Part shown: positions 1-41,864 of the stretch, piece by piece | Position numbering within the stretch: the first letter of the stretch is position 1 | Layout of the letters: every line of letters begins with the position of its first letter | Assembly (NCBI GenBank): GCA_017527065.1 | Contig: JAFXQO010000030.1 | Span: 1-41,864, forward strand | Reading direction: 5' to 3' | From: Clostridia bacterium | GTDB lineage: Bacteria > Bacillota > Clostridia > Christensenellales > Aristaeellaceae | DNA length: 41,864 bases | Notes under the pieces: generated by a model | Told to the model about the DNA's origin: nothing | Databases searched by the model: none | The model's input: only the letters and a program-made list of their open reading frames with translations | Translations under genes and position numbers: made by a program

Positions 1-1717
1 ACTCCGACATGTCGATGCGGATCATGCTGTCGTCGTCGCCGAAGAGCGCTTCGGCCAACGCCTTGCACAGTTCCGTCTTGCCGACGCCCGTGGGGCCAAG
101 AAAGATAAACGAGCCTATGGGGCGACGCGGGTCCTTGAGGCCCGCCCGGGCCCGGCGCACGGCGCGAGCCACAGCCGTCACCGCCTCGTCCTGGCCGATC
201 ACGCGGCCGTGCAGTGTGTCCTCCAGGCGCACCAGCTTCGCGGCCTCGTCTTCCGTCATGCGCTTCACGGGGATGCCCGTCCAGGCTGCCACAACGCCGG
301 CCACTTCTTCTTCGCCGACCCGGCCTACCTTGGCGTCCCGCTGGCGCTCCCATTCCTGACGGCGCGCCTCCATGTCGCTCTGCAGGCGCTTTTTCTGATC
401 GCGCAGCTCCGCGGCTTTCTCGAAATTCTCCGCGGCCACGGCCTCCTCGATTTCCTGGCTGAGGCTCTCAAGCCGTTCTTCCTGCTCCTTCATGTCCAGC
501 GGGGCGGTGAAGGCGTGCAGGCGCACGCGGGAGGCCGCCTCGTCGATCAGGTCAAGCGCCTTGTCGGGCAACGCGCGGTCGGAAATATACCTATCGGAAA
601 GCCGCACGGCCGCCTCGATGGCCTCGTCCGTGATGGTGACCTTGTGATGCGCTTCGTAGGCGTCGCGAAGGCCCATCAGGATGGCGACGGACTCGTCCAT
701 GCTGGGTTCGTTCACCATGACCGGCTGGAAGCGCCGCGCCAGCGCCGCGTCTTTCTCGATCTTCTTGTGGTATTCCGAGAGCGTCGTCGCGCCGATGCAC
801 TGCAGCTCGCCGCGGGCCAGGAGCGGCTTCAGAATGTTCGCCGCGTCCAGCGAGCCTTCGCCCGCGCCCGCGCCGACCAGCGTGTGCAGTTCGTCGATGA
901 AGAGTATGATATTGTGCTCCTTCTGAACTTCCGCCATGGCGTTCTTCAGGCGCTCCTCGAACTCGCCGCGATACTTCGCGCCGGCCAGCATGCCCGACAG
1001 GTCGAGCTGGACCAGCCGCTTGCCGCGCAGGATCTCCGGCACCTCGCCCGAAACGATCATCTGCGCCAGTCCCTCGGCCACGGCGCTCTTGCCGACGCCG
1101 GGCTCGCCCAGCAGCACGGGATTGTTCTTGCGCCGGCGGCAGAGAATCTGCATGATCCGCTCGATCTCCGTCGTCCGGCCGATGACGGGATCGAGTTCGC
1201 CCTGCCGGGCCAGCTTCGTCAGGTCGCGGGCGTACTGGTCTATGGTGGGCGTGGCGCTGTTTTCCTGCGCGTCATCGGCCTTCTCGCCGCCGCAGGCGCG
1301 CAGCAGTTCGTTGCGGGCCTCGTTCAGGTTCATTCCCAGCCTCATGAGCGCCTGTGCCGCCACGCCCTCGCGCTCGAACAGCAGCGCCAGCAGCAGGTGC
1401 TCCGTGCCCACGTAATTTTGCCCGAGATCGCGCGCCTCCCTGGCGCTCTGCTCCAGCACCTTCTTTGTACGCGGCGCATAGGACATGGTTTTGACGTTTA
1501 CGGTGTCGTCGCCTTCGCCCACCATCTGCAGCACGACCGCGCGCACCTCGTCGATGGACACGGCGTTCAGCACGGCCCCCGCTTTGCCCGGATCCCGCAT
1601 GACGCCGAGCAGCAGGTGCTCCGTGCCCACGTAATTCCGGCGCATGGACGCGGCCTCTTTCTGCGCCGCGAGCAGCGCGCGCTGGGCTCTTTCAGTAAAT
1701 TTCGCAAAAAACGCCAT
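1..1717 (-). CDS. clpC: ClpC, Hsp100 AAA+ unfoldase (C-terminal part outside window)
   Basis: ATPase subunit of the ClpCP protease, which unfolds and feeds damaged or arginine-phosphorylated proteins to ClpP in the cytosol. I translated the reverse strand from the ATG at 1717. It gives about 572 residues with two N-terminal Clp repeats (both contain the phrase [10 protein letters not shown]), the first AAA+ module with Walker A GEPGVGKS and Walker B ILFIDE, a middle UVR-type coiled segment ([16 protein letters not shown]), and the start of the second AAA+ module with Walker A GPTGVGKT. The reading frame is open to base 1, so about 240 residues of a normal ~810-residue ClpC are missing because of the window edge. 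An AAGGAGG site lies just upstream, and the start is 21 nt after the mcsB stop, as last gene of the ctsR operon. Identity is secure. Confidence 0.96.
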
Positions 1718-1738
1718 AGATTCCTCCTTGACCTCGTG

Positions 1739-2773
1739 TCATATGACCCCGGCTTCGTCGAGCAGGGCGTCGAACGCCTCCCGCAGCGCGTCGGCGCGCA
1801 GGGCGTCCCGCTGCCGTTCCGTCATTTTCTCCATGGACCGGCACTCGATGGAAGCGTTCTGCATGTCGCATGTCAGCCGGTCGACCGCCTCGCAGCCCAC
1901 GCGCAGCATGCCCAGCGCCGCGCCCGTGCGCAGTTCCGAAAGGCGCTGCATCATTTCCCGCTCGCACATCAGCTTCGCCGCGTGGATCAGGGCGATGGAA
2001 CGGCTTACTCTGTCTTCGATGATCAACGCGTCCTGTTCATATATTTTGCGCCGCACGCCGCGTTCACATGCGATGATCGCTTCCGCCGCCTCGCTGAGCG
2101 CGCCGAGGGTGTCTTCCTCCGTCTGCCCGATGCGGGCGACGCCCGTCAGTTGGTAGAGATTGCCCGCCACGTCGCCCTTTTCCTCGCGCCAGGGCTTCAG
2201 CGTGAGGCCCTTTTGCGAAAGCTGCTGGTGAAAGCGGGGCACCTGACCCGCCGCACGCATGGTTGGCAGGTGCAGTATGATCTCCGCCCGCATGGCCGGG
2301 CCGGCGTTCGCCGGATCGGCGGTGAGGAAGCCGAACTGAGAATCGTAGGCATACGCGCCGGTGGCGTCGAGCCAACCGTCGGCCTGGCAGGCCAGGTCGG
2401 CCGCGCGCTCGACCTGAGCGCCGGGCAGCATGCCGTAAATGCGCACATGGTCTTCCTCGTTGACCATGACGCTCATGGTTGATCCCTTTGAGAGGAACGC
2501 CGCGCCCCGCGAAGGACGCCTGAGAAGGCCCCTGCTGATCAGATAATGATCTGCCAGCCGTCCCTGTTCCGATACGGTCATGTCGGCCAGCCTCGCCAGG
2601 GAAAAGGCCTCTTTCTGGCTGGCCGCCTCGATGGCCGCGGCCACGCGGGCGATGTTATGGGCGGCTTCCTCGTCGCTCATGACGCTTTCAAAGGGCACGT
2701 CGGCAAAGTTTCTTGCCAGAATGATCCGCGTCAGGACCGCCACATCGGACGCGGGAGCGCCGAACTCATTCAT
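1739..2773 (-). CDS. mcsB: McsB-like protein arginine kinase homologue with altered active site
   Basis: By position (between mcsA and clpC) and overall similarity this is McsB, the phosphagen-kinase-fold enzyme that phosphorylates arginines to mark proteins for ClpCP. The 344-residue length is close to the usual ~355-365. Kept features: RIILARN (16-22), NEEDHVR (105-111), an R in GPAMR (162) and, near the C-terminus, RDALRA (322-327), which fits the RDxxRA phospho-arginine receptor motif. Lost features: the second arginine of RxRLARN is Ile18; the CPTN-type catalytic cysteine is Asp153 in TADPAN; the VRGxYGEG loop reads LKPWREEK (192-199), replacing its arginine with Lys193; and the SNQxTLG segment reads TGVARIG. 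From family knowledge these residues hold ATP or act in catalysis, so I infer weak or absent kinase activity. The start overlaps the mcsA end by 8 nt. Confidence 0.88.
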   Translation of the reverse strand: MNEFGAPASDVAVLTRIILARNFADVPFESVMSDEEAAHNIARVAAAIEAASQKEAFSLARLADMTVSEQGRLADHYLISRGLLRRPSRGAAFLSKGSTMSVMVNEEDHVRIYGMLPGAQVERAADLACQADGWLDATGAYAYDSQFGFLTADPANAGPAMRAEIILHLPTMRAAGQVPRFHQQLSQKGLTLKPWREEKGDVAGNLYQLTGVARIGQTEEDTLGALSEAAEAIIACERGVRRKIYEQDALIIEDRVSRSIALIHAAKLMCEREMMQRLSELRTGAALGMLRVGCEAVDRLTCDMQNASIECRSMEKMTERQRDALRADALREAFDALLDEAGVI

Positions 2774-3293
2774 CGCCCGCCGCCTCCATTTCCGCCGACA
2801 GCGCGCGAATCTGGTCCCTCAACAGGGCCGCCTGCTCGTATTCTTCCCGCGCGATGGCTTCTTTCTGCATGCGGCGCAGCTTGCCCAGCTGCATCCTGAG
2901 GGAGACCGAACACGCCACGCCGCCCGATTCGCGGCCGATGTGCCGCGCCGCGCCGCGTTCGCGCTTCATCCATTCGGTGAGCGGCTGGCGGAACGCCTCG
3001 TAACACTGAGCGCATCCGACGCGGCCGCTGGCTCGGAACGCGGCGTATGTGGTTCCGCATTGGGCGCAGCTGATGTCCGGGATGGGCGTCTCGGCCTCGG
3101 GTTCAACCGCCTTCTCCTGCTTCTGCCGGATCATCTGGCTCAGGCGGCTGGCGATGGCTCCGAAATCCACGCTCAATTCCTTCTTCCGCGCCAGACATTC
3201 GCTGCACAGATTGAAATCGCGCTTTTCCCCGTCCACAATGGTCGTCAGATGGATGTTGGCCGGGCGTTCGCCGCATTCGTCACACATGATCAT
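2766..3293 (-). CDS. mcsA: McsA, zinc-finger activator of McsB
   Basis: Partner and activator of McsB, also involved in CtsR control. It has 175 residues counted from the ATG at 3293. It begins MIMCDECGERPANIHL, the usual McsA opening, and carries four CxxC pairs (CDEC, CSEC, CAQC, CAQC) expected to bind two zinc ions. It ends with a UVR motif (LRRMQKEAIAREEYEQAALL), the same kind of helix pair as in ClpC and UvrB. An upstream ATG at 3314 is in frame, but it lies deeper in ctsR and gives a non-family N-terminus. The 3293 start has a GGGGTGA ribosome site 5 nt away and overlaps the ctsR end by 14 nt, consistent with translational coupling. Confidence 0.94.
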   Translation of the reverse strand: MIMCDECGERPANIHLTTIVDGEKRDFNLCSECLARKKELSVDFGAIASRLSQMIRQKQEKAVEPEAETPIPDISCAQCGTTYAAFRASGRVGCAQCYEAFRQPLTEWMKRERGAARHIGRESGGVACSVSLRMQLGKLRRMQKEAIAREEYEQAALLRDQIRALSAEMEAAGDE

Positions 3294-3765
3294 GCTGTTC
3301 ACCCCGCTCCACATTCCGGAATACCTGCTGGAGCATATTTCTGAGCACCGCCGCCCGCAGCACGTTTTTTGCGCTGATGGGCAGCGCCAGCGCGTTCTGC
3401 GCCACGGCGGAGCGCATCAGAAGCGCCTCGTTCGTCGTGACCAGCTTGCAGTCCAGAAGGTGCTTGATGATGGCCACGGCGCTGTCCTCGTCGATCTCCG
3501 CGCCTACGCGCTGGAGAAGCAGGCTCAGGAGGTTGCCCTCGGGATTCTCGCGCATCCTGACGATGCGCACATAGCCGCCGCCCCCGCGCCGGCTCTCGAT
3601 CACATAGCCGTGATCCACGGAAAAGCGCGTGGCCAGCACGTAGTTGATCTGCGAAGGCGCGCAGCCGAAATGCTGGGCCAGTTCATTGCGCCGCAGCTCG
3701 ATTTGGGCGTCCTGCTCCATCAGGTCTTTTATGAATTTTTCTATCGTATCGCTCAACTGCGCCAT
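3280..3765 (-). CDS. ctsR: CtsR, repressor of class III heat-shock genes
   Basis: DNA-binding repressor of clp genes. The 161-residue length fits the family. An N-terminal winged helix-turn-helix is followed by the signature glycine-rich wing RGGGGYVRI (about residues 59-67), which enters the minor groove of the operator and senses heat in Bacillus/Geobacillus CtsR. The C-terminal half (about 80-161) is the dimerisation region that McsA/McsB act on. First gene of the ctsR-mcsA-mcsB-clpC operon. A GAGAGGCGA site precedes the ATG, and a matching CtsR operator lies 16 nt upstream of the start codon, so autorepression is expected. Confidence 0.96.
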   Translation of the reverse strand: MAQLSDTIEKFIKDLMEQDAQIELRRNELAQHFGCAPSQINYVLATRFSVDHGYVIESRRGGGGYVRIVRMRENPEGNLLSLLLQRVGAEIDEDSAVAIIKHLLDCKLVTTNEALLMRSAVAQNALALPISAKNVLRAAVLRNMLQQVFRNVERGEQHDHV

Positions 3766-3781
3766 AGATAGTCGCCTCTCT

Positions 3782-3798
3782 TTTGACTTTCTCTGACT
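3782..3798 (-). promoter_or_regulatory. ctsR operator: CtsR operator
   Basis: On the plus strand the sequence reads TTTGACT, a 3-nt spacer (ttc), then TCTGACT. This is the reverse complement of the CtsR heptad direct repeat (consensus RGTCAAA NAN RGTCAAA) with one mismatch. It sits between the -10 box and the ctsR start, ideal for repression. A further single half site TTTGACC occurs at 3814-3820 inside the promoter spacer. Confidence 0.85.
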
Positions 3799-3827
3799 AT
3801 TCTATCGTATTTTTTTGACCTTCGCAA
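3799..3827 (-). promoter_or_regulatory. Sigma-A promoter of the ctsR-clpC operon
   Basis: Reading the minus strand, -35 TTGCGA (3822-3827) and -10 TAGAAT (3799-3804) are separated by exactly 17 nt. The CtsR operator directly abuts the -10 box, so bound CtsR would block open-complex formation or clearance. Confidence 0.75.
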
Positions 3828-3908
3828 GAGATGTGCTCATGATTTAACAGATTCTTTGCCCTTGCGCCATATTGGCCTCTTTCGTCCTTTACAGGCCTGT
3901 CAACGTTC

Positions 3909-3940
3909 AAAAAAGAGGCTGCCGCAGACGCGACAGTCTC
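3909..3940 (-). terminator. Rho-independent terminator of the sugar ABC operon
   Basis: In the minus-strand transcript an 11-bp stem (arms 3930-3940 and 3915-3925, one mismatch and one wobble) closes a 4-nt loop and is followed by six U (3909-3914). It lies 68 nt after the last permease gene's stop. Confidence 0.85.
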
Positions 3941-3960
3941 TCGTTCGCTGTATTCAATCG

Positions 3961-3978
3961 CCCGGAACCGGTTCCGGG
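3961..3978. promoter_or_regulatory. Perfect 18-bp palindrome, LacI-type operator look-alike
   Basis: CCCGGAACCGGTTCCGGG is a perfect palindrome with a central CG and no loop. The AACCGGTT core resembles operators of LacI/GalR-family regulators. It lies downstream of the permease stop and before the terminator, an odd place for an operator. It could also stiffen the 3' end of the transcript. Function is unproven. Confidence 0.4.
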
Positions 3979-4007
3979 ATGGTTTCCGCGCCGCAAAAAA
4001 AGCAACG

Positions 4008-5093
4008 CTATTCCCTGCCGGCGGCCTGAACCTTCGCTTTCCCCCGCTTGCCGCGATTGCTCAAGATCACGCTTTGCAGCATGATGAACAGGCCCAGCAT
4101 CGCGCCGTTGGCCATTTCCTGCCACCAGGATTCATTCAGCGGGCTCAGCGCGATGATCTTCTGGATCGTCGCCAGGATCATGGCGCCAAAGAAAGTGCCG
4201 ATCACGTTGCCCACGCCGCCGGTCAGCAGCGTGCCGCCGATGATGGACGCGGCGATGGCGTCCATTTCACTTCGCATGGCCACGCTGGCGTTGCCCGCCG
4301 GCTTGTGCATCAGGAATACGAAGCCCGCCAGGCCGCTCAGCAGGCCGCTGATCAGGTAGGTCATGAAGCGGGTGCGCTTCACGTTGATGCCCAGCATCAG
4401 CGCGCTCTGCTGGTTGCCGCCGACGGCGTATATGTGGCGGCCCAGCTGCGCGTAACGCAGCATGAGATAGACCAGCAGCACCACGGCCAGCGCCACGATG
4501 GCGCCGATCTCCAGCTTGGCGGGGATCAGATTGCCGTTTTTTGCGGTATATCCCAGCCAGGAGATGGTGGCCTTTGTTTTAACCAGCGTCAGGAAGCCTT
4601 CGTGGGTCACCTTCACGGGATTCACCGACAGGATCGTGGTGAGGCCCCGGGCGAGGAACATGCCGGCCAGGGTGACGATAAACGGCTGAATATCCAAGTA
4701 GCTGATCAGGAAGCCCTGCAGGAGGCCGAAGGCCAGTCCAATGCCCAGGGCCAACAGGAGCGTGAGGAAAATGCAAAGGCCGCTGTTCTGGATGCCGATG
4801 TCGTTGAGAAACAGGGCGCAGGCCATGACCGTCAGGCCGATGACGCCGCCCACGCTGATGTTGATGCCGCCGCCGATCATGACGATGGTCAGGCTGCAGG
4901 AGACGATGATCAGCGCCGCGTTGTCATTGAGCAGATCGAATAGCTGCTGGGTGCGGAGAAAACCGCCGCCCATGAAAATCATGGCCAGGCCGTACATCGC
5001 CACGAAAATCGCGATGGTAATGGTCATCAGCAGCTGGGCGTCCGTCATAGGCTCCCTGACCTTCAGGTTCGGCGCGGTGTTTTTCGATAGCAT
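4008..5093 (-). CDS. yjfF: Sugar ABC transporter permease (YjfF-like)
   Basis: Membrane subunit of a ribose/galactofuranose-type ABC importer (BPD_transp_2 family). About 361 residues with eight or more hydrophobic segments, and typical motifs such as GGINISVGGVIGL (about 90) and VGGNQQSALMLGINVKR, the cytoplasmic loop that contacts the ATPase, followed by SGLLSGLAGFV. An in-frame ATG at 5150 exists, but it lies inside the upstream permease gene. The ATG at 5093 follows a GGGGGTGA site and starts 5 nt past the upstream stop, so I use it. Last gene of the operon, ahead of the terminator at 3909-3940. The yjfF name rests on gene order and family resemblance; the true sugar is unknown. Confidence 0.85.
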   Translation of the reverse strand: MLSKNTAPNLKVREPMTDAQLLMTITIAIFVAMYGLAMIFMGGGFLRTQQLFDLLNDNAALIIVSCSLTIVMIGGGINISVGGVIGLTVMACALFLNDIGIQNSGLCIFLTLLLALGIGLAFGLLQGFLISYLDIQPFIVTLAGMFLARGLTTILSVNPVKVTHEGFLTLVKTKATISWLGYTAKNGNLIPAKLEIGAIVALAVVLLVYLMLRYAQLGRHIYAVGGNQQSALMLGINVKRTRFMTYLISGLLSGLAGFVFLMHKPAGNASVAMRSEMDAIAASIIGGTLLTGGVGNVIGTFFGAMILATIQKIIALSPLNESWWQEMANGAMLGLFIMLQSVILSNRGKRGKAKVQAAGRE

Positions 5094-5098
5094 TTCAT

Positions 5099-6175
5099 TC
5101 ACCCCCTGCCGGAGGCGGCATGTAAGCCGCCGGAGCGTCTGCGGTTCCACAGCGTCGTGAGCCGGTTCTTCACCACGGGCGAGCCCGCCATCACGATGAT
5201 GATGATGACGACGGCCTTGTAGGCCTTGATGTTCACCGGATCCACCCGCATGGCCAGGAGCGTCGTGGTGAGCATCTGGATGATATACGCGCCCAGGATG
5301 CTGCCGCTGATTTTGAACCGGCCGCCACCCAGGCTGTTGCCGCCGATGGCGACGGCCAGAATGGCGTCCATCTCAATGTCGATCAGCAGGGTCTTGTGGC
5401 TCACCTGACCCATGCGGCAGGTGCCGATGACGCCCGCCACCGCCACGCACAGACCCAGAATCACAAAGGAAAGCAGCTTGATGAGGATGGGATTGATGCC
5501 GTTCAGCCGGGCCGCGCCTTCATTCACGCCCACGGACTCCGTATACAGCCTCAGGGTCGTGAAGCGGAAAATCAGCGCCAGCAGCGCGCCCACGAGGATG
5601 ACGCCGAAAATGGGCGTTGGGATGGGAATGCCGGGGATCGTCATGCCCATGGCGCTGATGATGGGGCTGTCGATCTGGGGCGTGGCGCTGCCCACGATCC
5701 AATAGGCGATGGAGCGTCCGCAGGAGAACAGGATCAGCGTGGCGATCATGGGCTGTATTCTGAACACGGACACCAGCGTGCCGTTGAACAGCTTGAACAA
5801 TACGGTAACGAGGCAGCAGGCCAGCAGCGCAAGAAGCACCGTGCCCAAATTGATGGACGAAAAGCCCTTGAGGGCCTTCACGAAAATGCTGCCGGCGATC
5901 GTGCCCACGGCGCCCACGCTGATGTCCTGGCCGCCGCAGGCCGCCGTGACCAGCGTCATGCCCATGGCGATGATGGCCAGCTCGCTGGCGCTGTCGATGA
6001 TGCTGATGATATTGCCGGTGAGCACACGGTTCCCGCTGTTGTTCACGGCGACGCCGATGGCGTAAAAACCGGGATCGCGGAACAGATTGAACAGCAGCAG
6101 AATGCCCATCGCCACGAGGGGAATCAGCAGCTGCCCAAGGCCGCCGCTCTTTCGGACTCTCTTTATCATACTCAT
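5099..6175 (-). CDS. ytfT: Sugar ABC transporter permease (YtfT-like)
   Basis: Second membrane subunit of the importer, 358 residues. Hydrophobic segments run through the whole chain; the motif CGGQDISVGAVGTIAGS (about 80-96) matches the conserved GGIDLSVG region of ribose-type permeases, and the coupling loop reads SVGVNEGAARLNGINP. The ATG overlaps the stop of the ATPase gene by 4 nt (ATGA), so the two are translationally coupled. Two different permeases served by one double-domain ATPase is the arrangement of the E. coli galactofuranose system YtfQRT-YjfF. Confidence 0.86.
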   Translation of the reverse strand: MSMIKRVRKSGGLGQLLIPLVAMGILLLFNLFRDPGFYAIGVAVNNSGNRVLTGNIISIIDSASELAIIAMGMTLVTAACGGQDISVGAVGTIAGSIFVKALKGFSSINLGTVLLALLACCLVTVLFKLFNGTLVSVFRIQPMIATLILFSCGRSIAYWIVGSATPQIDSPIISAMGMTIPGIPIPTPIFGVILVGALLALIFRFTTLRLYTESVGVNEGAARLNGINPILIKLLSFVILGLCVAVAGVIGTCRMGQVSHKTLLIDIEMDAILAVAIGGNSLGGGRFKISGSILGAYIIQMLTTTLLAMRVDPVNIKAYKAVVIIIIVMAGSPVVKNRLTTLWNRRRSGGLHAASGRG

Positions 6176-7683
6176 GCTTCAGCTCCGCCTCCCGCGATGG
6201 TCTTCATCACCTGGGCCTGAGTCAGCTCGTCGCCGGTCAATTCGCCCACAATATTGCTGTCCCGCATGACGATCAGGCGGGAGCAGGTGCGCAGCATTTC
6301 CTCGATTTCGGAGGAGATGAACGTGATGCTCATATTCTCCTCGGCCAGCTTCAGCACCAGCTTCTGGATCTCCAGCTTGGTGCCCACGTCGATGCCTCGG
6401 GTGGGCTCGTCCAGGATCAGGTAATCCGGATGCGTCAAAAGCCAGCGGGCCAGGATGACCTTCTGCTGGTTGCCGCCGGAGAGGCTGCCCACCGGCGTCT
6501 CGCTGCTGGCCGTTTTGATGTTCAGGGCGGCTACGTATTCGTCGACGAATTTTGCCATTTCAGCGCGGCTCATGGGATGGAAGAAGCCCTTCATCACCTG
6601 CATGGCCAGAATGATGTTGTCCCGCACGCTCAGGTCGGCGATGATGCCGTCCCGCTTGCGATCCTCCGGCAGGTAGCCGATGCCGCTTTTCATGGCGTCG
6701 TGAGGGCTGGCGATCTTCTTGTCCTTGCCCTTCACCCGGATCCGGCCGCCCGTCACGCGGTCCGCGCCGAAGATGGCCCGGACGCTTTCGCTTCGGCCGG
6801 AGCCCAAGAGGCCCGTAAAGCCGTTTACTTCGCCCTTGCGGATACGGAAATCAAAGGGCTTTGTGTTCACGCTGGCCAGGCGCTCGGCTTCATAGACCAC
6901 ATCCTGGCCGGGCGCTTTTTTCTGGTCGAACTGCTCCAGCTGGGCCATGTCGTCCAGGGCCTTGCCCATCATCTTGGCAACCAGCTCCACCTGGGGCAGA
7001 TCCTTCACGGCGTATTCCCCCACAAGCTCTCCGTTGCGCAGCACGGTGATGCGGTCGCTCACCGCGTACACCTGCTCCAGGAAGTGCGTCACGAAGATGA
7101 TGCCGACGCCGCGGCCCCGCAGGTCCCGCATGAGGGTAAACAGCATCTCCACTTCTTTTTCATCCAGCGAGGAGGTGGGCTCGTCCAGGATCAGCACCTT
7201 GCAGTTCATATCCACCGCCCGGGCAATGGCCACCATCTGCTGGACGGCCAGCGAACAGCTGGACAGCGCCTGCCTGGGGCGGGCGGGTATGCCAAGGCCG
7301 GTCAATATGGAGGCGGCCCGCTTGTCATAATCCTTCCAGTGTACGACGGGGCCCTCCATCCGGCCGATGAACATGTTCTCCGCCACCGTCAGGTTGGGAC
7401 ACAGCGTGATTTCCTGATAGACCGTGCTGATACCTGCGTTTTGCGCGTCCTGGGGAGAATGGATGTGGGTCTCGCCTTCGATGCCGTCCACATGGATGCT
7501 GCCGCCGTCCTTTTCATAGACGCCGGTCAGCACCTTGATCAGCGTGGATTTTCCCGCGCCGTTTTCCCCCATCAGGGCGTGGATTTCGCCCCGGCGCAGC
7601 GTGAAATCCACATTTTTGAGAGCTTTGGTTCCTGGAAACTCCTTGCAGATGCCGCGCATGCTCAAAACCACGTCGCCTTGCAT
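6172..7683 (-). CDS. ytfR: Sugar ABC transporter ATPase with two nucleotide-binding domains (YtfR-like)
   Basis: Energises sugar uptake by ATP hydrolysis. The 503-residue length fits the RbsA/MglA/YtfR class with tandem ATPase modules. Module one: Walker A GENGAGKST (39-47), Q-loop TVYQEITL, degenerate signature SLAVQQ, Walker B LILDEPTSSLDE. Module two: the typical modified P-loop region GLLGSGRSE, signature LSGGNQQK and Walker B LILDEPTRGID. Having one standard and one altered Walker A is normal in this family. The gene follows the binding-protein gene after a 113-nt gap holding a strong stem-loop, and overlaps ytfT. Confidence 0.92.
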   Translation of the reverse strand: MQGDVVLSMRGICKEFPGTKALKNVDFTLRRGEIHALMGENGAGKSTLIKVLTGVYEKDGGSIHVDGIEGETHIHSPQDAQNAGISTVYQEITLCPNLTVAENMFIGRMEGPVVHWKDYDKRAASILTGLGIPARPRQALSSCSLAVQQMVAIARAVDMNCKVLILDEPTSSLDEKEVEMLFTLMRDLRGRGVGIIFVTHFLEQVYAVSDRITVLRNGELVGEYAVKDLPQVELVAKMMGKALDDMAQLEQFDQKKAPGQDVVYEAERLASVNTKPFDFRIRKGEVNGFTGLLGSGRSESVRAIFGADRVTGGRIRVKGKDKKIASPHDAMKSGIGYLPEDRKRDGIIADLSVRDNIILAMQVMKGFFHPMSRAEMAKFVDEYVAALNIKTASSETPVGSLSGGNQQKVILARWLLTHPDYLILDEPTRGIDVGTKLEIQKLVLKLAEENMSITFISSEIEEMLRTCSRLIVMRDSNIVGELTGDELTQAQVMKTIAGGGAEA

Positions 7684-7742
7684 CCGGTTTCACTCCTTCC
7701 CGGTTCTGCCGCAGCGCAAATCGTTCTTCCGGATTTGAAGAA

Positions 7743-7780
7743 GGCGCGGTATGAACGCGCTTAACCGTTCATGCCGCGCC
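7743..7780 (-). promoter_or_regulatory. Intercistronic stem-loop between binding-protein and ATPase genes
   Basis: Arms 7743-7757 and 7766-7780 form a 15-bp stem (one position T/C, a wobble in one RNA strand) with an 8-nt loop. It lacks a run of U, so it is more likely an mRNA-stabilising or partial-attenuation hairpin. Such hairpins let the binding protein be made in excess over the membrane subunits. Confidence 0.6.
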
Positions 7781-7796
7781 CTGATTCGCTGCGTTT

Positions 7797-8771
7797 TTAC
7801 TCGCCCAGACCGTAGGTCGCGATGTCTTCCTCGGTGATGGTACGGGCGTCGAAGCCCTTCTCATCGTTGATGATCTGCTTCGCCTCGTTCAGGCCTTCGA
7901 TCTCGCCGCCGGCCTCGAGGGTCTTGATCATCTCGTCGATCAGCGCCGCCTGGAAGGGGCTGCACTGGCCATCGTAGTTCCAGTTGCCGGCCAGCAGCTC
8001 GCGCAGGGCCCACTTGTTGCAGTCAAAGCCCATCACGATGACGTCGCCTTCCACGCCGTGGGTGATGCCGTTGGCATCCAGCGCGGCCACGACGCCCTGC
8101 GCCATGCCGTCGTTCTCAGCATACACGATGTTGAACTTCTCGCCGGCGTTGATAGCGGCCTCGGCGATCTTGCGGGCCTCGTTGGGATCCCAGCTGTCGC
8201 CGCCAGTGCCTTCGCGGACCATGGTCCACTTCTCATCCGCCTCGCACTTCTCCTGCAGGGGCTCGGAGCGGCCGATCTGAGCGGCGCTGCCCAGCTGGCC
8301 CTGGATGTGCAGCACGTTGTACTCTTCCAGGCCCAGGCTCTCCAGCCAAGCCACGGCGGTCACGCCTTCATTGCGCATGTCGGAAACCACAGCCGCGGTG
8401 TAGAGCTCGGGATCGCACTCGATCATGCGGTCGAACAGGAACACGCCGATGCCCGCGTCCTTGGCGGCCTCGAGGGTCTCGTCCCAGCCGGTGGTCTCAG
8501 CGGCGGAAACCAGGATGTAATCGACGCCTTCGGTGATGAAGGTGTTCGCGGCTTCCAGCTGCTTGTCGGCGGTAGGCGCCGTGACGAACTTGGCGTCATA
8601 GCCGTTGTCGGCGGTAAACACAGAGTACAGGTCGTTCACGTTGGCCTCGCGATAGCCGGATTCGGCGGGATCCAGGTTGATGATGCCCACCTTGATGCCG
8701 TCGGCGTGCGCCACGGTCACAATGCTCATGCACAGAACGAGCGCCAGAACCAGAGTCAACAGTTTCTTCAT
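7797..8771 (-). CDS. ytfQ: Periplasmic-type sugar-binding protein (YtfQ-like)
   Basis: Extracytoplasmic substrate receptor of the ABC importer, 324 residues. It starts with a signal peptide (MKKLLTLVLALVLC to AHA, about 1-23) and continues as a type I periplasmic binding fold. The phrases VSAAETTGWDETLEAAKDAGI and FLFDRMIECDPELY closely resemble YtfQ, the galactofuranose receptor, where the conserved DR contacts sugar. The ATG at 8789 is in frame but gives a poor leader; the ATG at 8771 has GGAGG 8 nt upstream. A cysteine at residue 14 does not sit in a clear lipobox, so anchoring is uncertain. The 159-nt gap upstream (8772-8930) is AT-rich and has possible TATTAT boxes, but I could not define a promoter with confidence. 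Confidence 0.88.
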   Translation of the reverse strand: MKKLLTLVLALVLCMSIVTVAHADGIKVGIINLDPAESGYREANVNDLYSVFTADNGYDAKFVTAPTADKQLEAANTFITEGVDYILVSAAETTGWDETLEAAKDAGIGVFLFDRMIECDPELYTAAVVSDMRNEGVTAVAWLESLGLEEYNVLHIQGQLGSAAQIGRSEPLQEKCEADEKWTMVREGTGGDSWDPNEARKIAEAAINAGEKFNIVYAENDGMAQGVVAALDANGITHGVEGDVIVMGFDCNKWALRELLAGNWNYDGQCSPFQAALIDEMIKTLEAGGEIEGLNEAKQIINDEKGFDARTITEEDIATYGLGE

Positions 8772-8930
8772 GGACGTGTCCTCCTTCATATTGTTGAGCC
8801 GTTTTCTTCACCAGCTCTTTGCTATAATAATACACCAATTCAATGAAAAAGGAAATGCAATATCCTTTTCGCCAGGTTGAAATTCCCCGCGTCTTTTCAC
8901 GTCTTCCCGCGCCGCGCGTTCAATTTGATT

Positions 8931-10190
8931 TTATTTCGGTTTGTTTTGATTCTGCGCGCGGTATTCGCCGGGCGTCATGCCGATGTTTTTCTTGAAGAGA
9001 TAGCTGAAATAGTGGGCGTCGTTGTAGCCCGCGTCCAGGGCAATCTGGGAGCTGCGCCGGTCCGTCTCCACCAGCAGCTCCCGGGCCCTGTTGAGCCGCA
9101 GGCCGGTGAGGTATTCGGTAAAGGTCTTCCCGCTCTCCTGGGAGAACACGGTGGAAAACCGGCTTTCGCTCATGCCCACGGCGTGCGCCACGTCCTGCAG
9201 CATCAGGTTGGAGTCGGTGTAGTGCTGCGACATATACAGCTTGGCCCGGGCCACGACGGCGTGAGCGCTGCCGCCGTCGCCCGCCTCGCTGAAATCGCGC
9301 ACGCCCACCACAAGGGGCGTCTCGCTCTCCTGGTCGCCCAGGACATGGCGGATATGCCTGGCGCTCTTCATGCTCTGCAGGATACGGGCGGGCGAATCCA
9401 CCGTTTCCCCGATGCCCGCGCGAATCTTCACGCAGCCGTTCCTCTCAAGCTCCGTCACGGCGGAGGCCGCAAAGGCGTAGGCCCGTTCCTCCGCCTCGCT
9501 GTCGCTTTCCCCCAGCACCAGAACCCTTCCTCCCGCCCGGCTGCCGGTCACGTGGGCGATGCCGCCGCTGCTCTCTGCCAGTTCCATCAGCGCCTCCAGT
9601 CCCGCGGCGGCCGGTTCAAAGGAGGCGTCGATCACCGCGTATCGGTCCGCCGCCGGCAGCAGGTCCATGCCCCGCAGCTGGGTAATCACGTCTACGGCGT
9701 CGGATTCGGCGGCGTCCTCGGAATAGAGGGTGCTAAGAAGCTTCTGCTTCACAAACAGGTTACCGCTCTCCATCCGGATGCGCAGGCTTTCGCTGCGTTC
9801 CCTGTCAAGGCGCTCCGTCTGCAGGTCGGCGTTGACCTTGTCGAGTACGCGCCGGAGTTCTCTGGCCGTGATGGGCTTGAGCAGATACTCCTTCACGCCG
9901 AGCTGGATGGCCTGGCGGGCGTATTCAAATTCATCGTAGCCGCTCAGAATCACGATGCCGATCCAGGGCATGAGCCGGCGCACCGCGCGGCACAGCGCAA
10001 GGCCGTCCATAAAGGGCATGCGGATGTCGGTGATCAGTATATCCGGCCGGGTGTCACGGATCATGGGCAGGGCGATCTCCCCGTCGGGCGCCTCCCCCAC
10101 CAGCTGATATTCCGTCTCATCCCAGGGAAAGGAGTTGCGGATTCCTTCCCGGATCACGATCTCATCGTCAACCAGAAAGACTTTGGTCAT
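8931..10190 (-). CDS. AraC-family two-component response regulator (YesN-like)
   Basis: Cytoplasmic transcription regulator paired with the adjacent histidine kinase. Residues 1-120 are a CheY-like receiver (MTKVFLVDDE; phospho-acceptor D55 in ILITDIRMP; conserved K near 104 in YLLKPI). A variable middle (about 130-310) follows, and the last ~100 residues are an AraC-type double helix-turn-helix ending GYNDAHYFSYLFKKNIGMTPGEYR. The chosen ATG at 10190 has AGGAG upstream and gives the standard receiver start; a longer frame reaches 10259. It overlaps the kinase gene by 23 nt. Its likely targets are the importer genes immediately downstream, by analogy with YesMN-type sugar regulators. Confidence 0.92.
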   Translation of the reverse strand: MTKVFLVDDEIVIREGIRNSFPWDETEYQLVGEAPDGEIALPMIRDTRPDILITDIRMPFMDGLALCRAVRRLMPWIGIVILSGYDEFEYARQAIQLGVKEYLLKPITARELRRVLDKVNADLQTERLDRERSESLRIRMESGNLFVKQKLLSTLYSEDAAESDAVDVITQLRGMDLLPAADRYAVIDASFEPAAAGLEALMELAESSGGIAHVTGSRAGGRVLVLGESDSEAEERAYAFAASAVTELERNGCVKIRAGIGETVDSPARILQSMKSARHIRHVLGDQESETPLVVGVRDFSEAGDGGSAHAVVARAKLYMSQHYTDSNLMLQDVAHAVGMSESRFSTVFSQESGKTFTEYLTGLRLNRARELLVETDRRSSQIALDAGYNDAHYFSYLFKKNIGMTPGEYRAQNQNKPK

Positions 10191-11634
10191 TTTCAATCTC
10201 CTCTCTCGTCCTTCGCGGCACACAGAAGCTGACGATGGTGCCTTCGGGCCCGCTCTCAATGCTCAGCCCTTCCTTTGAATTGTAATACAGCCGGAGGCGC
10301 AGGTTCACGTTGACCAGGCCAAAGCCGCTGCCCCCTGAGGTCGAGGCGCTTTGCTTCTCCGCCAGGCGACGCCGCAGGGCGTCCAGGGTCTCCGGGTCCA
10401 TGCCGCGGCCCGTGTCCTTAACGGCAAAGACGAGCGCATCGCCCTCCATGCGCCCCGTGACATGGATGAACCCGCCGCCCCGCCTGTACTTGATGCCGTG
10501 ATACAGCGCGTTTTCAACCAGCGGCTGGAGCAGCAGCTTGAGGATATAGAACTCGCCCATTTCGTCCGGAATGTCGATGGCGTAATTCAGTATGTCCCGG
10601 TAGCGGGTCTTCTGGATGCTCAGGTATCCGGCGATGTGCTTTTTCTCCTGGCTGATGGGGATCCAGTCCGCGCCGGAGGAGAGGCTGATGCGGAAGAAAT
10701 CGCTCAGCGCCTGCGTGAGCTGTATGACTTCCCCCTGATCGCCCGCTTCCGCCTTCCACACGATGGCGTCCAGCGTGTTATAGAGGAAGTGGGGGTTGAT
10801 CTGGGCCTGCAGGGTGCGCAGCTCAGCTTTTTTCAGGTTCCGCTCATCGCGGATGCGCTGCTGCATCATGTCGTCCAGCTTGTCCGCCATGATGTTCACC
10901 TGGCCCGTCAGGTTATACATCTCCTCCACGTTGCTCACCGGCAGCCGCACGCTCAGGTCGCCTTCCGCCAGGCGGGCGGTGGCGCTCTCCAGCTTTTCGA
11001 TGGGCTCCCGCACGAATTGGGCCGTAGACTTGGCGGTCCGGCTGGCCAGCACCAGCGCCAGCAGCGCCAGCATCAGCTCCACCGCCGCGGTGGACATCAC
11101 CAGCCGGTTCAGGTGCACGCTCATGGCGGCGGAGGAATTGATTTCGCCGGTAATGTAGTCGTTGAGCATGCTCACCACCAGCTCTGCGACAGCGCGAATC
11201 TCCTCCAGCACCTTCTCATTGGTCACGACCGGCTTGCCCTGGGTCAGATTGTCCCGGATCTGGTCTATGTATTGGGTCAGGGTGTCCATGGTGCGCCCGG
11301 CGATGACCAGCTCCAGCCGGTCGCTTTCGCCGGTTGTCCTGGTGATGTCGGCAATCGTCTGGTTGACCTGGTCGATCAGCTGGTACACCCGGCTCTCTCC
11401 CAGCGTCTCGCGCCCGCTGACCACCTGCCATACCGCGCCGGGGATTTCGTTTGAAACCACGGGCTTAAGGGCGGCGATGGCTCCCATGCGCTCCACGGAT
11501 CGGGAATACCTGCCGGAGAAGACCAGCATCAGCGTCAGGCTCAGCACGACGGGAATGATCAGCGCCAGCACGATGCGCCAGCCCATGCTCCTGATGCGGC
11601 CCACAATGCTCAGATTCCATTTGCGGCTGGCCAT
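10168..11634 (-). CDS. LytS/YesM-type sensor histidine kinase
   Basis: Membrane sensor kinase, 488 residues. TM1 lies at about 20-40, an extracytoplasmic helical domain at about 41-177 (no recognised ligand fold), TM2 at about 181-199, and a HAMP linker at about 200-260. The His_kinase domain has phospho-acceptor H282 in NPHFLYNTLDA, and a HATPase follows with N-box LLLQPLVENALYHG and G-box DTGRGM and GSGFGLVNVNLRL. A GGGGG site precedes the ATG. It starts 1 nt after the stop of the lipoprotein binding-protein gene, which suggests that the lipoprotein loads a sugar signal onto this kinase. Confidence 0.92.
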   Translation of the reverse strand: MASRKWNLSIVGRIRSMGWRIVLALIIPVVLSLTLMLVFSGRYSRSVERMGAIAALKPVVSNEIPGAVWQVVSGRETLGESRVYQLIDQVNQTIADITRTTGESDRLELVIAGRTMDTLTQYIDQIRDNLTQGKPVVTNEKVLEEIRAVAELVVSMLNDYITGEINSSAAMSVHLNRLVMSTAAVELMLALLALVLASRTAKSTAQFVREPIEKLESATARLAEGDLSVRLPVSNVEEMYNLTGQVNIMADKLDDMMQQRIRDERNLKKAELRTLQAQINPHFLYNTLDAIVWKAEAGDQGEVIQLTQALSDFFRISLSSGADWIPISQEKKHIAGYLSIQKTRYRDILNYAIDIPDEMGEFYILKLLLQPLVENALYHGIKYRRGGGFIHVTGRMEGDALVFAVKDTGRGMDPETLDALRRRLAEKQSASTSGGSGFGLVNVNLRLRLYYNSKEGLSIESGPEGTIVSFCVPRRTREEIENDQSLSG

Positions 11635-11635
11635 G

Positions 11636-12604
11636 TCAATACCCCCTGGGCGGCAGGTTGCTCAGATCGTCATAGTCGCTGAAGGCGCGCTCCGCGGGAT
11701 GGATCTCGCGGTCAATGGCCTTTCCGTCCTTCAGCGCCAGGGCGGTTTCCATCAGAATGGAGCCCAGCATGGGCGTGCATTCGACGATGCAGTTGATCCG
11801 CCCTTCTTTCAGGATGTCGATGGCCTCCTGGCCGCCGTCGATGGAGATGATGACCATATCCTGGCCGGGCCGGTAGCCCGCCTGCTCGATCTCCGGCAGC
11901 GCGCCCACGGTCATCTCGTCGTTATGGCTGAACACCACGTCGATCTCGTCGCCGTATTTGCCCAGAAGATACCGCATGCATTCCGCGCCCCGGCTGCGCA
12001 GGAAATCGCCGCTGACGCTTTCCAGGACCCGCAGCCCCTGGCCGGCGATCGTATCCATGAACCCCTCGTGCCGACGCTTCATGGGCGTGGAATTCTCTGT
12101 GCCTGTGATTTCCACAATATTCAGCGTGTCCTGCCCCATATCGGCTTTCTTCTTCAGCAGGTATTCGGCGGCCATGACGCCCTCCTGGTAAAAGTCCGCT
12201 CCGATCTGGCTCACATACAGATCGTGGTCCTCGGTCTGGATGGTCCTGTCCACCAGGATCACGGGGATGCCCGCCTGCCTGGCTTCCGTCAGAACGTTAT
12301 CCCATCCCTCTTCCACGATGGGCGAGAAGGCGATCACATCCACCCGATAGGCGATGAAGCGCCGGATCGCCTGAATCTGGTTTTCCTGCTTCTGGTTGGC
12401 GTCGTCCATCATCAGGCTCACGCCGTACTGCTTCGCCTTATCCTCGATATCCCGGGTGTTGCCGATGCGGAAGGAGCTCTCGCTTCCCAGCTGGCTGAAC
12501 CCGAGCACAAGCGACGCCTCCGCCCCCTGCTGGCGCGCTTCGCACCCGCACAGTCCCAGCGCGCACAGCGCGAACAATATGACGATTGCGAGCCGTGTTC
12601 TCAT
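11636..12604 (-). CDS. Sugar-binding lipoprotein, probable signal-input partner of the kinase
   Basis: Type I periplasmic binding fold, 322 residues, related to YtfQ (DRTIQTEDHDLYVSQIGADFY parallels the DRMIECDPELY region of the importer's own receptor). The N-terminus MRTRLAIVILFALCALGLCGC has a lipobox (LCGC, lipidated Cys21), so it is membrane-anchored. A strong AAGGAGG site precedes the ATG. It is first in the operon with the histidine kinase and regulator, not with the transporter genes. I infer that it senses the same or a similar sugar and presents it to the kinase, though it could also be a second receptor for the importer. A TTGACG -35-like box lies near 12694-12699, with no convincing -10. 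Confidence 0.87.
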   Translation of the reverse strand: MRTRLAIVILFALCALGLCGCEARQQGAEASLVLGFSQLGSESSFRIGNTRDIEDKAKQYGVSLMMDDANQKQENQIQAIRRFIAYRVDVIAFSPIVEEGWDNVLTEARQAGIPVILVDRTIQTEDHDLYVSQIGADFYQEGVMAAEYLLKKKADMGQDTLNIVEITGTENSTPMKRRHEGFMDTIAGQGLRVLESVSGDFLRSRGAECMRYLLGKYGDEIDVVFSHNDEMTVGALPEIEQAGYRPGQDMVIISIDGGQEAIDILKEGRINCIVECTPMLGSILMETALALKDGKAIDREIHPAERAFSDYDDLSNLPPRGY

Positions 12605-12703
12605 GGAGATCCTCCTTCGATGCCGCCCGCCGGCGTCATCTTCTTCTGTCTTTATATCTTCTGTACCAAACCTGTCTTTTCCTGCCTGAAACGCGTCAAC
12701 CTC

Positions 12704-12744
12704 AAAACGGCTCTACTCCCGATGTAATACAGGAATAAAGCCGT
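12704..12744 (-). terminator. Rho-independent terminator of the VTC/DUF4956 operon
   Basis: In the minus-strand RNA, 12730-12744 pairs with 12707-12721 over 15 positions, with a few G-U wobbles and no mismatches, around an 8-nt loop, followed by UUUU. It lies 37 nt past the stop of the GLUG-like gene and isolates that operon from the sugar-sensor operon. Confidence 0.82.
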
Positions 12745-12781
12745 ATCATATGCCGTATGGCCTTTCCGCGAACGCGCCGCT

Positions 12782-13834
12782 TCACGGGGCGGGCGGAGTG
12801 TATGTGTCTGTCCAGAGATAGCCGCAGCCGCCGCACCGGTGCATGGTATAGCCCCAGCGCTGGCCCTCCGGCGGGACGACCGTCTCCTCATAGCTGGGCT
12901 CGGCGCACTGCTCCGGCAGCAGCACCACGTCGTACTTCTTGGTCTCGTCGCTCTTGAAAGCGGCGTGGTTGCTGCCCGTCTTGCTGGGCTTGGTCAGGGG
13001 TTCGCCGATGGTGGCCTCGCAGTAGGCGCGGCGATCCGGATTGTCTTCAAAGAAGCGGATGCGCCCCTCGATGATGTTGTTGGTCACGGGCTTGCCGGTG
13101 TTCTTTGTGCCGCAATGGTAGCTCATGCCCACCAGTCCGCCGTTGTGCACATAGCCATGGCACGAGGCGTAACCGTCGATGTCGATCATACAGGCGTTGA
13201 TCTCAGCGATGCCGCAGGCCAGCACGCCTCCCATGAATTCCTCGCAGCGGAAATCGAAGTTCTGATCTTCAAAGACGAGCTCTATCTTTGCGTCGCAGCG
13301 GTCGAAGGAGCCGAAGCCGAAGCCGGCCAGGCCGCCCACGCCCACCATCACGCCGTGGCTCGTCATGCGCACGCGGCCCTGAACCGATACGGCGCTTACG
13401 ACGCTCTGGTTAACGTATCCGGCCAGCAGCGCGGCAAAGCAGTGGGTGTCGTTCTCCACGTTCACATACGCGCCGGTCAGGCGCAGATCGTGCACAGAGG
13501 CGTTTTCCAGCGCGGAAAACAGCCCGGCCAGCGTCGTGTCGTATTCCTTCTTGTTGCCGTCGCGGGTGACGCGGGTGTCCGGTCCCGGCTTGGTGACGGT
13601 CAGGTTGTAGAGGCAGTGTCCCCCGCCGTCCAGCTCGCCGGAAAAGGCGATGGGCGTCCAGTCGACGCCGCCCATGTCGATGTCGTTCATCAGGCGGTAA
13701 TGCCCGGCGGGATCGTTCGCCATGGCCCTGAGGCCGTCCACATCGTATATCTCCCGAACCGCCGCGTCCGCCCGGGCGCACGTCGCGCCCGCCAGCAGCA
13801 GCACGGCCAGGCAAAGAGAAACCAGTCGCTTCAT
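12782..13834 (-). CDS. Secreted GLUG-like beta-helix protein with C-terminal CxxC
   Basis: Probable exported protein of about 350 residues. A signal peptide (MKRLVSLCLAVLLLAGATCARADA) is followed by RLMNDIDMGGVDWTPIAFSG and ELDGGGHCLYNLTV, the opening signature of GLUG-type right-handed beta-helix proteins. Repeated glycine-rich segments follow (LAGLFSAL, MVGVGGLAGFGFGSFDRC, YVHNGGLVGMSYH). The tail HRCGGCGYLWTDTY looks like half of a zinc ribbon, unusual for an exported protein. Two in-frame ATGs exist (13840 and 13834); GGAGAAGG sits best before 13834. It follows DUF4956 by 87 nt and is last before a strong terminator. Enzymatic activity is not evident; adhesion or surface structure is possible. 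Confidence 0.75.
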   Translation of the reverse strand: MKRLVSLCLAVLLLAGATCARADAAVREIYDVDGLRAMANDPAGHYRLMNDIDMGGVDWTPIAFSGELDGGGHCLYNLTVTKPGPDTRVTRDGNKKEYDTTLAGLFSALENASVHDLRLTGAYVNVENDTHCFAALLAGYVNQSVVSAVSVQGRVRMTSHGVMVGVGGLAGFGFGSFDRCDAKIELVFEDQNFDFRCEEFMGGVLACGIAEINACMIDIDGYASCHGYVHNGGLVGMSYHCGTKNTGKPVTNNIIEGRIRFFEDNPDRRAYCEATIGEPLTKPSKTGSNHAAFKSDETKKYDVVLLPEQCAEPSYEETVVPPEGQRWGYTMHRCGGCGYLWTDTYTPPAP

Positions 13835-13921
13835 GTTCATCCTTCTCCTGACAGAGTATCGCGGAACAGACAGCTCGCCGCATTCCGCATAAAAGGCGGA
13901 ACGCGGCGGCTTGTCGATGCA

Positions 13922-14611
13922 TTATTCAGGCTGGTAAGCTACGAGGGTGGCGTCCTGCACGCCCTCAATGGACAGAACGCGGTTGAGCAGGGCGTCCTGC
14001 TTGTCCACGCGCAGCTCGATGGTCATCTCCGCGCCGTTGCGGGAGACGGTCTTGCTCTTGACCTGGCTCACGCGCACGCCCTTGAGCGCGCCGTTGATCT
14101 GGCTTTCAAGGCCGGGCACGTAATGCACGACCAGCAGGTACGCGTTCATCTGCTTGAACTTCAGCTGGCCGATGACGATGATCAGCGCGCCGATGCCCAC
14201 AGTGACCATGGCGGTGAGGAAGAACTGGCCCGCGCCCAGCAGGATGCCCATGGTCAGCGCCCAGAACATGTAGGCCGTGTCGAGGGGATCCTTGACGGCG
14301 GTGCGGAAGCGCACGATAGAGAGCGCGCCGACCATGCCCATGGAGAGCTGGATGGAATCGCGGATGCACATGACCACAGGCGTGGTGATGAGGGTCATCA
14401 GCACCAGCGTGAGGCCGAAGTTGTTGTTGTACATCACGCCGCGGTAGTTGGTGCGATAGATCCAGTAGATGAACAGGCCCACGCCGAAGGCGAGCACCAG
14501 GGAGACGAGGATCGTGAGCCAGGAATCGGTTGAAATGGTCTGGTTCGCAAAGAGGGCGGCCAGCGTGGATTTGTTGTAGGCGGAACTGGTGGCGGTGAGC
14601 AGGGCGGGCAT
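13922..14611 (-). CDS. DUF4956 membrane protein
   Basis: Integral membrane protein of 229 residues. Hydrophobic helices occur at about 30-50, 62-85 and 112-150, and a soluble ~75-residue C-terminal domain shows a ferredoxin-like alternation (TIELRVDKQDALLNRVLSIEGV). The core MVGALSIVRFRTAVKDPLDTAY is the hallmark of DUF4956. Genes of this family regularly sit beside VTC-type polyphosphate polymerases and CotH-like proteins in bacteria, and here it lies 38 nt after the VTC gene. Role unknown; a channel or scaffold for the polymerase is a guess from context. Confidence 0.88.
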   Translation of the reverse strand: MPALLTATSSAYNKSTLAALFANQTISTDSWLTILVSLVLAFGVGLFIYWIYRTNYRGVMYNNNFGLTLVLMTLITTPVVMCIRDSIQLSMGMVGALSIVRFRTAVKDPLDTAYMFWALTMGILLGAGQFFLTAMVTVGIGALIIVIGQLKFKQMNAYLLVVHYVPGLESQINGALKGVRVSQVKSKTVSRNGAEMTIELRVDKQDALLNRVLSIEGVQDATLVAYQPE

Positions 14612-14649
14612 GAGAATTACCTCCTTATGTTATCGCTTGTTGAATACTG

Positions 14650-15375
14650 TCATTCGCTGATCGGCTCAAAGCCGCGGCAGAGCGTGTATTTGGAAATCGC
14701 GCAGTTGACGGCGGGCGTCGTGGCGAGCAGGGCCTTGACGTAGTCGGGCAGGTAGCGGTTGAACTTGACCTCCAGGATCATCTTGCCCGGCTTCAGCGGC
14801 GAAACGCCGTTCAACGCCGGATTGAATAAATCGCGGCTGAACAGACCGGAATGGAGCCGCTTGTCGAAGGTGATGCGCACGTCCTCGGCGGGATGCGTAT
14901 ACGCCTCGCGGTGATAATCCACGATGACGGCGGGCTTCAGGAACTTCGTGCGCATTTCCCGGTAGACGTCCCGCAGCAGCGGATTGTCCGAGCAGTCGAG
15001 CCCGGCGGGGTTGCCGTCCATCAGCTGTTCGCACAGGCGGCGCGTGATGCGCACGGAGGATTTCGAGATATACTCGCCCTGCTTGTGCTTGCGCTCGAGG
15101 AAGATCGTCTTGTCCGAGCAGTTATAGATTCGGATGCGGTATTTGTCGCGCGTCTCGACGCCGCTCATCTTGGTGTGATAAGCCGTGTCGTAAGCGTCGT
15201 CGAAGTAGAGCGAGCGGATGAAGTATTCGTTGTTCTCGTCGCCGTGGACGTCGGGGTGCAGCACGCTTGAAAGGAGCGCGCTGAGCTGCGCGTGGGCGGC
15301 GTCGCTGATAAAGTATTTCAGCTCGTGACGCGGATCGGGCATGCCGGCCGCGTTGGCGGCAAATCGGTTCTGCAT
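14650..15375 (-). CDS. VTC-domain protein, probable polyphosphate polymerase
   Basis: The 241-residue protein is essentially a bare VTC tunnel domain, related to the catalytic domain of yeast Vtc4 that makes polyphosphate from ATP. Visible landmarks are RHELKYFI (16-23), SLYFDD, RDKYRIRIYN, FLERKHK, DYHREAY, ITFDK, ILEVKFN and SKYTLCRG; these charged strands line the tunnel and bind phosphate and metal in the family. No membrane segment is present, so it probably works at the membrane through DUF4956. Starts 12 nt after the lamin-tail gene stop. Confidence 0.9.
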   Translation of the reverse strand: MQNRFAANAAGMPDPRHELKYFISDAAHAQLSALLSSVLHPDVHGDENNEYFIRSLYFDDAYDTAYHTKMSGVETRDKYRIRIYNCSDKTIFLERKHKQGEYISKSSVRITRRLCEQLMDGNPAGLDCSDNPLLRDVYREMRTKFLKPAVIVDYHREAYTHPAEDVRITFDKRLHSGLFSRDLFNPALNGVSPLKPGKMILEVKFNRYLPDYVKALLATTPAVNCAISKYTLCRGFEPISE

Positions 15376-15387
15376 CGCTTACTCACC

Positions 15388-16695
15388 TCAATTCGCGCTG
15401 CCCGGCGTGGGCGAGGAGGATACCTGCCAGCTGTCGTCCGCCTGGCGCTTGTAGGATTGATCGGTCTTGAGGTTTTCCCAGGACACCGCGTCCAGGATCT
15501 GGCGCGAGGGCGTGTAGAGATACACCGACTCGCGCTCGGCGGAAAGAGAGAAGGAGGCGTGCATTTCGCCGTTTTCCATCACGCGGTCCAGCCCGGAGGC
15601 GTACACCACGACGCTTTCGCCCGGCTGGAGCGTGACCTCCGGGAAGCGCCAGCGCGCGGGCTTCTCCATTTTGTCGCTCAGGCCGTAGCCGGCGAGGTCG
15701 ATGGGCTGCGCGCCGCGGTTGGTGATTTCGATCCAGTCGCTCAGCACGCCGGAGGGCGAGCGGTGGCTGGCGTTCGAAGCCATGACCTCGGTCACGATCA
15801 GGTCGCTGTCCTTGAGGATTTGCGTGGTGGTGAGCTGCGCGTAGTTGTAGGTGGTGTTTTCCAGCAGCGGTGTGTATTCATTCGTCACCTTCCAGCTGCC
15901 GTTCTGGTACGCGTAGGCTTCGTTCTCCCCCATTTCCGGGATATTCATCGATTCCACAACGGTGCCGTGTTCGTCGAAGAGCAGCAGCGTGTCGCCGTAG
16001 GCGCTCAGGCGGAAGGGAGCGTGCCAGGTCTCGTCCGGCCCGTCGCGGAGGAATCCGTCCGCGAACACGATGGCGTACTCGCCCGGCTGCATCACATGAT
16101 CCGGAAAGGTGAAGCGGATGCTGCGCGAGGTCTTGTCGGTCAGCACCCAGCCGGTGATATCCACCGCCTTGTTCGAGGCGTTGTACAGCTCGATCCAGTC
16201 GGGGCAGTTGCCGTCCTCGTCGTAGCAGGCGGATTTGTTCGCGGCCATGACCTCGTTGATGCGCACGCCGCGCGTGGAGGCAATTTCGGCCACGGTTTCG
16301 GTGGCGCGGGCTTTCTCGGCCATCACCCAGCCGTTTGGCAGCAGCACGAACTCAAGCAGTATGCCCACGGCCAGCACCGCGGCCAGGAAAACGAGCGGCT
16401 TGACCAGCGACGGCGCGCGGTTCAGCGATACGGTCCGCGGCTTCGGCGCGGCCTGCTGTCTCGGCGCGGGCTGCGCGGCGGGCCGGACGGGCGCCGCCTG
16501 CTGCCTCGGCGCGGCCTGCTGCGCGCCCGGCGCGGCGGTCCGCCTGACAGGCTGGCCGGCTGCGCTGCGCTGAACGGGCCGCGGCGCGTATGCGGAAGGC
16601 TGCGCGGGCCGGTTTTGCGCCTCGGGGGCCGTCCGCCTGACAGGCTGGCCGCCGGACGCGCCGCCGGCGCGCGGCGTTTGCGGATTGTTCTGCAC
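15388..16695 (-). CDS. Membrane-anchored protein with two lamin-tail domains
   Basis: 435 residues from a GTG start with AAGGAGG upstream. Residues 1-95 are a disordered, basic Pro/Ala/Gln-rich tail with repeats (GQPVRRTA twice, several PRQQAAP-like units). One TM helix lies at about 100-119. Two lamin-tail (LTD) beta domains follow: the first from VRINEVMAANKS with DWIELYN, the second from LIVTEVMASNASH with DWIEITN. The N-tail should be cytoplasmic and the LTDs outside. LTDs often occur with CotH kinases and surface proteins in Bacillota; here no CotH domain is present. First gene of the VTC/DUF4956 operon, with a clear promoter. Function inferred as envelope-associated only. Confidence 0.85.
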   Translation of the reverse strand: MQNNPQTPRAGGASGGQPVRRTAPEAQNRPAQPSAYAPRPVQRSAAGQPVRRTAAPGAQQAAPRQQAAPVRPAAQPAPRQQAAPKPRTVSLNRAPSLVKPLVFLAAVLAVGILLEFVLLPNGWVMAEKARATETVAEIASTRGVRINEVMAANKSACYDEDGNCPDWIELYNASNKAVDITGWVLTDKTSRSIRFTFPDHVMQPGEYAIVFADGFLRDGPDETWHAPFRLSAYGDTLLLFDEHGTVVESMNIPEMGENEAYAYQNGSWKVTNEYTPLLENTTYNYAQLTTTQILKDSDLIVTEVMASNASHRSPSGVLSDWIEITNRGAQPIDLAGYGLSDKMEKPARWRFPEVTLQPGESVVVYASGLDRVMENGEMHASFSLSAERESVYLYTPSRQILDAVSWENLKTDQSYKRQADDSWQVSSSPTPGSAN

Positions 16696-16747
16696 GATCT
16701 CAGGTTCCTCCTTGCGGGATAATGGAAGCTAAATCAGATACCCATAT

Positions 16748-16776
16748 ATAATACACTCATTCCCGACATATTTCAA
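16748..16776 (-). promoter_or_regulatory. Sigma-A promoter of the lamin-tail/VTC operon
   Basis: On the minus strand, -35 TTGAAA (16771-16776), 17-nt spacer, -10 TATTAT (16748-16753). It is about 53 nt upstream of the GTG start. Confidence 0.72.
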
Positions 16777-16820
16777 CTGTTTGGAAGTAAATACTTTTCA
16801 TTTATGCCCAAACAAGCCAT

Positions 16821-16851
16821 AAAAGAAGCGCGAGCCATACGCCCGCGCTTC
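16821..16851 (-). terminator. Rho-independent terminator of the isomerase/dehydrogenase operon
   Basis: Perfect 8-bp GC-rich stem (16844-16851 with 16825-16832), 11-nt loop, then UUUU in the minus-strand RNA. It is 20 nt after the stop of the last gene of that operon. Confidence 0.78.
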
Positions 16852-16871
16852 CCACAATTGGTCTGTTCTTA

Positions 16872-17732
16872 TTATCCGACGACGCGGCGGAGATACTCGT
16901 AGCCCGCCTTCAGCGCGATCATGTTGTCCTCCAGGCCCTCGAACTCGAGCGAGAGGAATCCCTCGTAGCCCGCGTTTTTGAACATGGCCACGCACTGGGC
17001 GACCGGGATCACGCCGTGGCCCACGATGGTGCCGCGGATGTGGTTCTCGCCGCGGGTCTTGAACCAGCCCGCGCCGGGGTTGGGCTCGCTGCCCGGCTTG
17101 AAGAGGAAATCCTTGGCGTGCACATGGAAGGCGTAGGGCGCGGCGATGGCGACGGCCTGCAGGCTGTCGCGGTCGGCGCAGATGAAGTTGCCCATGTCCA
17201 CCAGCCAGCCGTAGTTGGGATGGCCGACCGCCCGGATCAGCGCCTCGACGCGCTCGGGGTCCTGGATGAAGTGGCCGTGGTTCTCGGTCATTGTCTTGAC
17301 GCCCTTGGAGGCGGCGTACTCCGTCACCTTGCGGATGTACGGCGCCATGGTCTCGACGGCGTTGCGCCAGGTGTAGCCGTGGCCCTTTACGGCGGGGCCC
17401 CAGCAGGCGTCGTGGCGCATGGCGGGCGCGCCAAGCTCGGCGGCCACGTCCACGCAGTGCTTTACGCGCTCAACCTCGGCGTCCGGGTCGTCGCAGAGGA
17501 AGTTCGCGCCGATGGTATAGGCGGGAATTTCCAGGCCGATCTTTTCGCAGTGGGCGCGAATCTGGCGCGCGGTCTCAACATCGTCCCTGCAGCCGCTGAT
17601 TTCAGGCTTCAGGTCGATGAACTCGATGCCGTCGTAGCCGATCTCCTTGGCGATATCGCAGATCTTAATATAGTTGCAGCCGGTTTCCCTCATGTATCTG
17701 GCAAAGCTGTAACTGCTCACACCGATTTTCAT
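16872..17732 (-). CDS. TIM-barrel sugar isomerase/epimerase (IolE/xylose-isomerase-like)
   Basis: 286 residues of an AP-endonuclease-2-type TIM barrel. Metal-binding positions are visible as E in TMTENHG, D in WLVDMGN, H in FHVHAKD and E in LSLEFEG. Such enzymes isomerise, epimerise or dehydrate keto-sugars or inosose with a divalent metal. The frame extends upstream to 17870, but GGGGAGGGG precedes the ATG at 17732 and the family N-terminus (MKIGVSSYSFARY) starts there, 20 nt after the dehydrogenase stop. Third gene of an operon with a dehydrogenase and a second isomerase; substrate unknown. Confidence 0.88.
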   Translation of the reverse strand: MKIGVSSYSFARYMRETGCNYIKICDIAKEIGYDGIEFIDLKPEISGCRDDVETARQIRAHCEKIGLEIPAYTIGANFLCDDPDAEVERVKHCVDVAAELGAPAMRHDACWGPAVKGHGYTWRNAVETMAPYIRKVTEYAASKGVKTMTENHGHFIQDPERVEALIRAVGHPNYGWLVDMGNFICADRDSLQAVAIAAPYAFHVHAKDFLFKPGSEPNPGAGWFKTRGENHIRGTIVGHGVIPVAQCVAMFKNAGYEGFLSLEFEGLEDNMIALKAGYEYLRRVVG

Positions 17733-17752
17733 TGTCTGTTCCCCTCCCCGTG

Positions 17753-18826
17753 TCAGTCCAGAACGACCTCGTGGCCGGTCTCGGCGGACTTGTAGATGCC
17801 GGTCAGAATCTTCATCAGCGTCACGCCGTCCTCCGCGGGATTCCGGCATGGCTGACCGGTCTTGACGCACTCCACGAAGTGGTTGACTTCGTTGGCGAAC
17901 AGGCCGTCGAAGCTGAGCGCGGTGGAGTTGGCGAGGGTCACGTTGGTCATGTAGTCGTTCATTTCGCTGTAGATGGTCAGCTCGGGATCAAGCTTTGCGC
18001 CGGCCTTCGTGCCGAAGAGCTGAATTTTGCCCTCGTCCTTCTCGATGTTCAGGCTGAAGCTGGCTTCGATCTGCAGCACCGCGCCGTTGTCAAAGCGGAT
18101 CATGGCCGTGGCGAGGTCCTCGACGGTGAAGATGTCCTCGCCCTCCTTCGTATGGGAGATATAGCCGGCCTTGCTCTTGATGTTCTTGCGGTCGCCCAGC
18201 TTGTTGAAGGTCGCGCCGTACACCGACACGGGCTTCGGGTTGCCCATCAGGTAGCGGCACAGGTCGATCACGTGCACGCCCAGGTCGATCAGCGGGCCGC
18301 CGCCGGAGCGCGATTTATCGCCGAACCAGCCGCCGGGGCAGCCCTTGCGGCGCAGGTAGGTGGCCTTGGCGTAGTAGATGTCGCCGAAATAACCCTTGTC
18401 GATGAAGTCCTTCAGGACGGCGCAGTCGTTGCCGAAGCGGCGCACGAAGCCGATCATCAGGAGCTTGCCGCTCTTTTCGGCGGCCTCCTGCATGGCCTTC
18501 GCCTCCTCGACGTTCATGGCCATGGGCTTCTCGCAGAGCACGTGCTTACCCGCGTTCAGCGCGGCGATGGCGCAGGGCGCGTGGGCGCTGTTCCAGGTGC
18601 ACACGCTCACTGCGTCCAGCTCGGGGCAGGCCGCGAGCATGGCGTTGACGTCGGTGAAGCGGCGGGCGGGGTCCACGCCGAACTGGTCGCCGCGCCGGTT
18701 GAGGCGCTCCTCGTTGATGTCGCACAGCGCGCGAATCTCCACGTCCGGGTTCTTCGCATAGGCGTTCAGGTGCTCGCCGGAAATGCCGCCGTTGCCCACG
18801 ACGCCGATCATGATCTTATCAGACAT
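17753..18826 (-). CDS. Gfo/Idh/MocA family oxidoreductase
   Basis: NAD(P)-dependent sugar or cyclitol dehydrogenase, 357 residues. The Rossmann domain opens with IGVVGNGGISGEHLNAY and contains the catalytic EKP motif (CEKPMAMN, about 97). The C-terminal substrate domain has GGGPLIDLGVHVIDL with the conserved D and H. A strong AGGAGG precedes the ATG. Sandwiched between two TIM-barrel isomerase genes, it likely oxidises or reduces a sugar ring carbon that the partners then rearrange. Confidence 0.92.
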   Translation of the reverse strand: MSDKIMIGVVGNGGISGEHLNAYAKNPDVEIRALCDINEERLNRRGDQFGVDPARRFTDVNAMLAACPELDAVSVCTWNSAHAPCAIAALNAGKHVLCEKPMAMNVEEAKAMQEAAEKSGKLLMIGFVRRFGNDCAVLKDFIDKGYFGDIYYAKATYLRRKGCPGGWFGDKSRSGGGPLIDLGVHVIDLCRYLMGNPKPVSVYGATFNKLGDRKNIKSKAGYISHTKEGEDIFTVEDLATAMIRFDNGAVLQIEASFSLNIEKDEGKIQLFGTKAGAKLDPELTIYSEMNDYMTNVTLANSTALSFDGLFANEVNHFVECVKTGQPCRNPAEDGVTLMKILTGIYKSAETGHEVVLD

Positions 18827-18859
18827 ATGCCATTCCTCCTGTCGTATGCGGTGCGTCCG

Positions 18860-19705
18860 TCAGATGAGTTCTTTCAGGAAATTCACGGCCTTCTCGATAT
18901 CCGCCATGGGGTTGTCGCCCACCTCGCGCTCGATGGTCAGGAAGCCGTGATAGCCGATGTCGTCCAGCGCCTTCAAATAGGCCGGGAAGGGCACGTCGCC
19001 GTCGCCCAGCGCCAGCTCGATAAAGGCGGGATTGGTGACCAGCGGATCGCCGGGGCGCAGGCCGTAGATGACCTCCGGGTCGCGGTCTTCCAGCTTGCGG
19101 CCGTCCTTGGCGTGGGTGTGCACGATGTAGTCCTTGAGGTTGTATACCGCCTGGACCGGGTCGTCGCCCGTGACCATGACCAGATTGGCCGGGTCGAGGT
19201 TGACCGACACGCCGGTGGAGTGCAGTGAATCGAGGAAGTTCTTCAGCGTGAGCGAGGTTTCCGGGCCGGTCTCGACGGCGAAGTGCGCGCCGACGGAATC
19301 GGCGTAGCCCGCCAGCTCGCCGCAGGCGTCCTGCAGGATCTTGTAGCGCGGATGCGCCGGATCGGCCGGCACGACGCCGATGTGGGTGGTCACGATGTTG
19401 GTTTCAAACTCCAGCGCCATGTCCACGATGCGCTTGGATTTCTCAATGAGATCGGGATTCAGCTCGGCGTTGCCGAAGCCGTGGCCCAGATCGCCGCACA
19501 GCGCGGAGATGACCAGGCCGTTGTCCTTGACCATGCGGAAGAACGCCTTGCGTCCGGCGGGCGTGGTGATGCCGTACATTTCCGCGGCGCGGGGGGTGGC
19601 GTAAACCTGCAGGCCCTGCGCGCCCAGCGCTTTCGCCGTGGCCATGGCCTCGGCGGCGGGCTTTTTGAAGGATTCCAGCATGACACCGATCGAGAAATTA
19701 TACAT
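18860..19705 (-). CDS. TIM-barrel sugar isomerase/epimerase
   Basis: 281-residue TIM barrel of the same broad family as the third gene of this operon but clearly divergent from it. Candidate metal ligands: E in FAVETGPE, D in VNLDPANLV, H in VHTHAKDGR and E in FLTIEREVG. The AGGAGG site and a good promoter (19755-19783) make it the first gene of the operon. Having two isomerase paralogues around one dehydrogenase suggests sequential steps on one substrate. Confidence 0.88.
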   Translation of the reverse strand: MYNFSIGVMLESFKKPAAEAMATAKALGAQGLQVYATPRAAEMYGITTPAGRKAFFRMVKDNGLVISALCGDLGHGFGNAELNPDLIEKSKRIVDMALEFETNIVTTHIGVVPADPAHPRYKILQDACGELAGYADSVGAHFAVETGPETSLTLKNFLDSLHSTGVSVNLDPANLVMVTGDDPVQAVYNLKDYIVHTHAKDGRKLEDRDPEVIYGLRPGDPLVTNPAFIELALGDGDVPFPAYLKALDDIGYHGFLTIEREVGDNPMADIEKAVNFLKELI

Positions 19706-19754
19706 ATCCCCTTACCTCCTGATTCGAGTATAGCGTGCGTTTTCGCCTACGCCT

Positions 19755-19783
19755 ATTATCGCAGAACTTGGCGGTGAAGTCAA
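19755..19783 (-). promoter_or_regulatory. Sigma-A promoter of the isomerase/dehydrogenase operon
   Basis: Minus strand: -35 TTGACT (19778-19783), 17-nt spacer, -10 GATAAT (19755-19760). The start codon is about 50 nt downstream of the -10 box. Confidence 0.75.
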
Positions 19784-19807
19784 TATGCGAAAGCGCCCGC
19801 GGCACGC

Positions 19808-19838
19808 AAAAAACGCCGCGAATGAGGGCTTCGCGGCG
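19808..19838 (-). terminator. Rho-independent terminator after the aldo/keto reductase gene
   Basis: Perfect 9-bp stem (19830-19838 with 19814-19822), 7-nt loop, followed by six U in the minus-strand RNA (A-run 19808-19813). It lies 20 nt after the aldo/keto reductase stop. Confidence 0.88.
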
Positions 19839-19858
19839 CAATGACCGCGTTTGTTTTT

Positions 19859-20980
19859 TCAATGATCGAAGTGAGCGGAGACGTCTTTCATCTTCTCGAT
19901 AATGGGCAGGTGCTGCGGGCACACGCTCTCGCACTGGCCGCAGGCGATGCAGTCGCCCGCCTTGCCGAAACTCCTCGCGAGGTTGCCGTAATTGGAGAAG
20001 TTGACCGTCCAGCCCTTTCGTGACAAATCTTCGCGCATGTCCTCGTTGTAGAGCGAGAAGTACTTTGGGATGGGGATGTTCATCGAGCAGCCCTCAGTGC
20101 AGTAGGAGCAGCCGGTGCAGGGCACGGCGATCTGGCCGTTGATGATCTTCGCGGCCTCGCCGGTCAGCATCCGCTCCGCCTCGGTCAGCGGCTCGAACTT
20201 CTCCATGTAGCTCAGGTTGTCCCGCATCTGATCGACGGTCGACATGCCAGAGAGCACGACCATCACGTTCTCCAGCGACGCCGCGAAGCGGATTGCCCAG
20301 GAAGGGATGGACAGGTCGGGCCGCGCGTCCTTCAAAAGGCGCTCGGCTTCGGCGGGCAGTTTCGCCAGCGTGCCGCCCTTCACAGGTTCCATCACGATCA
20401 CGGGCTTGCCGTGCTTCACGGCGACTTCATAGACCGCACGGGACTGAATCCACTCGCTCTCCCAATCGAGGTAGTTGATTTGCAGCTGAACGAACTCCAT
20501 CTCGGGATGCTTTGTCAGGATCTCATCCAGCAGGTCGGGCGTATCGTGAAAAGAAAAGCCCGCATGCTTCACGAGGCCGTCCGCTTTCTTCTTCAAAAGC
20601 CAGTTGAAGCAATCGTACTTTTCGTATTTCGGATAGCTGCCCGCTTCGATGCCGTGAAGCAGGTAGTAGTCGAAATATCCCGCGCCGGTCTGCTCAAGCT
20701 GGTCGTTAAACACCTTGTCCCGCTCTTCGAAGGAATTGAAGAAGGCGTTGTGCAGCTTGGTCGCGAGGGTGAAGCTGTCGCGCGGATAACGGTCTACGAG
20801 CGCCTCCTTCGCCACGCGCTGGCTGGCGAAGCCGTTGTACATGATCGCCGTGTCAAAATAAGTAAAGCCCTTCTCCATGAACAGGTCGACCATCTTCTTG
20901 ACCTGTTCCACGTCCACCTTCGCGGCGCTGTTCGGGTCAAGCGTAGGCAAGCGCATCAGGCCAAATCCGAGTTTTTTCAT
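19859..20980 (-). CDS. Aldo/keto reductase fused to a 2x[4Fe-4S] ferredoxin domain
   Basis: 373 residues. The N-terminal ~290 form an AKR barrel (MKKLGFGLMRLPTL; catalytic Asp/Tyr/Lys/His candidates in TYFDTAIMYNG, ATKLHN and YLLHGI). The C-terminal part has two cluster motifs, CTGCSYCTEGC and CIACGQCESVCP. This fusion is common in anaerobes, where electrons may come from ferredoxin or a flavoprotein in addition to NAD(P)H. The frame extends to 21022, but GGAGG sits 7 nt before the ATG at 20980. Monocistronic or transcribed from the CARF-nuclease gene upstream (78-nt gap). Confidence 0.93.
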   Translation of the reverse strand: MKKLGFGLMRLPTLDPNSAAKVDVEQVKKMVDLFMEKGFTYFDTAIMYNGFASQRVAKEALVDRYPRDSFTLATKLHNAFFNSFEERDKVFNDQLEQTGAGYFDYYLLHGIEAGSYPKYEKYDCFNWLLKKKADGLVKHAGFSFHDTPDLLDEILTKHPEMEFVQLQINYLDWESEWIQSRAVYEVAVKHGKPVIVMEPVKGGTLAKLPAEAERLLKDARPDLSIPSWAIRFAASLENVMVVLSGMSTVDQMRDNLSYMEKFEPLTEAERMLTGEAAKIINGQIAVPCTGCSYCTEGCSMNIPIPKYFSLYNEDMREDLSRKGWTVNFSNYGNLARSFGKAGDCIACGQCESVCPQHLPIIEKMKDVSAHFDH

Positions 20981-21048
20981 ATGCAATCCTCCATTCTCCG
21001 TCCGCCTGTTTCTTACCAACATATACTATATATCCCGTCTGGCGGATG

Positions 21049-21062
21049 TTAGTCTATACTAA
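21049..21062. promoter_or_regulatory. Short inverted repeat upstream of the aldo/keto reductase gene
   Basis: TTAGT-CTAT-ACTAA is a perfect 5-bp inverted repeat with a 4-nt spacer. It overlaps the stop codon of the CARF-nuclease gene and lies just before a TATAGT box near 21024-21029 (minus strand). It could be an operator for the reductase gene, but it is short enough to arise by chance. Confidence 0.25.
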
Positions 21063-22228
21063 TTTACGCCTTCCTGCCTGCGTAGCCGCTTCACCAGGCG
21101 GCTGAGCTTCAAATCGCTCCATTCGACGACCTCGATTTCCAGCTCCGCGGCGCGGCGGCGCATCAGGGCGCGGCCCTTCGTGACGGGAGCCGACGTGACG
21201 ATGACCGCCCTCGATCCCTTGCCGCCGAACCGGTCACGCAGAATCGCCAGCTCGTTGAGCGCCTCCGTCTTGATCTCGCTGGTCTTGCAGCTGATGAAAA
21301 CCGGCTGCACGCCCTGAACGGCCATCACGTCGATCTCGTTTGTCACGCCGTCCCGCTGATTGCCGCCGCCCTGCCAGTTGACCACGGCGCTCAGCACCAC
21401 GTCGTCGAAGCAGTCCGCCGCCAGACACGCCCTGAACACCTGCAGCTCCAGCACCGACCCCATGTCCCTGAGCCAGAAGCGGATCGTCTCGTCCGGGAAG
21501 CGGAAGCGGACGGCTTCGTCCGTCAACTGCAATTCCTGGATCATGCCGGCCCTTTCCAGCGCCCGAAGCAGCCCCGCGTCCGCCGTCACGGTGTGGTTGT
21601 CGGCCTTTTCCGTGCGCGCGCCCGCCGCCTCGAGCGCGCCCGGCTCGGCGGAGGAGATGCGCTGTATGTAGCTCACCTGCCGGTTCCAGATCGCCCGGTA
21701 CTGGGCGTAGACGGAAAACAGCCTGTCGATCTCATTCAGCATGCCCTTGAGCCGCTCGTTGTCCTCCCGGCCCGGCAGCAGGGTGCCGCCCGCCATCAGG
21801 AAGCACGAGCGCGCGTCCAGGCGCACGGCGCAGGGAAGGTCGCGGGCGAAGGGCGCGTTGCGTATCTCGAAAAAGGCGTTCTTCTTCCGGCTGTAGGTGT
21901 ACACGCTCGCATCGCCGGAGACCGCGCCCGCGGCGAACAGGGCGGCGTCCGTGCCGCCTGAGATGTCGATGGCGCAGTCCTCGTGCGTTTCAAGGATGCG
22001 CCGGAGCGACTTTTCAACCTTGTTCGCGTCCAGCAGGCTCACCGGCACGAAGGTCAGCTTCACCGGGCATTGCCTGTGCTCGAAATACTGGCTCATGGCC
22101 TGGCGGAGGGCGCGGTCCGCCTCGATTTCCGGCGGGCAGACGATGATCGTCTCCTCCGGGCGGAACATCTCCGTGCCCAGCACGTTCTCGATGGGCCTCT
22201 CGTCGTACAGTTCTATCAGCGTCTTCAT
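21059..22228 (-). CDS. Card1/Can2-like CARF-domain nuclease (DUF1887 family)
   Basis: 389 residues, close to the ~370 of Card1/Can2. The N-terminal half is CARF-like: MKTLIELYDERPIENVLG, then the ligand-loop motif AIDISGGTDAALFAAG (about 86-101). A winged-helix-like linker follows (about 215-245). The C-terminal PD-(D/E)xK-type nuclease has GVTNEIDVMAVQGVQPVFI followed by SCK (294-315). In type III CRISPR systems such proteins are switched on by cyclic tetra-adenylate and cut DNA/RNA. No CRISPR array or cas gene is in this window, so it may be an orphan effector or belong to the housekeeping DUF1887 group common in Clostridia. A GGGAGG site precedes the ATG. Confidence 0.82.
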   Translation of the reverse strand: MKTLIELYDERPIENVLGTEMFRPEETIIVCPPEIEADRALRQAMSQYFEHRQCPVKLTFVPVSLLDANKVEKSLRRILETHEDCAIDISGGTDAALFAAGAVSGDASVYTYSRKKNAFFEIRNAPFARDLPCAVRLDARSCFLMAGGTLLPGREDNERLKGMLNEIDRLFSVYAQYRAIWNRQVSYIQRISSAEPGALEAAGARTEKADNHTVTADAGLLRALERAGMIQELQLTDEAVRFRFPDETIRFWLRDMGSVLELQVFRACLAADCFDDVVLSAVVNWQGGGNQRDGVTNEIDVMAVQGVQPVFISCKTSEIKTEALNELAILRDRFGGKGSRAVIVTSAPVTKGRALMRRRAAELEIEVVEWSDLKLSRLVKRLRRQEGVN

Positions 22229-22255
22229 TCAGGTTCGCCTCCCGCGCGTTTATTC

Positions 22256-22284
22256 TTGCCGAACGCGGCGACTCATGGTATAAT
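22256..22284 (+). promoter_or_regulatory. Sigma-A promoter of the Gfo/Idh gene
   Basis: -35 TTGCCG (22256-22261), 17-nt spacer, perfect -10 TATAAT (22279-22284). It is about 37 nt before the ATG at 22322 and sits in the gap between divergent genes. Confidence 0.85.
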
Positions 22285-22321
22285 ACCGGTGTAAAACAAA
22301 AGAACAGGAGCGTGAAGGATT

Positions 22322-23380
22322 ATGGCAGAGCTTCGCCAGGCTATCGTGGGATTCGGCGGCATGGGCGGCTGGCACATGGAGAACATCAGGGGCAAGGTGC
22401 CCGAAATCGAGGCTTACGGCGTCTACGACATCCGGCCCGAGGCCATGGAAGCGGCCCGGGCGAAGGGCTTTCACACCTATGACTCGCTGGAGAGCCTGCT
22501 CGCCGACAAGACGGTCGATCTTGTGACCATCGCCGTGCCGAACAACTTCCACAAGGACATCGCCATCGCGGCGCTGCGCGCGGGCAAGCACGTGGTGTGC
22601 GAAAAGCCCGTTACGCTGAACGCGGCGGAGCTGGAGGAGATCATCGCCGCGCGCGACGAGGCCGGCAGGGTGTTTTCCATTCACCAGAACCGCCGCTGGG
22701 ACAGGGACTTCTGCATCGTGAAGGCCGCCAAAGAACAGGGCCTGCTGGGCAAAGTCTACATGGTCGAGAGCAAGGTCCAGGGTTCCCGCGGCTCCATGTA
22801 CGGCTGGCGCGGCCACAAGGAGAACGGCGGCGGCATGCTGCTGGACTGGGGCGTGCACCTGCTCGACCAGGCCATGCAGTTGTTCGATGAGAAGGTGGTC
22901 AGCGTGGACGCGCACCTTCTGAGCATGTACACTCCCGGCGTGGATGACAACATCAAGCTGTTCATCCGCTTCGAGGGCGGCTGCTCCTACATGATGGAAA
23001 TGAGCACCAACTGCCTCATCAACGCGCCCCGCTGGCACGTTCAGGGCACCGAGGGCACCCTGCAGATCGACGATTGGAGCTGCAAAGGCCGCCTGCTCAA
23101 GCTGAAACCCAACGCCGAGATGAAATGGGACAACGACATCGTCTACACCGCGGCCGGCCCCACCCGCACCATGGCGCCCCGCCCCGAATACACCATGAAC
23201 GAGCTGCCCCTGCCGGACGAGCGGCCCGACTGGTCGGACTACTACCGGAACATCGCGGCGGTCATCGCCGGGCGCGAGGAACTCATTGTGAAGCCCGAGC
23301 AGGCGCTGCGCGTCATGAAGGTGATCGACCTCATGTTCAGGGCGGAGGCCGAGGGCGCCGGCCAGAAGTGCGAAATCTGA
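22322..23380 (+). CDS. Gfo/Idh/MocA family oxidoreductase
   Basis: 352 residues. The Rossmann fold begins QAIVGFGGMGGWHMENI, with EKP at about 97 (VVCEKPVTLN) and the substrate domain motif GGGMLLDWGVHLLDQ. NAD(P)-dependent oxidation or reduction of a sugar or cyclitol is expected. It is not closely similar to the dehydrogenase at 17753-18826. It has its own strong promoter and an AGGAG site, stands alone on the plus strand, and converges on the deaminase-like gene with only 9 nt between stop codons. Its link to its nucleotide-effector-like neighbours is unclear and may be accidental. Confidence 0.92.
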   Translation: MAELRQAIVGFGGMGGWHMENIRGKVPEIEAYGVYDIRPEAMEAARAKGFHTYDSLESLLADKTVDLVTIAVPNNFHKDIAIAALRAGKHVVCEKPVTLNAAELEEIIAARDEAGRVFSIHQNRRWDRDFCIVKAAKEQGLLGKVYMVESKVQGSRGSMYGWRGHKENGGGMLLDWGVHLLDQAMQLFDEKVVSVDAHLLSMYTPGVDDNIKLFIRFEGGCSYMMEMSTNCLINAPRWHVQGTEGTLQIDDWSCKGRLLKLKPNAEMKWDNDIVYTAAGPTRTMAPRPEYTMNELPLPDERPDWSDYYRNIAAVIAGREELIVKPEQALRVMKVIDLMFRAEAEGAGQKCEI

Positions 23381-23389
23381 CCGCCCGAT

Positions 23390-25861
23390 TCAGCGGGGCC
23401 GCGCTTCCTCCGCGTACAGCCCCAGCTCGCGAAGGATCTCCTCCGCGTCCTTTAAGGGCTTCACGTAGCCTTCAAGCAGCTTTGCCTTTTCAGCCAGCCC
23501 GCGGGAACGCGGGCTGATGTATATTCTGCACTTTTCCCGGCCGTTCCGCGCTTCCTGGATCAGGTTCAGGGCGGCGGAGTTGCCGTCGAAAGCCAGCAGC
23601 GCCGAAGGCGTCCGCTTGAAAACCTCGTAGGCGAAGCTCTTATACAGGCCCATGCCCGAGCTCTCGATGGACACCATGACGCCCAGGTTCGCCTCGCTCA
23701 GCCGGGCTTTTTCCGCGCGGGTGATCAGTTCGGGCACGATGGCGAACACGCGGAAGCGTCCCTTCGCGCGCCGGACCAGATACCCCTCCTGCGCGGCGAG
23801 CGTATGCCCCACCACGAAGCATGTCCTGGCCGGGTCGGCGTGCGCCAGCAGCCGGTCGATGAAGGCGCAGTCCTCTTCCCGCAGTGGGGAGCGGCGCGCG
23901 CTGCTGTTGAAGCTGCCTCCGCCCACCACGATGGGAAAGAAGCCCGCCGGCAGCGCCGCGATCTGCCGCCTGAGGCCGTCCTCCGCGCGTATCTTATCCG
24001 TGCCCCGCCAGAGGGCGCGGGTGACTTTTTCCTCGTTTTCAAGCCGCCGGTTATAAAACAGCTCCACGTCGCCGCTCTGGGCGTACTCCCGGAAGCGCTC
24101 GCTCTTTGCGTCGAACACGCGGCGGCTCTCCGCCAGGATACCGTCCTCCGCCTCGCGCATGCGCAGGAGTTCCTCATGCGTCAGGCCCAGCAGCTTCTCC
24201 AGGCTCAGCTCCTCGTCGATGGAGTTGGTGCCGTACAGCGCGCCGCCGTCGGTGCCCTGCACGCAGCGGACGCCCGCCTTCAGATACGACCGGAGGGGAT
24301 GCCTGTTCAGGCGGCTCAGGTTGTTCAGGCGCACGTTCGAGGTGATCTGAAACTCCAGCGCCACGCCGCGGCGCTTCATCTCGTCCAGCAGCGCCCTGCC
24401 CCGGGCGCTGCTCAGGTCGCAGGTGTACAGGCCGTGGCCGATGCGCAGCGGGGGCATGGGCTGGCCGGGCGACAGCGCCTCGGTCACGCAGCGGATGCTG
24501 TTGGCGACGTTGTCCCGCAGGCTGTCGTTTTCGCCGGCGTGGATGCGGATGACAAAGCCGGTATTCTCCCCGGCGATGGCCGCCATCTCGCGAATGACGC
24601 CCCTCAGTTCGAGGATGTCGTTGATCTCCTCGCCGATGATGTCGCCGCCGGCTATGTACGGGTCCCCCGCGATGGCGCGCAGGCAGCGCAGGTTCTCGGC
24701 CAGGTAATCGTTCGGCGTCACGCGGTCCCGCACAATGGTCAGCGGGACGCGGCGGATGCCGGCCAGGAAGCGGATGAGCACGCCGGTTTCCCGGGTGACG
24801 CCCGGCATGACCTCGTGGATCTGGCGCAGCTTCGCGGGAAACTCCGCCCGGTTCAGGAGCGACGTATCTGTCATTTCCACGTATTCGACGCCGTGTCTGC
24901 GGTATTCCCGCGCGATCCAGAGCAGCAGGTCCTGATACAGGGTGTTGCCCCGCCAGCGGCCGTCCTCCCGATCGCGGATCATCCTTTCGGCGTAGGCGCG
25001 AACCTCCCTGTCCGGAATGCCGCTGATGTTCACCCCGGCGAACGGCTTCTCCGACGGCCGTCCCTTCGTGAACACGTAGCGGTAAAGATACACCTTCTCG
25101 AGATCGGCGAACACCGCCTGCCCGTCTTTGGGGATGGTCAGCGAGTTGCGGATGCGCTCGATGTTTCCGGCCGCGTCCCGCGGGTTGCCGAGGATGAGGT
25201 CGGCGAAATTGATGAAGGTATAGTCGTCTATGCGGCGCTCGCGGTGCCGGCCTGTCAGGCCCGCCAGACCGGCCTCGCCGAGGCGCGCTTCCGCCTCGAC
25301 TCGGGCCGCCTCCAGCCGCGCCGTCTGTTCGGGGGCGCAGCCGAGTCCCAGCTTTTTTATGTAATAGTACGGATAGCGAATCTGATGCACGATGCCCAGC
25401 GCGATCAGCGCGTCGGGCGGCAGGTTGCCGTTCATGTGGGTATGCAGGTCGGTGCGGAACTTGCAGTCGCTACGGATATAGGTCTTGACGATGGTCTTTT
25501 CAACGCCCAGCCGGTAATCCTTGGTCTGGCTCATGAGCGTCTTGGAAATGGCGGGAATGGAGGCCTTCAGCTCGACCCGGCCGTCCGGGTAGATGTTCGC
25601 GATCTTCGTGTTGCCCAGCCGGAGGATATACATCTTCCGATTGTCGCCGTCCACATAGCAGGGGATTTCGCCGCGTATCACCTTCAGGCCGTTTTCGTCC
25701 TGCGATGTCTCCAGCTCGCACAGCCGGGCGAGGTTGGTGATGAGGTTGCCCGTGCTGTGGTTCGGCGTGCGGATGACGTGGAAAAGCCGCTGGCCATCCA
25801 TGTAGAGATCCACCACAATGTCCTTTTCCCTGTCCAAATAAAACTGCTGAAAAAAGATCAT
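23390..25861 (-). CDS. Large multidomain adenosine-deaminase-like protein
   Basis: 823 residues from the ATG at 25861, which has GGAAGGAGG upstream (the frame reaches 25918). Residues 1-130 form an unrecognised beta-rich domain. About 131-560 is an amidohydrolase-fold adenosine deaminase domain: DLHTHMNGN (zinc His 140 and 142), IRIHAGEND (His441, Glu444), RIGHGLY (475-477), QITSNVRLNNL and GTDGG (Asp537). The acidic pair of classic ADA (TDD) is TDG here. About 640-823 looks like a Rossmann/SLOG-type nucleotide-binding domain (PIVVGGGSFNSS, CFVVGHTLAAQEGYLV, FAIVPE, SSGMGLYKSF). Ordinary ADA is ~340 residues. Large ADA effectors include RdrB of RADAR and CARF-fused Cad1; this could be a relative, but I see no partner ATPase. 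Confidence 0.72.
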   Translation of the reverse strand: MIFFQQFYLDREKDIVVDLYMDGQRLFHVIRTPNHSTGNLITNLARLCELETSQDENGLKVIRGEIPCYVDGDNRKMYILRLGNTKIANIYPDGRVELKASIPAISKTLMSQTKDYRLGVEKTIVKTYIRSDCKFRTDLHTHMNGNLPPDALIALGIVHQIRYPYYYIKKLGLGCAPEQTARLEAARVEAEARLGEAGLAGLTGRHRERRIDDYTFINFADLILGNPRDAAGNIERIRNSLTIPKDGQAVFADLEKVYLYRYVFTKGRPSEKPFAGVNISGIPDREVRAYAERMIRDREDGRWRGNTLYQDLLLWIAREYRRHGVEYVEMTDTSLLNRAEFPAKLRQIHEVMPGVTRETGVLIRFLAGIRRVPLTIVRDRVTPNDYLAENLRCLRAIAGDPYIAGGDIIGEEINDILELRGVIREMAAIAGENTGFVIRIHAGENDSLRDNVANSIRCVTEALSPGQPMPPLRIGHGLYTCDLSSARGRALLDEMKRRGVALEFQITSNVRLNNLSRLNRHPLRSYLKAGVRCVQGTDGGALYGTNSIDEELSLEKLLGLTHEELLRMREAEDGILAESRRVFDAKSERFREYAQSGDVELFYNRRLENEEKVTRALWRGTDKIRAEDGLRRQIAALPAGFFPIVVGGGSFNSSARRSPLREEDCAFIDRLLAHADPARTCFVVGHTLAAQEGYLVRRAKGRFRVFAIVPELITRAEKARLSEANLGVMVSIESSGMGLYKSFAYEVFKRTPSALLAFDGNSAALNLIQEARNGREKCRIYISPRSRGLAEKAKLLEGYVKPLKDAEEILRELGLYAEEARPR

Positions 25862-25908
25862 GCGTCTCCTCCTTCCGCCGGCATGGCGGGCCGTAACGCC
25901 CCGCCTCA

Positions 25909-25937
25909 ATTCTAACACATCGGTCCCGAGAGTTCAA
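25909..25937 (-). promoter_or_regulatory. Sigma-A promoter of the deaminase-like gene
   Basis: Minus strand: -35 TTGAAC (25932-25937), 17-nt spacer, -10 TAGAAT (25909-25914). The ATG at 25861 is about 48 nt downstream. Confidence 0.72.
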
Positions 25938-26063
25938 CGGCCATTTTCATCCGATGGAACAGTATGGCCTTCGCTCTGCTACCTGCACCAAACACGTCTA
26001 AAATATTAACAACCGTCCCCCGCCGCCGGACCCAAAAAGCCGCCTTTCCCGCTTCCCTGCCCC

Positions 26064-26092
26064 TTGCGGGCTTCGGCCGGATATGATATAAT
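26064..26092 (+). promoter_or_regulatory. Sigma-A promoter of the membrane protein-desulfurase-thiI operon
   Basis: -35 TTGCGG (26064-26069), 17-nt spacer, perfect -10 TATAAT (26087-26092). The rest of the 25938-26063 gap shows no recognisable gene or structure. Confidence 0.8.
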
Positions 26093-26129
26093 AGCCACAT
26101 TGATACCGCCATGAAAGGAAGAAATGATA

Positions 26130-26708
26130 ATGGATAATTTCCATGAAGAGGTCGCCTCGAAATATAATAAGACCCCCAACAACATTCTGTACGGCCTGTG
26201 CTGGGCGCTGATGATCTTCTTCGCGCTGCTGGCCATGATGGGCCTCTCCAGCCTCATGTCGCTGCAGTTCTCCATCCCCGCGGTGGTGTATTTCGTGCTG
26301 TTCGGCGGGTTGGCGGCGCTGATCTGGTTCAAGAAGGACAATCTGCGCATCGAATACGACTATACCTTCACAAACGGGGACCTGGACGTGGGCAAGGTTT
26401 TCGGCAACGCCCGCCGCAAGCTCATGACCTCGCTGAGCATGAAGAACGTGGAGATGGCCGGCATGGTCACCCACCAGAGCTTCCAGCGGTTCATGAACGA
26501 CAATTCCGTGAAGAAGCATAACTGGTTCGTCAACCGCGGCGCCAACCTGAGTTACTTCTATTTCCAGAAGGAAAACGCCAAGACCCACCAGAACCTCAAG
26601 CACGTGATCGTGCTCGAACTGTCCGACGAAATGCTCGCCATGCTCAAGCCGTACCTCAAGTTCGGCGTCTGGCAGGGCGAGAACGGCCAGGCCGGCCCGC
26701 GGTTCTGA
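26130..26708 (+). CDS. Small membrane protein with two transmembrane helices (possibly DUF6106-like)
   Basis: About 192 residues. A short N-terminal tail is followed by two hydrophobic helices (about 19-42 and 48-65, LYGLCWALMIFFALLAMM and VVYFVLFGGLAALIWF) and a soluble C-terminal domain (about 70-192) starting RIEYDYTFTNGDLDVGKVF, which resembles pleckstrin-like or bPH membrane-associated folds. I recall similar Clostridia proteins under DUF6106 but cannot confirm this. Two in-frame ATGs (26124 and 26130) share AGGAAG; 26130 has the better spacing. Probably co-transcribed with the cysteine desulfurase gene 39 nt later. Function unknown. Confidence 0.7.
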   Translation: MDNFHEEVASKYNKTPNNILYGLCWALMIFFALLAMMGLSSLMSLQFSIPAVVYFVLFGGLAALIWFKKDNLRIEYDYTFTNGDLDVGKVFGNARRKLMTSLSMKNVEMAGMVTHQSFQRFMNDNSVKKHNWFVNRGANLSYFYFQKENAKTHQNLKHVIVLELSDEMLAMLKPYLKFGVWQGENGQAGPRF

Positions 26709-26712
26709 GAGA

Positions 26713-26730
26713 ATTCCCCATTCCCCATTC
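26713..26730. repeat. Short ATTCCCC heptad tandem
   Basis: Two and a half copies of ATTCCCC lie between two co-directional genes. The heptad period and GGAAT core resemble the GGAATTA arrays further right, so this may be a short diverged member of that family. Confidence 0.4.
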
Positions 26731-26747
26731 ATAAAGGAGTTTGCCCC

Positions 26748-27893
26748 TTGGAAGCATATCTGGACAACAGCGCGACCACCCGCCCGACGGACGGCGTGAT
26801 CGACGCGATGGCGCGCTGCATGAGGGATGGTTTTTACAATCCCTCCTCGCTTTACGCGCCCGCGCTGAACGCTGAAAAAGCCATGCGCGCCTGCCGCGAG
26901 GAACTGGCAGGCGCCCTTTCTGTGCCCGCGAAGGGCATCCTGTTCACCTCTGGCGGCACCGAGGCCAACAACCTGGCGATCATCGGCTCGGTTTCGGCCA
27001 TGCACGGGCCGCAGCATCTGATCGTGTCCGCCGTGGAGCATCCCTCCGTTCTGGAGGCGTTTCACTATCTCGAAGGATTGGGCCACCGGCTGACCGTCCT
27101 GCGCGTGGACGGCGCGGGCCAGCCCGATTGGACGCAGCTGGATGAGGCGCTTTCAGACCCGCCCGCGCTGGTCAGCTGCATGCAGGTCAACAACGAGACC
27201 GGCGCGCTGCCGGATATCCCCCGCCTGGTCAAAGCGGTGCGGGAGAAGGCCCCGAAGGCCCTCATCCACGTGGACGGCGTGCAGGGCTTTCTGCGGGTGC
27301 CCTTCGACGCGCGGCAGGTCGACCTGTATACCATGAGTTCCCATAAAATTCACGGCCCGAAGGGTGTGGGCGCGCTGTACGTGAGAAACGGCGTGCGGCT
27401 CATTCCCCGCCAGCTGGGAGGCGGCCAGGAGGGCGCGCTGCGATCCGGCACCGAAAACACCCCCGGCATCGCGGGCTTCCGGGAAGCGGCGGTCGAAATG
27501 AAGGCCATCCCCGGGTTGTACGACATGCTGATGGAGAAGAAGCGCCTGCTGTGGCGGGAGATGCGGTCCGCTGTGCCGGACGCGCTGCTCAACGGGCCGG
27601 CCCTGGAGGACGGCGCGCCGCATATCGTCAACATCAGCTTCCCGGACGTGCGCGGCGAGGTCATGCTGCACGCGCTGGAGGGCGCGGGCGTATACTGCTC
27701 CACCGGCTCGGCCTGCTCCTCGAAGAAGCGGCACGTCAGCCCCGTGCTGCTGGCGATGGGCCTCTCGCCCGACCGCGCCGAATGGGCGCTGCGCTTCAGC
27801 CTCTCCCCCCACACCACCGACGACGAAATCCGCTACGCCGCACGGCAGGCCGGAGTCCTGCACGCGACGCTCCGGCGGTTCAAAAGGAGATAA
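26748..27893 (+). CDS. Cysteine desulfurase (NifS/IscS family)
   Basis: PLP enzyme that removes sulfur from cysteine as a protein persulfide. 381 residues from a TTG start, chosen because AAAGGAG lies 8 nt upstream and the family N-terminus EAYLDNSATT follows at once. PLP lysine is K200 in SSHKIHGPKG; other contacts are SGGTEANN (68-75), EHPS and HVDGVQG. The persulfide cysteine is C323 in STGSACSSKK. It lies 5 nt before thiI, so sulfur is most likely handed to ThiI for 4-thiouridine in tRNA and possibly for thiamine. Confidence 0.93.
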   Translation: MEAYLDNSATTRPTDGVIDAMARCMRDGFYNPSSLYAPALNAEKAMRACREELAGALSVPAKGILFTSGGTEANNLAIIGSVSAMHGPQHLIVSAVEHPSVLEAFHYLEGLGHRLTVLRVDGAGQPDWTQLDEALSDPPALVSCMQVNNETGALPDIPRLVKAVREKAPKALIHVDGVQGFLRVPFDARQVDLYTMSSHKIHGPKGVGALYVRNGVRLIPRQLGGGQEGALRSGTENTPGIAGFREAAVEMKAIPGLYDMLMEKKRLLWREMRSAVPDALLNGPALEDGAPHIVNISFPDVRGEVMLHALEGAGVYCSTGSACSSKKRHVSPVLLAMGLSPDRAEWALRFSLSPHTTDDEIRYAARQAGVLHATLRRFKRR

Positions 27894-27898
27894 TCATC

Positions 27899-29041
27899 AT
27901 GAGACAGGTACTTCTCGTCCGCTACGGCGAGGTTCATCTGAAGGGCCAGAACAGGCCGTATTTCCTGAGGCGGCTGACGGAAAACGTGAAAAACGCCGTC
28001 GCCCCGCTGGGCGCGGAGGCCTGGCTGTCCGACTCGCGCATCTACGTGGCCGGCATGGCCGATATGGACGAGGCCGTCCGCCGCGTGACGCGCGTTTTCG
28101 GCCTGCACTCGGTCAGCCCCGCCTGGGAGCTGGACAAGGATTATAAGGAAATATCCGCCAAGTGCGTCGAGCTGGCGAAGGACCTCAAGGGCACCTTCAA
28201 GGTGAACGCCCGCCGTTCGGACAAGCGCTTCCCCATGAACTCCCAGGAGCTCAACGCCGAACTGGGCGGCGACATCCTCGAGAGCAATCCCGGCCTGCGC
28301 GTGGACGTGCATAAGCCCGACCACTATATCAGCGTCGAGATTCGCGACCGCGCCTACGTCTATACCGGCGAGATCATGGCCGCGGGCGGCCTGCCCCTCG
28401 GCACCGGCGGCCGCGCCATGCTGCTGCTCTCCGGCGGCATCGACAGTCCCGTGGCGGGCTACCAGATGATGCGGCGCGGCGTGAGCGTCAACGCCGTACA
28501 TTTCTTCTCCTTCCCCTACACCAGCGAGCGCGCGAAGGAAAAGGTGCTGGAGCTGGCGCGGATCGTGGGCGAATACGGCGCGGGCATGAAGGTCTACGTC
28601 GTGCCCTTCACCGACATCCAGCTTCAAATCCACGAGAAATGCCCAGACGAGATGGGCACGCTCATCATGCGGCGCTACATGATGCGCATCGCGAATATCA
28701 TCGCCCGCAAGGACAACGCCAAGGCCCTGGTGACGGGCGAGAGCCTGGGCCAGGTGGCCAGCCAGACCATCGAGGCGCTGGGCTGCACCGACGCCGTGGC
28801 CGAGCTGCCCGTGCTGCGGCCCCTCATCAGCTTCGACAAGCAGGAGATCATCGACATCGCCGAACGCATCGGCACCTACGAGACCTCCAGCCTGCCCTAC
28901 GAGGACTGCTGCACCGTGTTCACCCCCCGCCACCCCATGACCAAGCCCCGCGTCGACGTCGTCGCCCGCGCCGAGGAAGCCCTCGACACCGACGCCCTCG
29001 TCCGCGCCGCAGTGGAGGGAACTGAAGAAATACTGATGTGA
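27899..29041 (+). CDS. thiI: ThiI, tRNA 4-thiouridine synthase (short form)
   Basis: Adenylates U8 of tRNA and inserts sulfur. 380 residues from the ATG at 27899 (GGAG upstream); the open frame extends left into the desulfurase gene but is not used. An N-terminal ferredoxin-like plus THUMP domain (about 1-165) is followed by the PP-loop MLLLSGGIDSPVAGYQMMRRG (SGGIDS at 178-183) and GESLGQVASQTIEAL. It lacks the C-terminal rhodanese domain of the E. coli enzyme, as usual in Bacillota, so the sulfur must come from the partner desulfurase encoded 5 nt upstream. Confidence 0.95.
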   Translation: MRQVLLVRYGEVHLKGQNRPYFLRRLTENVKNAVAPLGAEAWLSDSRIYVAGMADMDEAVRRVTRVFGLHSVSPAWELDKDYKEISAKCVELAKDLKGTFKVNARRSDKRFPMNSQELNAELGGDILESNPGLRVDVHKPDHYISVEIRDRAYVYTGEIMAAGGLPLGTGGRAMLLLSGGIDSPVAGYQMMRRGVSVNAVHFFSFPYTSERAKEKVLELARIVGEYGAGMKVYVVPFTDIQLQIHEKCPDEMGTLIMRRYMMRIANIIARKDNAKALVTGESLGQVASQTIEALGCTDAVAELPVLRPLISFDKQEIIDIAERIGTYETSSLPYEDCCTVFTPRHPMTKPRVDVVARAEEALDTDALVRAAVEGTEEILM

Positions 29042-29071
29042 TTGTTTCTATTGTTTTGATTGTGCGGAGCC

Positions 29072-29205
29072 AAATTAGGAATTAGGAATTTGGAATTAGG
29101 AATGATAGTTTGTCTGAAACGCGCCTGCGGCGCGTTGGACGGCTTCACTCCGGTTCCTTTCAACCAAAATACAATTCCTAATTCCTAATTCCCAATTCCT
29201 AATTT
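29072..29205. repeat. Inverted pair of GGAATTA-heptad repeat elements
   Basis: The left arm (29073-29103) is a run of GGAATTA-like heptads; the right arm (29173-29205) is the same in reverse complement. Next to each array is a related tail (left AGTTTGTCTGAAA; right, reversed, TATTTTGGTTGAAAGGA). A perfect hairpin AACGCGCC-TGC-GGCGCGTT (29118-29136) sits between them. The whole could fold into one long stem-loop. It fills the gap between thiI and the CBS-protein gene. Confidence 0.8.
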
Positions 29206-29224
29206 ATTGGAGAGTGATTGTTCA

Positions 29225-30475
29225 ATGGAACCTGGCGGTATAGGCATTATTCTGGCGCTTTTTGTACTGCTCGCGCTGAGCGCGTTCTTTTCGTCCACGG
29301 AGACAGCGTTCTCCTCGGTCAGCCACACACGGCTCAAATCCCGCGCGAAGCTGGGCGACAGGCGGGCGCAGCTGGCGCTCGACCAAGCCGAGGACTATGA
29401 CCGGCTGCTGTCCACCATCCTGATCGGCAATAACATCGTCAACATCCTGGCCTCGTCGCTGGCGACGGTCGAGTTCGTGTTCTTTTACAAGGACGCGGGC
29501 GTCACCATCTCGACGGCGGTCATGACCGTGCTGGTGCTGATCTTCGGCGAGATCTCCCCCAAGACGCTGGCGAAGGACCGCGCCGAGCAGATGACCGTGG
29601 CGGTCGCGCCGGCAGTCAGGCTGATCGTGAAGCTGTTCACCCCGCTCACGTGGATCTTCATGCAGTGGCGAAAGCTGCTGCTGCGCCTCTTCCCCACCCC
29701 GGAAGACAAGGGCATGGCCGAGGAAGAGCTGCTCACCATCGTGGACGAGGCCGAGCAGGAGGGCGAGATCGACGAGCATGAAAGCGACCTGATTCGTTCC
29801 GCCATTGAATTCGACGACCTGAGCGCCGAGGACATCCTCACCCACCGGGTGGACATCGTGGCGCTGGACGTCAGCATGACCATGGACGAGGCCGAAGCCG
29901 TGTTCCGCGAGAACACGTTCTCCCGCCTGCCCGTCTATGAGGACAATATCGACGACATCGTGGGCATCATCCACGAGAAGGATTTCTTCAACAACCGCAG
30001 CGCGAAATCCCTGCGGGAGCTCATGCACCCGCCCATGTTCGTCACCCCCGGCGCTAAGCTGAGCGACCTGTTGCGCATGCTGCAAAAGAACAAGACGCAC
30101 ATGGCCGTCGTTTCGGACGAATACGGCGGCACCATGGGCCTTCTGACACTGGAGGACATTCTGGAAGAGCTGGTGGGCGAAATCTACGACGAACACGACG
30201 AGATCGTGGAGGAGTTCAAAAAGCTGCCGGACGGCAGCTACCAGATCGACGCAGGCGCGGAACTTGAGAACATGCAGGAGCTGTTCGGCTTCACCGGCGA
30301 GTCGGACGCCGCCACCGTTTCCGGCTGGGTGGTCGAGCAGTTGGGCCGCATCCCCGCCGTGGGCGACAGCTTCACCTATGAAAACCTGGCCGTCACCGTG
30401 ACGCAGGTGGAGGCCACGAAGGTGCTGGAAATCAACGTGCGAAAGATCGAGCCGGAAAAGGAGGAGGCAAAGTGA
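29225..30475 (+). CDS. CorC/HlyC-family membrane protein with CNNM and CBS domains
   Basis: 416 residues. The N-terminal DUF21/CNNM membrane domain (about 1-135) contains FFSSTETAFSSVS, ILIGNNIVNILASS and FGEISPKTLAKD. A CBS pair (about 205-330: ILTHRVDIVALD, FSRLPVYEDNIDDIVGII, AVVSDEYGGTMGLLTLED) and a C-terminal CorC_HlyC domain (about 345-410) follow. Members are linked to magnesium or cobalt export or resistance. A TTG at 29207 is in frame, but the ATG at 29225 starts the membrane domain; its GGAG is 12 nt upstream, so translation may be modest. The stop overlaps the next gene's start. Confidence 0.92.
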   Translation: MEPGGIGIILALFVLLALSAFFSSTETAFSSVSHTRLKSRAKLGDRRAQLALDQAEDYDRLLSTILIGNNIVNILASSLATVEFVFFYKDAGVTISTAVMTVLVLIFGEISPKTLAKDRAEQMTVAVAPAVRLIVKLFTPLTWIFMQWRKLLLRLFPTPEDKGMAEEELLTIVDEAEQEGEIDEHESDLIRSAIEFDDLSAEDILTHRVDIVALDVSMTMDEAEAVFRENTFSRLPVYEDNIDDIVGIIHEKDFFNNRSAKSLRELMHPPMFVTPGAKLSDLLRMLQKNKTHMAVVSDEYGGTMGLLTLEDILEELVGEIYDEHDEIVEEFKKLPDGSYQIDAGAELENMQELFGFTGESDAATVSGWVVEQLGRIPAVGDSFTYENLAVTVTQVEATKVLEINVRKIEPEKEEAK

Positions 30476-30924
30476 AGGGCGTCACCATCCGCGAGGCCGC
30501 GCTCACCGGCGACGTGTTGGAAGCGCTCATCGCCCTCTCCGGCGACTGGGCGGCGGAGAACAGCTGCCACGGCTACCGCCCCAACGCGCGGGAAGACATC
30601 GAGGGCCGGCGCGTCTTCCTGGCCGAGGACGGCGGGCGTATCGCCGGATACCTTTTCGGCAAGCCGTTCCAATCGGAGAAGGCCAGCTCCATCATGCCGG
30701 ACGGCACGCCGTGCTTCGAGGTGGAGGAATTGTACGTCGTGCCGGAAATGCGCTCGAAGGGCGTTGGCAAGGCGCTGATGGCCGCCGCGGAGGCGGCCGT
30801 GAAGGGCGAGGCGGATTTCGTCATGCTCAGCACGGCCACGAAGAACTGGCGGGCCATACTGCATTTCTACATCGACGAGGTGGGAATGGACTTCTGGAGC
30901 GCGAGGCTGTTCAAGAAAATATGA
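30472..30924 (+). CDS. GNAT-family N-acetyltransferase
   Basis: 150 residues. The acetyl-CoA site motif is clear: VEELYVVPEMRSKGVGKALM (about 83-102, with the RxxGxGxxL pattern), preceded by the beta-strand RIAGYLFGKPF. It starts with GTG overlapping the stop of the CBS-protein gene (GTGA) and has GGAGGAGG upstream, so it is translationally coupled. The substrate cannot be told from sequence. Confidence 0.9.
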   Translation: MKGVTIREAALTGDVLEALIALSGDWAAENSCHGYRPNAREDIEGRRVFLAEDGGRIAGYLFGKPFQSEKASSIMPDGTPCFEVEELYVVPEMRSKGVGKALMAAAEAAVKGEADFVMLSTATKNWRAILHFYIDEVGMDFWSARLFKKI

Positions 30925-30941
30925 TATTCGGAGGGGTACAG

Positions 30942-31673
30942 ATGAAAAAACTCGTCCTTGCTATCCTGCTGGTCGCGCTGCTCACGCCTTGCGCCTTGGC
31001 GGAAACAACGCCGGAGGCATCGTTAGATGAAAAGCTGACCGCTATGGCCCAGGATGCGGCTGAAAAGATGACTGAACTGTGCGGCACCGACAGCTATATT
31101 CAGATCTATTTCAACGATTCTGAGGTTCTGGAAACTGCAAAGGGGTGGGCCGGCGATTGGGCGAAGCGGGAGAACTGTCGCCGCGCCGCCGTAGCCTTTA
31201 TCAGGCAGGACGCAGTGGAAGCGCTTATCCCCTCCCTGCTGGCGTCTCAGAATATGGATGAACTCACGCCCTATGGCGATTACATCGCCGCGCGTTTTCT
31301 CCAGTCGCTGCCGTCCATGCTGAACGGCTTTTACGGCGCCGCCTGGCTGGCGTCCACCACCGTTATAACTTGGTCCGACATCCAAGTGCTGGACGGTCTT
31401 GAGCCCGGCTATGCCTACGTGCTGCTGGACTATTTCGGCTCAGATCATCCGCTGGTGCTGGCCTTCTTCCGCATTCAGGAAAACGGCGCTGTTTCAATGA
31501 CCGCTTTATTCGTGCACGCTGGCGAATACACGGATATCGCCTTTGCCGCGGCGGACGCTTCGATCAATCTGCACAAATTGGTTTCCGACAAACTGGCTGA
31601 TCAAGAGCCCGATCTTGCAAAGGCCGTTCTGACTGCGCTGGACGAAATCAGCCTCACGGAAGTCTACTATTGA
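30942..31673 (+). CDS. Secreted protein of unknown function
   Basis: 243 residues. The signal peptide MKKLVLAILLVALLTPCALAE is cleaved at about ALA-E22. The mature part is helical, with no motif that I recognise (for example MDELTPYGDYIAARFLQSLPSM and VLLDYFGSDHPLVLAFFRI). Paired aromatic and acidic residues suggest a globular extracytoplasmic domain. GGAGGGG precedes the ATG, which lies 17 nt after the acetyltransferase stop; a strong terminator closes the unit. Its base composition appears somewhat less GC-rich than its neighbours. Confidence 0.78.
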   Translation: MKKLVLAILLVALLTPCALAETTPEASLDEKLTAMAQDAAEKMTELCGTDSYIQIYFNDSEVLETAKGWAGDWAKRENCRRAAVAFIRQDAVEALIPSLLASQNMDELTPYGDYIAARFLQSLPSMLNGFYGAAWLASTTVITWSDIQVLDGLEPGYAYVLLDYFGSDHPLVLAFFRIQENGAVSMTALFVHAGEYTDIAFAAADASINLHKLVSDKLADQEPDLAKAVLTALDEISLTEVYY

Positions 31674-31702
31674 TACGTTCATTTTGCGTTTCCCTGGATG
31701 GC

Positions 31703-31727
31703 GCTCCCCTGGACGGGGAGCTTTTTT
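31703..31727 (+). terminator. Rho-independent terminator after the secreted-protein gene
   Basis: Perfect 7-bp stem GCTCCCC/GGGGAGC with a 5-nt loop, directly followed by six T. It is 30 nt after the stop codon. Confidence 0.92.
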
Positions 31728-31796
31728 ATTTGCGAACACCTGTTTGTTAAATGATTGCTCACCGGCCTTTCGGGGGATGAAACGGCGCGGGAACTG

Positions 31797-31805
31797 TGCT
31801 ATAAT
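31797..31805 (+). promoter_or_regulatory. Extended -10 promoter of uvrB
   Basis: TGCTATAAT is a perfect extended -10 element. The expected -35 position (31777-31782, ATGAAA) is poor, as allowed for extended -10 promoters. I saw no clear LexA (Bacillus-type GAAC-N4-GTTC) box between 31740 and 31850. Confidence 0.7.
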
Positions 31806-31850
31806 GGATAATAGCTATGAATCGCTTTCTATTCCGGGAGGATGGAATAT

Positions 31851-33881
31851 ATGTTTGAACTGAGCAGCAAATACGAGCCCCAGGGCGACCAGCCGCAGGC
31901 CATCGAGAAGCTCTCGCAGGGGCTGGCGGACGGGCTGAGCGACCAGGTGCTGCTGGGCGTGACCGGCTCGGGCAAGACCTTCACCATGGCGAACATCATC
32001 CGCAACGCGCAGCGCCCGGCGCTGGTCATCGCCCACAACAAGACGCTGGCCGCGCAGCTGGCGGGCGAGTTCCGCGAGTTCTTCCCGGACAGCGCCGTGG
32101 GCTATTTCGTGAGTTATTACGACTACTACCAGCCCGAGGCGTATATCCCCTCCACCGACACCTTCATCGAGAAGGACGCCTCCATCAACGACGAGATCGA
32201 CCGCATGCGCCACAGCGCCACCGCCTGGCTGAAGGAGCGGCGCGACGTGATCATCGTGGCCTCGGTGAGCTGCATCTACGGCCTGGGCGACCCGGCCGAA
32301 TACGAGGGCCTGTCCATCTCCCTTCGCGAAGGCGAGAGCATGGACCACGACGATCTGCTCAGGCAGCTGGTCGACATCCAGTACGACCGCAACGACTTCG
32401 AGTTCAAGAGGTCCACTTTCCGCGTGCGCGGCGACGTGGTGGACATCATCCCCGCGAATTCCGAGGACACCGCCATCCGCGTCGAGTTCTTCGGCGACGA
32501 GATCGACCGCATTTCGGAAATCGACGCGGTCACGGGCAACGTGCGGCGCTACCTCAAGCACGTGATGATCTTCCCCGCCTCCCATTACGCCACCTCCCGC
32601 GAAAAGCTGGACGCCTGCCTGGAGCGCATCGAAGGCGACCTGGAGACGCAGCTGGAGGAGTTCCGCAACAACGACCGGCTGCTGGAGGCGCAGCGGCTGG
32701 AGCAGCGCACGCACTACGACATCGAGATGATGCGCGAAATCGGCTACTGCTCCGGCATCGAAAACTACTCGCGCTACTTCGACGGCCGCGAGCCGGGCGA
32801 GCCGCCCTTCACCCTGCTGGACTACTTCCCCAAGGACTTCATCGTGTTCATCGACGAGGCCCACGTGACCGTGCCGCAGATTCGCGCCATGTACAACGGC
32901 GATTACGCCCGCAAGCGCGCGCTGGTGGAGTACGGTTTCCGGCTGCCCTCCGCCTTCGACAACCGGCCGCTGCGCTTCCACGAGTTCGAGCAGCGCGTGA
33001 GCCAGGTGATCTACGTCTCCGCCACACCCGGCCCCTACGAGCTGGAGCGCGCCGATCAGGTTGTGGAGCAGATCATCCGCCCCACCGGCCTGATCGACCC
33101 GGAAATCGTCGTGCGGCCCGCCACCGGCCAGGTGGACGACCTGCTGGGCGAGATCCGAAAGGTGGTCAAGACCGGACAGCGCGTTTTGGTGACGACGCTC
33201 ACCAAGGTGATGGCGGAGAACCTGACCAGCTACCTGAAAGAAATGGACGTGCGGGTGGAGTATCTTCACTCGGACGTGGAGACGCTGGAGCGCATCCGGC
33301 TCATCCGCAGCCTGCGCCTGGGCGAATACGACGTGCTGGTGGGCATCAACCTGCTGCGTGAGGGCCTCGACATTCCCGAGGTGGCGCTGGTGGCCATACT
33401 GGACGCGGACAAGGAGGGCTTCCTGCGCTCCGAAACGAGCCTCGTGCAGACCATCGGCCGCGCGGCGCGAAACGTCAACGGCCGCGTCATCATGTACGCC
33501 GACGCGCTCACCGAGTCGATGGACAAGGCCATCAAAGAGACCAACCGCCGCCGCTCCATCCAGCAGGCCTTCAACGAGGAGCACCACATCGTGCCCCGTT
33601 CCGTGGCCGCCGCCGTGCATGAGCTGCTGGAGGTCAGCCGCCCGGCGGACGCCGAGGCCGCGAACGCGCCTTCCGTGTTCGACGAGGAGGAAAAGCAGGC
33701 CACCATCGCCCGCCTGGAGGAGAGCATGCTGGACGCCGCCGAGCATCTCGATTTCGAAAAGGCCGCGAAGCTGCGTGACCAGCTGCTGGCGCTGAAGGGC
33801 GAAACCCCCATTGCCAGCGCGGAAAAATCCCGGAAGAAGCGCCGCACGCGCCAGAAAACCACGCACAGGCACGCGCAATAG
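31851..33881 (+). CDS. uvrB: UvrB, excinuclease ABC subunit B
   Basis: DNA-damage verification helicase of nucleotide excision repair. 676 residues from the ATG at 31851, since GGGAGG lies 9 nt upstream (another in-frame ATG at 31842 touches that site). Walker A is GVTGSGKT (36-43); the beta-hairpin [12 protein letters not shown] follows; helicase motifs include [19 protein letters not shown] and QTIGRAARN. The C-terminal UVR helix pair ([20 protein letters not shown]) binds UvrA/UvrC. The C-tail is short and very basic. The stop codon's last base is the first base of a heptad repeat. Confidence 0.97.
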
Positions 33882-33920
33882 AATTAGGAATTAGGAATTG
33901 TAGTTTGCTGTTGAGGAATG
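33881..33920. repeat. GGAATTA-heptad repeat element with conserved tail
   Basis: Nearly three heptads (33881-33899) are followed by TAGTTTGCTGTTGAGGAATG. The tail is related to those at 34894-34915 and in the element at 29072-29205. It starts at the last base of the uvrB stop codon. Confidence 0.75.
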
Positions 33921-33928
33921 AGCGGGTT

Positions 33929-34855
33929 ATGAAAAAGAATGCGAGGCGAAAGAGGAAAAAGAGGAGCGTTTGGGCGGGGCTTCTGCGGGAGATGAAGGAG
34001 GCGCGGCTGTCCAACTTCCTGCTGCTGACCGTCGCGGGCGTCGTGAACGCGTTCGGCGTCACGATTTTCCTCTTTCCGGTGAAGCTGTATGACAGCGGCA
34101 TCTCAGGCCTGTCCATGCTGCTGGATCAGGTGACGCCGCCGCAGCTCACGCTGTCTATGTTCCTGATTTTGCTGAACGTGCCCGTGTTCCTGTTCGGGCT
34201 GAAAAGGCAGGGCGTGTTGTTCACTGTCTATTCTGTCTACACGATTTTCGTGTATTCCCTCATGTCCTTCCTCATTATGAACGTCCTGCCGATCGACGTG
34301 GAGTTCGTATCGCCGCTGGCCGGGTCGGACCTGCTGCTGTGCGCCATCTTCGGCGGGGTCATTTCGGGCGTCGGCAGCGGCCTGACCATCCGCCTGGGCG
34401 GCGCGATCGACGGCATCGACGTGCTCTCCGTGGCGTTCGCGAAAAAGATCGGCATCTCCCTGGGGTCGTTTGTCATGATATTCAACACCATGCTCTACGT
34501 GGTCTGCGGCATGGTCATTCAAAGCTGGATTTTGCCGCTGTATTCCATCGTAACCTACTACGTCGGCTCCAAGACGGTCGACTTCGTTGTGGAGGGCATC
34601 GACCGGACGATCTGCGCCATGATCATCACCACGAAGGCCCAAGACATTTCCAAAGCGCTGTCCAGGGATTTCCAGTCGAGCGGCACCATCGTGAACGCCA
34701 TCGGCGGCTATTCCCGGGAGGAAAAGGAGATCATCTACTTCATCGTGAACCACTTTCAGATCAACAAGCTGAAGCGCATCGTTCACACCATAGACGCCGG
34801 GGCTTTTATTGCGCTGCAGGATGTTTCGGATGTCATAAGGAATCACGAGGGATGA
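33929..34855 (+). CDS. YitT-family membrane protein (DUF161 + DUF2179)
   Basis: 308 residues. A basic cytoplasmic tail (KKNARRKRKKRSVWAG) is followed by about five hydrophobic helices with typical YitT landmarks (GVTIFLFPVKLYDSGISGLSML; GGVISGVGSGLTIRLGGAIDG; GSKTVDFVVEGID). The C-terminal soluble DUF2179 domain contains AIGGYSREEKEIIYFIVNHFQ. YitT proteins are widespread Bacillota membrane proteins of uncertain transport role. The frame reaches 33905 through a TTG inside a repeat; the ATG at 33929 is preferred, with a weak GAGCGGG site. Confidence 0.9.
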   Translation: MKKNARRKRKKRSVWAGLLREMKEARLSNFLLLTVAGVVNAFGVTIFLFPVKLYDSGISGLSMLLDQVTPPQLTLSMFLILLNVPVFLFGLKRQGVLFTVYSVYTIFVYSLMSFLIMNVLPIDVEFVSPLAGSDLLLCAIFGGVISGVGSGLTIRLGGAIDGIDVLSVAFAKKIGISLGSFVMIFNTMLYVVCGMVIQSWILPLYSIVTYYVGSKTVDFVVEGIDRTICAMIITTKAQDISKALSRDFQSSGTIVNAIGGYSREEKEIIYFIVNHFQINKLKRIVHTIDAGAFIALQDVSDVIRNHEG

Positions 34856-34860
34856 TCCTG

Positions 34861-34915
34861 AATTAGGAATTTGGAATTGGGAATTAGGAATTGAAGTTTG
34901 CTGAAAGGGAGCGAA
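34861..34915. repeat. GGAATTA-heptad repeat element with conserved tail
   Basis: Heptads (34861-34893) are followed by the tail GAAGTTTGCTGAAAGGGAGC. The AGGGAG of the tail lies 9 nt before the next gene's ATG and probably serves as its ribosome binding site, so the repeat has been co-opted for translation. Confidence 0.78.
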
Positions 34916-34920
34916 GCGGA

Positions 34921-35469
34921 ATGAAGCTGGTCATTATCGCGGGGAGCGGGGCCGTGGGAAAGATGACGGTCGGGCAGGAATTGATGAAGCAGACGGGGCT
35001 TCGGCTGTTCCACAACCACATGATGATCGAGCCGGTGCTCGAGATATTCGGCCGGTTTGACAGCAAGGTCATCGGCGACCTGCGGGAGGTCATATTCCGG
35101 GCGTTCGCCGAAAGCGACCTGCCGGGCATGATATTCACCTACATGTGGGCCTTCGATCAGCAGAGCGACTGGGACTACATCACCCACGTGGCCGGAATCT
35201 TCGAGGCGCAGGGCGCTCAGGTCTATTGGGTGGAGCTGGTGGCCGACAAGGCGGTGCGCCTGGAGCGCAACAAAACGGAAAACCGCCTGGCCCACAAGGC
35301 GTCCAAGCGGGACCTGGCCTTCTCGGAGGCGAACATCCTTCATGAGGACAAATACCGCCTCGAGAGCAACGAGGGCGAGATTCCCTTCGAGAACTACATA
35401 AAGATCGACAACACGCATCTGTCGCCGGAGGAGGTCGTGAAGATCATCCGAGAGCGGTTCGGGCTGTGA
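34921..35469 (+). CDS. P-loop nucleotide kinase-like protein (shikimate-kinase-like)
   Basis: 182 residues, a small P-loop NTPase. The Walker A is unusual, GSGAVGKMTVG (10-18), with Met after the lysine and Thr next. This is characteristic of a Bacillota family annotated as AAA/shikimate kinase-like, which also shares the following GQELMKQTGLRLFHNHMM. The lid/sugar-side region contains ERNKTENR and ASKRDL. No enzymatic substrate is known to me. The frame begins at 34891 inside a repeat; MKLVIIAG at 34921 is the family N-terminus. Confidence 0.82.
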   Translation: MKLVIIAGSGAVGKMTVGQELMKQTGLRLFHNHMMIEPVLEIFGRFDSKVIGDLREVIFRAFAESDLPGMIFTYMWAFDQQSDWDYITHVAGIFEAQGAQVYWVELVADKAVRLERNKTENRLAHKASKRDLAFSEANILHEDKYRLESNEGEIPFENYIKIDNTHLSPEEVVKIIRERFGL

Positions 35470-35485
35470 AAGGGAAGGGCTTGCC

Positions 35486-35689
35486 ATGAAGATTGAAGAC
35501 TGGCTGGACTGCCAGCACACGGTGCGTGTGCTGGGCAAAGCTGGCATTACCGAGATGGAAGAACTGGCCAAGCTGTCCAGAGGCGATTTGCTGAAGCTGC
35601 GCGGCATCGGGCCAGTGATCGCAGGAGACGTTGAAAAGCGGATCGAGGAATGGAATTCCCGTAAAAATCAAGGAATCCAGAATTCCTAA
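35486..35689 (+). CDS. Small helix-hairpin-helix protein
   Basis: 67 residues resembling the RNA polymerase alpha C-terminal or RuvA-type HhH fold: VLGKAGITEMEELAKLSRGDLLKLRGIGPVIAGDVEKRI (about 14-52), with the hairpin LRGIG. Such domains bind DNA non-specifically or proteins. GGGAAGGG lies upstream, and the gene starts 16 nt after the kinase-like gene. Its last two codons and stop (AAT TCC TAA) lie in a heptad repeat, so the repeat may have trimmed or replaced the original C-terminus. It sits directly before uvrA, which could hint at DNA repair. Confidence 0.75.
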   Translation: MKIEDWLDCQHTVRVLGKAGITEMEELAKLSRGDLLKLRGIGPVIAGDVEKRIEEWNSRKNQGIQNS

Positions 35690-35712
35690 TTCCTCATTCC
35701 TAATTCCTAATT
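35681..35712. repeat. GGAATTA-heptad array, reverse orientation
   Basis: Four CCTAATT/CCTCATT-like heptads (reverse complement of the other arrays) span the stop codon of the HhH gene and the short gap before uvrA. No conserved tail is visible on the gene-proximal side. Confidence 0.75.
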
Positions 35713-35728
35713 ATTCAGCGAGGTACGC

Positions 35729-38569
35729 ATGGACATCGACAAAATCATCGTGCGCGGAGCGCGCGTTCATAATCTCAAAAACATCAATCTCGAACTCCCT
35801 CGGAACAAGCTCATCGTCATGACAGGCCTCAGCGGCTCCGGCAAGAGCTCCCTGGCCTTCGACACCCTCTACGCCGAGGGGCAAAGGCGCTATGTGGAGT
35901 CGCTTTCGGCCTACGCGCGGCAATTTTTGGGGCAGATGGACAAGCCGGACGTGGACGCCATCGACGGCCTGAGCCCGGCCATCTCCATCGACCAGAAGAC
36001 CACCTCCCACAACCCCCGTTCCACCGTGGGCACCGTGACCGAAATTCACGACTACCTGCGCCTGCTCTACGCGCGCGTGGGCACCCCCCACTGCCCCCAG
36101 TGCGGCCGCGAGATCACGCAGCAGACCGTCGACCAGATCATCGACCAGATCATGAAGCTGCCCGAGCGGACGCGCCTGCAGGTCATGGCTCCGCTCGTCC
36201 GCGGGCGCAAGGGCGAATACGTGAAGCTCATCGAGGACATGGGGCGGCAGGGCTTCGTGCGCGTGCGCATCGACGGCATCGTCTACGAGATCGCCGAGCG
36301 GCCCGATCTGGACAAGAACAAAAAACACACCATCGAGGTGGTCGTCGACCGGCTGATGGTGCGGCCGGACATCCAGCAGCGCCTGACCGACTCCATCGAG
36401 ACGGCCATGCGCCTGGCGGGCGGGCTGGTGGTGGTGAACATCGTGGACGGCGAGGACATGCTGTTCTCCCAGAACTACGCCTGCCCGGACTGCGGCGTCT
36501 CCATCGAGGAGCTGACGCCGCGCATGTTCTCCTTTAACAACCCCTTCGGCGCCTGCCCCACCTGCACGGGCTTGGGCATGCTGCTGCGCGTCGATCCGAA
36601 AAACGTCATACCGGACGATTCGCTCTCCTTCAACCAGGGCGCGCTGAACGTATCCGGCTGGCGCTCCAGCGACGAGGGCGGCAGCATGGCGAACACCTAT
36701 CTGCAGGCCCTGGCGCGGCACTACGGCTTTTCGCTGGACACGCCCGTGCGGGAGCTCAGCAAGGAAGCGCTGGACGTGGTGCTCTACGGCACCAAGAATA
36801 TGAAGATGAAAATCGAGTACAAGAGCGAGCGCGGCACCAGTTCCTTCACCGCGCCCTTCGAGGGCGTCATTCCGAACCTGGAGCGGCGCTACCGCGAGAC
36901 CAACTCCACCATGATGAAGGACGAGCTGGGCAGCTACATGAACGAATCGCCCTGCCCGGACTGCGGCGGACGGCGTCTCAGGCGCGAGTCGCTGGCGGTC
37001 ACGATCGGCGATAAGTCCATCGCAGAGGCCAGCGAGATGAGCGTCCGCGAGAGCCGCGATTTCTTCTCCTCGCTCACGCTCACCGAAAAGCAGCGCGTCA
37101 TCGCCCGGCAGATCCTGAAGGAAATCAACGCGCGACTGGAATTCCTCGTGGACGTCGGCCTCGACTACCTCACCCTCTCCCGCAGCGCGGGCACGCTTTC
37201 CGGCGGCGAGGCCCAGCGCATCCGCCTGGCGACGCAGATCGGATCGGCGCTCACGGGGGTCCTGTACATCCTGGACGAGCCGTCCATCGGCCTGCACCAG
37301 CGCGACAACCAGAAGCTGCTCGCCACGCTCCGCCACCTGCGCGATCAGGGCAACACGCTCATCGTCGTCGAGCACGACGCCGAGACCATGCTCGCGGCGG
37401 ACTATCTGGTCGACATCGGCCCCGGCGCGGGCAGTCATGGCGGCGAGGTGGTTTCCGCGGGCACGCCGGCCGAGGTCATGGCCGATCCCGCCTCGATCAC
37501 CGGGCAATACCTTTCCGGCAGGCGCAAGGTGCCCATGCCGGTGATGCGGCGCAGTCCTTCCGGGTGGATCACCGTGCGCGGCGCGCGGGCGCACAACCTC
37601 AAAAACATCGACGCCCGCTTCCCGCTGGGCGTGATCACCTGCGTCACGGGCGTTTCCGGCTCGGGCAAGAGCTCGCTGGTCAATGAGATCGTGTACAAGT
37701 CGCTCTCGCACACACTGAACCGCTCCAAGGAGCGCGCGGGCGACCACGACCGCATCGAGGGCGTGGAGCAGCTGGACAAGATCATCGCCATCGACCAGTC
37801 CCCCATCGGCCGCACGCCGCGCTCCAACCCCGCCACCTATACCGGCGTGTTCGACCTCATCCGCGACGTCTTCGCCGCCACGCCGGACGCCAAAGCCCGC
37901 GGCTACCGCAGCAACCGGTTCAGCTTCAACGTGAAGGGCGGCCGTTGCGAGGCCTGCAGCGGCGACGGCATCGTGAAGATCGAGATGCACTTTCTGCCGG
38001 ACGTGTACGTGCCCTGCGAGGTCTGCAAGGGCAGGCGCTATAACCGCGAAACGCTGGAAGTGCGCTACAAGGGCAAGAACATCTACGAGGTGCTCGAAAT
38101 GACCTGCGAGGAAGCGCTGGATTTCTTCCGGCCCCTGCCCCGCATCGCGACAAAGCTGCAGACGCTTGTGGACGTGGGACTGGGCTACGTGAAGATCGGC
38201 CAGCCTTCGACCACGCTGTCCGGCGGCGAGGCGCAGCGCGTGAAGCTGGCCACGGAGCTCTCGCGAAAGTCGACCGGCCGCACCATCTATGTGCTCGACG
38301 AACCTACCACCGGCCTGCACATGGAGGACGTAGCGCGGCTGAACGAGGTGCTCGAAAAGCTGGCCGACGGCGGCAACACGCTCATCATCATCGAGCACAA
38401 TCTGGACGTGATAAAGATCGCGGACTGGATACTCGACCTCGGCCCCGAGGGCGGCGACCGCGGCGGCACCGTCATCGCCGAAGGCACGCCCGAGCGGCTG
38501 GCCGATGTGAGCGAAAGCTACACTGGGCAGTTCCTGAAGCGGGTGCTGGAACAGGAAAAGGCGGATTGA
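35729..38569 (+). CDS. uvrA: UvrA, excinuclease ABC subunit A
   Basis: Damage-recognition ATPase of nucleotide excision repair, 946 residues (normal length). Two ABC-type ATPase halves: Walker A GLSGSGKS (33-40) and, in the second half, GVSGSGKSS; signatures [11 protein letters not shown] and [11 protein letters not shown]; Walker [12 protein letters not shown] and [11 protein letters not shown]. Zinc modules: CPQC with CPDC/CPTC in the first half and CEAC with CEVC in the second. GAGG lies upstream of the ATG. It is separated from uvrB by three genes, whereas in many Bacillota the two are adjacent. Confidence 0.98.
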
Positions 38570-38574
38570 CGCGG

Positions 38575-38606
38575 GAGAAGCGCTGTCCTCAGCGGCAGCG
38601 CTTCTC
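38575..38606 (+). terminator. Terminator hairpin after uvrA, probably bidirectional
   Basis: Perfect 11-bp stem (38575-38585 with 38596-38606) and a 10-nt loop, 5 nt after the uvrA stop. The following GTGTTT is a weak T-tract. It also lies 4 nt past the end of the converging toxin gene. Confidence 0.7.
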
Positions 38607-38610
38607 GTGT

Positions 38611-38925
38611 TTACAGCTTTTTCTTCCAATTCCTTCCGGAATACATGACCCGCCTGACTTCCATCACATCATCCATAACGACATAGAAGACATAATAGTT
38701 TTTCACACTGATCCGATAGTATGGCCAGCGCCTTTCCTTCACTGAATGAAACGCTTCAAACGCCGTGGGACGGTCCAGACGCTTCAAGATCGCTTCCTGG
38801 ATATCGCTGAGCAGTTGGTCGGCCGCGTCGGGATTCTGCAAATCAAAGGCAATGTAGTCAATGATTTCATTCAAGTCCTGCTCGAACAGCGGCAAATAGC
38901 GCAATCTGAATTGCTTCTCACCCAT
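38611..38925 (-). CDS. ParE/RelE-superfamily toxin
   Basis: 104 residues of the RelE/ParE fold: QFRLRYLPLFEQDLNEIIDYIAFDL opens with the beta-strand and helix pair, and the C-terminal strands read WPYYRISVKNYYVFYVVMDDVMEVRRVMYSGRNW. Such toxins cut ribosome-bound mRNA (RelE type) or poison gyrase (ParE type); the VMYSGRNW ending is common in RelE/ParE members of Firmicutes, and I cannot decide which. The start overlaps the antitoxin end by 8 nt. Confidence 0.88.
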   Translation of the reverse strand: MGEKQFRLRYLPLFEQDLNEIIDYIAFDLQNPDAADQLLSDIQEAILKRLDRPTAFEAFHSVKERRWPYYRISVKNYYVFYVVMDDVMEVRRVMYSGRNWKKKL

Positions 38926-39178
38926 GAATCCGGGCCCTGGCTTTCGTGAAGACTTCCTCGTGCGTCAGGCGTTTCCCGTTCGCCTCCGCCGCGCGGTCCG
39001 CTTCATCGAGACGCAGTTCCACGTCGTCTGTCAGCGCGGCGTACTGTTCGAGGCTCAAAAGAACCATTGTGCCATAGCCGTTCTTCGTGAGATAGACGGG
39101 CTGACCGGATTGCATGACGGTTTCTTCTATTTCTGGAAACTTATTCCGAAGATCAGATACAGGGCGAATGCTTATCAT
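38918..39178 (-). CDS. Phd/YefM-type antitoxin
   Basis: 86 residues: MISIRPVSDLRNKFPEIEE and the phrase GQPVYLTKNGYGTMVLLS are the Phd/YefM DNA-binding fold (about 1-55). The acidic/helical tail (about 56-86) should wrap the toxin. AAAGGAGG precedes the ATG. First gene of the pair; it is expected to autorepress through the AT-rich promoter region upstream. Confidence 0.92.
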   Translation of the reverse strand: MISIRPVSDLRNKFPEIEETVMQSGQPVYLTKNGYGTMVLLSLEQYAALTDDVELRLDEADRAAEANGKRLTHEEVFTKARARIHG

Positions 39179-39202
39179 GATTTCATGCCTCCTTTTATCA
39201 AC

Positions 39203-39231
39203 ATAATATCATAATTTTGCATTAATGGCAA
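39203..39231 (-). promoter_or_regulatory. Promoter of the toxin-antitoxin operon
   Basis: Minus strand: -35 TTGCCA (39226-39231), 17-nt spacer, -10 TATTAT (39203-39208). The stretch 39185-39235 is strikingly AT-rich compared with the surroundings and is a likely antitoxin binding region. Confidence 0.75.
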
Positions 39232-39244
39232 GCGTTTTTTTGCC

Positions 39245-39703
39245 TTATTTTCGCCCAATCCCCCTCATCAGCGCGTCCCGGCACTCCTCCGCCATCAATC
39301 CGCCTTCGGCAATGGCGAAATGGTTGAACGCCGGGTCCTCCGTGACGCGATACAGGCTCCCGCAGCAGCCGGCCTGCTCGTCATACGCGCCGAACACCAC
39401 CCGCGCCACGCGCGCCTGCATGATCGCACCGGCGCACATGCAGCAGGGCTCCAGCGTGACATACAGCGTGCATCCGGTCAGCCGCCAGGCGTTCAGCCTG
39501 CGCGCCACCCCGCGCAGGGCGTTGATCTCGGCATGGCCGGTTGGGTCGCGGTCGGCTTCGCGGGTATTATGGGCCGCAAAGAGCACTTCTTCGCCCTTCG
39601 TCACCACCGCGCCGACGGGAATCTCCCCCGCCGCCCGCGCCGCTTCGGCCTCATCCAGTGCCAGGCGCATCATGGCGCAGTCGAATTTCGAAAACACATC
39701 CAT
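39245..39703 (-). CDS. tadA: TadA, tRNA-specific adenosine deaminase
   Basis: Deaminates A34 to inosine in tRNA-Arg(ACG). 152 residues from the ATG at 39703. Zinc and catalytic motifs are HAE (57-59, with proton-shuttling Glu59) and PCCMC (86-90). Substrate-side motifs IPVGAVV, AHNTRE and VFGAYD are typical. An in-frame GTG at 39745 lies inside the terminator hairpin of the preceding gene and lacks a ribosome site, so I reject it. The chosen ATG has GGGGGG directly adjacent, a poor spacing, so the exact start is uncertain. Confidence 0.93.
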   Translation of the reverse strand: MDVFSKFDCAMMRLALDEAEAARAAGEIPVGAVVTKGEEVLFAAHNTREADRDPTGHAEINALRGVARRLNAWRLTGCTLYVTLEPCCMCAGAIMQARVARVVFGAYDEQAGCCGSLYRVTEDPAFNHFAIAEGGLMAEECRDALMRGIGRK

Positions 39704-39718
39704 CCCCCCATCTGGCAG

Positions 39719-39754
39719 AAAAGCCGCACCATTGGACGAATCCACTGATGCGGC
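39719..39754 (-). terminator. Terminator after the methyltransferase gene
   Basis: The outer stem GCCGCA/TGCGGC (39723-39728 with 39749-39754) encloses an inner TGGA/TCCA stem with a 4-nt loop. It is followed by UUUU on the minus strand; six T also follow on the plus side (39758-39763). Confidence 0.65.
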
Positions 39755-39781
39755 CCGTTTTTTATCCGTAATCGGGTCTTT

Positions 39782-40567
39782 CTATTCCTTCCTTGCGACG
39801 ATGAGATAGCGATGAGCCGTGCCCTCGATGCGTCCGCCCGCGTCGATCTCCTTTTGCAGCGCCAATAGCCGCGGGAAGCACTTCTCCACCGAGAATCCGG
39901 GAAACTCCCACTCTATGATGCGCGCGAACCACACGAACGCCCCCACATCGTAAAACACGATGGGCCGGAAAGCCTCGTCCGCCTGGAGGATGCGGAAACC
40001 GGCCTGCTCAAAGGCGCGGCATTGCACATCCATATACAGGGGCGAATCCGGCGTCCCCGCGCCGGGAAAAACCAGTTCCACCAGGTCCCGGTCGTTCCGC
40101 GCGCCCACCTGCTGCGTAACGAACACGCCGCCGGGCCGGAGCAGCCGGTGAATTTCCTGCGGATCGAAGGAGCCGTGGCGGTTGATCATCAGGTCGAAGG
40201 AAGCGTCCTCAAAGGGAATGTGCGAGGGATCGGCGCAGGGCCGAAAGTCGACGCCCAGCGGCAGGAGCGTTTCTCGGCACAGCGCCACATTGGGCGGATA
40301 CCCCTCCGTCGCGGCGGTGAGGCGGCGCTCATGCCCCAGGGAGAGGAGGAACTCGCCGCCCCCGGTGTCATAGTCGAGAAGCCGCGTATCCGGCCGCAGG
40401 AGGGAAAGCACGATGGCGCGATAGTCCCACGGGAGATCGTCCTCGCTGGAATACCGTCCTTCGATGTGTGAAAAATCCCAGCCGTGGATGTGGGCTACGG
40501 CCTCCTCGGCTTCCCATTCCCGGCGCAGCGATTCTTCCCTCGCCGCTTCGTTTGTCTGCTGGCGCAT
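39782..40567 (-). CDS. SAM-dependent class I methyltransferase
   Basis: 261 residues. SAM motif I is LLDYDTGGGEFLL (63-75), with Tyr in place of the common D/E-V-G pattern; the acidic residue after strand 2 is in TAATEGYPPN; a motif-IV-like segment is FDLMINRHGSFD; and the post-motif is LLRPGGVFVTQQVG. The overall shape is like Clostridia proteins annotated as class I or rRNA-type methyltransferases, but the substrate is unknown. AGAGAGG precedes the ATG. It lies 21 nt after a CobW-type gene, probably in one operon. Confidence 0.87.
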   Translation of the reverse strand: MRQQTNEAAREESLRREWEAEEAVAHIHGWDFSHIEGRYSSEDDLPWDYRAIVLSLLRPDTRLLDYDTGGGEFLLSLGHERRLTAATEGYPPNVALCRETLLPLGVDFRPCADPSHIPFEDASFDLMINRHGSFDPQEIHRLLRPGGVFVTQQVGARNDRDLVELVFPGAGTPDSPLYMDVQCRAFEQAGFRILQADEAFRPIVFYDVGAFVWFARIIEWEFPGFSVEKCFPRLLALQKEIDAGGRIEGTAHRYLIVARKE

Positions 40568-40588
40568 ACGCTTTCCTCTCTCGGCCTG

Positions 40589-41536
40589 TCAGCGGTTGAA
40601 ATAAACGAGATTTTCCTTCGGGGCCTTGCCCGCGCTCACCTTGTCCAATACGAGAATGATGGCGTTGCGGTCGTGCAGCATGCTGTAGCCCTTCTGCGCC
40701 TTCACAGTGAAATCGAGCCACTGGTCGGGCTCGGGCAGATTGCCCTTGACCGTGCAGATAAACCCGATGCCGCCGATGTCGTTCGCGCAGCAGGTCATGG
40801 CCTCGCGGCCCAGCACGAAGCAGTTCGGAGGCAGGTCCTTCACCCGGTACGCCTTGGCCGTCACGCGCAGCTTCTTGCCGTCGTAGCGGTCGGGGTGTTC
40901 CAGCGCGTCCAGATACCAGATGCCGAAGTCCTCCTCGCCGATGCGCACCACGTCGGCCTTCACGTCGTAGGGCAGGTCCTCGTCGGCCACGCCGTCGTCG
41001 CTGGTGCCGTCCACGTTGTCGAAGATGATGTCGCAGTTGCCGTTCATGGCCTTGACCATGCGGCGGTAGCGGCTCTTCTCGGTGGTCTCGGTGCAGCGGT
41101 TGAAGATCACCGCGTCGGCCAGCTGCAGGCCGTCTGTCATGAACTGGCGCATGTTGTTCAGGTACATCTCGAACGTGGTCGAATCCACCATGCACACCAG
41201 CTGGGCCAGTTCCCATTCCTCGGGCTTGGGCGCGTTGAACAGGCGCAGCAGTGTCCACGTGCTGTTGTATTCGATAATCACACGCTCGGGCTTGTACTCC
41301 CGCGCCAGGCGGCGCATGAGGCCGCCCTCGATGTCCTCGATACTGTCCACATCCACCTTTACGGCGTTGGCCTTTTTGAGGAGTTCGGCGTCGAATTCCT
41401 CCTCGCCCTCCTCACACTGGAGCAGCAGCGTGCGCTCGCCGCCGGTGAAGTATTCGTCGGTCAGCATTTCGCGGATCATCGTGGTCTTGCCGCTCTCGAG
41501 GAAGCCGGTGATGATGTAAATCGGAATATTATCCAT
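40589..41536 (-). CDS. CobW/G3E-family GTPase with a DUF1980-like C-terminus
   Basis: 315 residues. The N-terminal GTPase (about 1-175) has Walker A GFLESGKTT (11-19) and a conserved Glu-rich region (CEEGEEE) where many CobW proteins have a metal-binding CxCC. Instead of the usual CobW C-domain, the last ~120 residues contain REAMTCCANDIGGIGFICTV and LDFTVKAQKG, resembling the C-terminal domain of TIGR03943/DUF1980 membrane proteins (a CCAAD-like motif). I infer metal delivery or sensing. AAGGGG precedes the ATG; the gene lies 12 nt after the other G3E gene. Confidence 0.85.
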   Translation of the reverse strand: MDNIPIYIITGFLESGKTTMIREMLTDEYFTGGERTLLLQCEEGEEEFDAELLKKANAVKVDVDSIEDIEGGLMRRLAREYKPERVIIEYNSTWTLLRLFNAPKPEEWELAQLVCMVDSTTFEMYLNNMRQFMTDGLQLADAVIFNRCTETTEKSRYRRMVKAMNGNCDIIFDNVDGTSDDGVADEDLPYDVKADVVRIGEEDFGIWYLDALEHPDRYDGKKLRVTAKAYRVKDLPPNCFVLGREAMTCCANDIGGIGFICTVKGNLPEPDQWLDFTVKAQKGYSMLHDRNAIILVLDKVSAGKAPKENLVYFNR

Positions 41537-41548
41537 GGAAGAACCCCT

Positions 41549-41864
41549 TTACAGCCCGAACAGATCCCTGATCTTCGCCTCGTTCAGCTTGCAGCCGATC
41601 ACGCACAGCCGGCCGGTGTAGTCCGCGCCGCCATGGCGCACTTCCCATTCGCCGGGCGTATAGTCGAAATGCAGCCAGACGCCGTCTTTTGTGGGCACGA
41701 TGCCCTTCGCGCGCAGCACCGCGCCAAACTCTTCTTCATTGTCCAGTTTGCCGAGCGCGGCCTTGAGGGCCTCTTCCTCGAACTTGTGCGCCGTCTCGAT
41801 GCCGATGTCGTCGAAGATCTCGTCCGCGTCGTGCTCGCCGTCGTGGTGGTGATGGTGGTGGTGA
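41549..41864 (-). CDS. CobW/G3E-family protein, C-terminal part (N-terminus outside window)
   Basis: The open frame runs off the right edge; I read 104 codons ending in TAA at 41549. The segment starts with a run of histidines (seven in a row at the window edge, then DGEHDADE), typical of zinc- or nickel-binding linkers in CobW/HypB/YeiR proteins. It continues as a CobW C-terminal domain (AVLRAKGIVPTKDGVWLHFDY, PGEWEVR, YTGRLCVIG, LNEAKIRDLF). Upstream of and co-oriented with the second G3E gene; together they suggest metal handling. Confidence 0.87.
   Translation of the reverse strand, partial: HHHHHHHDGEHDADEIFDDIGIETAHKFEEEALKAALGKLDNEEEFGAVLRAKGIVPTKDGVWLHFDYTPGEWEVRHGGADYTGRLCVIGCKLNEAKIRDLFGL

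Follow-up and report, generated by a model that had tools for sequence, protein, structure and literature searches.

An adenosine deaminase-like protein with a SLOG-type C-terminal domain in gut and rumen Clostridia: a possible signal-switched adenine-nucleotide deaminase

Introduction

Deamination of ATP to ITP is a recently found immune output, reported for the RADAR and Cad1 systems. RdrB, the deaminase of RADAR, is described as a large adenosine deaminase (ADA) that is extended at its N-terminus and whose core is interrupted by an insertion. KomA is a further ADA-type enzyme; it belongs to Kongming, which comprises KomA, KomB and KomC and is described as a nucleotide-signal defence with a dITP signal pathway. 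In Thoeris a SLOG domain is the known immune sensor. Cad1 is a CARF-fused ADA acting as type III CRISPR effector. According to its published description, the two positions of the ATP deaminase TaqCad1 that correspond to D19 and D296 of mouse ADA are substituted, to Asn and Gly, and restoring both Asp residues increased the activity on adenosine only slightly (PMC12669630). In mouse ADA, the same paper states, D19 contacts the 5′ and 3′ hydroxyls of adenosine (PMC12669630).

In this study a gene from an uncultured member of the Clostridia was analyzed, which encodes an ADA-like protein fused to a SLOG-type domain. It lies on a stretch of 41,864 nucleotides (contig JAFXQO010000030.1, assembly GCA_017527065.1), which is referred to as the window. 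No ADA-SLOG protein was described among the literature matches listed, a coverage that leaves aside the SLOG survey of 2015 and most subscription papers.

Gene and Domain Architecture

An earlier note on this DNA had proposed an 823-residue ADA-like protein at positions 23390 to 25861 without giving a strand, and had divided it into an N-domain matching nothing familiar, an ADA core and a SLOG- or Rossmann-like C-domain. The protein was confirmed on the minus strand, where these positions form a single open frame of 823 codons plus stop; the plus-strand reading is broken up and does not represent the gene. A GTG further upstream would extend the protein to 842 amino acids, but the alignment of relatives begins at the ATG. 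The proposed domain order is supported and is kept in relatives. The boundaries given for the N-domain (residues 1-130) and the C-domain (residues 640-823) were slightly revised to residues 1-118 and about 624-803, respectively. The features are as follows, with row counts taken from an alignment of 88 rows (the window protein and 87 relatives; the latter include near-copies and are reduced to 73 at less than 90% mutual identity).

23390..25861, minus strand: whole gene, 823 amino acids (N-domain, ADA barrel and SLOG domain); open frame, full-length relatives
25508..25861, minus strand: N-domain, residues 1-118, beta-rich (secondary structure in the predicted model; Pfam, PDB and conservation)
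24104..25507, minus strand: adenosine deaminase barrel, residues 119-586
25436..25444, minus strand: HTH metal motif, residues 140-142; H140 and H142 in 88/88 rows
25430..25432, minus strand: N144, at the position of mouse ADA Asp19 by alignment to a solved ADA; N in 80, S in 7 and A in 1 of 88 rows
24947..25336, minus strand: helical stretch, residues about 176-305, extra compared with short ADAs (H142-H441 spacing of 299 residues; helices of the model)
24530..24541, minus strand: HAGE motif, residues 441-444; H and E in 87/88 rows, gap in L072
24431..24439, minus strand: GHG motif, residues 475-477; H476 in 87/88 rows, one gap
24245..24250, minus strand: D538-G539, metal Asp kept and Gly at the mouse Asp296 position; D and G each in 87/88 rows, one gap
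Residues about 586-623: linker
23453..23992, minus strand: SLOG-superfamily (Rossmann-like) domain, residues about 624-803 (predicted model; Foldseek and VIA matches)

Two sequence sets were used for the comparisons, A1 with 31 hand-picked sequences and A2 with the window protein plus 57 of the 73 references below 90% mutual identity. An alignment of 31 relatives, which share 46-87% identity with the window protein, exhibits conservation of the three parts from end to end. All of them also recur, more loosely, in a divergent relative of 783 amino acids (P0002; L106 874-3222), which has the same domain order, 25% identity over query residues 8-687 and the Gly-rich SLOG motifs; it is the sole protein of its type in the 297 genomes of the order for which it served as query. 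As all parts recur in relatives, including the divergent one, the three-part architecture is far beyond chance, and the conserved architecture is real. In one locus (L072 9191-11695) it occurs as two separate frames of 177 and 652 amino acids; this copy of the gene is either broken or affected by a sequencing error.

Active Site of the Deaminase Barrel

The window protein matches the Pfam family A_deaminase (PF00962) with an E-value of 4.6e-15 and 56 bits against a cut-off of 27, and no other Pfam family at E ≤ 1. Its score exceeds this cut-off and its metal and catalytic residues are conserved, which places it in the adenosine deaminase superfamily. Its genome, which is 89% complete, contains no second A_deaminase match. 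The claim that the protein keeps HTH, HAGE, GHG and the first Asp was borne out, as these residues are invariant wherever the 88 rows have letters; H441, E444, H476 and D538 are identical in all 87 such rows, the L072 row being truncated.

Both nucleoside-contacting Asp residues (mouse D19 and D296), by contrast, are replaced in the family, by N/S/A and G. Since the two ordinary ADAs which served as controls retain D19, yet carry Asn at the position of D296, the loss of D19 is the more telling change. Judged from the alignment, the active site thus resembles those of nucleotide deaminases at two key positions. The equivalog cut-offs for housekeeping ADAs are far from being reached (44 of 459 bits for PRK09358 and 41.7 of 216.55 bits for TIGR01430), and the residues at the mouse Asp19 and Asp296 positions (N/S/A and G) also differ from those of a housekeeping ADA.

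N-Domain

The N-domain of the window protein matched no Pfam family at E ≤ 1. The N-domains of 27 members gave just scattered weak Pfam matches (best 0.041), and the best match of an N-domain profile to PDB sequences had an E-value of 0.16. The protein offers a conserved domain without a family match in Pfam and PDB sequence searches. In a comparison of 72 rows, with L072 and L106 left out, the conservation value of the N-domain (0.79) exceeds those of the second barrel part (0.77) and the SLOG part (0.67), and is second only to the start of the barrel. As the N-domain is conserved above both of these parts, it probably matters functionally.

SLOG-Type C-Domain

A predicted model of residues 612-823 reached a pLDDT of 93 and a pTM of 0.90. 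The fold matches obtained for it with Foldseek and VIA were DprA, YgdH (of the PpnN family), the MoCo carrier, LOG and TRPM, with identities of about 8-20%. The SLOG/Rossmann-like character which the earlier note had assigned to the C-domain was thus borne out by a fold search on the predicted model, according to which the domain has a SLOG-type fold. ThsA was not among the fold matches listed, and a search of the viral fold library yielded nothing at E ≤ 0.001. At the sequence level the C-domain of the window protein matched no Pfam family at E ≤ 1, and that of the divergent 783-aa relative remained below the LSDAT_prok cut-off (19 bits against 25.4). Of 58 C-domains, 10 had weak matches to Tox-REase-5 (best 0.0075), which were taken as chance.

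LOG enzymes carry the catalytic motif PGGxGTxxE. This motif is absent from the C-domain of the window protein when inspected by eye; the corresponding positions read FDGNSAALN, with the conserved Asn766 in place of the Glu.

Distribution and Relatives

The gene was present in 13 of 100 sampled genomes (its own included), all of them from its own family (13/60 versus 0/40 for the remainder of the order); among genomes that are at least 90% complete it was found in 8 of 67. A second sample of the order, queried with the divergent relative, yielded matches in 8 of 297 genomes, among them G950, which belongs to another family, and the divergent relative itself. A profile search of the class gave 13 of 391 genomes, including its own, one with an ordinary ADA of 402 amino acids and one with the divergent relative. 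For the phylum, 3 of 398 genomes were found, namely its own, one with a true relative and one with an ordinary ADA of 351 amino acids. A scan of GTDB genomes unveiled 78 loci, mostly from rumen and gut Clostridia, but also from Oribacterium, Erysipelotrichaceae and Sharpea. The gene does not occur in most relatives, and the earlier view that the protein is not a housekeeping enzyme shared by all of them is upheld, with 13 of 60 sampled family genomes being carriers.

Genomic Setting and Mobility

On either side of the deaminase gene the neighboring genes lie on the plus strand, with an oxidoreductase gene (22322-23380, assigned by eye) on one side and a chromosomal run starting at 26124 and reaching uvrB and uvrA (by eye) on the other. 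Gene order was compared in the window and 77 loci holding the gene, L088 being excluded as it has no called anchor gene. Here flanks differ even between proteins that are 73-87% identical. Some contexts are not independent of each other, since related loci, up to about six in a group, have flanks in common. The YcxB-NifS-ThiI block next to the gene in the window is kept in the same-genus genomes G001-G004 (ending at the contig end in G003), and the deaminase gene does not adjoin it in any of the stretches fetched from these four genomes. Its place at the block is occupied by a similar spoIIIAA-like gene (by eye) in G001, G002 and G004. In these three genomes the deaminase gene lies on different contigs from the block, contigs being fragments; in G002 it is in two pieces.

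On a tree of 39 rows the host-family label has to change three times or more, and the own host family never comes out as one group in 200 bootstrap trees. Oribacterium groups with Sharpea and one Erysipelotrichaceae row with a support of 100/99. Together, the shifting flanks and the tree crossing family borders make horizontal movement of the gene likely.

No convincing recurring partner gene emerged from the 77 loci and the window. In 10 loci from two clades a polysaccharide deacetylase-domain protein (cluster 3) is encoded at the first or second position downstream, but its two groups are just 23-29% identical over about 190 residues and the domain is a common one. Cluster 2 is MatE, and both clusters were read as ordinary neighbors. 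In 45 of 70 loci the next gene after the ADA has the same orientation, so the deaminase gene may be co-transcribed with varied downstream genes.

No Rfam family matched the window at gathering score. Elsewhere in the window, at 29072-29205, 33868-33921, 34861-34910 and 35668-35712, repeated AATTAGGAATTAGGAATT-type elements occur as direct and inverted copies, mostly between genes; they are possible small mobile or regulatory repeats.

Possible Function

The patchy occurrence and the changing surroundings suggest an accessory, signal-switched enzyme, possibly with a function in virus defence, rather than routine metabolism. The reading favored here, to which a probability of roughly 0.5 is assigned, is that of a stand-alone, horizontally moving adenine-nucleotide deaminase, which is controlled by its SLOG domain through a nucleotide-type ligand and whose N-domain and insertion probably build an oligomer. 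It draws on the domain order, the predicted folds, the intact catalytic set and the loss of both Asp residues, together with the patchy distribution, the changing surroundings and the family-crossing tree. The substrate, the ligand, the allosteric switch and the oligomer are inferred. The barrel would deaminate an adenine nucleotide, most likely of the ATP/dATP class, and not free adenosine. A nucleotide-type ligand (ADP-ribose or a cADPR-like compound, or a metabolic nucleotide) would bind to the C-terminal SLOG domain, which would control the barrel, and the N-domain and helical insertion would probably form the oligomer through which this control acts. The likeliest purpose would be to drain or poison the pool of adenine nucleotides conditionally, when the cell is under stress, perhaps from phage infection.

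A function in phage defence is plausible. In its specific form, a single-gene anti-phage effector of the abortive infection type, a ligand made during infection would act through the SLOG domain, ATP or dATP would be converted to ITP or dITP, and growth would stop, as for RADAR and Cad1. The patchy occurrence with changing flanks, the active-site changes at the Cad1 positions and the described precedents of RADAR and Cad1 and the SLOG domain of Thoeris speak for such an effector, which is proposed only tentatively. Several observations weigh against it. Among 125 near neighbors (all those drawn from 266 candidates; one per cluster, 60-900 amino acids) 51 PADLOC families were matched at E ≤ 1e-10, a figure counting families and not distinct neighbor genes; each of the 25 that are listed has a single member, and GajB-type helicase models prevail among them. 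The control of 125 distant genes (of 130 drawn from 420 candidates under the same rules) gave four families with one member each. No enrichment of defence genes was seen among these near neighbors, and the surroundings do not strongly favor defence. There is also no convincing partner in the 77 loci and the window. TIR_2 matches at E ≤ 0.001 occurred in 3 of 13 carriers versus 10 of 47 non-carriers of the family, so that a Thoeris-like TIR pairing was rejected. Searches of phage, plasmid and viral collections with the window protein and A1 yielded no relatives, and the divergent relative had no matches in phages or viral contigs. The idea of phage or plasmid cargo was consequently dropped; the single plasmid match of the divergent relative is an ADA of ordinary size. 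Taken together, the neighbor, TIR_2 and phage, plasmid and viral results support neither side in the question of a stand-alone defence gene.

The window encodes at 21059-22228 on the minus strand a CARF4-PDDEXK protein similar to Card1/Can2 (PADLOC E-value 1.6e-40), apparently an orphan effector of the cyclic-oligonucleotide type. As a partner of the deaminase gene it was rejected, as it is located 1.2 kb away with the opposite-strand oxidoreductase gene in between and no other locus showed its cluster next to the deaminase gene. A partnership is further weakened by Cas10 not being found in the genome, which is 89% complete: PF22335 had no match and the Csm1 model found just an HD-GYP-like protein (by eye).

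Alternatively, the protein could be a conditional metabolic enzyme unrelated to phages, which in gut bacteria acts on AMP, on ATP or on some unusual adenine compound as a deaminase and uses its SLOG domain as an allosteric sensor of the purine status. Its chromosomal place among ordinary genes fits this possibility, as do the lack of a visible defence enrichment and the high conservation of N-domain and barrel, which is unlike the fast change that is usual in conflict genes. Moreover, an A_deaminase match at E ≤ 0.001 is absent from 45 of the 60 sampled family genomes, so that carrying the gene could add a function. Variable surroundings and a tree crossing families are, however, unusual for core metabolism, the identified recurring neighbor clusters are the polysaccharide deacetylase and MatE and not purine genes, and no shared regulatory site stood out in 86 upstream stretches in a simple word and dyad count. 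This alternative is a minority option as well.

A bolder reading is a one-protein immune switch: the SLOG domain would read a nucleotide of infection or stress, such as an isomer of ADP-ribose or a modified nucleotide, and directly activate ATP/dATP deamination in the same chain. The protein would then be a CRISPR-free SLOG counterpart of the CARF-ADA Cad1, spread horizontally among gut and rumen Bacillota, which appears doubtful. A natural single protein joining ATP-to-ITP deamination and SLOG sensing would provide a simple, testable system for a nucleotide signal gating a deaminase, and nucleotide-pool defence would be widened to uncultured gut Clostridia. Quite improbable is a two-step enzyme in which the barrel makes an inosine nucleotide and the SLOG domain, as a LOG/PpnN-like nucleotide N-glycosidase, then strips it of hypoxanthine. 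YgdH and LOG being among the best fold matches speaks for this option, the replaced LOG motif with Asn766 at the Glu position against it.

Comparison With Known Systems

With ordinary ADAs the window protein shares the barrel and the metal site, but it scores 44 bits against a cut-off of 459 in the best NCBIfam ADA model, lacks D19 and D296 and has two extra domains.

RdrB of RADAR is characterized by three insertions and a dodecamer; judged by length, the window protein likewise has an N-terminal extension and an insertion. RdrB differs in that the gene studied here has no adjacent ATPase partner and encodes a C-terminal SLOG domain. The neighbors are the oxidoreductase and a YcxB-like protein (by eye) instead of an RdrA-type partner, and no recurring ATPase was found in the clusters of the 77 loci and the window. 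No RdrB model is listed for the 31 A1 members at E ≤ 1, the presence of RdrB in the library not being established; its absence from the 50 matches listed excludes nothing.

Kongming offers with KomA an ADA-type enzyme in a nucleotide-signal setting; in contrast, the sensor-type domain here is in the same chain, and no recurring SIR2 or HAM1 partner was seen. On a Novosphingobium humi plasmid (NZ_CP117418.1; L109 4778-7176) an unannotated ADA of 400 amino acids with Arg at the D19 position (HLRG) adjoins a 271-aa SIR2_2 protein (1.3e-26), possibly a Kongming-like pair. In comparison with Thoeris, where a TIR protein makes the signal for a SLOG effector, the effector here is an ADA and not a SIR2 protein, and the own genome has no TIR_2 match.

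Of the SLOG domains compared (LOG, DprA, PpnN/YgdH, the MoCo carrier, the LSDAT-type MHR1/2 of TRPM and ThsA), all but ThsA are fold matches of the C-domain. Here, the Gly-rich LOG motif has become FDGNSAA, a YKS motif is present and the domain is fused to a deaminase.

In Cad1 an ADA barrel is likewise fused to a Rossmann-like nucleotide-sensor domain and both nucleoside-contacting Asp residues (mouse D19 and D296) are replaced, though by different residues (G and N there, N/S/A and G here). The PADLOC model CARF_ADA was the sole recurring defence-model match of the 31 A1 members, but it matches just at positions 262-554 of 605, on the barrel, and the C-domain is SLOG and not CARF. The sensor of Cad1 is N-terminal and that of the window protein C-terminal; the latter has in addition the N-domain and the helical insertion, and no Cas10 was found in its 89% complete genome. 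The deaminase-SLOG protein is of the sensor-plus-deaminase kind, with SLOG as its sensor-type domain.
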